Below, piece after piece: positions 1-38,555 of a DNA stretch of 38,555 nucleotides (the stretch's first letter is position 1; each line of letters begins with the position of its first letter). Source of the DNA: an uncultured Eubacteriales bacterium (GTDB lineage: Bacteria; Bacillota; Clostridia; Christensenellales; CAG-138). The notes below the pieces were generated by a model that saw nothing but the letters and a program-made list of their open reading frames with translations, was not told the origin of the DNA and made no database searches. Position numbers and translations under genes: made by a program. The DNA lies in NCBI GenBank assembly GCA_902802575.1, contig CADCMN010000017.1, forward strand, positions 1-38,555. The letters are read 5' to 3'.

Positions 1-1
1 C

Positions 2-625
2 CACGAGTCCCAGAGCCGATTCTATGAGAACATCATCGGCCGCAGCGAAGCCTTCCTCACCTACATCCTGCCCGATATCCGGAAGCTGGGGCCCAAGGCC
101 CTGAAGGACGTGTCCGCCCACGACTTCTATCTGGCCGTCAACAAGAGCGAACCCAGCCTGATCCGCACGGAGGCGGACGAGCTCACCTATTCCTTCCACA
201 TCATGATCCGGTACGAGCTCGAAAAGCAGCTCATCGCCGGGACGCTGGCCGTGAAGGACCTGCCCGAAGCCTGGAACCGGCTCTACAAGGAGTATCTGGG
301 CGTGGATGTGCCCGACGACACCCGGGGCGTGCTGCAGGATTCCCACTGGTCCGGCGGCTCCTTCGGCTACTTCCCCTCCTATGCCCTGGGCAGCGCCTAC
401 GGGGCCCAGATGCTGAAGGTCATGGAGCGGGACATCCCCGTGTGGGAGCTGGTGGCGAAGGGGGATCTGAAGCCCATCGTCGCCTGGCTCACGGACCGCA
501 TCTATCGGTACGGCCGTCTCCTCAAGCCCAACGAGCTGATCCTCAAGGCCTGCGAAGCGCCCTTCGATCCCCACTATTATGTGGCGTATCTGAAGGAAAA
601 GTATACGGAGGTGTACGGGCTTTGA
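2..625 (+). CDS. M32 family metallocarboxypeptidase, C-terminal part
   Basis: This is the 3' part of a gene entering from the left edge; 207 residues are visible. The family consists of cytoplasmic zinc/cobalt carboxypeptidases that trim C-terminal residues from peptides. The visible part carries conserved M32 blocks: HESQSR at the extreme start, IRTEADELTY about 50 residues later, and GYFPSYALG in the C-terminal half. The HEXXH zinc motif should lie just upstream, outside the window. The frame is open from base 2, so the GTG at 110 is internal and not a start. The stop overlaps the TTG start of the SpoIIP-like gene (TTGA), so the two are probably co-transcribed and translationally coupled. 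The family call is firm; the substrate is unknown. Confidence 0.93.
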   Translation, partial: HESQSRFYENIIGRSEAFLTYILPDIRKLGPKALKDVSAHDFYLAVNKSEPSLIRTEADELTYSFHIMIRYELEKQLIAGTLAVKDLPEAWNRLYKEYLGVDVPDDTRGVLQDSHWSGGSFGYFPSYALGSAYGAQMLKVMERDIPVWELVAKGDLKPIVAWLTDRIYRYGRLLKPNELILKACEAPFDPHYYVAYLKEKYTEVYGL

Positions 626-1569
626 GGCGGCTGGCGCTCCTGGGCCTGTGCCTTCTGCTGCTGGCGGGCTGCGGCGGGAAGAGGGGAGAGAGGGAAGGGG
701 ACGATGCGTCTCGAACGGCTGAAACGGCGGTGAACGCCTCCCGGGCTGAAGAAACGGCGGCGCCCACGGTCACCCCGGTCCCCACGGCGGCGCCCACGGA
801 CACGCCTACGCCGATCCCCACGCCCACACCGCTGTACATGCTCAGGGAGGAGGGAGGGAACGATCTTATCATCAACGATGATCTGTACGATTCCTTCACC
901 CAAACGGAGTTCCCGCTGCCTTCGGCGCCCGTGGTGCTCATCTACCACACCCACGCCGAGGAAGCCTATCGCCAGACCCGGAGCTATGCCTACGCGGAGA
1001 CGGGGAAGGACACCTACAAGACCCTGGACAAGAGCAAATCCGTGGCGGCCCTGGGGGAGCTGCTGAAGCGGGAGCTGGAGAAGCGGGGCTTCACCGTGAT
1101 CCACGACGACACGGATGTGGAGCCGCCGGAGATCAAAAGCGCTTACTCCCGGTCCCTGGAGGTCATGGCCAAGTACCCAGAGGCCACGGTGTTTATCGAC
1201 CTGCATCGGAACACGGCCAACGTAAAGATGAAGAAGGACGACGTGGTCATGGCGGACGGCCGGCGCTGCGCCCGGATGTTCTTCGTGGTGGGGGTCGGCA
1301 TCGGCACCTACGAGGGAGAGTACGACACCGTCCATGACTGGCAGCGGAACTACGCCCTCGCCAAGGCCGTCACCGAGCGCCTTAGGGCCGTGGACCCCCG
1401 CTTTGCCCTGGACATCCGCCTGAAGGTGGGCCGGTACAACCAGCACGTGAGCCCCTATTGCCTGCTGGTGGAGGTGGGCCACAACGCCAACACCTTCGAG
1501 GACGCCCAAAACAGCATCCCCTATCTGGCCGACGCCCTGGCGGCCACGCTGATCTTCGATCGGGAATAA
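622..1569 (+). CDS. SpoIIP-like stage II sporulation protein (cell-wall amidase), lipoprotein
   Basis: Predicted exported peptidoglycan amidase of the SpoIIP family, 315 residues; in spore formers SpoIIP acts with SpoIID and SpoIIM in septal wall remodelling during engulfment. Residues 1-17 form a signal peptide ending in a lipobox (LLAGC, Cys17), then comes a Pro/Thr-rich linker (about 48-70). The catalytic region runs from about 100 to the end: VLIYHTH (His109/His111), FIDLHRN (His195) and LLVEVGHNANTFEDA near the C-terminus with Glu284, the usual SpoIIP metal-site blocks. The TTG start at 622 is chosen because GGAGGTG lies nine bases upstream and a signal peptide begins exactly there. Bacillus SpoIIP has a transmembrane anchor, so the lipoprotein form and shorter length are variations. 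It could be a vegetative SpoIIP paralogue. Confidence 0.85.
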   Translation: MRRLALLGLCLLLLAGCGGKRGEREGDDASRTAETAVNASRAEETAAPTVTPVPTAAPTDTPTPIPTPTPLYMLREEGGNDLIINDDLYDSFTQTEFPLPSAPVVLIYHTHAEEAYRQTRSYAYAETGKDTYKTLDKSKSVAALGELLKRELEKRGFTVIHDDTDVEPPEIKSAYSRSLEVMAKYPEATVFIDLHRNTANVKMKKDDVVMADGRRCARMFFVVGVGIGTYEGEYDTVHDWQRNYALAKAVTERLRAVDPRFALDIRLKVGRYNQHVSPYCLLVEVGHNANTFEDAQNSIPYLADALAATLIFDRE

Positions 1570-1577
1570 AACGAAAC

Positions 1578-1680
1578 GGGCCTTTTCCCGGAAGGGGAAA
1601 GGTCCCGAAACCATTTTGGGCGGAACAGGCCGGATCGTTTTCACGCACCTTCTTCCCTCGTTGAGGGGAGGAAGGTGCGT
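1578..1680. terminator. Paired hairpins between convergent genes
   Basis: Two stem-loops fill the gap between the SpoIIP-like gene and the convergent DUF3885-like gene. The first (1578-1606) pairs GGGCCTTTTCCC with GGGGAAAGGTCCC around a GGAA loop with one bulged T. The second (1643-1680) pairs ACGCACCTTCTTCCC with GGGAGGAAGGTGCGT, allowing a wobble pair. Neither has a long T run, so termination efficiency is uncertain. Confidence 0.55.
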
Positions 1681-1685
1681 ATGCG

Positions 1686-2360
1686 TTATGAGCCGCCGGC
1701 TTCGGCGTATCGCCGCGCCATCTCCTTGAGGTCGTACTCGAGGAAATAGGGCCGCAGCAGGGGATAAAAGGCCCGCATGTGTTCGGGATCGGCAAAGACC
1801 ACGTCGCAGCCCCTGTCGTCGTAGACGGACAGGATGCACTCGTTTTCGAAGGAGACCAGGCTCACTTCGGAATTGTTCTCGCTCTCGATCTGAGCCCACA
1901 GGAGCCCCTTGTCGTCGAACCCCGCGCCGTCGGCGTAGCAGACGATCCGGTCCCGCCGGACGTCGTCAAAGTCCGGGTCGTCTGGCTCCAAACAGGTCTT
2001 CAGCTTCTTCACGCTCACATGCCGGTATTTCATCATGGACGAAAGAAGGAACCGGAGCGAACACGCCTCCTTCTCCACCCGGTACGCCACATGCTCTTCG
2101 GGGTCCGCATATTCCCCCGCCTGCGCTTCGCCGCTGTCCGACCAGTCATAGACCCAGTAGTTGAAGATCATGGCGTCGGCGCCGTGGGGGAAGAGGATGG
2201 AATAGATCGCTTCCGCCCGCTGCCGGGCCGCGGCATAATATGCCTCGGACGTATCGCCCCGCCCCAGCTCGCAGCGCAGGGCCCAGGGATGGGAATAGAA
2301 GTACGGATGGTAATACTGACAGTCCGGACTCAGGATCATCGCTTCGATCTTGCTGCTCAC
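1686..2360 (-). CDS. DUF3885-like protein of unknown function
   Basis: Soluble 224-residue protein with no signal peptide or membrane segment. The C-terminal half resembles DUF3885: a stretch ending ILSVYDDRGCDVVF followed by an acidic/aromatic tail (YPLLRPYFLEYD). The N-terminal part has HPWALRCELGRGDTSEAYYAAA, matching the opening of that family in outline. No catalytic motif is evident. The GTG start at 2360 is chosen because it overlaps the stop of the upstream glycoside hydrolase gene by four bases (GTGA) and the conserved region begins just after it. It is the last gene of the minus-strand sugar-utilisation operon. The family assignment rests on remembered motif similarity, so it is moderate. 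Its role is unknown; operon position does not prove a sugar-related role. Confidence 0.72.
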   Translation of the reverse strand: MSSKIEAMILSPDCQYYHPYFYSHPWALRCELGRGDTSEAYYAAARQRAEAIYSILFPHGADAMIFNYWVYDWSDSGEAQAGEYADPEEHVAYRVEKEACSLRFLLSSMMKYRHVSVKKLKTCLEPDDPDFDDVRRDRIVCYADGAGFDDKGLLWAQIESENNSEVSLVSFENECILSVYDDRGCDVVFADPEHMRAFYPLLRPYFLEYDLKEMARRYAEAGGS

Positions 2361-4099
2361 AGATCGGTCGCCCCCTCCATCTCCTCCAGCGTCAGCCGCT
2401 TGTTCATGGCGATGACGTCGTCCGGGATCACCTTCAGCTCCTTGCGGTCGTAGGTGAGCAGGCCGTTGATCTCTTGCTCCACATCGCTGAGCTGGGTGTA
2501 GACTGCGGCGGAGAGGCCCTGCTCCTTGGCGGGCCGGATCTCCCTGTCGTAGAGCTTCACGATCCCCGCCGTCAGCTCCTTCTCTGAGGGGAACATCCTG
2601 TATCCGAAATCCTTCCTGGACCACCGGTGCCCCTCGATGCCGCAGGCGTAGCCGCCGAACTCGCTGAGCACCGCCGCCCGCCCGGCCCGATCCCGCTTGT
2701 ATCGGAACTTGCGGAAGTACACGTGCCGGCTGAACACGTCGCCGCCCCCCTGGTCGTGCCAGCCGGAGGCGTGGTCGATGGTTCGGGTGCCGTCCAGCTC
2801 CCGGATGCGGCGGACCGCCTCCAGGGCGTCGAACTGGCCCCAGCCCTCGTTGAAGGGCACCCACATGACGATGGACGGGCAGTTGTAGAGAAGGTTCACG
2901 GTCTCGTTCAGCTCCTCGTAGTACCGGAGCCGGCTCCCCTCGCTCCGGCGGCCGAAGGCCTTGTAGCTGTTGTCCACCCGGTGGGGGAGAATCCCCGCCA
3001 CGGGCACGGTCACCACCCCGAACCGATAGGGGCCGCCGCCCGAAACCATATCCTGCCAGACCAGCATGCCCATGGTGTCGCAGAGGTAGTACCACCTGAG
3101 GGGCTCGATCTTGATGTGCTTGCGCAGCATATTGAACCCCAGGGCCTTCATGGTCTGGATGTCGCAGACCATGGCCGCCTCCGCCGGGGCGGTGTAGAGC
3201 CCGTCGGGCCAGTAGCCCTGGTCCAGCAGCCCGTTGTGAAACAGGGGCTTGTTGTTGAGGAACAACCTGGGCACGCCCTTGCTGTCCTTTTGGACCGAAC
3301 ACTTGCGCATGCCGAAGTAGCTCTCCACCCGATCCTCGCCGAAGGACACGGAAAAGCGATAGAGATAGGGGTCCGACGGGGACCAGGGCCGCATGTTCTC
3401 CACGGGCACGTGGACGGCCGTTCCGGCTGCCGCGGCGTAGATCATGCCGTCCAGGTGGATGAGGCACTTGCCGGGGACATTGGTCTGCACCTCGATGCGG
3501 ACCGCCTCCTCGTCGAAGAGGGGCGTGATCCTCAGGCCAGTGATATAGTTTTCCGGCACGCTTTCCAGCCATACCGTCTGCCAGATGCCGCTCTGGGCGG
3601 TGTACCAGATGCCGCCGGGACTGGCGCTTTGCTTGCCCCGGGCGTCGTCCATGTCCGACTCGACCACGTCGTCCTCCACCACCACCTCGATCACGTTTTT
3701 CTCCCGCAGATAGCTCGTGATGTCGTAGCTGAAGGGCCAGTAGCCGCCCCGATGGGTGCCGCACTCCCGGCCGTTGACGGACACGGTGGCGATCAGGTCC
3801 ACGGCCCCGAAGTGGAGGATCACCCGTCCCCGCATAAACCCTTCGGGCAGGGTGAAGGTTCGCTTATAGCAGAGGATGTCCCCGGCCTGCTTCTGCTGCC
3901 GGATGCCGGAGAGCTCGCTTTCCGGGGAGAAGGGGACCAATATGGTCTTGGACAGCCGATCCGGCTTCTCCTCAGCGGGGCCCATATAGAACTGCCAGGG
4001 CCCGTTCAGGTTCAGAAAGCTGTTCCGCTTCAGCTGGGGCCGGGGGTATTCCGGCAGGATGCTGCTTTCCCGGAGGTGTTCGCCCCAGATGGTCTTCAT
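2357..4099 (-). CDS. Glycoside hydrolase family 2 (beta-galactosidase/beta-glucuronidase type)
   Basis: Cytoplasmic 580-residue GH2 enzyme, without a signal peptide, hydrolysing terminal beta-glycosides by a retaining mechanism. It has an N-terminal jelly-roll sugar-binding region (FLNLNGPWQF at about 30, ILCYKRTF, VNGRECGTHRGGYWPFSYD), an immunoglobulin-like middle and a TIM barrel. The acid/base is Glu418 in WVPFNEGWGQF and the nucleophile Glu480 in VLSEFGG. At 580 residues it is a short GH2, closer to glucuronidase-like enzymes than to the 1000-residue LacZ. The ATG at 4099 has GGAGGAAGAA upstream and overlaps the stop of the transporter gene (ATGA). Gene order suggests it cleaves a glycoside brought in by the neighbouring MFS protein. 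Exact substrate specificity cannot be read from the motifs. Confidence 0.92.
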   Translation of the reverse strand: MKTIWGEHLRESSILPEYPRPQLKRNSFLNLNGPWQFYMGPAEEKPDRLSKTILVPFSPESELSGIRQQKQAGDILCYKRTFTLPEGFMRGRVILHFGAVDLIATVSVNGRECGTHRGGYWPFSYDITSYLREKNVIEVVVEDDVVESDMDDARGKQSASPGGIWYTAQSGIWQTVWLESVPENYITGLRITPLFDEEAVRIEVQTNVPGKCLIHLDGMIYAAAAGTAVHVPVENMRPWSPSDPYLYRFSVSFGEDRVESYFGMRKCSVQKDSKGVPRLFLNNKPLFHNGLLDQGYWPDGLYTAPAEAAMVCDIQTMKALGFNMLRKHIKIEPLRWYYLCDTMGMLVWQDMVSGGGPYRFGVVTVPVAGILPHRVDNSYKAFGRRSEGSRLRYYEELNETVNLLYNCPSIVMWVPFNEGWGQFDALEAVRRIRELDGTRTIDHASGWHDQGGGDVFSRHVYFRKFRYKRDRAGRAAVLSEFGGYACGIEGHRWSRKDFGYRMFPSEKELTAGIVKLYDREIRPAKEQGLSAAVYTQLSDVEQEINGLLTYDRKELKVIPDDVIAMNKRLTLEEMEGATDL

Positions 4100-5367
4100 G
4101 CCTTCTTCCTCCTGTACAGCCCGATCACGGGCAGGATCACCAGCAGCACGCACACCGCCGCCGCCAGAAAGATGGCGGGGGTGGGCACGCTCTTCACCAC
4201 GCCCAGATCCTCATAGACCGCGCCGCTGCTTTTGATCACCGCCGAGCCGATGAAGGGCCCCACGATCATGGGCAGGCACACGGCGAACACCATCCGCACG
4301 CCCTGAAAGTGGCCTGCCTTGTCCTTGGGCGTGTAGTCCCGGATCAGGGCGGAGAGGGCGGCGGTCACCAGCATATACCCGGACATCATGATGGCCCCGG
4401 TCACCATGACCCCGGCCATGGAGCGGACGAGATAGAGGCCCAAAAGACCGCCGATCATCACGGCCGCCGCGGGCAGGACGAAGTTCAACTTGCCGTATTT
4501 GTCCAGGAACCGGCCGGCGAGGACGCTGACAAGCGACGCGAACAGCAGCACCACGCCCAGGACGATGGCGTAGTTATCCATGTGGAGGTAGTGCTGGAAG
4601 TAGACGATGAGGTAGGGGAAGAAGACCTGGACCCCGATGGAAAAGAGGGTGAACGCCAGGAGGGAGAGGTACAGCTCCGGCAGGGTCCGGATCACCTTGG
4701 GCGTGAACCCGTAGAGCAGATTTTGGAAATAGCTGTCTCGCCGGGGCTGGAGCGCGTCGCTGTCCTTCACGAGGAACAGGGCGATGAGGCCGGTCAGGAT
4801 CATCAGCGCGCCGAAGAAGGTGAAAAACAACGTCCAATCCCCCCGCTGGGTCCAGCCGTCGAAGACGCCGAAGATCACCAGCATGGAGATGAGGGGGAGG
4901 ATGGCCAGCACGCTCTCCGCCCGGCCCCGGTTCTCCTTGGTGGTGACGTCGGTCACATAGGCGTTGAAGGCGGCGTCGTTGGCCGTGGACCCGAAAAAGG
5001 TCATGACGCAGTCCAGAATGACCACCAGGATGGGCCCGGTCAGGATGCCCTTGGCGTAGGCCGCCTGAAAAGCGGAGAGCCGCTCCGGTCTGGCCAGCAG
5101 GGCGAAGGCCAGAACGCTGAAGCCCCACAGGATGTATCCGAAGGAGATGAAGGCCTTGCGGTTGCCCACCCGGTCGGAGAGGGCGCCCATGAGCAGGGTG
5201 GTCACCGTGGCGGCCACGGCGCTCAGGGCCACCATCCAGGCGATGGCCCCGGGATCGGGAGCGATGGCGTTGTACAGGAACACGTTGAAGTACATGTTCT
5301 CGATGGTCCAGGCGAACTGCCCCACCAGTCCCACCAGGATGAGGGCAAACCAGGTACGCTTTTTCAT
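4096..5367 (-). CDS. MFS transporter, probable glycoside importer
   Basis: Integral membrane protein of 423 residues with about twelve hydrophobic segments, typical of the major facilitator superfamily. The loop after the second helix reads GALSDRVGNRKAF, the MFS signature, and a related sequence (GRFLDKYGKLNF) follows helix 8. Helix 4 contains DCVMTFFGSTANDAAFNAYVTD, with charged and polar residues in the membrane that recall sugar-cation symporters. The start has AGGAGG eight bases upstream. Four-base overlaps link it to the genes on both sides, so it belongs to one translationally coupled operon with the Lgt-like protein and the GH2 enzyme. Uptake of an oligosaccharide or glycoside is inferred only from the GH2 neighbour. 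Confidence 0.88.
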   Translation of the reverse strand: MKKRTWFALILVGLVGQFAWTIENMYFNVFLYNAIAPDPGAIAWMVALSAVAATVTTLLMGALSDRVGNRKAFISFGYILWGFSVLAFALLARPERLSAFQAAYAKGILTGPILVVILDCVMTFFGSTANDAAFNAYVTDVTTKENRGRAESVLAILPLISMLVIFGVFDGWTQRGDWTLFFTFFGALMILTGLIALFLVKDSDALQPRRDSYFQNLLYGFTPKVIRTLPELYLSLLAFTLFSIGVQVFFPYLIVYFQHYLHMDNYAIVLGVVLLFASLVSVLAGRFLDKYGKLNFVLPAAAVMIGGLLGLYLVRSMAGVMVTGAIMMSGYMLVTAALSALIRDYTPKDKAGHFQGVRMVFAVCLPMIVGPFIGSAVIKSSGAVYEDLGVVKSVPTPAIFLAAAVCVLLVILPVIGLYRRKKA

Positions 5368-6101
5368 ACAGCTTTCCTCCTATAGCGCAGGATGCACGCG
5401 CGGACGATCAGCCCCATGAGGATGCAGAGGCTCACCCATTGGGAGAAGGACAGGGGCCCGAAGCCGCCGCGCACGGCGTCGTCCCGCCAGAACTCGATGA
5501 GGAAACGGAAGGAGGCGTAGGCGAAGAGGTAGAGGCGCACCAGCTTCCCCCGGGACCGTTTCCGATAATAATACAGCAGCAGCAGCGCCGCAAACAGCAG
5601 GAAGTTGAACCCGGATTCCATCAGCTGCACCGGCAGCCGATGCTCGTAGAACAGGCTGCAGAAGCCGCCCGCCATCACCGGCCCGTAGCAGCAGCGGCCG
5701 AAATAGCAGCCGATCCGGGCGAACCCGTGGAACAGAGGCACGATCAGGGCGGCCAGCCCCCAGCTGGAGGCCCGCTTATAGAGCACGAACCGGCGGATGC
5801 CCAGGTCCACCGCCAGCAGGAAGAACAGCATCCCGCCGTAGAACACGATCCCGCTGTCCTCAACGAGGCTCCACAGGGTCAGAGGCGCGCCTTGCTGCCA
5901 CCGGTAGCTCATGAGGGACAGGACGCCGAAGAGCTTCGCCCCGAGGAACAGGGGCAGCAGGCTCAGGGAGTAGATGGGGAACAGCACGGGCCAGTCCAGA
6001 TCCTCCCGCAACCCGATCAGAACGGCGCAGCCCGCCGCCGCCAGCAGCCCCACCGTGGCCATGCCCCCGTATGACAAAATGTAGGCAAACACCCGCTCCA
6101 T
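5364..6101 (-). CDS. Prolipoprotein diacylglyceryl transferase-like membrane protein (Lgt family)
   Basis: Membrane protein of 245 residues with about seven hydrophobic segments. Lgt transfers diacylglycerol from phosphatidylglycerol to the lipobox cysteine of prolipoproteins. The family pattern is present: HGFARIGCYFGRCCYGP in the middle (compare the GRxGNFxNG signature), RLPVQLMES shortly after, and a C-terminal RFLIEFWRDD then LSFSQWVSL. The Cys-rich signature differs from classical Lgt but occurs in shorter Firmicutes homologues. The ATG at 6101 is preferred over a TTG six bases upstream because AAGGGA sits nine bases before the ATG and too close to the TTG. It is first in the operon with the MFS and GH2 genes, an unusual setting for the housekeeping enzyme. 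It may be a paralogue with another substrate. Confidence 0.85.
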   Translation of the reverse strand: MERVFAYILSYGGMATVGLLAAAGCAVLIGLREDLDWPVLFPIYSLSLLPLFLGAKLFGVLSLMSYRWQQGAPLTLWSLVEDSGIVFYGGMLFFLLAVDLGIRRFVLYKRASSWGLAALIVPLFHGFARIGCYFGRCCYGPVMAGGFCSLFYEHRLPVQLMESGFNFLLFAALLLLYYYRKRSRGKLVRLYLFAYASFRFLIEFWRDDAVRGGFGPLSFSQWVSLCILMGLIVRACILRYRRKAV

Positions 6102-6128
6102 GCCCAACTTTCCCTTCTGTTGCCTTTC

Positions 6129-6158
6129 AGTATACTACGCCGCGCCGTCTCATGGCAA
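6129..6158 (-). promoter_or_regulatory. Sigma-A type promoter of the lgt-like/MFS/GH2 operon
   Basis: Read on the minus strand, TTGCCA and TATACT are separated by 18 bases, about 28 bases before the ATG at 6101. It is divergent from the LysR promoter, and the space between them is where a LysR protein would be expected to bind. Confidence 0.7.
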
Positions 6159-6202
6159 GATGGCACCGGGGTGGAAAATATACTTAGGCGAGCAAAAAAG
6201 GC

Positions 6203-6231
6203 TTGAACCCATGAACCTGTTTTGCTATACT
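6203..6231 (+). promoter_or_regulatory. Sigma-A type promoter of the LysR gene
   Basis: TTGAAC and TATACT with an exact 17-base spacer, ending 32 bases before the LysR start codon. Confidence 0.75.
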
Positions 6232-6263
6232 GATATGGAGCGATAATTTGGAGGAATGGAGAC

Positions 6264-7196
6264 ATGAATCTGCAGTACTATTTCAACTATGTGACCATTG
6301 TGGAGGAGGGGAGCCTGACGGCGGCTTCTCGGAAACTCCACATCGCCCAGCCGGCCCTGAGCAATCAGATCAAGGCCATGGAGCAAAAGTATGGCACCCG
6401 CCTGTTCTTCAGAGGGGCCCGGCGGCTGGAGCTGACCGACGCCGGCATGATCCTCTATCAGCAGGCCAAGCGTATGTGCGAGATCGAGCAGGCGGCCAAG
6501 AATGAGATCGCCAGCGGCTTCTCCGGCCAGAAGGGCACGCTGCGCCTGGGCGTTACGCCCTCCGTGGCGGACGGCATCGGCGATATCGTGCTGGATTTTG
6601 CCCAGAAGTATCCCCAGACCGAGATCAAATATTTGGAAGCCAGTGCGGCGGACCTGTGCAAGATGCTGCAGAACGGCGTCATCGAGGTGGCCGTTTTGAA
6701 GACCATGGGCGATCTGCCGGAAAACGTGAAGCTGCTCTGCGTGCAGACGGCGCCGACCGTGGCGTTGTATAAGCCCGGCGCAGGGTTCCTGGACAAGGGG
6801 AAGAAGGACAGCGTCACCATCAATCAGCTTTCCGGCGTGCCCATCGCCATGGAGGAGCTGTATCAGGGGCCGGTCCTGGCCGCCTTCAAGGCCAAGGACG
6901 CCTCCGTCTACATGAAATCCCTGAGCAGCAGCCCCGACGTGTCGGCGAAGATGGCCAAAGCCGGGCTCGCCGTGGCCTTGGTCTCCGCGCGCGTGGCGGC
7001 CGCCATGGAAGGGGAGGGGCTGGCCGTGAAGCAGATCAGCGACGGCGCGTCGCTGGCGTCCCGGTACTGCCTGTTGACCCAGCAGGGCAACTATCGGTCC
7101 AAGGTGGTCAACAACTTTCTCGTCATCCTGGCCGAGGCGCTGCAGCTGGATCTTTCCGAGGTTCTGCCCGCCCCGGCGCCGGAAGAGAAGGCGTAA
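6264..7196 (+). CDS. LysR family transcriptional regulator
   Basis: A 310-residue LysR-type regulator. The N-terminal winged helix-turn-helix (residues 1-60) has the classic sequence: FNYVTIVEEGSLTAASRKLH, then AQPALSNQIKAMEQKYGTRLF and LTDAG. The effector domain follows from about residue 90 (GTLRLGVTPSV onward) and is of usual length. The start has GGAGG about nine bases upstream. It is transcribed divergently from the Lgt/MFS/GH2/DUF3885 operon, the standard arrangement in which a LysR protein controls both itself and the adjacent operon. The inducer is unknown; a sugar-derived compound is a guess from the neighbours. The following cyclophilin gene begins 36 bases downstream and may be co-transcribed. 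Confidence 0.95.
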   Translation: MNLQYYFNYVTIVEEGSLTAASRKLHIAQPALSNQIKAMEQKYGTRLFFRGARRLELTDAGMILYQQAKRMCEIEQAAKNEIASGFSGQKGTLRLGVTPSVADGIGDIVLDFAQKYPQTEIKYLEASAADLCKMLQNGVIEVAVLKTMGDLPENVKLLCVQTAPTVALYKPGAGFLDKGKKDSVTINQLSGVPIAMEELYQGPVLAAFKAKDASVYMKSLSSSPDVSAKMAKAGLAVALVSARVAAAMEGEGLAVKQISDGASLASRYCLLTQQGNYRSKVVNNFLVILAEALQLDLSEVLPAPAPEEKA

Positions 7197-7232
7197 AGCG
7201 CCGCAGAGTATGAGTAAGGAGACGAAGGTATC

Positions 7233-7868
7233 GTGAAGAGGATCATCGCACTGTTGCTGGCGGCGCTGTTGCTGTGCGCCATGGGCTGCCGGAAGAAAGC
7301 TGTCGAGGAAAAAACGGATACGGAGGTAACGAACGTGGATAAGACCCATCCCATCGCCACCATCACCATGAAGGGCGGCGGCCAGATCCAGCTGGAGCTG
7401 TACCCGGAAGTGGCGCCGGAGAGCGTGAAGAACTTCATCTCCCTGGCCAACAGCGGCTTCTATGACGGCCTCATCTTCCATCGGGTCATCATGGGCTTTA
7501 TGATCCAGGGCGGCGACCCCCAGGGCAAGGGCACCGGCGGCCCCGGCTACAGCATCAAGGGTGAATTCGCGGCCAACGGCGTCGAAAACAACATCTCCCA
7601 TGTGCGGGGCGTCCTCTCCATGGCCCGGGCCACGCCCTACGACAGCGCCGGCAGCCAGTTCTTCATCGTGCAGGGGGATTCCACCCATTTGGACGGCCAG
7701 TACGCGGCCTTCGGACGGGTGATCTCCGGCATGGATGTGGTGGACAAGATCGCCAAGACCACCACTGACTCCCACGACAAGCCCTACAAGGATCAGGTCA
7801 TGGAGACCGTTCGGGTGGAGACCTGGGGCGTGGAGTACGGCGAGCCGGAGAAGCTGCCGGGGAAGTGA
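7233..7868 (+). CDS. Cyclophilin-type peptidyl-prolyl isomerase, lipoprotein
   Basis: Exported peptidyl-prolyl cis-trans isomerase of 211 residues, probably assisting folding of secreted proteins outside the membrane. Residues 1-19 are a signal peptide ending in CAMGC, so Cys19 is a likely lipidation site. The cyclophilin domain follows: VKNFISLANSGFYDGLIFHRVI with the active-site Arg, then FMIQGGDP, GVLSMARA, AGSQFFIVQ and YAAFGRVISGMDVVD, all diagnostic. The GTG start at 7233 is supported by TAAGGAG about eleven bases upstream and by the signal peptide beginning there. An intrinsic terminator lies ten bases past the stop, so this gene ends its transcription unit. Confidence 0.95.
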   Translation: MKRIIALLLAALLLCAMGCRKKAVEEKTDTEVTNVDKTHPIATITMKGGGQIQLELYPEVAPESVKNFISLANSGFYDGLIFHRVIMGFMIQGGDPQGKGTGGPGYSIKGEFAANGVENNISHVRGVLSMARATPYDSAGSQFFIVQGDSTHLDGQYAAFGRVISGMDVVDKIAKTTTDSHDKPYKDQVMETVRVETWGVEYGEPEKLPGK

Positions 7869-7877
7869 GGAACAGCG

Positions 7878-7901
7878 AAAAAAGGCCTGCGGGCCTTTTT
7901 T
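7878..7901 (+). terminator. Intrinsic terminator after the cyclophilin gene
   Basis: Ten-base perfect stem, AAAAAAGGCC with GGCCTTTTTT, around a TGCG loop, with a run of six T. The flanking A and T runs make it usable in both directions. Confidence 0.85.
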
Positions 7902-8014
7902 AGTGAAATTTTGCGCCATAGGCGCAAAGTGAAATTTGCCTGAGGCAAGTGAAATTGCCGCTGCGCGGCAGTGAAATTCGCGCTTCGCGCGAGGTATGGA
8001 AGCGCCTGCGGCGC
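7902..8014. repeat. Array of AGTGAAATT words alternating with different short hairpins
   Basis: The nine-base word AGTGAAATT occurs four times, at 7902, 7928, 7948 and 7970. Each copy is followed directly by a perfect hairpin with a three-base loop: TTGCGCC-ATA-GGCGCAA (7911-7927), TGCC-TGA-GGCA (7937-7947), GCCGC-TGC-GCGGC (7957-7969) and CGCGC-TTC-GCGCG (7979-7991). A fifth hairpin, GCGCC-TGC-GGCGC, lies at 8002-8014 without the word. Stem sequences differ but pairing is kept in each. It follows the terminator of the cyclophilin gene. Spacing is too short and irregular for a CRISPR array. It may be a mobile intergenic repeat or a structured RNA; the sequence does not decide. Confidence 0.8.
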
Positions 8015-8047
8015 ATGATTTGAGGCTGTCGCGTCATGGGATCGTAG

Positions 8048-8067
8048 GGGCGATTCATGAATCGCCC
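8048..8067. repeat. Perfect 20-bp palindrome, REP-like
   Basis: GGGCGATTC-AT-GAATCGCCC is fully self-complementary. It is followed at 8077-8092 by CCGCTGTCATCCTGAGCGG, whose ends also pair. Words such as TCATCCTGAG and this palindrome look like dispersed intergenic repeats, but only one copy of each is in this window. Confidence 0.6.
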
Positions 8068-8098
8068 GCGCCCACCGCTGTCATCCTGAGCGGGGGGA

Positions 8099-8293
8099 TC
8101 ATTTCTGGTCCTGCTGCTCCGCCTTCTGCTTCTTTTCCTTATCCTTTTGGATCATGCTGATGACGGTGATGGCGATGCCTCCGGCGAAGGGGGCCAGCCA
8201 GCTGTGGGCCCAACTGCCCGCCAGGTAGCTCCAGATGAACATGACCAGCACCGAGACCATGGAGATGAGAGGGATGAGTATCTTTGTGTTCAT
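8099..8293 (-). CDS. Small two-helix membrane protein, unknown function
   Basis: A 64-residue protein with two hydrophobic segments (about residues 4-24 and 31-47), separated by a short Trp-rich loop (SYLAGSWAHSWLAPF), and a highly charged C-terminal tail (KDKEKKQKAEQQDQK). It is supported as a real gene by AAAGGAG seven bases before the ATG and a plausible promoter upstream. It stands alone, downstream of and convergent with the repeat-rich region at 7.9-8.1 kb. No family is recognised. Similar small proteins with two helices and a Lys-rich tail are common and mostly uncharacterised. Confidence 0.75.
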   Translation of the reverse strand: MNTKILIPLISMVSVLVMFIWSYLAGSWAHSWLAPFAGGIAITVISMIQKDKEKKQKAEQQDQK

Positions 8294-8354
8294 GGCGTGC
8301 TCCTTTCCTTTTCAAGGGCGTTTTGTTCCGGGGAGCGTACCGCGCCCCAGCGCC

Positions 8355-8383
8355 ATCACACCATATCCGGGGCGCATTGTCAA
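8355..8383 (-). promoter_or_regulatory. Possible promoter of the small membrane protein gene
   Basis: On the minus strand a consensus TTGACA is followed after 17 bases by TGTGAT, a weak -10 match. About 60 bases of leader precede the ATG at 8293. Confidence 0.45.
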
Positions 8384-8464
8384 TCGTTTCGGCGCAAGCG
8401 GTAGTATATTTGTCTCGAACGGTCGTCATAGAGTTTCGGACCGGCCCTTTGGGTCAAGGAGGCG

Positions 8465-8493
8465 TTGCGGCCAGGATGCGCCTGTGGTATACT
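8465..8493 (+). promoter_or_regulatory. Promoter of the PIG-L/lipase operon
   Basis: TTGCGG and TATACT with a 17-base spacer, 37 bases before the PIG-L start codon. Confidence 0.6.
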
Positions 8494-8530
8494 GTACCCA
8501 CATAGGGAATGACGCGGGAGGCGAGGGGCC

Positions 8531-10069
8531 ATGGGCGCAAACATGGGGCTGAAACGGGCGGGGATGATCCTCGTCTGCGCGCTGTTCCTCATTTTGACCC
8601 TGCCCGCTCGGGCCGAAGAGGAAGCCTTGGCGGCGCCGGAGCTCACATACCGCTGCACCGTCACCTTTCTGGGGACCAAGCAGGAGCGGGCCTTCGCCCT
8701 GACCGACGGAAAGATCAACACCTCCTGCAGGATGAAGGAAAAGGACGAGCTGATTTTGGAGGCGCCGGAGGATATGGGAGCTTTGATCCTGCGGTTCTAT
8801 CAGCAGGGGGACGACTTCCTCCTCATAGCGGAGGACGAGCAGGGCGGGCGGCTTCAGGAGCGCACCCTGACGGCTGCCGCGGCTTTGCCCGTTTTTCTGG
8901 AGCCCGGCTGTCGGCGGGTGCGGATCGAGGCCCCGGCCCAGGGGCTGCGCATCTGCGAGCTGATGGTCTTCGGCCTCGGCCGGCTTCCGGAGGACGTGCC
9001 CCATCCCGAGCCGCCCCTTAAGAAGGCGGACTTCCTGCTGGTATCCACCCATCCCGACGACGAATGGGTGTTCCTGGGCGGCGTCTATCCCATCTACGGG
9101 GGAGAGCGGGGCTATGCGGGCACCGTGGTCTATGTGACCTTGCCCACCTGGGAGCGGGCCCAGGAATGCATCAACGGCCTGTGGATCGGCGGCGTTCGGA
9201 CCCACCCCGTTTTTCTGGGGTTCCCGGATGTGCGCCAGAGCGCGCCGCAGAGAAAGAAGGATACCTTCCGGCGGGAGGAAGTGACACGGGAGCTGGTGCG
9301 GCTGTACCGCCGCATTCGCCCCCTGGTGGTGGTGACCCAAGACCCGGAGAACGGGGAATACGGGCACTGGCAGCATATACTGGTGGCCGCCGCGGCGTTC
9401 GACGCCGTGGAGCTGGCCGCCGACCCGAATTACGATCCATCGTCAGCGGCCGCATATGGCGTTTGGACGGTGCAGAAGATGTATCAGCATTTTGCCCAGG
9501 GCATCAGCGCCCTGGAGCTGGATGTGGACGAGCCCCTGTCCCACTACGGGGGCCGGACGGCCCTGGAGGTGGCTGCCGAGGCGTTCCAGGCCCATCGGAC
9601 CCAGCTCAAGACGCCCTATCGTCCCGGCGCCGCCGACGAGGCCAAGGGCGACATTCGGCACTTTGGGCTCACCTGGTCCATGGTGGGGCCGGACACGGGC
9701 AACGATCTGTTTGAGCACATTCCCGCGGAAGCGTTGGCGGCGAATCAGCAGTCCACGCCGCCCCCCGCGACCGCTGCGCCGGAGCGCACGTCCACGCCCG
9801 GACCCACGGCGGGCCCCACCGACACCCCGGCGCCCATCGCCGCTGCCACGGCGGAAGCGATCGGGACGCCCGCCGCCCCCTCCCCGTGGGATCGGGCGGA
9901 GGATGGCGCCGCCTGGGCCGCGGCGCACGCCGAGGCGCTGTCCGCCGGCGCGGTGCTGCTGCTGGTGCTGCTGACGATCCTGCGGCAGGTGAGCCGGGCC
10001 CGCCATACGCGAAGGACGGGGTCTGAAGCTGCCCCTAAGCAGGCCCCCGAGAAAGGAAACGAACCATGA
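8531..10069 (+). CDS. Exported PIG-L family deacetylase with C-terminal membrane anchor
   Basis: A 512-residue protein with an N-terminal signal peptide (ends near Ala28), an N-terminal beta-rich region of unknown type (about 35-150), then a PIG-L/LmbE domain. The zinc-binding pattern is clear: STHPDDEW (His174, Asp176/Asp177) and GHWQH (His279/His282). PIG-L enzymes remove N-acetyl groups from amino sugars such as N-acetylglucosaminyl lipids or bacillithiol and mycothiol precursors. After the domain come a Pro/Thr/Ala-rich linker (about 410-455), a hydrophobic segment near residues 470-490 and a basic tail, so the domain should be held on the outer face of the membrane. GGGAGG precedes the ATG at 8531; Met5 is an alternative start. 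It overlaps the lipase gene by four bases. The substrate may be a wall polymer or glycolipid. Confidence 0.88.
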   Translation: MGANMGLKRAGMILVCALFLILTLPARAEEEALAAPELTYRCTVTFLGTKQERAFALTDGKINTSCRMKEKDELILEAPEDMGALILRFYQQGDDFLLIAEDEQGGRLQERTLTAAAALPVFLEPGCRRVRIEAPAQGLRICELMVFGLGRLPEDVPHPEPPLKKADFLLVSTHPDDEWVFLGGVYPIYGGERGYAGTVVYVTLPTWERAQECINGLWIGGVRTHPVFLGFPDVRQSAPQRKKDTFRREEVTRELVRLYRRIRPLVVVTQDPENGEYGHWQHILVAAAAFDAVELAADPNYDPSSAAAYGVWTVQKMYQHFAQGISALELDVDEPLSHYGGRTALEVAAEAFQAHRTQLKTPYRPGAADEAKGDIRHFGLTWSMVGPDTGNDLFEHIPAEALAANQQSTPPPATAAPERTSTPGPTAGPTDTPAPIAAATAEAIGTPAAPSPWDRAEDGAAWAAAHAEALSAGAVLLLVLLTILRQVSRARHTRRTGSEAAPKQAPEKGNEP

Positions 10070-10854
10070 ACACACGCTATCCCATCGTGCTGGTCCACGG
10101 TCTGGCCATGAAGGACACCTTCTTTATGAAGTCCTGGGGCCGGATCGACCGCTTGCTGCGCATCCAGGGGTACACGGTATATAAGAGCGACGTGGACGGC
10201 TTCGGCACCGTGGCGGGGAACGCCGCCCAGCTCAAGGCGGAGATCGAAGGGATCCTCCGGGAGACGGGGGCCGAAAAGGTGAACCTCATCGCCCACTCCA
10301 AGGGCGGATTGGACGCCAAGTACATGATCCAACAGCTGGACATGGCGGACCGGGTGGCCTCCCTGACCACACTCTGCACGCCCCATCGGGGGACGCCCAT
10401 CGCCTCCTTCATCCTGCGCTTTCCCAAGGCCGCGGTGAAATACGTCGCCTTCTGGGTGAACACCGCCTATCGGATATTGGGGGACAAGGCCCCGGACAGC
10501 TTCACCGCCTGCGAAGAGCTTCAGCGCACCCACAGCCTGGAGGAGGAGACGGTGAATGTGGCGAACGGGGTCATGTGCCAAAGCTTTTCCGCCGCCGTGC
10601 GGCCGGGGGAAAGGACCGCCGATTTTGTCATGGCCGTGCCATTGCTCTTCTCCCGCTTTCTGGAGAAGGACAGGCTCACGGACGGCATGGTGCCCCGGGA
10701 TTCCGCCATCTTCGGCGTCTATCGGGGGGATTGTTTGGATGGGTCCGTGTCCCATACCCAGATCGTGGATTTCATGGTCCGGGGCAAAAAGCGGGACAAG
10801 ATCTACGCCTTCTATTCCGCCCTCTGTGAGGAGCTGGTCCAGGCGGGGTTCTGA
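10066..10854 (+). CDS. Triacylglycerol lipase-like alpha/beta hydrolase
   Basis: A 262-residue alpha/beta hydrolase. It opens with YPIVLVHGLAMKD (oxyanion-hole HG), carries the nucleophile elbow IAHSKGGLD (Ser78, a GxSxG variant with Ala first), and has CTPHRGTPIA, typical of bacterial lipases related to Pseudomonas and Bacillus LipA-type enzymes. A candidate acid is in LTDGMVP and the candidate His in SHTQIVD near the C-terminus. There is no signal peptide, so it should be cytoplasmic, unlike many secreted lipases. The start overlaps the stop of the PIG-L gene (ATGA), so the two are coupled. A role in lipid or ester metabolism linked to the PIG-L substrate is inference. Confidence 0.88.
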   Translation: MNTRYPIVLVHGLAMKDTFFMKSWGRIDRLLRIQGYTVYKSDVDGFGTVAGNAAQLKAEIEGILRETGAEKVNLIAHSKGGLDAKYMIQQLDMADRVASLTTLCTPHRGTPIASFILRFPKAAVKYVAFWVNTAYRILGDKAPDSFTACEELQRTHSLEEETVNVANGVMCQSFSAAVRPGERTADFVMAVPLLFSRFLEKDRLTDGMVPRDSAIFGVYRGDCLDGSVSHTQIVDFMVRGKKRDKIYAFYSALCEELVQAGF

Positions 10855-10878
10855 CCGGTCATCCGAACGGCATACAAC

Positions 10879-10905
10879 AAAAAGGCGCGCCCGCAGGGGC
10901 GCGCC
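10879..10905 (-). terminator. Terminator of the metallophosphoesterase gene
   Basis: Nine-base stem GGCGCGCCC/GGGCGCGCC with a four-base loop. Read on the minus strand it is followed by five T. On the plus strand it may also help to end the lipase transcript. Confidence 0.8.
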
Positions 10906-10926
10906 CGTTCCATTTTGGCGACCGCT

Positions 10927-11982
10927 TCACCAGGCGTTTTCCAGAACGAAGGTGTCCTTGGACGCATCCTTGAAGTAGTTGTAGTCGTCGAACCAGGGGG
11001 AGTAGGTGGTCACATGGATGGACCGATCCAGCGGATCGAAGGTGAGGATGCGGATATATCCCAGCCCCCACTTCTTGTCGTCCTGGAAGTTGTAGAGGAG
11101 GGCGTTCACCCGGTGGCCGTCCTCATACTCCTTGGTCCAGCGGACGGAGCCGTCGTTGTGGCCGCAGAGCACCAGGCACAGGTTGGGATAGACGGACAGC
11201 AGCTCCTTCTCCAGGGTTTTGCCGTTGGCGGTCAGGCCGCCCTTGTCCGTGAGAAAGCTGTGGACCAGGACGATGGCCTGGCGGTCGGGATAGGTCTCCA
11301 GCACCGCCTTGACCCAGGGCAGGTAATCCGCGTCCGTTTGCCAGCCGATCCCCAGGAGCAGGAAAGACTGGCCCGCCGCATCGAAGGTGTCGTACCAACA
11401 GACCCCGTCCAGATACAGCTGGTCCCCCTCGTCGGCGGCGCAGAACCCGTAGGAGAGGTAGGTCGAATAGTCCGCCCTGTCGGCGCCCACGTCGTGATTG
11501 CCCGCCACGGACCAGAGGGGCAGGCCTTCCGGCAGCAGGCCGATGGCGGCCCGGGCGTTTTCCCAATGGCGCTTCTCGCTGCGGTTGTCCACGATATCCC
11601 CGGTCATGAGCACCCCCAGGGCGTTCTGCTCCTCATAGGTGTTGGCCATATAGGTGAAGATTTTGTTGAAGACCTTGGGACAGCGATAGGCATAGACCTG
11701 GGTGTCGCTGACCCAGTAGAGGGAGAAGGGCGTGGGGATGGGGGTGGCTGTGGGCTCGGGCGTAGCCGTTGGGGTGGCCGTGGGCTCCGCCGTGGGGCTG
11801 GCGGTGGGGCGAAGGGTGGGCTGACCCTCCTGCTGAAGGCGGACCTCCACCCGAAGCCGGGGCGACGGACCGCCTCCTTGACCGCCCATGGCCGGGGCAG
11901 CGGACTCACCGCCGCAGCGGAGGACCGGAAGGGACAGGGACACAAGAATGGTGAGGAGCAAAAGGCGCAGGGAACGAAGCAT
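10927..11982 (-). CDS. Exported calcineurin-like metallophosphoesterase
   Basis: A 351-residue secreted phosphoesterase. The N-terminus (MLRSLRLLLLTILVSLSLPVLRC) is a signal peptide; Cys23 could be lipidated, but an Arg precedes it, so the lipobox is poor. A Pro/Thr-rich tandem linker follows (about 55-88). The metal-binding blocks are in order: WVSDTQVY, MTGDIVDN, AGNHD, LVHSF and CGHND, the usual calcineurin-like set. The ATG at 11982 begins the signal peptide and has AAGGGGG upstream; ATG codons further upstream give no sensible N-terminus. It is a single-gene unit with a terminator directly after the stop. Substrates in this superfamily range from nucleotides to phospholipids and teichoic acids, so no specific one is claimed. 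Confidence 0.9.
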   Translation of the reverse strand: MLRSLRLLLLTILVSLSLPVLRCGGESAAPAMGGQGGGPSPRLRVEVRLQQEGQPTLRPTASPTAEPTATPTATPEPTATPIPTPFSLYWVSDTQVYAYRCPKVFNKIFTYMANTYEEQNALGVLMTGDIVDNRSEKRHWENARAAIGLLPEGLPLWSVAGNHDVGADRADYSTYLSYGFCAADEGDQLYLDGVCWYDTFDAAGQSFLLLGIGWQTDADYLPWVKAVLETYPDRQAIVLVHSFLTDKGGLTANGKTLEKELLSVYPNLCLVLCGHNDGSVRWTKEYEDGHRVNALLYNFQDDKKWGLGYIRILTFDPLDRSIHVTTYSPWFDDYNYFKDASKDTFVLENAW

Positions 11983-12251
11983 GGATCGAAGGACCCCCTT
12001 TCTTTCTATGAGATCGGGGCAAAGCATAGCACACGAAAAAAAGGGAAGGATGGTTTCGCCAGAGGAAGTCAGGGATGGCTCAAACAAGACAGGAAGCCCG
12101 ATCGTGGTGAAAAAAAGGCGCATCCTTGCTGGTGACCGTTTCACGCTCTTTTTTGAATTTCCGGCAAATTGCCTCTTGTGCGAATCGACTTTTTATGGCA
12201 ATAATATAAGAAGGGATTTTTCCCGGAATAAGACCGATGAGGGGTAAGGTA

Positions 12252-13571
12252 ATGAAAAAGTTTTTTAGCTGGCTGAACAAGACCAGGGTTTTCCGCGACC
12301 TGTCGCCACAGGAATTCTCCTGGGTGCTGTACGACGTGGGCAACTCGGCCTATACCATGCTTGCCTGCTCGCTGATCCCGATCTGGTTCAAGGATCTGGC
12401 CATTGGCACGAACCCGGGGCAGATCACCGGCGACCAGGCCACCGCCTATTATTCCATCGCCATTTCGATCGTGACGGTCATCGTCGCCCTGCTGGGCCCG
12501 GTGCTGGGGGCCTTGGCGGATCGCAAGGACAGCAAGAAGATCTTCTTCCAGACCACCGTGGCCGCCGGCGTCATCGGCTGCGTTCTCAACAGCTTCGCCT
12601 GGAGCTGGATGCTGTTCCTGGTGGTCTATGTGCTGACCAAGGTGTTCTATCAGGCGTCCTTGACCTTCTACGATTCCATGCTCAACGACGTGACCACCGA
12701 GGAGCGCATGGACGAGGTCTCCTCCTACGGCTACGCCTGGGGCTACATCGGCTCCTGCATCCCATTCCTCATCGCCATGGTGGCCTACATCCTCAGCGGC
12801 GGCCTTTCCGAGAATCTGATGCTGTTCTCGCCCCTGGTGGGCAAGATCATCGGCTTCGGCGTCACGGCCGTTTGGTGGTTGCTGGTGACGCTGCCGCTGA
12901 TTAAGAATTACAAGCAGAAGAACTATGTGGAACACACCCACACCACGGTGGGTCAGGTGTTCAAAAAGATCTTCTCCACGCTGAAGAAGATCGCCGTCCG
13001 CGACAAGAAGGTCCTCTTCTTCCTCATCGCCTTCTTCCTCTACATCGACGGCGTGGGCACCATCATCGACAACTGCATCAACATCGGCACCGACTTGGGC
13101 CTGCCTACCGTGGGCCAGGTGGTGTTCCTGCTGGCCACCCAGGTGGTGGCCTGGGTGGGCTCCCTGGTGTTCGCCAAGCTCAGCAAGAGGTATAAGACCG
13201 TGCCCCTGATCCTGGTGTGCATCGCGGGCTACTTTGCCGTCTGTCTCTACGCCCTGACGCTGAAGACGTTGCTCCACTTCGGGATCCTGGCTTTCGGCGT
13301 GGGCTGCTTCCAGGGCTCCATCCAGTCCCTGTCCCGGTCCTACTATTCCAAGATCATCCCGCCTGAGAACTCCGGCGAGTATTTCGGCATCTACGACATC
13401 TTCTGCAAGGGCGCGTCCTTCCTGGGCTCCGCGGTCATCGCCTGGGTCAAGCTGGCGGGCGGCACCATCAACATCGCCGTGGCGTCGTTGGCCATCTTCT
13501 TTGCCCTGGGCTTCGTGTTCCTGGTGATCTCCTCCAAGCAGAAGAGCCTGAACAAAGCCGCCAACGAATGA
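12252..13571 (+). CDS. MFS transporter, UMF1/Atg22-like family
   Basis: Integral membrane protein of 439 residues with about twelve hydrophobic segments. The N-terminus (FSWVLYDVGNSAYTMLA) and GPVLGALADRKDSKK match the UMF1 group of MFS proteins related to yeast Atg22, which exports amino acids from the vacuole. Further family-like blocks are YDSMLNDVTTEERMDEVSSYGYAWGYIG and GCFQGSIQSLSRSYYSKIIPPENSGEYFG. The ATG at 12252 is preferred over that at 12237 because GAGGGG lies seven bases upstream. The stop is nine bases before an M29 aminopeptidase gene, so transport of peptides or amino acids is suggested by context. Direction and substrate are not known. Confidence 0.88.
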   Translation: MKKFFSWLNKTRVFRDLSPQEFSWVLYDVGNSAYTMLACSLIPIWFKDLAIGTNPGQITGDQATAYYSIAISIVTVIVALLGPVLGALADRKDSKKIFFQTTVAAGVIGCVLNSFAWSWMLFLVVYVLTKVFYQASLTFYDSMLNDVTTEERMDEVSSYGYAWGYIGSCIPFLIAMVAYILSGGLSENLMLFSPLVGKIIGFGVTAVWWLLVTLPLIKNYKQKNYVEHTHTTVGQVFKKIFSTLKKIAVRDKKVLFFLIAFFLYIDGVGTIIDNCINIGTDLGLPTVGQVVFLLATQVVAWVGSLVFAKLSKRYKTVPLILVCIAGYFAVCLYALTLKTLLHFGILAFGVGCFQGSIQSLSRSYYSKIIPPENSGEYFGIYDIFCKGASFLGSAVIAWVKLAGGTINIAVASLAIFFALGFVFLVISSKQKSLNKAANE

Positions 13572-13580
13572 GGAGTCAGG

Positions 13581-14819
13581 ATGTACACTTTTGAAGACAA
13601 ACTGAAGGAATACGCCGAGCTGCTGGTGCGGGTGGGCGTGAACGTGCAGAAGGGCCAGGATCTGGTCATCACCAGCCAGGTGGACCAGGCTCCCTTCGCC
13701 CGCATGTGCGTGAAGGCCGCCTACGAGGCGGGCGCCCGGTCCGTGGTCGTGGATTGGGGCGACGACGCCGTCAGTCGCATGACCTTTTTGAACGCCGCGG
13801 ACGACGTGTTCGATTCCATCCCTGAGTATCGGGTCCGGTTCAACACGGACTATGCTGAGAGGAATGCCTGCTTCCTGCGTCTGGTGTCCTCCGATCCGGA
13901 GAACCTCAAGGGCGTGGACCCCGGTCGCCTGGAGCGGATGCAGCGGGCCTCAGGCCGACAGATGAAACGGTATCGGGCGTTGCTCATGGGCAGCGCCGTC
14001 CCCTGGAGCATCGGCGCCTTGGCGTCCCCTTCCTGGGCCAAGCGAGTATTCCCGGACCTTCCCGAGGCGGAAGCCGTGGCGGCCCTGTGGGAGAAGATCT
14101 TCATGGCCGTCCGGGTCACCGGCGACGGCACCGCCGTGGAGAAGTGGCGGCAGCATCAGGAGAACCTGCAGCACCACGTGGAGATCTTGAACGGCTATGC
14201 CTTCGACCGGCTCCACTACTATAACGCCCTGGGCTCCGACTTCACCGTGGGCCTCTGCAAGGGGCATATCTGGTGCGCCGGCGGGGAATTCACGCCCAAG
14301 GGTCAGTTCTTCATGCCAAACATGCCCACGGAGGAGATCTTCACCGCCCCCGATCGGAACCGCTGCGAGGGCGTCATCTGCGCGGCCTTGCCCCTCTCAA
14401 AGGACGGGAATGTGATCCGGGACATCCGCTTCGTGGTGAAGGAAGGGAAGATCGTGGAGGCCACGGCCTCCGCCGCCGAGGAGATCCTGCAAAAGTCCAT
14501 CGCCGTGGACGAAGGCGCGTCCCGCTTCGGCGAGGTGGCTCTGGTGCCCTACGATTCCCCCATCAGCAATTCCAAGACCCTCTTCTACAACACCCTCTTC
14601 GACGAGAACGCCGCCTGCCACCTGGCCTTCGGCGAGGCGTACCCCATGACCGTGGCGGGGGCCATGGACATGAGCGAGGAGGAGCGATTGGCTGCAGGTC
14701 TCAACAAGTCCATCACCCACGTGGACTTCATGGTGGGCACGGCGGATCTCAGCATCGACGGCTACACCTCGGACGGCCGCTGCGTCCCCGTCTTCCGGAA
14801 CGGCAACTTCGCGTTCTAA
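13581..14819 (+). CDS. M29 family aminopeptidase
   Basis: Cytoplasmic metalloaminopeptidase of 412 residues, the usual length for the M29 family (AmpS, aminopeptidase T). It removes N-terminal residues from peptides using two metal ions. Diagnostic C-terminal blocks are FFMPNMPTEEIFTAPD, DEGASRFGEVALV, FYNTLFDENAACHLAFGEAYP and the HVDFMVGTADLSIDG ending. The N-terminal domain begins FEDKLKEYAELLVRVGVNVQKGQ, typical of the family. GAGGAGT stands nine bases before the ATG. It is second in a two-gene operon with the UMF1-type transporter and is followed by a strong bidirectional terminator. A role in using imported or recycled peptides is inferred. Confidence 0.95.
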   Translation: MYTFEDKLKEYAELLVRVGVNVQKGQDLVITSQVDQAPFARMCVKAAYEAGARSVVVDWGDDAVSRMTFLNAADDVFDSIPEYRVRFNTDYAERNACFLRLVSSDPENLKGVDPGRLERMQRASGRQMKRYRALLMGSAVPWSIGALASPSWAKRVFPDLPEAEAVAALWEKIFMAVRVTGDGTAVEKWRQHQENLQHHVEILNGYAFDRLHYYNALGSDFTVGLCKGHIWCAGGEFTPKGQFFMPNMPTEEIFTAPDRNRCEGVICAALPLSKDGNVIRDIRFVVKEGKIVEATASAAEEILQKSIAVDEGASRFGEVALVPYDSPISNSKTLFYNTLFDENAACHLAFGEAYPMTVAGAMDMSEEERLAAGLNKSITHVDFMVGTADLSIDGYTSDGRCVPVFRNGNFAF

Positions 14820-14836
14820 TGAATAATGCGCAATAT

Positions 14837-14864
14837 AAAAAAGCACGGTTTCCCGTGCTTTTTT
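14837..14864. terminator. Bidirectional terminator between M29 peptidase and nifU
   Basis: Twelve-base perfect stem, AAAAAAGCACGG with CCGTGCTTTTTT, around a TTTC loop. It lies between two convergent genes and has a T run in both directions. Confidence 0.92.
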
Positions 14865-14874
14865 GCTTGTGTCT

Positions 14875-15309
14875 TCAGTGCATCTCGCAGGAGGCGCAGC
14901 TGGGCGCGTCGGGGAATTGGGCGGGATCGTAGGGGATGTTGTTCCTATCGAAGTAGTCCTTCAGCGCCGCCTTCACCGCCTCCTCCGCCAGGACCGAGCA
15001 GTGGAGCTTGTAGGCCGGAAGCCCGTCCAGCGCCTCCACCACCGCCTTGTTGGTCAGCTCCATCACCTTCTCAATGGGCTGGCCCTTGATCATCTCCGTG
15101 GCCATGGAGCTGGAGGCGATGGCGCTGCCGCAGCCGAAGGTGGAGAACTTGGCGTCGGTGACGATGCCGTCGTCGATCTTCAAAAAGATCTTCATGATAT
15201 CGCCGCACTTGGCGTTGCCCACCTCGCCCACGCCGTCCGCGTCCTCGATGACGCCCACATTCCGGGGGTGGAGAAAATGATCCATCACTTTTTCACTGTA
15301 TAATGCCAT
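14875..15309 (-). CDS. Iron-sulfur cluster scaffold, NifU/IscU type
   Basis: Scaffold of 144 residues on which Fe-S clusters are assembled with sulfur from the cysteine desulfurase. The three ligand cysteines are in place: Cys35 in NAKCGD (with Asp37), Cys60 in STFGCGSAIASSS and Cys104 in LHCSVLAEEA. The start (ALYSEKVMDHFLHPRNVG) is typical. It has an extra tail after the IscU core with two cysteines, PSCASCEMH (Cys138/Cys141), seen in Clostridia-type NifU proteins. The ATG at 15309 has AAGGAAGG upstream. It lies 20 bases after nifS in the same operon. It ends ten bases from the shared terminator. Confidence 0.96.
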   Translation of the reverse strand: MALYSEKVMDHFLHPRNVGVIEDADGVGEVGNAKCGDIMKIFLKIDDGIVTDAKFSTFGCGSAIASSSMATEMIKGQPIEKVMELTNKAVVEALDGLPAYKLHCSVLAEEAVKAALKDYFDRNNIPYDPAQFPDAPSCASCEMH

Positions 15310-15329
15310 AGGTTCCTTCCTTTCTTCTC

Positions 15330-16514
15330 TCAAAGCAAGTGCTGGCTACGGCCGGATTCCAAATCCTGCCAGATGGGGGAGAAGCCCCTTAGGTATGCCA
15401 CGATCCGGGGCACTTCCTGCAGGATCGCGTCCACGTCGGCTTCGGTGTTCTCCTCGCTGAGGGTCAGCCGCAGGGAGCCGTGGGCCACCTCGTGGGGCCG
15501 TCCGATGGCCAGCAGCACATGGCTGGGGTCCAACGACCCGGAGGTGCAGGCGGAACCGGAGGAGGCGCAGATGCCCGCCTGGTCCAGAAGGAGCAGCAGG
15601 CTTTCCCCCTCGATGCCCTCGAAACAGAAGTTCACGTTGCCGGGGAGCCGCCGTTCCCTGTCCCCGTTGAGGGCGCTGTGGGGGATGGTCTCGAGACCCG
15701 CGATCAATTTGTCCCGAAGGGCGCTGACATACGCGGCGTTTTTGTCCAGGCTCTTCACCATGTCCTCCAGAGCCGTGACCATGGCGCAGATGCCCGCCAC
15801 GTTCTCCGTGCCCGCCCGGCGGTTCCTCTCCTGGGCGCCGCCTTCGATGAGGGGGTAGAGGGGGATGCCCGTCCGGCAGTAGAGGGCGCCCACGCCCCGG
15901 GGCCCGTGGAACTTGTGGGCGGAGAGGGACAAAAGGTCGATGTTCATCTCCTTCACGTCGATCCTCACATGGCCTGCGGCCTGGACCGCGTCCGTGTGGA
16001 AGGGGACCTTGGCCGCCCGGCACACCGCGCCGATCTCCTTGATGGGCTGGATGGCGCCGATCTCGTTGTTGGCGAACATGACGGTGACCAGGCAGGTGTC
16101 GGGCCGGATGGCGGCCTGGACCTCCTGGGCCGTGACGACGCCATTCTCATGGACCGGCAGATAGGTGACCTCATAGCCCTCCTTCTCCAGGCGCTTGAGG
16201 GTGTGGAGCACGGCGTGGTGCTCGAAGGCGGTGGACACGATGTGGCGCTTGTTCTTCGCCGCACCGAGGCGCGCGCAGGAGCGGATGGCCTGGTTGTCGC
16301 TTTCGCTGCCGCCGGAGGTAAAGTAGACCTCCTTGGCTTCGGCCCCCAGGATCTTCGCCATGCGGGACCGGGCGTCCGCCAGGACCTCCTGGGCCCGCTG
16401 CCCCAGCTCATAGAGGCTGGAGGGGTTGCCCCAGGCGTTTTGGGCCAAGTCCGTCATGACCTCCAGGGCGTGGGGGCTCAGGCGGGTGGTGGCCGCATTG
16501 TCGGCATAGATCAT
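15330..16514 (-). CDS. Cysteine desulfurase, NifS/IscS type
   Basis: PLP-dependent enzyme of 394 residues that converts cysteine to alanine and supplies persulfide sulfur for Fe-S clusters. The sequence begins MIYADNAATT, contains TAFEHHAVL (His stacking on PLP), HTDAVQAAG, the PLP lysine Lys201 in SLSAHKFHGPRG, and the persulfide cysteine Cys323 in SSGSACTSGSL. The catalytic loop and C-terminal LRLTLSEENTEADVD are standard for group I NifS. GGAGG precedes the ATG at 16514. Its own promoter carries a perfect inverted repeat over the -35 box, probably the target of the Rrf2 regulator encoded just upstream. It is followed by nifU. Confidence 0.97.
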   Translation of the reverse strand: MIYADNAATTRLSPHALEVMTDLAQNAWGNPSSLYELGQRAQEVLADARSRMAKILGAEAKEVYFTSGGSESDNQAIRSCARLGAAKNKRHIVSTAFEHHAVLHTLKRLEKEGYEVTYLPVHENGVVTAQEVQAAIRPDTCLVTVMFANNEIGAIQPIKEIGAVCRAAKVPFHTDAVQAAGHVRIDVKEMNIDLLSLSAHKFHGPRGVGALYCRTGIPLYPLIEGGAQERNRRAGTENVAGICAMVTALEDMVKSLDKNAAYVSALRDKLIAGLETIPHSALNGDRERRLPGNVNFCFEGIEGESLLLLLDQAGICASSGSACTSGSLDPSHVLLAIGRPHEVAHGSLRLTLSEENTEADVDAILQEVPRIVAYLRGFSPIWQDLESGRSQHLL

Positions 16515-16543
16515 GTTGATTCCTCCATCGTTCATTCGGAATG

Positions 16544-16571
16544 AGTATACCATATTAACCTACCTTGTCAA
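16544..16571 (-). promoter_or_regulatory. Promoter of nifS-nifU
   Basis: On the minus strand a consensus TTGACA (16566-16571) and TATACT (16544-16549) are separated by 16 bases, 29 bases before the nifS ATG. Confidence 0.8.
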
Positions 16572-16578
16572 TAGGTTA
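16556..16578. promoter_or_regulatory. Rrf2-type operator at the nifS promoter
   Basis: A perfect inverted repeat, TAACCTA-N9-TAGGTTA, covers the -35 box of nifS. Its core AACCT-N11-AGGTT recurs at the rrf2 promoter (17008-17028). Binding by the adjacent Rrf2 protein would block RNA polymerase. Assignment to that protein is inference from position and recurrence. Confidence 0.7.
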
Positions 16579-16986
16579 TTATTTCTTTTGAGGCAGCAGG
16601 TCTGCCAGAGTATGGCCCGTCAGGTAGTCGTCGATAACCTTGTCCAGCCCCTGCCACAGAGGGTAGGTGGGACACTCCCCGGCCCGGGGACAGGCTCCGT
16701 CCGACTCCAGACAGGTCACGGGGGCCAGGCTCTTTTCGGTCAGCCGCAGGATCTCGCCGATGGGGTATTCCGCCGGCGTCCGGCTCAGCCGGTAGCCGCC
16801 GCCCTTGCCGCGAAGGGCCTGGACCAATCCGGCTCGGCTCAAGGACGCCAGGATATTTTCCAGATACTTCTCCGAGATGCCCTGCCGCCGGGCGATAGTG
16901 TCCAGGGGCACAAAGGCCCCGCTGCCGTTCTCCGCCAGATCCAGCATCACGCGCAGGGCGTATCGTCCCCGGGTGGAGATCATCAT
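16579..16986 (-). CDS. Rrf2 family Fe-S cluster-responsive repressor (IscR-like)
   Basis: A 135-residue Rrf2 regulator. The N-terminal winged helix (MISTRGRYALRVMLDLAEN, then IARRQGISEKYLENILASLSRAGLVQALRGKGGGYRLSR) is typical. Three cysteines, Cys92, Cys99 and Cys105, are placed as in E. coli IscR (92, 98, 104), which binds a 2Fe-2S cluster. It should sense cluster supply and control nifS-nifU. GGGAGGCG lies before the double ATG at 16986/16983; either Met could start the protein. The same operator sequence occurs in its own promoter and in that of nifS, so autoregulation and control of the downstream pair are likely. A CymR-like cysteine-responsive role is less likely because CymR lacks the cysteines. 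Confidence 0.93.
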   Translation of the reverse strand: MMISTRGRYALRVMLDLAENGSGAFVPLDTIARRQGISEKYLENILASLSRAGLVQALRGKGGGYRLSRTPAEYPIGEILRLTEKSLAPVTCLESDGACPRAGECPTYPLWQGLDKVIDDYLTGHTLADLLPQKK

Positions 16987-17007
16987 AGCCGTCGCCTCCC
17001 TTCCATA

Positions 17008-17028
17008 AACCTACTCTATCACAAGGTT
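17008..17028. promoter_or_regulatory. Rrf2-type operator at the rrf2 promoter
   Basis: AACCT-N11-AGGTT, the same half-sites and spacing as at the nifS promoter, overlapping the -10 box of rrf2. Confidence 0.65.
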
Positions 17029-17041
17029 GATCAGATTGCAA
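17013..17041 (-). promoter_or_regulatory. Promoter of rrf2
   Basis: On the minus strand TTGCAA and TAGAGT with a 17-base spacer, 26 bases before the ATG at 16986. Confidence 0.6.
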
Positions 17042-17101
17042 GGGGGACCGGATCCGGGGGAAGATCCCCTTTTCGATTTGCGCCGGGTGTAGGCAGAGGC
17101 C

Positions 17102-17130
17102 TTGAATTTACCCGACGATTCGCGTATAAT
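17102..17130 (+). promoter_or_regulatory. Promoter of the YARHG-domain protein gene
   Basis: TTGAAT and a perfect TATAAT separated by 17 bases, 38 bases before the start at 17169. Confidence 0.8.
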
Positions 17131-17168
17131 AATTCCAAACATCCTTATGCGCAAGGGGAGAGGGGCCT

Positions 17169-18437
17169 ATGGAGCAAGGGAAAAGGAAGACATACACCGT
17201 GAAGCATCCCGTTCGGCTGGCGGTGGTTGTGGCGGCGTCCGTGGGCTGCATATTGCTGGCGGTGATCTGGACGCTGCTCCTGAGCCGGATGGGCCGACGG
17301 ACGGCGGACCTGAGCGCCTACACCACCCTGACCCGCACGGGGGAGACCGTCACGGCGGTGCTGGATCTGGACAGCCTGTTGACGGAGCTGGATCTGCCCA
17401 ACCCGCGCACCGAGCCGAAGGCCTTGCGCAACGGGGCGGTGAAGGCCCTGATGAACATGAAACTGGAGCTGGCGTTCACCCAGGAACCCGACGTGGTGAC
17501 GGTGATGGCCAACGTGAATCAAAGGGCCCTGCGACGGAAGGGCATTGTGCTCAAGGAGGCGCGTTGGACCGGCCCTGTGAAGGTGCTGCCCCGGACGGCG
17601 GCGCAGGAAGAGGCGCCCACGGCCGTTCAGGAGGCGGAACGTCCCAAGACCATGCTGGCGGACGGATATCTTTCCGCCCTGCTGGACGAAGAGGGAAAGG
17701 GATTGAATCTAAGGAAGGTGTGCGAGCGGGTGCACTTTGAGCGGGATCGGCTGGCAAAAGAGATATTTGGTAACAGCTATGTTACAAAAAAGACGAATCT
17801 GTGGTTTATAGTATACCCGCAGGGCAGCGAGCATCACAACTGCTATCGGGCGGTGTACGCCCTCACCGAGGTCGGGGCCAAGGAGGGGCGATCCGTGGGC
17901 AGCTGCTATTTCACGGTAGACGTCCTGGACCTTGCCTATCGGGCGGGGAGCGGGATCAGCTTCGGCGGGACGGACGTGGCCATGTATGACACCCTGGAAG
18001 AAGCGCAGGGCCTGGAACCGTTCACAGCCTTGGGCTGCGGGATCACGGCCCTCTCCGGCGGCAGCGTCCCGGGACCGGCTCGGCCCACCTTCGACTACAA
18101 CGGGTTCGTTCGCTTCGTGGGGCTGCCCATGAGCCATCCCCTGCCCGACGGCAGCCTTTGGGCGCCCAGCAGCGACCCTCTGGAGGAGGACGACCTCTGG
18201 CGGCTGGTGGGGAACGGGGAATACACCATGGTTGAACTGCTGGCTCTTGTCCGCATGGAGATCTATGCCCGCCGGGGCTACACCTTCCCCGATCCGGCGG
18301 ACGGGGCGTATCGGGATCACTTCGCCGCCTGCAGCTGGTATTCAGCCACCGAGGACGCGCCGGAGCGGTTCATGTCGCCCACGGAGTATCGAAATCTGGA
18401 GCTGCTGCGGAGCCTGGAAGCCCTGCTGGATTCCTAA
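17169..18437 (+). CDS. Membrane-anchored YARHG-domain protein with an LPNP domain
   Basis: A 422-residue protein with a short basic N-terminus, one transmembrane segment (about 17-38) and a large outer part. Residues 60-135 form a domain with LDLPNPR and a closing GIVLKEARWT; the same domain occurs twice in the protein at 19638-20429. A Pro/Glu linker follows, then a region of about 200 residues that I do not recognise. Residues 363-422 match a YARHG domain (MEIYARRGYTFPD, SWYSATED), an extracellular module in bacteria with a proposed peptidoglycan link. GGGGAGAGGGG precedes the ATG. It is first of three adjacent same-strand genes for membrane-anchored proteins. Function is unknown; a cell-envelope role is an inference. 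Confidence 0.82.
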   Translation: MEQGKRKTYTVKHPVRLAVVVAASVGCILLAVIWTLLLSRMGRRTADLSAYTTLTRTGETVTAVLDLDSLLTELDLPNPRTEPKALRNGAVKALMNMKLELAFTQEPDVVTVMANVNQRALRRKGIVLKEARWTGPVKVLPRTAAQEEAPTAVQEAERPKTMLADGYLSALLDEEGKGLNLRKVCERVHFERDRLAKEIFGNSYVTKKTNLWFIVYPQGSEHHNCYRAVYALTEVGAKEGRSVGSCYFTVDVLDLAYRAGSGISFGGTDVAMYDTLEEAQGLEPFTALGCGITALSGGSVPGPARPTFDYNGFVRFVGLPMSHPLPDGSLWAPSSDPLEEDDLWRLVGNGEYTMVELLALVRMEIYARRGYTFPDPADGAYRDHFAACSWYSATEDAPERFMSPTEYRNLELLRSLEALLDS

Positions 18438-18515
18438 GGCGCGCTGCGGCGCCTGGGCCGCAAAACGGCGCGGCTGCAACAAAGACAATACTGCCATGAA
18501 AGGTATGGAACGAGT

Positions 18516-19625
18516 ATGAAAACCATCCGAACGATCCTCGCTACGCTATCCGTGGAGCTGCTGACTTTCGCCTTGGTGGCCTGGTTCAGCGTTCGTCGAG
18601 ACGCCGCCTTCCTGCAGCGCACCATCTATCAGGGCTTTGACCAAACCTTTGTGGTGGCCCTGGTCATGGGCAGCGCGTTTCTGCTCATTGCGGTCATCCT
18701 GACCGTGGCCATCGTCAGCATCGACGACGATGATGCCGATGAGGAGGAAGAGGAGGAAGAGCTTCCGCGGCCCAAACCCCGGCCTCGGTCGAAGCCGGCG
18801 GCCCAGCGGCAGCCTGAGGAGGAACGGTATATCCGAAGCGAGAAAAAGCCCTCCGCGCAGAAGGGGGAGCCGCCCTATCGCCGGGTGAGCCGGGAGAGGA
18901 CCATGGAGCCCGGCCGCTCCTCGAAGCGGGAGGAGGATGGGGGCTTTGCACGGCCCAAGGAGCGCCCCGTTCACAGGAAGGAGCGGGCGGCGGAGCATCC
19001 GGAAGAGGTGGCGTTCCGTCGGCATGAGGCCGCGGTGAAGCAGCCGCGGAAGGTCCCCAGGCCGCTGCCGGCAGAGGATGAGTTTGTGGAGGTCCCGGAG
19101 CCGGAGGAAGCGGCGCCGACGCCCGTGGAAGCAGTGGAGCCCGCGGAAGCATCGGAGCCCATGGAAGCGACGCCGACGCCCATGGAAGCGGCGGAGCCCG
19201 CGGAAGCATCGGAGCCTGCGGAAACGGCGGAGCCCGAAAAAGAGGCGGCAGCGCCTGAGGAAGAGGCGGCAGCGCCCGAGGAAGAGGCGGCAGCGCCCGA
19301 GGAAGAGGCGTCCGCGCCCGAGGAAGAGGCGTCCGCGCCCGAAGAAGAGGCGGAGCCGGAAAGAGAGGCAGAGGAGCCCGAGGAAGAGACGGCGGAGCCG
19401 GAACCCACCGCAGAAGGGACCGGGGAAGAGGCCCCGGAGGAAGCGTCCGGAGACGATGAGAAGACGCCGGACGCAGCGCCCCTGCCTGACGCGGCGGAGG
19501 AGCCGCCAACGCCGGAGCCGACCGTCAGGCTGCCCGTAGGGGAAGGGACCGTTCGCTGCGTTTTCTGCGGCAACACCATCGGTCGTAATTGTCTGTTCTG
19601 TCCCTATTGCGGGAAGAAACGGTAA
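18516..19625 (+). CDS. Membrane protein with acidic repeats and C-terminal zinc ribbon
   Basis: A 369-residue protein of unknown function. Two transmembrane segments (about 5-25 and 45-68) are followed by an Asp/Glu run (SIDDDDADEEEEEEE), a basic/Pro-rich stretch (to about 180), then a long Ala/Pro/Glu-rich low-complexity region including five seven-residue repeats of the type EAAAPEE. The last 22 residues are a zinc ribbon: CVFCGN, then CLFCPYCGKKR (Cys348, 351, 362, 365). Zinc ribbons work in the cytoplasm, so both ends and the acidic region are probably cytoplasmic. The ATG at 18516 has only a weak AAAGG upstream. It lies between two genes for LPNP-domain proteins; a shared assembly is possible but unproven. 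Confidence 0.8.
   Translation: MKTIRTILATLSVELLTFALVAWFSVRRDAAFLQRTIYQGFDQTFVVALVMGSAFLLIAVILTVAIVSIDDDDADEEEEEEELPRPKPRPRSKPAAQRQPEEERYIRSEKKPSAQKGEPPYRRVSRERTMEPGRSSKREEDGGFARPKERPVHRKERAAEHPEEVAFRRHEAAVKQPRKVPRPLPAEDEFVEVPEPEEAAPTPVEAVEPAEASEPMEATPTPMEAAEPAEASEPAETAEPEKEAAAPEEEAAAPEEEAAAPEEEASAPEEEASAPEEEAEPEREAEEPEEETAEPEPTAEGTGEEAPEEASGDDEKTPDAAPLPDAAEEPPTPEPTVRLPVGEGTVRCVFCGNTIGRNCLFCPYCGKKR
19242..19346 (+). repeat. Five tandem 21-bp repeats within a coding region
   Basis: Five consecutive 21-bp units beginning GAGGCG encode EAAAPEE (three units) or EASAPEE (two units). Units two and three are identical, and four and five differ by one base. The in-frame length keeps the reading frame if copy number changes. 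Confidence 0.9.
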
Positions 19626-19637
19626 GAGGTGCCGCTC

Positions 19638-20429
19638 ATGGATGCAAGAGGGAAACGAGCCCTGTTCATGGTGCTGACCGGCTTGCTGTGCCTGGCCGTG
19701 CTGGCAGCGGGGGTGGTGCTGAGTATCGGGTACTACAGCCGCGGCATGAATCTTAGGGACGTAGATATGAAGAAATATGCCAAGGTGGAGATGGAGGACG
19801 AGGTGTACACCCTGTCTGTGGACGCAGACGCCATCGTCCGGGATTTTCATCTGCCGAATCCGAAGAACACCACGCTGGATCTGAGCCGATATCCGGACGT
19901 GGAGGCCCTTTATTCCCTGGTGTTCATGGTGACGCCTCGGGAGCAGGGGGGCTGGGATATCCACACCGGGAGCGAACGAGCCACCGCCAGCCTTGATTTG
20001 AGAAAGGGCGGGCTGAAGCTGGTGAACACAGAGTGGACATGGACCGAGGCGGACATGAAGAACGCCTATCGGGCCGGCCTCGAATACCCGCGGAAGCTCA
20101 GCATGAAGAAGTATGTGCTGTGCGGCAAGAACAGCATGGGCGGGTATGTGCTGACGGTGGATCACGAGCGGATGCTCCGGGCCGCCGGCTGGGATCTGCC
20201 TGCCGACGAAACCGTCCGCAAAGCCCACACGGGGTACAAGGCCATACTGAGCCTGGGGTACTTCGTGCAGCCCCTGGAGCAGGGGTTCCTGGTGCAGACC
20301 AGCAGCACCTTGGAGAATGTGAACGCCATACTCCTTGAAAACGGAGTGCGGCTTACGGACACCACCTGGGTCTACACCCTGGAGGAAGTGGAGGCGCTGT
20401 ACGCCGAGCAGCATCCCGCCGCGCCGTGA
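19638..20429 (+). CDS. Membrane-anchored protein with two LPNP-type domains
   Basis: A 263-residue protein of unknown function with one transmembrane segment (about 9-32) and a wholly extracytoplasmic body. The body is an internal duplication: residues 56-136 (YTLSVDADAIV, HLPNP, GGLKLVNTEWTWT) and 170-247 (YVLTVDHERML, WDLPAD, GVRLTDTTWVYT) share the same order of a beta strand with Asp, an LP turn, and a closing Gly-x-x-Leu...Trp strand. The same domain is in the YARHG protein at 17169. The ATG at 19638 is chosen because AAGAGGTG lies seven to eight bases upstream. It starts 12 bases after the zinc-ribbon gene, so co-transcription is likely. No known family was recognised. Confidence 0.8.
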   Translation: MDARGKRALFMVLTGLLCLAVLAAGVVLSIGYYSRGMNLRDVDMKKYAKVEMEDEVYTLSVDADAIVRDFHLPNPKNTTLDLSRYPDVEALYSLVFMVTPREQGGWDIHTGSERATASLDLRKGGLKLVNTEWTWTEADMKNAYRAGLEYPRKLSMKKYVLCGKNSMGGYVLTVDHERMLRAAGWDLPADETVRKAHTGYKAILSLGYFVQPLEQGFLVQTSSTLENVNAILLENGVRLTDTTWVYTLEEVEALYAEQHPAAP

Positions 20430-20493
20430 CGGGCGGCGTTCCCGGCCCGTAAAGGACCGGACGGATCGGATCAATAGAAAAATTTCGTCTCGC

Positions 20494-20525
20494 CGCAACC
20501 CCGGGACCTGTTGCGGAGTGTTGTA
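20494..20525 (+). promoter_or_regulatory. Possible ECF-type promoter or operator before the sigma factor gene
   Basis: An inverted repeat CGCAAC-N10-GTTGCG (20494-20515) is followed by GTTGTA (20520-20525). GCAACC could be an ECF-type -35 (AACC-like) and the later element a -10, as expected for an autoregulated ECF sigma gene, but the spacing is somewhat long. Confidence 0.35.
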
Positions 20526-20545
20526 GATGAAGAAGGGAGCATGGG

Positions 20546-21058
20546 GTGGAAAAAAGGATCGGACCCACCGGATCAGCCCCGGTACCGCTGGAGCTGGGCG
20601 CTCTGTATGAGGCCTACGCCGATATGATCTATCGGCTGGCCTTGGTGCGCACCCGCAACCGGGCGGACGCGGAGGACGTGCTGCAGGACGTGTTCTTTCG
20701 ATGCCTGCGCCGCCAACCGGCCTTTCGGGACGAGGAGCACCAGAAAGCCTGGCTCATCACGGCCGCCATCAATTCCAGCAAAAGTCTTCTGCTGCGGGCC
20801 GACCGTCGTCATGGGGCCGGGGCGGAGTCGCTGGAATTCCTGTCCACGGAGGACGATACGGACAACACCGTGTATAACGCCGTGATGCAGCTGCCGGAGA
20901 AGTATCGCACCGCCGTGCACCTGTTCTATTACGAGGGATATTCCGTGGAGGAGATCGGGAAGATGACAGACACCAAGCCCGCCACCGTGAAATCCCACCT
21001 GTATCGGGCCAGGGAGGCCCTGCGCAGGGTGCTGAAGGAGGATGAACCGGATGTTTGA
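20546..21058 (+). CDS. ECF-type RNA polymerase sigma factor (sigma-70 family)
   Basis: A 170-residue sigma factor with only regions 2 and 4. Region 2 reads LYEAYADMIYRLALVRTRNRADAEDVLQDVFFRCLRR, and region 4 LPEKYRTAVHLFYYEGYSVEEIGKMT then KSHLYRAREALRRVL, a standard helix-turn-helix. The GTG at 20546 is in frame with the conserved N-terminus and has AAGGGAG upstream; the nearby ATG at 20540 is in another frame. The next gene encodes a membrane protein that overlaps it by eight bases and is probably its anti-sigma factor. The trigger and regulon are unknown. Confidence 0.93.
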   Translation: MEKRIGPTGSAPVPLELGALYEAYADMIYRLALVRTRNRADAEDVLQDVFFRCLRRQPAFRDEEHQKAWLITAAINSSKSLLLRADRRHGAGAESLEFLSTEDDTDNTVYNAVMQLPEKYRTAVHLFYYEGYSVEEIGKMTDTKPATVKSHLYRAREALRRVLKEDEPDV

Positions 21059-22901
21059 ACAAGAATACAAGCGAGCCAACGACCGGATCCATCCCCGGAA
21101 GGATCTCTTGAAGGAGCTGGAAAAACAGTGGGCCGCCGAAGCGGAGCAGCCCCCGGAGGAGGAGCCGGACAAGGTGGTCCGCTTCCCCGGCTGGATCCGA
21201 TACGCCGGCATGGCCGCGGGGATCCTGCTGTGCGTGGGCGTGGGCATGGGCTCCGTGATGCTGCTGACGCGGGATCGGGGCGACACGATGCGGAGCGCCA
21301 AAGCCGAGGCGCCCATGGCGATGGACGCCGCGATGGAGGGGGAAGCGGTGCTCTACGCCGCCGCCCCGCAGGCGGAGGAGAAAACGAATACGACCGCTTT
21401 CGGGATGTTGATGGAGGCTGCGGCCCAAGAGCCGCCCCAGGGCATGCACCCCGCTGCGGACGAGGGGGAGGTGCTCGCCGCCCTGCAAGGGGGAGCTGCG
21501 GATGGCGACAGGGGAAACCGGGCTGAGCCGAAGGGCGAGGCGGCCATCGAAGATGCCGCAGCGGCCACGGAACCGCCGTTGTCGACCGCGGCCCCCACGC
21601 CGGCTGCCAAGGCCGCCGCGGCGACCGTCCAGGAGGCATACGGGGCAGGCGCGCTGATGCAGCGGGACGATCTTGTGGCCGTGTATATGCCCACCGCGGA
21701 GCGGGTCCAGGTTTATCAACATGAGGCGAAAAAGATGACCGCCGTGTTCGCCCTGACCCTGCGGGAGCGGGATGCCCGGGTGAAACAGGTGTTCTGGATG
21801 GGCAACGAGTTTTTGGCCGTCCGGGAGCGAGAGGGCGACACAGAGCTGCTGCACTTCGACGTGGCCGATTGGTCCGCCCCCAAGCATCTTAGGGACCTGA
21901 CCCAAAGCGGCGCCTTCCTGGGCGCGGGAGAAGTGAACGGACAGCTGGCGGTCCTGTCCCTGTATCGTGCCGAAGAAGAGGAGCCATTGCCTCGGGTGGA
22001 CGGGACGCAGATGGACTTTGCCCATGTGCTCCTGGACAGCGAGCGGCCCGGAGACGTTTACACCGTGCTCACGATCTATGATCCGGGGCAGGATGCCTTC
22101 GTGGCTCAGACGGCCCTGCTGGAGGCGTGCTGCGGCGCGGCGTTCGCCGAGGACGGGCTGCTGCTGTGGACCGCCGGAGAGGAACCGGCCCTCTATCGCT
22201 TTGCCTGGGGCGCGGAGGGGCTGCATCTGGCGGCGGAAGCAACGGCACAAGGGAGCGTCCTGTCGGCCGGGATCACGAGCGTAGGCTTTGAGCTGTTGAC
22301 CCAGGCGGGGGCGTCCACCACGGTGACGATCTATGACGAGACCTTAGGGGAGATGGCCGCCTCCACCCATGAGGCGGGCGCCGTGCGCCGGGCCGAGATC
22401 TATGAGGACGGCGTCGTCTATCTCACATCCGACGCCCTGTGTCAGGAGCGGGCGTCGGGAGACGGAGCTTCTTTCACGTTCCGGTCCCTGCCCCTGGCGG
22501 GCGACGCGTTCAGACGGCTGTCGAAGGATCGGCTGCTGGTCATTTCGGCGTCGGGAGAGCTGCGCCTGGTGGCGCTGGACCGGGAGGAATTGGAGGTCCT
22601 GGGCACCATCGAGGTGAAGGACGATCTTGCCCTGCTGGCGGAGGATCCTTCCCGGCTGGACTATGAGCCGGACACGGGCCGCCTGGCGTTTCCGGCGGGG
22701 CAGAAAGTCTATCAATTCCGCGTGGCGGAGGCGGAGGATTTTCCGGCCCATGGCGTGTCGCTGAATTTCGCCGATCACAGGGAGGCAGAGCGGCGGGAGC
22801 TCAGATGCCTGCTGATGAGCGAGGAGACGCTGATCTTCACGAAGGACGGCGTCGTCCTGTGCAACGCGAATCTGGTGCGCCAGCGCACCGTGAAGTATTA
22901 A
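21051..22901 (+). CDS. Membrane-anchored anti-sigma-like protein with beta-propeller-like outer domain
   Basis: A 616-residue single-pass membrane protein. A cytoplasmic N-terminus of about 50 residues (FEQEYKRANDRIHPRKDLLKELEKQ) resembles the sigma-binding start of Clostridia anti-sigma proteins. A transmembrane helix spans about 51-73. After an Ala/Glu/Pro-rich linker (75-190), the outer part has many repeating beta segments (LVAVYMP, KQVFWMGNEFLAV, LLHFDVADW, DGLLLWTAG, DGVVYLTSDAL) like the beta-propeller domain proteins (PF09826 type) that often follow ECF sigma genes. The ATG at 21051 is preferred over that at 21042 because AAGGAGG lies nine bases before it. The eight-base overlap with the sigma gene supports partnership. 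The beta-propeller assignment is tentative. Confidence 0.78.
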   Translation: MFEQEYKRANDRIHPRKDLLKELEKQWAAEAEQPPEEEPDKVVRFPGWIRYAGMAAGILLCVGVGMGSVMLLTRDRGDTMRSAKAEAPMAMDAAMEGEAVLYAAAPQAEEKTNTTAFGMLMEAAAQEPPQGMHPAADEGEVLAALQGGAADGDRGNRAEPKGEAAIEDAAAATEPPLSTAAPTPAAKAAAATVQEAYGAGALMQRDDLVAVYMPTAERVQVYQHEAKKMTAVFALTLRERDARVKQVFWMGNEFLAVREREGDTELLHFDVADWSAPKHLRDLTQSGAFLGAGEVNGQLAVLSLYRAEEEEPLPRVDGTQMDFAHVLLDSERPGDVYTVLTIYDPGQDAFVAQTALLEACCGAAFAEDGLLLWTAGEEPALYRFAWGAEGLHLAAEATAQGSVLSAGITSVGFELLTQAGASTTVTIYDETLGEMAASTHEAGAVRRAEIYEDGVVYLTSDALCQERASGDGASFTFRSLPLAGDAFRRLSKDRLLVISASGELRLVALDREELEVLGTIEVKDDLALLAEDPSRLDYEPDTGRLAFPAGQKVYQFRVAEAEDFPAHGVSLNFADHREAERRELRCLLMSEETLIFTKDGVVLCNANLVRQRTVKY

Positions 22902-22904
22902 CGG

Positions 22905-22939
22905 AAAGAAAAGCCGACCGGTCCGGTCGGTTTTTCTTT
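22905..22939 (+). terminator. Intrinsic terminator after the anti-sigma gene
   Basis: CCGACC pairs with GGTCGG around a GGTCC loop, flanked by AAAGAAAAG and TTTTTCTTT. The T run also leads directly into the uridine kinase promoter. Confidence 0.82.
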
Positions 22940-22965
22940 GCAATTCTGTCGATCCGTGCTACAAT
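22938..22965 (+). promoter_or_regulatory. Promoter of the uridine kinase gene
   Basis: TTGCAA and TACAAT with a 16-base spacer, 29 bases before the ATG. It overlaps the end of the preceding terminator. Confidence 0.65.
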
Positions 22966-22994
22966 ACAGGAAACGGTTACAAGGGGGAAAGAGC

Positions 22995-23639
22995 ATGATC
23001 ATCGTAGGCGTATGCGGCGCGTCCGGCAGCGGGAAAAGCACGTTGGCCCGGCGTATCAAGGAGGCTCTGTCCTGCAGCTGTGAGATCATCGGCCAGGACT
23101 GCTACTACAAGAGCTTCCCGGAGATACCCTTCGAGGAGCGGGTGCACCTCAATTACGACGAGCCCACCATCTTCAATTACGACGAGATGATCCAGGACCT
23201 CAACACCCTGTCCGCCGGGAAGCCCATCACCAAGAAGGGGTACAACTACGCCCGGCATCTGAGGGAGGACTCCGAGGAGCTGATCTATCCCCCGGAGGTG
23301 CTGATTTTGGAGGGCATCCACATCTTCTACGACAAGCGGCTCTGCGACATGATGGCCCTGAAGGTGTATATGCACGTGGACATCGACGTGTGCCTCCTGC
23401 GCCGCATCTTCCGGGACATCAAGAGCCGGGGGAGGACCATCGAGAACATCTCGGAGCAGTATCTGGCCACGGTGAAGCCCATGTTCGAGAAGTATATCAA
23501 GGACTATATCAACGACGCGGACTTCGCCATTATGCGCGGCGGCAAGAACCGCATGGCCATCGACGCCATCAGCGCCTATCTCACCACCAAGGTCCTGGCC
23601 GAGCGCTTCGAGAAGGAGAAAGCGGCGAAGGCGGAATAA
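22995..23639 (+). CDS. udk: Uridine kinase
   Basis: Cytoplasmic nucleoside kinase of 214 residues that phosphorylates uridine (and usually cytidine) in pyrimidine salvage. The P-loop GASGSGKST is at residues 8-16. DCYYKSF and the HLNYDEPTIFNYDEM segment bind the nucleoside, and VLILEGIHIFYDKRLCDMM, RRIFRDIKSRGRT and the substrate-lid region follow in family order. AAGGGGG precedes the ATG at 22995; longer upstream reading has no start signal and enters the promoter. It is just shorter than typical Udk (about 205-215), so complete. It precedes an ECF transporter/SAM hydrolase operon. Since SAM hydrolase releases adenosine, proximity of a nucleoside kinase is notable but Udk does not normally use purines. 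A phosphoribulokinase-like kinase is the alternative. Confidence 0.9.
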   Translation: MIIVGVCGASGSGKSTLARRIKEALSCSCEIIGQDCYYKSFPEIPFEERVHLNYDEPTIFNYDEMIQDLNTLSAGKPITKKGYNYARHLREDSEELIYPPEVLILEGIHIFYDKRLCDMMALKVYMHVDIDVCLLRRIFRDIKSRGRTIENISEQYLATVKPMFEKYIKDYINDADFAIMRGGKNRMAIDAISAYLTTKVLAERFEKEKAAKAE

Positions 23640-23730
23640 GGCCATCGGCCCAGATTCGCCTCCCTTTTATGATCCATGGCAAGGGATCTTCCTGCAGGGG
23701 CCGATGGGTATGGACGGCCCGGGAGAACGT

Positions 23731-25440
23731 ATGCAGAAAAACGCGCCCATCATTTCCTTTCACAATTTCAGCTTTCAGTATTTCAGCCAGAAGGAGCCGA
23801 CTCTGCTGGATATCGACTTTGAGATCTACCCCGGGGAAAAGATCCTGATCGTGGGTCCCTCCGGGTCCGGCAAGAGCACCCTGGCCCACTGCATCAACGG
23901 CCTCATCCCCTATGCCTACAAGGGGACCATCACGGGCACGCTGACGGTGGACGGCAAGACCCCCGAGGAAAGCAGCCTGTTCGAGCGCTCCCGAAAGGTG
24001 GGCACGGTCCTGCAGGATTCCGACAGCCAGTTCGTGGGCCTGACCGTAGGGGAGGACATCGCCTTCTCCCTGGAAAACGATAGGGTGGCCCAGCCCCAGA
24101 TGAAGGAGACCGTCCAGCGGGTGGCCAACATGGTGGATATGGGGACGCTGCTCTCCTCCTCGCCCTTCGAGCTGTCCGGCGGTCAGAAGCAGCGAACGGC
24201 CCTGGCCGGCGTCATGGTGGACGACGTGGACGTGCTCCTCTTCGACGAGCCCCTGGCCAATTTGGACCCCCTGACCGGCAAGACCGCCATTGATCTCATC
24301 GACCGGATCCATCGGGACTATCAAAAGACCATCGTCATCATCGAGCACCGCATGGAGGACGTGCTGTACCGACATGTGGACAGGGTGCTGGTGATCAGCG
24401 ACGGCCGCATCGTGTCCGACAGCGCCCCGGACCGGCTGGTCTGCTCCGATATTCTGCGCCGCTTGGGCAACCGGGAGCCCCTGTACGTGACGGCCCTCAA
24501 ATATGCTGGTGTGGCGCTGACGCCGGACCTGCGGCCCGGGTATCTGGACACCCTGGACATCGACCGGGTCAAGGAGCCCCTGCTTCGCTGGTACGCCGCC
24601 CAGCCGCCCCACCCCGAGCGGCCCCGGGGCGAGGTGATCCTGTCCGTGCGGGATCTGTGCTTCCAGTACACGAAGAAACGGAAGATACTGCAGGACATCT
24701 CCTTCGACATCCGGCGGGGGGAGATGGTCTCCATCGTGGGCACCAACGGGGCGGGGAAGAGCACCCTGGCCAAGGTCATCTGCGGTTTCGTCCATGAGGA
24801 CGCCGGGGAGATCCTCTATGAGGGGCAGTCCATCCGGGACTGGACCATCAAGGAGCGGTCGCTGAAGATCGGCTACGTCATGCAGAATCCCAACCAGATG
24901 ATCTCCAAGCCCATGATCTTCGACGAGGTGGCCTTGGGGCTGCGCATCCGCGGCGCGGCCGAGGGGGAGATCCGGGAAAGGGTGGAGCAGGCGCTGAAGA
25001 TCTGCGGCCTCTATCCCATGCGCAACTGGCCTGTGGCGGCCCTGTCCTTCGGGCAGAAGAAGCGGGTGACCATCGCCTCCATGCTGGTCATGGATCCCCG
25101 GATCCTCATTCTGGACGAGCCCACCGCCGGGCAGGACTATCGCCACTACACCGACATCATGGAGTTCTTGCGGGGCCTCAATCAGCAGGGCATCACCATT
25201 TTGATGATCACCCACGACATGCACCTGATGCTGGAATACACGCCTCACGCCATCGTCATCGCCGGCGGGCGGAAGATCGGCGACGACAGCGCCGTGGCGA
25301 TCCTGACGGACGAACACATGGCGGAGCAGGCCAATCTGAAGCTGACCTCCCTGTACGAGCTGGCCCAAAGGGCGGAGCTGCCCGATCCGCAAAACTTCGT
25401 CCAGCAGTTCATCGATTACGAGGAGGCCTGCCGCTCATGA
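23731..25440 (+). CDS. ECF transporter ATPase, two fused ATP-binding domains (EcfA1-EcfA2)
   Basis: A 569-residue protein with two complete ABC ATPase domains that energises an energy-coupling-factor vitamin transporter, of the YkoD type. Domain one: Walker A GPSGSGKST (residues 42-50), signature LSGGQKQR and Walker B VLLFDEP. Domain two: Walker A GTNGAGKST, a signature changed to LSFGQKKR, and Walker B ILILDEPTAG with a following switch His (THD). Both have the ECF-type Q-loop (VLQDSDSQFVG and VMQNPNQMI). The ATG at 23731 has GGGAG five bases upstream; 23704 is an in-frame alternative. The stop overlaps the EcfT start by four bases. Confidence 0.93.
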   Translation: MQKNAPIISFHNFSFQYFSQKEPTLLDIDFEIYPGEKILIVGPSGSGKSTLAHCINGLIPYAYKGTITGTLTVDGKTPEESSLFERSRKVGTVLQDSDSQFVGLTVGEDIAFSLENDRVAQPQMKETVQRVANMVDMGTLLSSSPFELSGGQKQRTALAGVMVDDVDVLLFDEPLANLDPLTGKTAIDLIDRIHRDYQKTIVIIEHRMEDVLYRHVDRVLVISDGRIVSDSAPDRLVCSDILRRLGNREPLYVTALKYAGVALTPDLRPGYLDTLDIDRVKEPLLRWYAAQPPHPERPRGEVILSVRDLCFQYTKKRKILQDISFDIRRGEMVSIVGTNGAGKSTLAKVICGFVHEDAGEILYEGQSIRDWTIKERSLKIGYVMQNPNQMISKPMIFDEVALGLRIRGAAEGEIRERVEQALKICGLYPMRNWPVAALSFGQKKRVTIASMLVMDPRILILDEPTAGQDYRHYTDIMEFLRGLNQQGITILMITHDMHLMLEYTPHAIVIAGGRKIGDDSAVAILTDEHMAEQANLKLTSLYELAQRAELPDPQNFVQQFIDYEEACRS

Positions 25441-26273
25441 AAGCGAAACTGTTCGACTACATCGAAAAGGACAACTTCGTGTTCAACCTGTCGGGGGTGA
25501 CCAAGCTCCTCTGCTTCCTCATCCTCACGTTCACGGTCATGTATTCCTATGACGTGCGGGTGATCCTGCCCGTCCTGGTCTTTTCCTTCTGGGTGCTCCA
25601 TGTCTCAGAGATCAAGTTCGCCCAGATCAAGATCATGCTCTACTACGTGCTGGTGTTCATCGCCATCAACTTCGTCCTCACGTTCCTCTTCAGCCCCCAG
25701 TACGGCGTGGAGCTCTACGGAACGAAACATGAGCTGGTGACGTTGACGCAACGGTATACCGTCACGGCGGAGCAGCTTCTCTACCAGGGGACCAAGGTGT
25801 CCAAATACCTGTCCGTCATCCCTCTGGGCATGATGTTTCTGCTGACCACCAACCCCAGCGAGTTCGCCGCGTCGCTCAGCTCCATCGGCGTCAGCTACAA
25901 GGCGGCCTTCGCCGTGTCGCTGACGTTGCGGTATTTCCCCGACATGATCCGGGACTATAACGATATCGCCCTGGCCCAGCAGGCCCGGGGACTGGATCTC
26001 TCCCGGAAGGAGCGGCTGGGCACCCGGCTCAAAAACATCATGAACATCTTCGTGCCGCTGATCTTCTCCTCCCTGGATCGGGTGGAGGTCATCAGCAACG
26101 CCATGGACCTGAAGGGCTTCGGCAAACACAAGAAGCGCACCTGGTACGCCTTCAAGCCTCTGGTGAAAAACGACGGCCTGGCCATCGCCCTGTGCGTCGC
26201 CATCGCCCTGGCGGCCCTGGCCGTGGCGTTCTTTGTAGATCACGGACGGTATTGGAATCCGTTCGTTGCATAG
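25437..26273 (+). CDS. ECF transporter transmembrane component EcfT
   Basis: A 278-residue integral membrane protein that couples the ATPases to the substrate-binding S component. Two cytoplasmic coupling motifs are visible, AQQARGLD and AMDLKGFG, corresponding to the Ala-Arg-Gly signature pairs of EcfT proteins. About five to six hydrophobic segments are present (for example LLCFLILTFTVMYSY and YYVLVFIAINFVLTFLF). ATGA overlap with the EcfA gene gives translational coupling. The downstream gene, a SAM hydrolase, begins 12 bases later. The S component lies further downstream at 27192. Confidence 0.93.
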   Translation: MKAKLFDYIEKDNFVFNLSGVTKLLCFLILTFTVMYSYDVRVILPVLVFSFWVLHVSEIKFAQIKIMLYYVLVFIAINFVLTFLFSPQYGVELYGTKHELVTLTQRYTVTAEQLLYQGTKVSKYLSVIPLGMMFLLTTNPSEFAASLSSIGVSYKAAFAVSLTLRYFPDMIRDYNDIALAQQARGLDLSRKERLGTRLKNIMNIFVPLIFSSLDRVEVISNAMDLKGFGKHKKRTWYAFKPLVKNDGLAIALCVAIALAALAVAFFVDHGRYWNPFVA

Positions 26274-26284
26274 GAGGAAACTAT

Positions 26285-27136
26285 ATGGGTATGTTCGACA
26301 AGCCGATCCTGGTTTTCCAGACGGATTTTACCTACAAGGAGGGCGCGGTCAGCGCCATGTACGGCGTGGTCAAGACCGTGGATCGGGAGCTGGAGATCTT
26401 CGACGGCACCCACGAGATCCCGCAGTACGATACCTGGTCCGCCAGCTATCGGCTGCTGCAGAGCCTTCCCTTCTGGCCCAAGGGCACCATCTACGTGTCA
26501 GTGGTGGACCCGGGGGTGGGCACGTCCCGCCGGGCCTGCGTGGCGAAGACGGCCAACGGCTATTACGTGGTCACGCCGGACAACGGCGCCCTGACCCACA
26601 TCAAGAAGGAATTCGGCATCCTGGAGGTCCGTGAGATCGACGAGAAGGTGAACCGGCTCCAGTCCACCCGGGGGGTGGCCATCTTCCACGGCCGGGACCT
26701 GTTCGGATACACCGCTGCCCGGCTCGCTTCCGGCATCATTGATTTTGAAGGCGTGGGCCCCGCCTACCCGGTGGAGGAGATCGTCTGCCATCCCATCCCG
26801 GAACCCACGGTGGAGGCGGGCCATGTGCGGGGCATCTTCGAGATCGACGATCCCAACTTCGGGAACCTGTGGACCAACGTCCCCCTGGCCGACTTCAACC
26901 GGGCGGGCTTTGCCTACGGGGACATCGTTCACACAAAGATTTTCCATGGAGCGGAGCCGGTCTTCGAAGGGGACGTGCTGTTCCATCAAAGCTTTGGTTT
27001 CGCTGAAAAGGGCGCGCCCATGCTATACAACAACGAGCTCATGAAGATCGGCATGGCGGTGACCCAGGGGTCCATGGAACGAGAATACGGCGTCGGCTTC
27101 GGAAACGATTGGATCGTCGATTTTTCAAAGACTTGA
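26285..27136 (+). CDS. SAM hydrolase-family enzyme (DUF62, SAM hydroxide adenosyltransferase type)
   Basis: A 283-residue member of the fluorinase/chlorinase fold. Most family members without the halide loop hydrolyse S-adenosylmethionine to adenosine and methionine, using an Asp-Arg-His set. Candidates are Asp in FQTDFTYKEG, Arg in GTSRRACVA and His in IFHGRDLFG. Other family blocks are SVVDPGVGT, VTPDNGALT, and the C-terminal domain's DDPNFGNLWTNV. It starts at 26285 with AGGAGG about seven bases upstream. It sits inside an ECF vitamin transporter operon between EcfT and the S component, which suggests that adenosine, methionine or a related compound is the transported molecule, or that SAM is scavenged. 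That is inference. Confidence 0.9.
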   Translation: MGMFDKPILVFQTDFTYKEGAVSAMYGVVKTVDRELEIFDGTHEIPQYDTWSASYRLLQSLPFWPKGTIYVSVVDPGVGTSRRACVAKTANGYYVVTPDNGALTHIKKEFGILEVREIDEKVNRLQSTRGVAIFHGRDLFGYTAARLASGIIDFEGVGPAYPVEEIVCHPIPEPTVEAGHVRGIFEIDDPNFGNLWTNVPLADFNRAGFAYGDIVHTKIFHGAEPVFEGDVLFHQSFGFAEKGAPMLYNNELMKIGMAVTQGSMEREYGVGFGNDWIVDFSKT

Positions 27137-27137
27137 C

Positions 27138-27160
27138 AAAAACCGCAAATCGTGGTTTTT
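27138..27160 (+). terminator. Terminator- or attenuator-like hairpin before the S component gene
   Basis: AAAAACC and GGTTTTT form a seven-base stem with a GC-containing loop, ending in T. It lies between the SAM hydrolase stop and the S component start and could lower read-through. A TTGACA at 27133-27138 and TATACT at 27162-27167 are also present but 23 bases apart, too far for a standard promoter. Confidence 0.4.
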
Positions 27161-27191
27161 ATATACTATACCGAAATAGGAGGGTTCCAAA

Positions 27192-27911
27192 ATGAAAAAA
27201 CTGTTTGAGTTCAAAACCAAAACCATCGTCGCCACCGGTATCGGCGCCGCCCTGTTCATGCTGCTGTTCATGTACGTCAAGGTGCCCACCGGCATCCCCG
27301 AGACGGACGTTCAGACGGCCTACGGCCTGGGCTCCTTCTTCGCCGCCCTGTTTGGACCCATCGCGGGCTTCCTGATCGCCTTCATCGGCCATGCCATCTC
27401 GGACGCCGTGCAGTACGGCTCCCCCTGGTGGAGCTGGGTCGTGGCCTCCGGTATCTCCTGCTTCATCGTGGGCCTGGCCTATCCCCGGCTCAAGGTGGAC
27501 GAGGGTGTCTTCGGCTGGAAGGACGTTCTGACCTTCAACATCTTCCAGATCCTCGCCAACGTGGTCGCCTGGATCGTGGTGGCCCCGGTGCTGGACATCG
27601 TGGTCTATGGGGAGCCCGCCAACCTGGTGTTCACCCAGGGCGCCGTGGCGGCCCTGTGGAACGCCATCTCCATGGGCGTCATCGGCACGCTCCTTCTGTT
27701 CCTCTATTCCAAGACCCGCGCCGGCAAGGGCACGCCGGCAAGGGCACGCTGTCCAAGGAGTGAGGAACCCACAGATCGGCAGCTGTCCCGCGGATCTTCC
27801 ACGGTTTCGCTGGGCCGATCAAATAGTCCCATCATAGTGCATCAGGCCTGCACCCTTTCTCCAAAGGAAAGGGTGCGTGCTTTTATTGCTTCTTCCCTTG
27901 CAAGAATTTGA
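27192..27911 (+). CDS. ECF transporter S component, UPF0397 family, C-terminus altered by a 14-bp duplication
   Basis: Membrane substrate-binding component. Residues 1-180 match the UPF0397 family: VATGIGAALF, KVPTGIPETDVQTAYGLGSF, FGPIAGFLIAFIGHAISD, YGSPWWSWVVASG and the C-terminal ILANVVAWIVVAPVLDIVVYGEPANLVFTQG. The usual ending is LYSKTRAGKGTLSKE, and this is encoded, but in a different frame: the 14-base word CCGGCAAGGGCACG is repeated in tandem (27721-27734 and 27735-27748), shifting the frame. As written the product gains about 50 foreign residues and runs through the terminator to 27911. Without the second copy the protein would stop at 27763. AGGAGG precedes the ATG. The ligand is unknown. 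Confidence 0.85.
   Translation: MKKLFEFKTKTIVATGIGAALFMLLFMYVKVPTGIPETDVQTAYGLGSFFAALFGPIAGFLIAFIGHAISDAVQYGSPWWSWVVASGISCFIVGLAYPRLKVDEGVFGWKDVLTFNIFQILANVVAWIVVAPVLDIVVYGEPANLVFTQGAVAALWNAISMGVIGTLLLFLYSKTRAGKGTPARARCPRSEEPTDRQLSRGSSTVSLGRSNSPIIVHQACTLSPKERVRAFIASSLARI
27721..27748 (+). repeat. 14-bp perfect tandem duplication shifting the S component reading frame
   Basis: CCGGCAAGGGCACG at 27721-27734 is repeated exactly at 27735-27748. Removing one copy restores the ending GKGTLSKE and a stop 13 bases after the repeats. Confidence 0.95.
27850..27885 (+). terminator. Intrinsic terminator of the ECF transporter operon
   Basis: Ten-base stem GCACCCTTTC/GAAAGGGTGC with a seven-base loop, followed by a T-rich stretch (GCTTTTATT). 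It lies inside the frame-shifted extension of the S component, consistent with the original stop being at 27763. Confidence 0.85.
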
Positions 27912-27947
27912 CGTCCTCAGGCGTATTTATGGTGAAAGGAGGCGGAC

Positions 27948-28466
27948 ATGGAAAGAAGAAACGACAACTACCTATCTGACGGCGACATCGTCCGCGTCGT
28001 GGAGACCTATTCGGATATGCTGCTGAGGATCGCCCTGAACCGGGTGAAGACCATCTCGGCGGCGGAGGACATCGTGCAGGGCGTCTTTGAGCGGCTCATG
28101 CGCCGGCGGCCCATCTTTGAGAGTTCGGAACACGAGAAGGCCTGGCTCATCCGCACGGCGGTGAACCTGTGCTTGAGCGACCTGCGGGCCGAGACCCGCC
28201 ACGGCAGCGTGCCCCTGGACGAGAACATCGCCCAGGACTATGGGGAGGACACCTTCGAGGTCCTGGACGCGGTCCAGACCCTGCCCGCGCCGGACCGGTA
28301 CGCGGTGTATCTCTACTACTACGAGGGCTACGGCGTGAAGGAGATCGGCAAGCTCCTGAAGGAGCCCGACGGCACCGTCAGTTCCCGGCTCTCCCGGGCC
28401 CGGAAGAAACTCAGAGCCATCTTGGAAGGAGGCAACCATGGAAGACAGATACAGCAGCGCCTTTGA
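27948..28466 (+). CDS. Second ECF-type RNA polymerase sigma factor
   Basis: A 172-residue ECF sigma factor. Region 2 (VVETYSDMLLRIALNRVKTISAAEDIVQGVFERLMRR) and region 4 (LPAPDRYAVYLYYYEGYGVKEIGKLL, SSRLSRARKKLRAIL) are intact. It is related to the factor at 20546, for instance in the shared YYYEGY/FYYEGY-x-V-x-EIGK segment. AAAGGAGG lies six to seven bases before the ATG. The 3' end overlaps by 29 bases the RBS-preceded start of the anti-sigma gene at 28438. No clear promoter precedes it. The gene starts after the terminator of the transporter operon, so its transcription is probably separate. Confidence 0.92.
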   Translation: MERRNDNYLSDGDIVRVVETYSDMLLRIALNRVKTISAAEDIVQGVFERLMRRRPIFESSEHEKAWLIRTAVNLCLSDLRAETRHGSVPLDENIAQDYGEDTFEVLDAVQTLPAPDRYAVYLYYYEGYGVKEIGKLLKEPDGTVSSRLSRARKKLRAILEGGNHGRQIQQRL

Positions 28467-28545
28467 CGAAGTGCGCGCTTCGAAGGGCAGCCCGAGGAAC
28501 AGGCCCAGCGGTCACAGCGCACCGTGTCCGTACCCCGGCGGCTGA
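28438..28545 (+). pseudogene. Detached N-terminal frame of the second anti-sigma gene
   Basis: An AAGGAGG-preceded ATG at 28438 opens a short frame, MEDRYSSAFDEVRAS, the typical start of Clostridia anti-sigma proteins, which then reads into unrelated residues and stops at 28545. The frame that follows at 28479 onward reads EGQPEEQAQRSQRT and continues without break into the transmembrane helix of the downstream protein. Adding one G in the TCGAAGGG sequence near 28480-28487 would join the two parts as RASEGQPEEQ. This indicates a one-base loss, either real or a sequencing error. Confidence 0.75.
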
Positions 28546-30092
28546 GGAAGCGGACGCTGACGGTCCTCGTCGCGGCGGTCATCCTGCTTATGGCGGGCAC
28601 GGCATTGGCCATCGGCATCAACGCCATGATCGGCGCCCGGGACCGGGCCCAAACGGCCATCGCCTCCTACCAGGCGGTGCTGGAGGGGAAGGGGCTCCCG
28701 GAGGGCTCGGCGGACCTGCCCGGCGGCAGCGTGCCCGCGCCGTCCCCCTACATCACCTACACCAAGTTCCAGGCCGACGAGGACGGCAAATGGCTGCCGG
28801 ACGAGATCAAGGACATCGACGTCAGCGCCCAGGTAAGCGAGCTCACGGTGCGGCTCACGGCCCTGATCTCCCGCACGGAATTCGAGCAGCTGGCCTGCTA
28901 CCTGCAGGTGGAGGGGGAAAAGCCCGTGCCCTACGCTCTGACCGAGCTTCGCCTCAGTATCAACGGCGGCGAGCCCCTGAAGACCCGGGCGGAGCTGGAA
29001 TGGGAGCAGAGTTACAGCGGCTTCCGCGCCACGCCCCTGCCGGTGGCGGACTGGAACACGGACCATAGCGACACCAACTATCTGACCTTCCCCCTGGCGG
29101 AGAACCCCCTTCGGGCCGGGAGCACCTTCACCCTCACCGGCAAGCTCAACGGCGAAGCCTTCGAGCTCAGCTATACCTTCACCGAGGCGCGGTATGAGGA
29201 GCTGCGGCAGACCCAGCTCCAGGAGGTGGGCGCCATGGCCGCCGTCATCGACGCCATCCCCGACGAGACCATCCCCGTGAACGTGGCCGCCCGGTGGCTG
29301 CTGATCGAGGACATGGCCATCACCGATCATTTCCTGTACTATACGACGACCCGGGATCCCAGCGTGACCATTCAAGAGGGGGCTTCGCGGCCCGGCGCCC
29401 CCTACGACACCTATGATGACGGCATGTGGACCGTGGTGGACGGCATGATTACGGAATTCGAATTCGTCAGCGTTTCCGACGACGAGAACGGCGTCAGCCA
29501 CAGCATCTACCGGGCCTACTTCCCCTATGACGACGACAATTTGCCCAAGGAATCCCTGATCTCCCTCATGGGCGTGGTCTTCCGCATGGAGTGGGCCACG
29601 AAGAAGGTCGCCGGCCCTAAGGACCAGGCGGAGTACGAGGCATGGCGCAAGGAGAGCATGGAGCTGTCGGCGCCGGATTACGGCACGGACTACATCGCCA
29701 AATTCTCCGCCAAGGCGGACACCTTCACCGTCACCCAGGCCGTGTACCTCAACAGCTTTATGGGCTATTTCGCCCTGGTGGTGGAGACGGACCAGGCCGT
29801 GGAGAAGCCCCTCTACGGCATGGACCGGCAGCCCGTGGTCACGGTGAACGGGGTGAAGCTCAACAACCACACCAACTACATCCAGACCCCCAACGACTTC
29901 ATGGGCGGCTCCGACAAAGGCGGCAAGCGGGTGGGCTTCTGGCTGGACGCCCCGGCCTATAGGCTCCTCCCGGACACCTTCGACGTGACCGTTTCTTGGA
30001 ACGGCAGCTCCGTCACCTTCACCCTCCATAAGTCGGACTTTACGCCCGGCGACGCCCAGCACGGGGAGTACCATACGCTGTTCGGGTTCTGA
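28524..30092 (+). CDS. Membrane-anchored anti-sigma-like protein (intact gene would start at 28438)
   Basis: The visible frame gives 522 residues: a basic stretch (VPRRLRKRT), a transmembrane helix (about 11-31, LTVLVAAVILLMAGTALAIG) and a long outer part with many beta-rich segments and no domain that I can name. Features such as KGKLNGEAFELSYTFTEA, WTVVDGMITEFEFVSVSD and a closing VTVSWNGSSVTFTLHKSDF suggest several immunoglobulin-like folds. The GTG at 28524 is not a convincing start: the real start is probably 28438, with AAGGAGG, separated by an apparent one-base deletion. Position after the sigma gene and the N-terminal layout indicate an anti-sigma factor. If the frameshift is real the sigma-binding part is lost. 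Confidence 0.78.
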   Translation: MSVPRRLRKRTLTVLVAAVILLMAGTALAIGINAMIGARDRAQTAIASYQAVLEGKGLPEGSADLPGGSVPAPSPYITYTKFQADEDGKWLPDEIKDIDVSAQVSELTVRLTALISRTEFEQLACYLQVEGEKPVPYALTELRLSINGGEPLKTRAELEWEQSYSGFRATPLPVADWNTDHSDTNYLTFPLAENPLRAGSTFTLTGKLNGEAFELSYTFTEARYEELRQTQLQEVGAMAAVIDAIPDETIPVNVAARWLLIEDMAITDHFLYYTTTRDPSVTIQEGASRPGAPYDTYDDGMWTVVDGMITEFEFVSVSDDENGVSHSIYRAYFPYDDDNLPKESLISLMGVVFRMEWATKKVAGPKDQAEYEAWRKESMELSAPDYGTDYIAKFSAKADTFTVTQAVYLNSFMGYFALVVETDQAVEKPLYGMDRQPVVTVNGVKLNNHTNYIQTPNDFMGGSDKGGKRVGFWLDAPAYRLLPDTFDVTVSWNGSSVTFTLHKSDFTPGDAQHGEYHTLFGF

Positions 30093-30107
30093 GGAAACAT
30101 GGCATTT

Positions 30108-30256
30108 GCCGCCTTTTCTCTTTAGACAAAGAGAAAAGGCGGCGGGAAAAGAGAAACTAAAGAAGGGTAAGAGGTTTTAACATGAACCATCTTACCCTTC
30201 TTTGCTTCTCTTTTTTCGGTTCCTTTTTTCTCTTCTCATGAAGAGAAAAAAGGAAC
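30108..30256. repeat. Three-hairpin intergenic element, copy A
   Basis: Three large stem-loops fill the gap between convergent genes. First (30108-30143): a perfect 16-bp stem GCCGCCTTTTCTCTTT, loop AGAC. Second (30147-30214): AAAGAAGGGTAAGA pairs with TCTTACCCTTCTTT, extended outward by AAAAGAGAA/TTCTCTTTT. Third (30219-30256): a perfect 17-bp stem GTTCCTTTTTTCTCTTC, loop TCAT. Sequence and order resemble those at 37287-37418. The T runs could serve as bidirectional terminators, but three such long stems exceed what a terminator needs. Confidence 0.85.
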
Positions 30257-30262
30257 AACAAA

Positions 30263-31045
30263 TCATTTCGCGTATAGCATCCCGATGAGCCGATTGGCCG
30301 CGCCGCTGGGCAAAATGCGGATGAGGACGTTTACCAGGTTGTAGGCAAAGCCCGGGATGTAGAGGGGCTTCACGCGGCGTTTCAGGGCCACGCGGGCGAT
30401 CAGGTCCCCCACCTTTTGGGCCGGGACGCCGTGCTGCTCGTCGTGCTCCATGCGCGCCACGGACCGCTCGATCCGGCCGCCGTAGAGGCCCTCCGGGTCG
30501 CCGATCTTCTCCCGGGCGGCGGTGAAGCCGGTCTTGGTGTCCCCGGGGAGCACGGCCGTGAGGGTGATGTTGAAGGGCGAAAGCTCGTTGGCCATGGCCA
30601 TGGTGTAGGATTGGACGGCGGCCTTGGAGGCGGAGTACCAGGTCTGGAAGGGGATGGGCACGAACCCGGCTGCGGAGCCCGTGTTCACGATCCGCCCGCC
30701 GCCCTGGGCGCGCATGGCGGGGATCACGGCGTTCACCATATTGGCCGTGCCGAAGAGGTTCACGTCCAGCTGCTGTTTCGCGGCCTCGAGAGGCGTCAGC
30801 TCCCCGGCCCCGGAGATGCCGAAGCCCGCGCAGTTCACCAGGATATCGACGCGGCCTTCCCTGCCGAGGACCGTCTCCACAGCGGCCCGGGCGCTGCTTT
30901 CCTCCGACACGTCGCAGGCCAGATGGCGTTCGCCGTGTCCGCGGCGGCTCAGGGCGTAGACGGTGCAGCCCCGCGCCTCCAGGGCCGCCACCGCGGCCAG
31001 GCCGATGCCGCTGGTGCCCCCGGTAACGATGGCGACTTTATTCAT
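30263..31045 (-). CDS. Short-chain dehydrogenase/reductase, candidate 3-keto-amino-lipid reductase
   Basis: A 260-residue classical SDR. It has the NAD(P)-binding TGGTSGIG (8-15), NCAGFG (71-76), Asn96 and the catalytic set Ser124, Tyr137, Lys141 (YSASK). SRRGHGE after beta-2 suggests NADPH preference. The C-terminal region contains LPGDTKTGF and ends in hydrophobic segments that could contact membrane, reminiscent of 3-ketodihydrosphingosine reductases. The ATG at 31045 overlaps by eight bases the stop of the alpha-oxoamine synthase gene, giving tight coupling. In sphingolipid synthesis a synthase like that neighbour is followed by exactly this type of reductase, so reduction of the 3-keto product is the leading hypothesis. 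SDRs are diverse, so this is inference. Confidence 0.9.
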   Translation of the reverse strand: MNKVAIVTGGTSGIGLAAVAALEARGCTVYALSRRGHGERHLACDVSEESSARAAVETVLGREGRVDILVNCAGFGISGAGELTPLEAAKQQLDVNLFGTANMVNAVIPAMRAQGGGRIVNTGSAAGFVPIPFQTWYSASKAAVQSYTMAMANELSPFNITLTAVLPGDTKTGFTAAREKIGDPEGLYGGRIERSVARMEHDEQHGVPAQKVGDLIARVALKRRVKPLYIPGFAYNLVNVLIRILPSGAANRLIGMLYAK

Positions 31046-32216
31046 GGTGGGCCTCCAAAACCCGCTGCAGCACGTCCGCGGCTTCGTCCAGGAGAGCCTC
31101 CGTATGGGTGGCCATCAGGCTGGTCCGGAGCATGCATCCGTCGGCGGGGGCGGCGGGCGGCAGGACCGTGTTCACGTAGACGCCGTTCTCATAGAGCGCC
31201 TTGGCCACGTGCATGGTCCGCTCCGCCTGATAGGTGAAGATGGGCACGATAGGGGTTTTGCTTTCCCGGATAGCGATGCCCCGGTCCTTCAGGGCGCCGC
31301 GGAAGTGTTCGCTGAGATCGGAGAGCCGCTGGGGGAGTTCCGGGTGCTTTTCCAGATATCGAAGGGCCGCCAGCGCCGTGGCGCAGCTCGCGGGCGGGAT
31401 GGAAGCGGAGAAGATGAAGGGGCGGGAGCTGTGACGCACGTAATCCGCTATTCGATCGTCCGCGGCCATGTAGCCGCCGAGACTGGCCAGAGACTTGGAG
31501 AAAGTGCCCATATACACGTCTACTTCCTTCTCCAGGCCGAAGTGGCTGGCGGTGCCCCGACCGCCCTCGCCGATGGTGCCTAAACCGTGGGCGTCGTCCA
31601 CCATGACCCGAGCGCCGTACTGCCGGGCGAGGCGAACGATGTTGGGGAGGTCCGCGATGTCCCCGCCCATGGAGAACACGCCATCGGTGATGATGAGCGC
31701 GCCGGACGTCTCCGGCACCTGCCTGAGGCAGCGTTCCAGGTCCTCCATGTCGTTATGCCGATAGCGGAGCATTTTCCCGAAGCTCAGCCGGGTGCCGTCG
31801 TAAATGCTGGCATGGTTTTCCCGATCCAGGATCATATAGTCGCTGCGGCCCACCAGGGCGCTGATGATGCCCAGGTTGGACTGGAAGCCCGTGGAGAAGG
31901 TTATGGCGGCCTCCTTGTTCAAAAAGCGGGCCAGCTCGCGCTCCAGCTCAAGGTGCATGGTCAGGGTGCCGTTGAGGAATCGGGAGCCGGAGCAGCCCGT
32001 GCCGAACTCTTCCAGGGCGCGGACGCCCGCCTCCACCACTTCCGGACAGCTGGTGAGCCCCAGATAGTTGTTGGACCCCAGCATGATCCGGCGCTTGCCC
32101 TCCATGACGACCTCGGGCCCCTGCCGGGTCTCCAGGGCGCGGAAGTAGGGGTAGATGCCCTTCTCTCTATATTCGTCCGCCAGGGACGGAGCGTAGCATT
32201 TTGCAAACAGATCCAT
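31038..32216 (-). CDS. Alpha-oxoamine synthase, serine palmitoyltransferase-like
   Basis: PLP enzyme of 392 residues in the family that condenses an amino acid with an acyl-CoA (or acyl-ACP). The PLP lysine is Lys241 in GTFSKSLASLGG; His135 (NHASIYDG) stacks on PLP, and Asp208/His210 lie in VDDAHGLGTIGEGGRG. The internal signature FGTGCSGSRFLNGTL, FSTGFQSNLGIISAL, and RPFIFSASIPPASCATALAAL resemble bacterial serine palmitoyltransferase more than glycine C-acetyltransferase or BioF. GGGGG about seven bases upstream supports the ATG at 32216. With the coupled reductase gene it forms a two-step module resembling sphingoid-base or sulfonolipid-type synthesis. No biotin or threonine catabolism gene is near. 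Substrate is not proven. Confidence 0.88.
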   Translation of the reverse strand: MDLFAKCYAPSLADEYREKGIYPYFRALETRQGPEVVMEGKRRIMLGSNNYLGLTSCPEVVEAGVRALEEFGTGCSGSRFLNGTLTMHLELERELARFLNKEAAITFSTGFQSNLGIISALVGRSDYMILDRENHASIYDGTRLSFGKMLRYRHNDMEDLERCLRQVPETSGALIITDGVFSMGGDIADLPNIVRLARQYGARVMVDDAHGLGTIGEGGRGTASHFGLEKEVDVYMGTFSKSLASLGGYMAADDRIADYVRHSSRPFIFSASIPPASCATALAALRYLEKHPELPQRLSDLSEHFRGALKDRGIAIRESKTPIVPIFTYQAERTMHVAKALYENGVYVNTVLPPAAPADGCMLRTSLMATHTEALLDEAADVLQRVLEAHHE

Positions 32217-32234
32217 TGAGATACCCCCAAGATG

Positions 32235-32250
32235 ATTCAAAAATTTGAAT
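32235..32250. promoter_or_regulatory. Palindromic operator candidate in the synthase leader
   Basis: ATTCAAA-AA-TTTGAAT is an exact inverted repeat, about seven bases downstream of the -10 box of the synthase promoter and before its ribosome binding site, well placed to block transcription. Confidence 0.5.
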
Positions 32251-32257
32251 TATAAAC

Positions 32258-32286
32258 AGTATACACAGGAAGGGCGCGTCTGTCAA
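32258..32286 (-). promoter_or_regulatory. Strong promoter of the synthase-reductase pair
   Basis: On the minus strand TTGACA and TATACT with an exact 17-base spacer, 42 bases before the ATG at 32216. Confidence 0.85.
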
Positions 32287-32348
32287 ACACAACTTGCGTT
32301 CCCCCAAAAGATTCTGTCGAAATATACGGCTTTTATTGCCCCAAACCA

Positions 32349-32377
32349 TTGACAAACGGGAGCGCAGATGGTATAAA
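32349..32377 (+). promoter_or_regulatory. Promoter of the regulator-potABCD operon
   Basis: TTGACA and TATAAA with a 17-base spacer, 52 bases before the regulator's ATG. Confidence 0.82.
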
Positions 32378-32401
32378 CAGTATGATTTCGTTTAGTGATT
32401 G

Positions 32402-32416
32402 TAAACTTGAAGTTTA
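32402..32416. promoter_or_regulatory. Palindromic operator candidate upstream of the XRE-cupin regulator
   Basis: TAAACTT-G-AAGTTTA is a perfect inverted repeat between the -10 box and the start of the regulator. Half-sites TTTA/TAAA recur at 32390 and 32374, suggesting autoregulation by the encoded HTH protein. Confidence 0.5.
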
Positions 32417-32429
32417 GAAAGGCTAACGC

Positions 32430-32972
32430 ATGGAGATCGGGAGCAAAATCAAACGCCTGCGGGTCCGGCTGGGCCTCACCCAGGAGGAGCTGGCGGCGCG
32501 CACGGAGCTCACCAAGGGCTTCATCTCCCAGCTGGAGCGGGACATCACGTCCCCCTCCATCGCCACGCTGATGGACATCCTGGAGGCGTTGGGCACCAAC
32601 GTCAGCGAGTTCTTCAGCGAACGGGAGGACGATGCTATGGCCGTCTACACCGCCGAGGATATGTTCATCAAGGAGGACGAGGCGGCGGGGGTGAGCGTCC
32701 GCTGGCTGGTGACCAACGCCCAACGCAACGCTCTGGAGCCCATTCTGGTGACGCTGGCGCCCGGGGCTTCCACGGAGGCGGACGATCCTCACGAGGGGGA
32801 GGAGTTCGGCTACGTGCTCTCCGGCACCATCAGCCTCATCTGCGGGGAGCAGAGGCACAAGGTCCGGCGGGGGGACGCCTTTTATTTCCGCCCCACCGGG
32901 GTACACTATTTGACCAACACGGGAAAATCGGAGGGGAAGGTGCTGTGGGTCAGCACGCCCCCTTCCTTCTAA
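32430..32972 (+). CDS. XRE-family regulator with cupin sensor domain (PuuR-like)
   Basis: A 180-residue regulator. The N-terminal helix-turn-helix spans about 5-60 ([49 protein letters not shown]). The C-terminal cupin (about 105-178) contains [26 protein letters not shown] and [18 protein letters not shown]. This combination occurs in PuuR, which controls putrescine use in E. coli, and in regulators placed before spermidine/putrescine transporters. Here it directly heads a potABCD operon, starting 22 bases before potA, so polyamine-responsive control is likely. Candidate operators lie upstream of it. The divergent synthase-reductase pair may be under the same protein. GAAAGG precedes the ATG. 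Confidence 0.92.
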
Positions 32973-32994
32973 GAAACAGCGGGAGGAGAGAATC

Positions 32995-34368
32995 ATGGGC
33001 AAAAGATTGATCGAGCTGAGGGACGTTTCCAAGGAGTATGACGGCGACCTCGCCCTGGACCACGTGAACCTGTATATCAACGACGGGGAGTTTTTGACGC
33101 TGCTGGGTCCTTCCGGCTGCGGCAAGACCACCATGCTGCGGCTCATCGCCGGGTTCATCATGCCCACCACGGGCCAGATTCTGATGAACGGCACGGACAT
33201 CGCCAAGGTGCCCCCCTACAAGCGGGAGATCAACACCGTGTTCCAGAAGTACGCCCTGTTCCCGCACCTGAACGTCTTCGACAACATCGCCTTCGGCCTG
33301 CGGATCAAGAAGACCCCCAAGGAGGAGATCGAAAAGAAGGTGGAGGCCATGCTGAAGCTGGTGAACCTGGAAGGGTACGGCAAGCGCTGGATCGACCAGC
33401 TTTCCGGCGGCCAGCAGCAGCGGGTAGCCATCGCCCGTGCCTTGGTGAACCAGCCCAAGGTCCTGCTCCTCGACGAGCCTCTGGGCGCCCTCGATCTCAA
33501 GCTCCGCAAGGAGATGCAGGTGGAATTGAAGCGCATGCAGCAGCAGCTGGGCATCACCTTCATCTACGTGACCCACGATCAGGAGGAGGCCTTGACCATG
33601 TCCGACACCATCGTGGTCATGAAGGACGGCGTCATCCAGCAGATCGGCAAGCCCACCGACATCTACAACGAGCCCAAGAATCCCTTCGTGGCGGACTTCA
33701 TCGGCGAGAGCAACATCGTCCCCGCCGTCATGCTGGAGGATTACAAGGTCCGCTTCAAGGGCCTCACCTTCAAGTGTGTGGACGCGGGCTTCGGCAAGAA
33801 CGTGGAGGTGGACGTGGTGATCCGCCCCGAGGACATCGACATTGTGGACCCCGAGAAGGCTCGGGTGGTGGGCGCGGTGGTGTCTGTGGTGTTCATGGGC
33901 GTCCACTATGAGATCGACGTGGACTGCGGCGGCTACGAATGGGTGGTCCACTCCACGGACTACGCCGCCGTGGGCGACATCGTGGGCATCTCCATCCCCC
34001 CCGACGCCATCCACGTCATGAAGAAGACCCGGGAGAAGAACCTCTTCGACGCCGAGGTCTGGCCCAGCGAGGGCATGGTCTATATCGACAACGTGGGCTT
34101 CGCCGCCAACGAGCTGGAGGGCTACGAGAACAAGGAGATCGCCCTGGTGGAGATCGATCCCGCCAAGGTACAGATCGTGAACCCCCAGGACGCCAAGCTC
34201 ACCGGCACCATCAAGAGCTGCATGTTCCTGGGCACCCACTATCAGATCACCGTCTCCTGCGAGGAGAACGACTGGATCGCCCATTCCGAGGAATTCATGG
34301 AGGACGGCGAGGAGGTGGGCATCCTGGTGGACGCCAAGGACCTGATCCTGACGGACAAAAAGGAGTAA
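32995..34368 (+). CDS. potA: Spermidine/putrescine ABC transporter ATPase
   Basis: Cytoplasmic ATPase of 457 residues that powers polyamine import with PotB, PotC and PotD. Walker A GPSGCGKT is at 38-45, Q-loop VFQKYALFP, signature LSGGQQQR at 136-143, Walker B VLLLDEP, D-loop GALD and switch THDQEE. The family norm is about 350-380 residues; here the C-terminus is about 90 longer. A first TOBE-like segment ([11 protein letters not shown], about 275-340) is followed by a second with the same plan ([35 protein letters not shown], about 390-452), apparently a duplication. RBS GGGAGGAG precedes the ATG. It is first of the potABCD genes. Confidence 0.95.
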
Positions 34369-34374
34369 GGGCTC

Positions 34375-35187
34375 ATGAAGCGCAAGTTCTTCGCCTATCC
34401 CTATATCGTGTGGATGATCCTCTTCATCGTGGCGCCCATGCTGTTCATCTTCTATTATTCGGTGAACGTGGGCGGCCAGTGGACCATCACCAAGGCCTGG
34501 GCAACCCTCAGCGACGCCGGCAAGTGGAAGATCCTCTGGACCAGCGTGGACATGGCCTTCAAGACCACGCTGATCTGCCTGCTGCTCGGGTACCCCATCG
34601 CCTACATCCTCTCCAACATGAAGAAGACCGTGGCGGGCTTTCTGTCGGTCCTGTTCTTCGTGCCCATGTGGATGAACTTCGTGCTGAGGACCTACGCCTG
34701 GCAGGCCATCCTGGAATACTTCCTGCCCAACCTGCTGGGCATGAAGGACGGGACCCTCACCGGCACGGAGGCCGCGGTGCTCATGGTGCTGGTGTACAAC
34801 TTCCTGCCGTTCATGATCATGCCCCTTTACAACACCCTGGCGAAGCTGGATAAATCCCTGCTGGAGGCCGCAAGGGACCTGGGGGCCAACAGCTTCCTCA
34901 CCTTCGTGCGGGTGGTGCTGCCCCTGTCCGTGCCCGGCATCGTGTCCGGCATCACCATGGTGTTCATCCCCGCCATCACGGCCTTCACCGTGCCCGCCCT
35001 CATCGGCAACGGAAAGTACTATCTGTACGGCAACGAGATCGAGCTGGCCTTCAAGACCCTGTCCGGCCAGGGGGACTACGCCGTGGGCTCCACCCTGTCC
35101 ATCATCCTGCTCATCTGCGTGGTGGTGTCCACGATCATCATGAACTACTTCGACAAGGATCAGAAACAGGGAGGGCAGATGTGGTGA
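34375..35187 (+). CDS. potB: Spermidine/putrescine ABC transporter permease
   Basis: Inner-membrane permease of 270 residues with six hydrophobic segments. The EAA loop that docks on PotA is LLEAARDLGANSFLTFVRV. Conserved PotB features are FFVPMWMNFVLRTYAW, YNFLPFMIMPLYNTLAKLDK and PAITAFTVPALIGNGKYYLYGN. The ATG follows six bases after the potA stop. The 3' end overlaps potC by seven bases, so potABC are coupled. Confidence 0.95.
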   Translation: MKRKFFAYPYIVWMILFIVAPMLFIFYYSVNVGGQWTITKAWATLSDAGKWKILWTSVDMAFKTTLICLLLGYPIAYILSNMKKTVAGFLSVLFFVPMWMNFVLRTYAWQAILEYFLPNLLGMKDGTLTGTEAAVLMVLVYNFLPFMIMPLYNTLAKLDKSLLEAARDLGANSFLTFVRVVLPLSVPGIVSGITMVFIPAITAFTVPALIGNGKYYLYGNEIELAFKTLSGQGDYAVGSTLSIILLICVVVSTIIMNYFDKDQKQGGQMW

Positions 35188-36062
35188 AAAAGATATCTCG
35201 TTCCTTCAAATACGTTTACCTGGCGTTGATGATCCTCTTCCTCTACATCCCCATCCTGTACCTGATCGTCTTCTCCTTCAACAACTTCTCCACCGGTTCG
35301 GGGAAGCGGATCAGCTACGCCAATCTGGGCCTGTGGAAGGGGTTCACCCTCCACAACTACACCACCCTGTTCTCGGGCGAAGCGGGGCAGGCCCTGCTCC
35401 TCACGCTGGAGGTGGCGGGCATCACCAGCATTTTGGCCACCCTCATCGGCACGGCGGCGGCCATCGGCATCTACAGCATGAAGAAGCGGTCTCGGAACCT
35501 GATTTTGAATGCGTCTCAGCTGCCCATGGTGAACCCGGACCTGGTCACGGGCATCACGTTCATGATGCTCTTCGCCTTCGTGAACACCCTGCTGGTGAGC
35601 CTCAGCCTGAAGCAGATAGGGGATATAGCGAAACTTTTGATCGCCCACATCTCCTTCAGCATCCCCTATGTGATCTTCTCGGTGATGCCAAGGCTCCGGC
35701 AAAGCTCCGATCTTCTGTATGAGGCGGCGATGGATTTGGGATGTTCCCCCATGCAGGCCCTCTTCAAGGCGGTGATCCCGGACATCATGCCGGGCATCAC
35801 GTCGGGCTTTGTCATGGCGCTGACCATGAGCCTGGACGACTTCGTGGTGAGCTACTTCGTCAGCGACCTCAGGAGCGTTTTGTCCGTCTACATCTACTCC
35901 GCAGCCCGCGGCGCCAAGGGCGTGAACCCGGCGCTGGCTACGGTGATCTTCATCCCGCTGGTGACGCTGCTGCTCGTTGTCAATCTTCGGCGCATCGCCA
36001 AGGAGCGGGAGTACGAGATCCAGAATAAGAAAGTGAAATTGAAGGATAAGGGAGGAAAATGA
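35181..36062 (+). CDS. potC: Spermidine/putrescine ABC transporter permease
   Basis: Second permease, 293 residues with six hydrophobic segments. Signature features are YIPILYLIVFSFNNFSTG near the N-terminus, the EAA loop LLYEAAMDLGCSPMQALFKAV, and TSGFVMALTMSLDDFVVSYFV. The double GTG at 35181/35184 is the start; GGGAGG lies about eight bases upstream within the end of potB. It ends one base before the potD start at 36064. The C-terminus is highly charged (KEREYEIQNKKVKLKDKGGK). Confidence 0.94.
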   Translation: MVKKISRSFKYVYLALMILFLYIPILYLIVFSFNNFSTGSGKRISYANLGLWKGFTLHNYTTLFSGEAGQALLLTLEVAGITSILATLIGTAAAIGIYSMKKRSRNLILNASQLPMVNPDLVTGITFMMLFAFVNTLLVSLSLKQIGDIAKLLIAHISFSIPYVIFSVMPRLRQSSDLLYEAAMDLGCSPMQALFKAVIPDIMPGITSGFVMALTMSLDDFVVSYFVSDLRSVLSVYIYSAARGAKGVNPALATVIFIPLVTLLLVVNLRRIAKEREYEIQNKKVKLKDKGGK

Positions 36063-36063
36063 A

Positions 36064-36447
36064 ATGAAGAAATGGCTTGCGATTCTGCTGTGCGCTCTGT
36101 TGGTGCTCTCCGGTGTGGCCTGCAGGAAGAAGGACGCCCAGGAGGAAGAGGCGGCGGATTACAGCTTTGCCGACGGCGATCAGTATGACCATATCGGCGG
36201 GGAGCTGAACGTGCTGAACTGGGGCGAATATATCGACCCCGAGCTCATCCGCATCTTTGAAGAGGAGACCGGCGTCAAGGTGAACTATACCGAGATGACC
36301 AGCAACGAGGAGATGCTCATCAAGCTCCGCTCTGCGGACAACCCCTACGATATGTGCTTCCCCTCCCTTCGATCCCGGCAACAAGTACTCCCTGCCCTAC
36401 ATGTGGGGCACCGTGGGCATCCTCTACAACACCAAGATGGTGGATGA
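36064..36447 (+). pseudogene. potD: potD N-terminal fragment (substrate-binding lipoprotein), interrupted
   Basis: The start of the polyamine-binding lipoprotein: a signal peptide with Cys20 in LSGVACRKK, then the mature start HIGGELNVLNWGEYIDPELIRIFEEETGVKVNYTEMTSNEEML and a segment ending NPYDMCFPS. After FPS (about 36366) it leaves the family sequence and runs 26 residues in a wrong frame to a stop at 36447. In intact PotD about 30 residues normally lie between this point and PFDPGNKYSLPYMWG; here that motif follows at once, in the frame of the next entry. This indicates a deletion of about 100 bases, not a multiple of three. Confidence 0.85.
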
Positions 36448-37063
36448 GGAAGTGGACAGCTGGGACATCCTCTGGAACGAAAAGTACGCGGGGAAGATCT
36501 GGCAGTATGACTCCGTCCGCGACGCCCTGGCCGTGTCCTTGCTGCGCCTCGGCTACGACATGAACAGCACCAACCCCAATGAAGTGAACCAGGCCAAGGA
36601 GGAGCTCATCAAGCAGATCCCCCTGCTGAAGGGCCTCGGCACCGATAACATCCGCTCTTCCATGATCAACAACAAGGCGGCCCTGGCCGTGATCTATGCA
36701 GGCGACGCCATCCTCTGCATGGAGGAGAATCCGGACCTGGCCTACGTGATCCCCCAGGAGGGCAGCAACGTCTGGTTCGACAACGTGGTCATTCCCAAGA
36801 CCGCCAAGAACGTGGAGGCGGCCCTCGCCTTCATCAACTTCCTGAACGACGCCAATCTGGCCGCCCGGAACACGGAGTTCATCTACTACTCCACCCCCAA
36901 CCAGGGCGCCATGGAGCGGATCGACGAGGAACTGGTGCAGAACAAGACGTTCAATCCCACGGACGAGACCCTGTCCCGCTGCGGCGTGTATCACGATCTG
37001 GGCGCCACCATCGAGCTCTACAACAGCGCTTGGGAAGAGTTCAAGACCGCCATGGGCAAGTGA
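36401..37063 (+). pseudogene. potD: potD C-terminal fragment, interrupted
   Basis: The second half of the polyamine-binding protein. In this frame the family sequence begins already at about 36365 with PFDPGNKYSLPYMWGTVGILYNTK, so the ATG at 36401 is an internal Met without a ribosome binding site. Later blocks match PotD: DILWNEKYAGKIWQYDSVRDA, NKAALAVIYAGDAI, SNVWFDNVVIPKTAKNVEAALAFINFLND and STPNQGAMERI. The fragment alone would lack a signal peptide and half of the binding site. If the deletion is real, import by this operon is probably lost or uses another binding protein; an assembly error is the alternative. Confidence 0.85.
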
Positions 37064-37066
37064 GCC

Positions 37067-37276
37067 ATGACCGACGAAAGGATCCTCCGGCTCAACGAGC
37101 TGGCCAAGAAGTATAAGAGCGGCGTTCCCCTGACCGAAGCGGAGCTACAGGAGCGGGACGCCCTTCGAAAGGAATATGTGGCCGCCTTTCGGGAGAGCCT
37201 GCGCGCCCAGCTGGACAACACCTATATCGAGACCCCCGACGGCCGACGCACGAAGCTAAAGCCGAAGAGGAAGTAA
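37067..37276 (+). CDS. DUF896 family small protein (YnzC-like)
   Basis: A 69-residue cytoplasmic protein. The sequence RILRLNELAKKYKSGVPLTEAELQERDALRKEYVAAFRESLRAQLDNTYIETPDGR matches the DUF896/YnzC family of Firmicutes, small proteins forming an antiparallel helical pair with a C-terminal basic tail (KLKPKRK). Their role is not established; the B. subtilis member has been connected to stress genes. It starts three bases after the potD stop, with only a weak ribosome binding site, so it may depend on translation of the upstream gene. Confidence 0.9.
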   Translation: MTDERILRLNELAKKYKSGVPLTEAELQERDALRKEYVAAFRESLRAQLDNTYIETPDGRRTKLKPKRK

Positions 37277-37286
37277 TGTATCTTTT

Positions 37287-37418
37287 GCCGCTTTTTCTTT
37301 TCGGGTGAAAAGAAAAAGCGGCGCAAAAAGAAAAGCCAAAAAGAGAAAAGAGAAGGTGCACATTGCATCTTCTCTTTCTTACAGTTATTTGGTTGCACCT
37401 TTTTTATAAAAAAGGTGC
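37287..37418. repeat. Three-hairpin intergenic element, copy B
   Basis: Three stem-loops between convergent genes, parallel to copy A at 30108. First (37287-37322): perfect 16-bp stem GCCGCTTTTTCTTTTC, loop GGGT. Second (37347-37377): AAAGAGAAGGTGCA with TGCATCTTCTCTTT, one G-T wobble. Third (37395-37418): GCACCTTTTTT with AAAAAAGGTGC, a two-base loop. The first stem differs from copy A at few places, each paired by a matching change on the other arm. Confidence 0.85.
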
Positions 37419-37429
37419 GAGATTTTATT

Positions 37430-38185
37430 CTATTCCTTAAAAAAATCCAAAATCACTTTGATTGCCTCGTCCATGGCCCTGGGGTCTTGGAAGCGGTGGT
37501 CGGCGTTGTCGATGGGCACGAACGCCATGAGCTGATCGTCGGCAAATTGCCGGACCATATCCAGGGGCACGATCTCATCCCGGGTGCCGTGGAGGATCAG
37601 CACGTCGTCCATGTAGGGCGTGAGATCCTCATGAAGCAGGTCCACGGCCTTGATCTCATCCAGATAGGGCTTGTCCAAATCGATTTTGCGGTCAAAGCCC
37701 ACGGCTGCGTCCTTGCCCTTCTCGATCCGCGCCAGCTCCGCCGGGGACATGATGCGCTCCGTCTGAATGCCGTACAGGTTCACGGCAGGGCTCCGGAGGG
37801 CCACCTTTTGGAAGGGATTTCCGTGATCCAGCAGGTACTTGAGGAACAGGAAGCCCCCGAAGCTGGTGGCGTAGGCATAGAGCTTTGGATCGCCGTACCG
37901 CGCCCGAACGTCTTCGATCACAGCGGTGAGATATCCGTCGCAGTCCTCCAATCGCAGCTTCTTCCTGACGTCGTCCCCGTGGCAGGGCCAGTTGAAGGTC
38001 ACCGTGCACAGCTTCAGCTTGTCCAGGGCCCGCTGAGCGAACCGCTCCGCCGCCCTGTTGTCCTTGTGCCCGCCGAAGCCGTGGCCGAAGAGGACCACCC
38101 CGGGGACGGCCTTCTTGTCCTCATAATAGAGCTTGCAGCTCACGTTGTACCCGTTGCGGGAGATATGGTATTCCTGGCTTTTCAT
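37430..38185 (-). CDS. Alpha/beta hydrolase (serine aminopeptidase/esterase type)
   Basis: Cytoplasmic alpha/beta hydrolase of 251 residues. It begins with a small beta-sheet, then VVLFGHGFGGHKDN (oxyanion-hole HG), the nucleophile elbow YATSFGGFL (Ser108), an acid Asp203 in LHGTRDEIVP and His230 in NADHRFQDP. The layout is that of the S33-like hydrolase_4 group, which includes acyl esterases and monoacylglycerol lipases. TFNWPCHGDD is a cap-region marker. It is a monocistronic gene, convergent with the polyamine operon and downstream of recA on the same strand. The ribosome binding site is weak (AGGA). Substrate unknown. Confidence 0.9.
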   Translation of the reverse strand: MKSQEYHISRNGYNVSCKLYYEDKKAVPGVVLFGHGFGGHKDNRAAERFAQRALDKLKLCTVTFNWPCHGDDVRKKLRLEDCDGYLTAVIEDVRARYGDPKLYAYATSFGGFLFLKYLLDHGNPFQKVALRSPAVNLYGIQTERIMSPAELARIEKGKDAAVGFDRKIDLDKPYLDEIKAVDLLHEDLTPYMDDVLILHGTRDEIVPLDMVRQFADDQLMAFVPIDNADHRFQDPRAMDEAIKVILDFFKE

Positions 38186-38193
38186 GATCCTAT

Positions 38194-38232
38194 AAAAAGC
38201 CTCCCCCTGTCCCGGAAGGGAGGGGGGGAGGC
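38194..38232 (-). terminator. Terminator of recA
   Basis: On the minus strand GCCTCCCCC and GGGGGAGGC form a nine-base stem followed by five T. The loop contains a further CCC/GGG pair. It lies 36 bases after the recA stop. Confidence 0.85.
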
Positions 38233-38267
38233 GCCGCGTCAGTGACGCATGGCAAAACGTCAGCGGG

Positions 38268-38555
38268 TCACGCCTTTTGTCCGTCGTTCCTGACGGCTTC
38301 CAGGGCGGCGCGCCGGGCGGCCCGACGCATCTCGGCCTCGGCCTGAGCCTTCTGCTTCTCCTCCTCCACCTGGGCGCGGATCTTCGCTTCGATCTCGTCG
38401 CAGAGCTCGGGGTTGTCCTTGAGGAACTGGCGGGCGTTGTCCCGGCCCTGGGCGATGCGCATCTCGCCGTAGTTGAACCAGGCGCCGGACTTGGTCATGA
38501 TCTTCCGGGCCACGGCCTGGTCGATGATGCTGCCCTCCCGGGAGATGCCCTCGCC
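38268..38555 (-). CDS. recA: Recombinase RecA, C-terminal part
   Basis: The 3' end of recA; the gene continues past the right edge. The frame is open to base 38555 and reads [18 protein letters not shown], then [38 protein letters not shown], the conserved end of the RecA core. The tail after that is Ala/Glu/Arg/Lys-rich ([20 protein letters not shown]), replacing the acidic tail of E. coli RecA. RecA forms filaments on single-stranded DNA and drives homologous recombination and the SOS response. The Met at 38513 is internal, not a start. Confidence 0.96.

What the first reader, a model, noticed from the sequence alone, without database searches (positions are those of the whole stretch)
30263..32216. 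Sphingolipid-like two-gene module: serine palmitoyltransferase-like synthase plus coupled SDR
The synthase carries FGTGCSGSRFLNGTL and RPFIFSASIPP, which I associate with serine palmitoyltransferase and not with KBL or BioF. It overlaps by eight bases an SDR with Ser124/Tyr137/Lys141. Condensation followed by 3-keto reduction is the first half of sphingoid-base synthesis, and also of sulfonolipid synthesis. Such pathways are known mainly in Bacteroidetes and alpha-Proteobacteria and are unusual for Clostridia. There is no biotin or threonine-degradation gene nearby to explain the synthase otherwise.
Basis: partly seen in the sequence, partly recalled or inferred. Interest (0 to 1): 0.78.

Follow-up and report, generated by a model that had tools for sequence, protein, structure and literature searches.

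The report
Clostridial sphingoid-base synthesis gene pair
A gut Clostridia genome carries two overlapping genes whose relatives make the backbone of sphingolipids, membrane lipids usually linked to animals, fungi and a few other bacterial groups, and the pair is kept in many related Clostridia, so these bacteria may be overlooked sphingolipid makers; no lipid has been measured.

Summary
In detail: a 392-aa alpha-oxoamine synthase (31038-32216, -) overlaps by 8 bp a 260-aa SDR (30263-31045, -). The synthase scores best against Bacteroidota SPT (523.7 bits, below that model's 640 cut-off). In a 94-row tree it lies in a clostridial clade (100/99) next to Bacteroidota SPT (91/74, not firm). Joining it to KBL is rejected (p-AU 0.0003). 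Ala271 stands where SulA has Lys281. The SDR's best model is 3-ketodihydrosphingosine reductase (191 bits, cut-off 400), barely ahead of the next. The SDR neighbours the synthase in 62 of 89 countable clostridial-type loci, in three arrangements; one sub-clade mostly lacks the linkage. The synthase is in 46 of 50 good genomes of the family and 22 of 187 sampled from the class. A tandem-GNAT protein that follows SPT in other phyla occurs in 20 of 24 synthase-positive against 16 of 172 negative class genomes: a candidate ceramide synthase, but the association vanishes inside the window's own family. Substrates and products are untested. I call it a new variant of SPT-based sphingoid-base synthesis, reduction-first type.

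The parts
31038..32216 (-). SPT-like PLP-dependent alpha-oxoamine synthase, 392 aa; Lys241 Schiff-base lysine, His135, Asp207, His210, Asn49, Arg364, Ala271 by alignment
30263..31045 (-). classical SDR, 260 aa, KdsR (3-ketosphinganine reductase)-like; Ser124, Tyr137, Lys141, Arg34
31038..31045 (-). 8-base overlap of the two reading frames (translational coupling likely)
   Evidence: an 8-base overlap in 16 of the 50 loci with a downstream SDR, any overlap in 37 of 50
32258..32286 (-). sigma-70-type promoter-like site TTGACA-N17-TATACT
   Evidence: consensus match only
32224..32228 (-). likely ribosome-binding site GGGGG, 7 nt before ATG 32216
   Evidence: read by eye
31052..31056 (-). likely ribosome-binding site GGAGG of the SDR, inside the synthase gene
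   Evidence: read by eye

Best explanation
The two genes form a two-enzyme operon for a sphingoid base. The synthase condenses an amino acid, most likely L-serine, with a long-chain acyl thioester (CoA or ACP, not decided) by PLP chemistry, giving 3-ketosphinganine and CO2. The SDR reduces the 3-keto group, probably with NADPH (Arg34 after the second strand), to sphinganine. The order would be reduction first, as in eukaryotes and as shown in vitro for Bacteroides BT_0972. In many but not all hosts an unlinked tandem-GNAT protein may then N-acylate the base to dihydroceramide. Shown here: gene structure, conserved catalytic residues, SPT-side placement, frequent pairing. Inferred: substrates, cofactor, order of steps, N-acylation, membrane role.
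For: Best NCBIfam model NF047600 SPT 523.7 bits against BioF 383, KBL 316-384, ALAS 254. Best PDB sequences are SPT, 428 bits; entries labelled 8-amino-7-oxononanoate synthase/KBL reach 278, CFAT 261, other KBL 243-257. Tree: clostridial clade of 34 rows 100/99, next to Bacteroidota SPT incl. 3a2b 91/74; KBL rows, including the KBL paralogues of clostridial relatives, form another clade 100/96; clostridial rows plus KBL rejected, p-AU 0.000337. The Spt active-site residues named in the passages of PMC9304779 that I read are conserved, with Ala at the diagnostic position. SDR: all 19 scanned match KdsR, which has the best E-value of the 25 families listed (6.7e-93 against 2e-78). SDR beside the synthase in 62 of 89 countable loci, in three gene orders. 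In the class sample 21 of 24 synthase-positive genomes have the SDR at E 1e-70 against 8 of 172 negative; 16 of the 24 have it as a neighbour by coordinates, and 5 of the other 8 have it elsewhere (hand count).
Against: Both proteins fall short of the curated cut-offs (523.7 of 640; 191 of 400), and for the window SDR the KdsR model leads the next model by 0.8 bit only. The sister relation to Bacteroidota SPT is not firm, and a sister relation to CFAT-type rows is not rejected. In 27 of 89 countable loci no SDR adjoins the synthase; among the nine lower-scoring loci added last, eight lack it, mostly one sub-clade of the family and order. No acyl carrier, ligase, N-acyltransferase or head-group gene was recognised beside the pair in the window. 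The GNAT candidate is missing from 12 of 32 synthase-positive genomes of the own family and present in 4 of 5 negative ones (hand count; some of these genomes are incomplete). The SDR co-occurrence test is partly circular, since the model was built from synthase-linked SDRs. I have no lipid data.
Confidence: 0.7

Rival explanations
1. The synthase is a serine-independent long-chain alpha-oxoamine synthase (alanine or glycine as amino acid), so the pair makes 1-deoxy or desoxymethyl amino alcohols, perhaps as secreted signals or inhibitors rather than membrane lipids.
For: Nothing in the conserved residues I checked fixes serine against alanine or glycine; PMC10191378 (passages) says Spt can use alanine or glycine; 1-deoxysphingolipids were found in euxinic Black Sea waters (PMC11334938 abstract). 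No head-group gene was recognised beside the pair, and the N-acyltransferase candidate is not universal.
Against: The nearest relatives with solved structures are named serine palmitoyltransferase.
Confidence: 0.14
2. It is a cysteate acyltransferase (SulA/CFAT) with its reductase, making capnine-type sulfonolipid bases.
For: AU test does not reject a sister relation to the two CFAT-type rows (p 0.20).
Against: Ala271 in place of the Lys281 that PMC9304779 gives as diagnostic; CFAT 261 bits against SPT 428; CFAT-type rows L140/L146 form a separate 100/100 pair.
Confidence: 0.03
3. It is a KBL or BioF paralogue (glycine/acetyl-CoA or alanine/pimeloyl donor) with an unrelated SDR.
For: Same superfamily; annotation pipelines may call it so because no SPT cut-off is reached.
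Against: KBL and BioF models score 316-384 bits, below their cut-offs; tree and AU test; the relatives' KBL copies are separate genes; the partner is a KdsR-like SDR in varied arrangements.
Confidence: 0.03
4. The pair feeds another long-chain amino-ketone or amino-alcohol natural product that is unrelated to sphingolipids.
For: [quoted passage not shown] a Priestia plasmid relative at 48% identity sits by methyltransferase and acyltransferase genes.
Against: No PKS or NRPS gene was recognised in the window ORFs scanned or by eye among the neighbours printed; the presence in 46 of 50 good genomes of the family looks like core metabolism.
Confidence: 0.1

Closest known systems
Serine palmitoyltransferase of Sphingobacterium multivorum (PDB 3a2b) and Bacteroidota SPT (NF047600)
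   Same: Nearly full-length similarity (428 bits phmmer), same PLP and carboxylate residues, Ala at the SulA-diagnostic position, neighbouring clade
   Different: Below the equivalog cut-off; own clostridial clade; joined in an operon with the reductase
BT_0972 3-ketosphinganine reductase of Bacteroides thetaiotaomicron (KdsR, NF049977)
   Same: Classical SDR with Ser-Tyr-Lys and a glycine-rich dinucleotide motif; best family model (PMC9278070 passages). That NF049977 covers BT_0972 is assumed from its name
   Different: 191 of 400 bits; BT_0972 is not clustered with SPT, whereas the clostridial SDR often is
Caulobacter Spt/bCerS/CerR ceramide pathway
   Same: Starts with Spt
   Different: CerR is an NDUFA9-like periplasmic enzyme thought to act after N-acylation (PMC11087976 passages). 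A query that looked CerR-like by eye, taken beside an SPT gene (L083), found nothing at E 1e-10 in G000, G006 and G012 and only hits of 27-38% identity in five other genomes
SulA/CFAT cysteate acyltransferase (PDB 28eh; 7u7h by similarity)
   Same: Same superfamily and reaction type
   Different: Lys281 against Ala271 here; about 244-261 bits only
KBL (TIGR01822) and BioF (TIGR00858)
   Same: Same superfamily
   Different: Separate clades; scores below cut-offs

Membership tests
Bacterial serine palmitoyltransferase (in the wide sense) | PLP lysine, stacking His, Asp and His at the ring, carboxylate-binding Arg, Asn (residues named in PMC9304779) | tested here: met
   Lys241, His135, Asp207, His210, Arg364, Asn49, invariant in 23 aligned sequences
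Bacterial serine palmitoyltransferase (in the wide sense) | Falls with SPT and apart from KBL/BioF in a tree | tested here: met
   the deep order among SPT groups and CFAT is not settled
Bacterial serine palmitoyltransferase (in the wide sense) | Condenses L-serine with a long-chain acyl thioester | not testable with these tools
   No assay
NF047600 SerpalmtaseCFB equivalog | Curated cut-off 640 bits | tested here: not met
   523.7 bits; so it is not filed under this equivalog
NF049977 KdsR equivalog | Curated cut-off 400 bits | tested here: not met
   191.1 bits for the window SDR; best of 19 SDRs E 6.7e-93
KdsR-like SDR (in the wide sense) | SDR triad and glycine-rich NAD(P) motif | tested here: met
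   Ser124, Tyr137, Lys141; Gly9, Gly13, Gly15 invariant in 19
KdsR-like SDR (in the wide sense) | Reduces 3-ketosphinganine | not testable with these tools
   No assay
SulA/CFAT | Lys281 equivalent | tested here: not met
   Ala271
KBL (TIGR01822) | Cut-off 493 bits; placement with KBL | tested here: not met
   316.3 bits; p-AU 0.000337
BioF (TIGR00858) | Cut-off 426 bits; placement with BioF | tested here: not met
   383 bits; the BioF reference rows lie apart
Complete bacterial dihydroceramide pathway | An N-acyltransferase (ceramide synthase) in the genome | tested here: inconclusive
   Tandem GNAT in G000 C32 and in 20 of 24 positive class genomes, but no association within the own family

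The most novel reading that the evidence does not exclude
Many Clostridia, cells with a single membrane, have a complete de novo sphingolipid pathway in the eukaryote-like order (SPT, then a KdsR-type reductase often in the same operon, then an unlinked tandem-GNAT ceramide synthase), so that part of the sphingolipids of rumen and gut ascribed to Bacteroidota would come from Clostridia.
Probability: 0.4. Interest if true: 0.78.

Novelty: new variant of a known kind. Interest (0 to 1): 0.57.

Why it matters
Passages of PMC10191378 say that detection of sphingolipids in bacteria is largely limited to Bacteroidota and certain alpha-Proteobacteria. PMC11087976 (passages) says that it is not clear whether the Bacteroides 3-ketosphinganine reductase acts in sphingolipid synthesis in vivo. 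An SPT-reductase operon kept in a different phylum is genomic evidence for the reduction-first route and gives a small two-gene unit to test. If the lipids exist, gut and rumen sphingolipid budgets, and studies that quantify Bacteroides spt as the marker (for example PMC12816596, passages), would miss producers.

Tried and rejected
KBL/BioF identity: rejected by models, tree and AU test. Sulfonolipid synthase: made unlikely by Ala271; the tree alone could not exclude it. CerR-type reductase in the genus: the query found none at E 1e-10 in G000 or G006 and one weak hit (27% identity) in G001.

Operon extensions: a lipid kinase follows in L056 and L059, and an acyl-CoA-synthetase-like ORF (by eye) in L028; neither is general, so neither is claimed as a part. 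DegV upstream of the synthase in L032 (L031 by eye) and a DAK2-like ORF (by eye) in L049 looked like a link to fatty-acid kinase but were seen in too few loci.

The tandem GNAT as ceramide synthase: supported across the class and by adjacency to SPT in 21 of the 30 loci among L081-L113 that are outside the clostridial type (the 30 counted by hand); not supported inside the own family, and a GNAT tree did not separate synthase-positive from synthase-negative Clostridia. As a control, KBL (E 1e-140) occurs in 11 of 196 genomes, of which 2 are synthase-positive and 4 GNAT-positive (hand count).

Rows dropped, and a correction made on checking: one search took loci of at least 455 BLASTP bits, plus L081, L082 and L088 by name, and merged copies of the same gene, giving 85 loci. 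L081 (not clostridial) and four contig-edge loci were set aside, leaving 80, of which 61 have a neighbouring SDR. Nine further clostridial loci lay just under the threshold (L158-L160, L162-L165, L187, L188; 434-452 bits); one search shows a divergent SDR in one (L187) and none in eight, so the count that I report is 62 of 89. Loci with little sequence on one side (such as L032 and L160) count as misses. Ten of the 89 come from the window's own genus (at least 80% synthase identity), so the loci are not independent. The tree used a hand-picked part of the loci. Two synthase-bearing MAGs (L058, L079) are labelled Kiritimatiellota and may be mis-binned; they were kept.

No fold search gave a result for the SDR model (one search failed; no other was started).

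Literature: ten searches of open-licence papers; in their listings and in the passages I read I saw no report of SPT in Clostridia. Supplements and most subscription papers were out of reach. Stankeviciute 2022 (a Gram-positive ceramide producer, recalled) was not read; [quoted passage not shown]

Full report
WHAT IS THERE. On the minus strand a 392-codon gene (32216 to 31038) is followed, with 8 bases shared, by a 260-codon gene (31045 to 30263). A promoter-like site TTGACA-17-TATACT lies at 32286-32258, and each start has a purine-rich ribosome-binding site (GGGGG; GGAGG inside the first gene, by eye). Downstream of the SDR, before a convergent gene, lie perfect hairpins. The pair stands alone: the divergent neighbours are an HTH-cupin regulator and an ABC transporter. 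The genome, G000, is a 2.2-Mb assembly in 140 contigs, 77% complete. The nearest named loci, at 88-92% synthase identity, are MAGs titled uncultured Clostridiales or Clostridia, one from sheep jejunum.

THE SYNTHASE. NCBIfam's best model is Bacteroidota serine palmitoyltransferase (523.7 bits; cut-off 640), then another SPT model (402.6), the BioF/Kbl subfamily (394), KBL (383.7 and 316.3) and BioF (383). The best solved structures by sequence are SPT 3a2b and 8guh (428 bits); an enzyme labelled 8-amino-7-oxononanoate synthase/KBL has 278, CFAT 28eh 261 and KBL 1fc4 243. Mapped onto the residues discussed in PMC9304779 (abstract and passages), the protein has Asn49, His135, Asp207, His210, Lys241, Arg364, and Ala271 where the sulfonolipid enzyme SulA has Lys281. 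A 94-row tree places it in a clade of 34 clostridial-type sequences (100/99) beside Bacteroidota SPT, including the 3a2b chain (91/74). E. coli and Phaeobacter KBL and the second synthases of clostridial relatives lie in another clade (100/96); BioF, ALAS and CFAT-type rows lie elsewhere. Holding the clostridial and KBL rows together costs 73 log units (p-AU 0.000337); holding the clostridial rows with the two CFAT-type rows costs 4 (p-AU 0.20), so the tree does not exclude that relation. That L140 is CFAT-type rests on 621 bits to 28eh.

THE REDUCTASE. The SDR's best model is 3-ketodihydrosphingosine reductase KdsR, 191.1 bits of a cut-off of 400, with the next at 190.3. Across 19 clostridial-type SDRs KdsR gives the best E-value of the 25 families listed, 6.7e-93, the next 2e-78. 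The triad Ser124/Tyr137/Lys141, the glycine motif, Arg34 and a late ME.DE.G motif are kept (Met199 nearly so). An AlphaFold model (mean pLDDT 93.6) has two helices at the C-terminus; it was not compared with solved structures.

THE PAIR IN OTHER GENOMES. Synthase matches at E 1e-115 or better occur in 46 of 50 good-quality genomes of the family and 22 of 187 of a class sample. Of 89 countable distinct loci (80 plus nine lower-scoring ones), the SDR is directly downstream in 50 (37 overlapping, 16 by 8 bases), directly upstream in 3, divergent neighbour in 9, and not adjacent in 27. The loci are not independent: ten are from the window's genus. Eight of the 27 misses are among the nine lower-scoring loci, largely one sub-clade of the family and order. 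In 9 of 11 genomes searched by handle an SDR of this family was found at E 1e-40: linked in one (G018) and elsewhere in eight, two of them weak (140 and 166 bits). In the class sample 21 of 24 synthase-positive genomes carry the SDR at E 1e-70 against 8 of 172 negative ones. This test is partly circular because the SDR model comes from linked genes, several of them from these genomes.

A POSSIBLE THIRD STEP. In 21 loci of other phyla (Bacteroidota, Nitrospirota, Methylomirabilota, Planctomycetota and one unlabelled MAG) an approximately 370-aa protein follows the SPT gene (one copy is cut by a contig end). Pfam gives only a weak GNAT match for the two scanned, NCBIfam none; an AlphaFold model (pLDDT 90.2) matches tandem-GNAT structures (Foldseek E 1e-13, 10-15% identity). 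A model of four such proteins, none from Clostridia, finds a homologue in G000 (contig C32, 218 bits) and in 35 of 61 genomes of the relatives search, G000 included. In the class sample it occurs in 20 of 24 synthase-positive and 16 of 172 negative genomes, and in 14 of 18 positive against 10 of 116 negative genera. These tests do not correct for common descent. Inside the window's family there is no association (20 of 32 positive, 4 of 5 negative; hand count), and its tree does not separate the two sets. It is a candidate ceramide synthase, no more.

COMPARISON. Caulobacter is thought to N-acylate first and reduce later with the NDUFA9-like CerR in the periplasm; for Bacteroides a reduction-first enzyme (BT_0972) works in vitro and in E. 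coli but is not clustered with SPT, and its role in vivo is called unclear (passages of PMC11087976; PMC9278070). The clostridial operon pairs SPT with a reductase of the second kind, and a query that looked CerR-like by eye found nothing at E 1e-10 in G000, G006 or G012. Black Sea work reports Spt-like proteins from 38 phyla (PMC11334938, abstract and passages); its main text does not contain the words Firmicutes or Bacillota. In ten literature searches I saw no report of SPT in Clostridia, but most subscription papers and all supplements were outside reach.

VERDICT. Observation confirmed. Interpretation supported for the sphingoid-base route and unlikely for sulfonolipids. It works like SPT plus KdsR; by curated cut-offs it is not a member of either named equivalog. 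It is a new variant of a known kind, of interest because it is widespread in a group not usually counted as sphingolipid producers and because a two-gene operon makes the order of steps directly testable.

Noticed in passing
window 30108-30256: Two perfect hairpins (16 and 17 nt arms) and a longer imperfect inverted repeat fill the gap between the SDR and the convergent gene 28524-30092.
   Followed up: partly
window 28524-30092 (+): 522-aa ORF downstream of a sigma-70-like factor gene (27948-28466) with no Pfam match at E 0.001.
   Followed up: no
L056:8069-8971 and L059:7987-8970: A YegS/DagK-type lipid kinase follows the SPT-SDR pair in two relatives (only the L056 copy was scanned); a possible sphingoid-base kinase.
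   Followed up: partly
L028:3547-4170: An AMP-binding acyl-CoA-synthetase-like ORF (by eye) follows the pair in one relative; a possible acyl-donor supply.
   Followed up: no
L150:6001-7215 (Priestia megaterium plasmid CP109762): SPT-like synthase at 48% identity on a Bacilli plasmid beside methyltransferase and acyltransferase-family genes; in the tree it groups with SPT-like rows of other phyla.
   Followed up: partly
L081, L084, L087, L099, L100, L102, L104: A PAP2-type membrane protein near SPT in seven loci (one cluster); the L104 copy weakly matches phosphoinositol dihydroceramide synthase (30.5 of 480 bits).
   Followed up: no
L083:4381-5652: An extended-SDR-type protein that looks CerR-like by eye lies directly upstream of SPT in a Fraserbacteria MAG, so both reductase types may occur beside SPT in different phyla.
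   Followed up: partly
L058 and L079: Two MAGs labelled Kiritimatiellota carry clostridial-type SPT genes: mis-binning or horizontal transfer.
   Followed up: no
L158-L160, L162-L165: A sub-clade of clostridial SPT-like genes without a neighbouring SDR; where its reductase lies was not searched.
   Followed up: no
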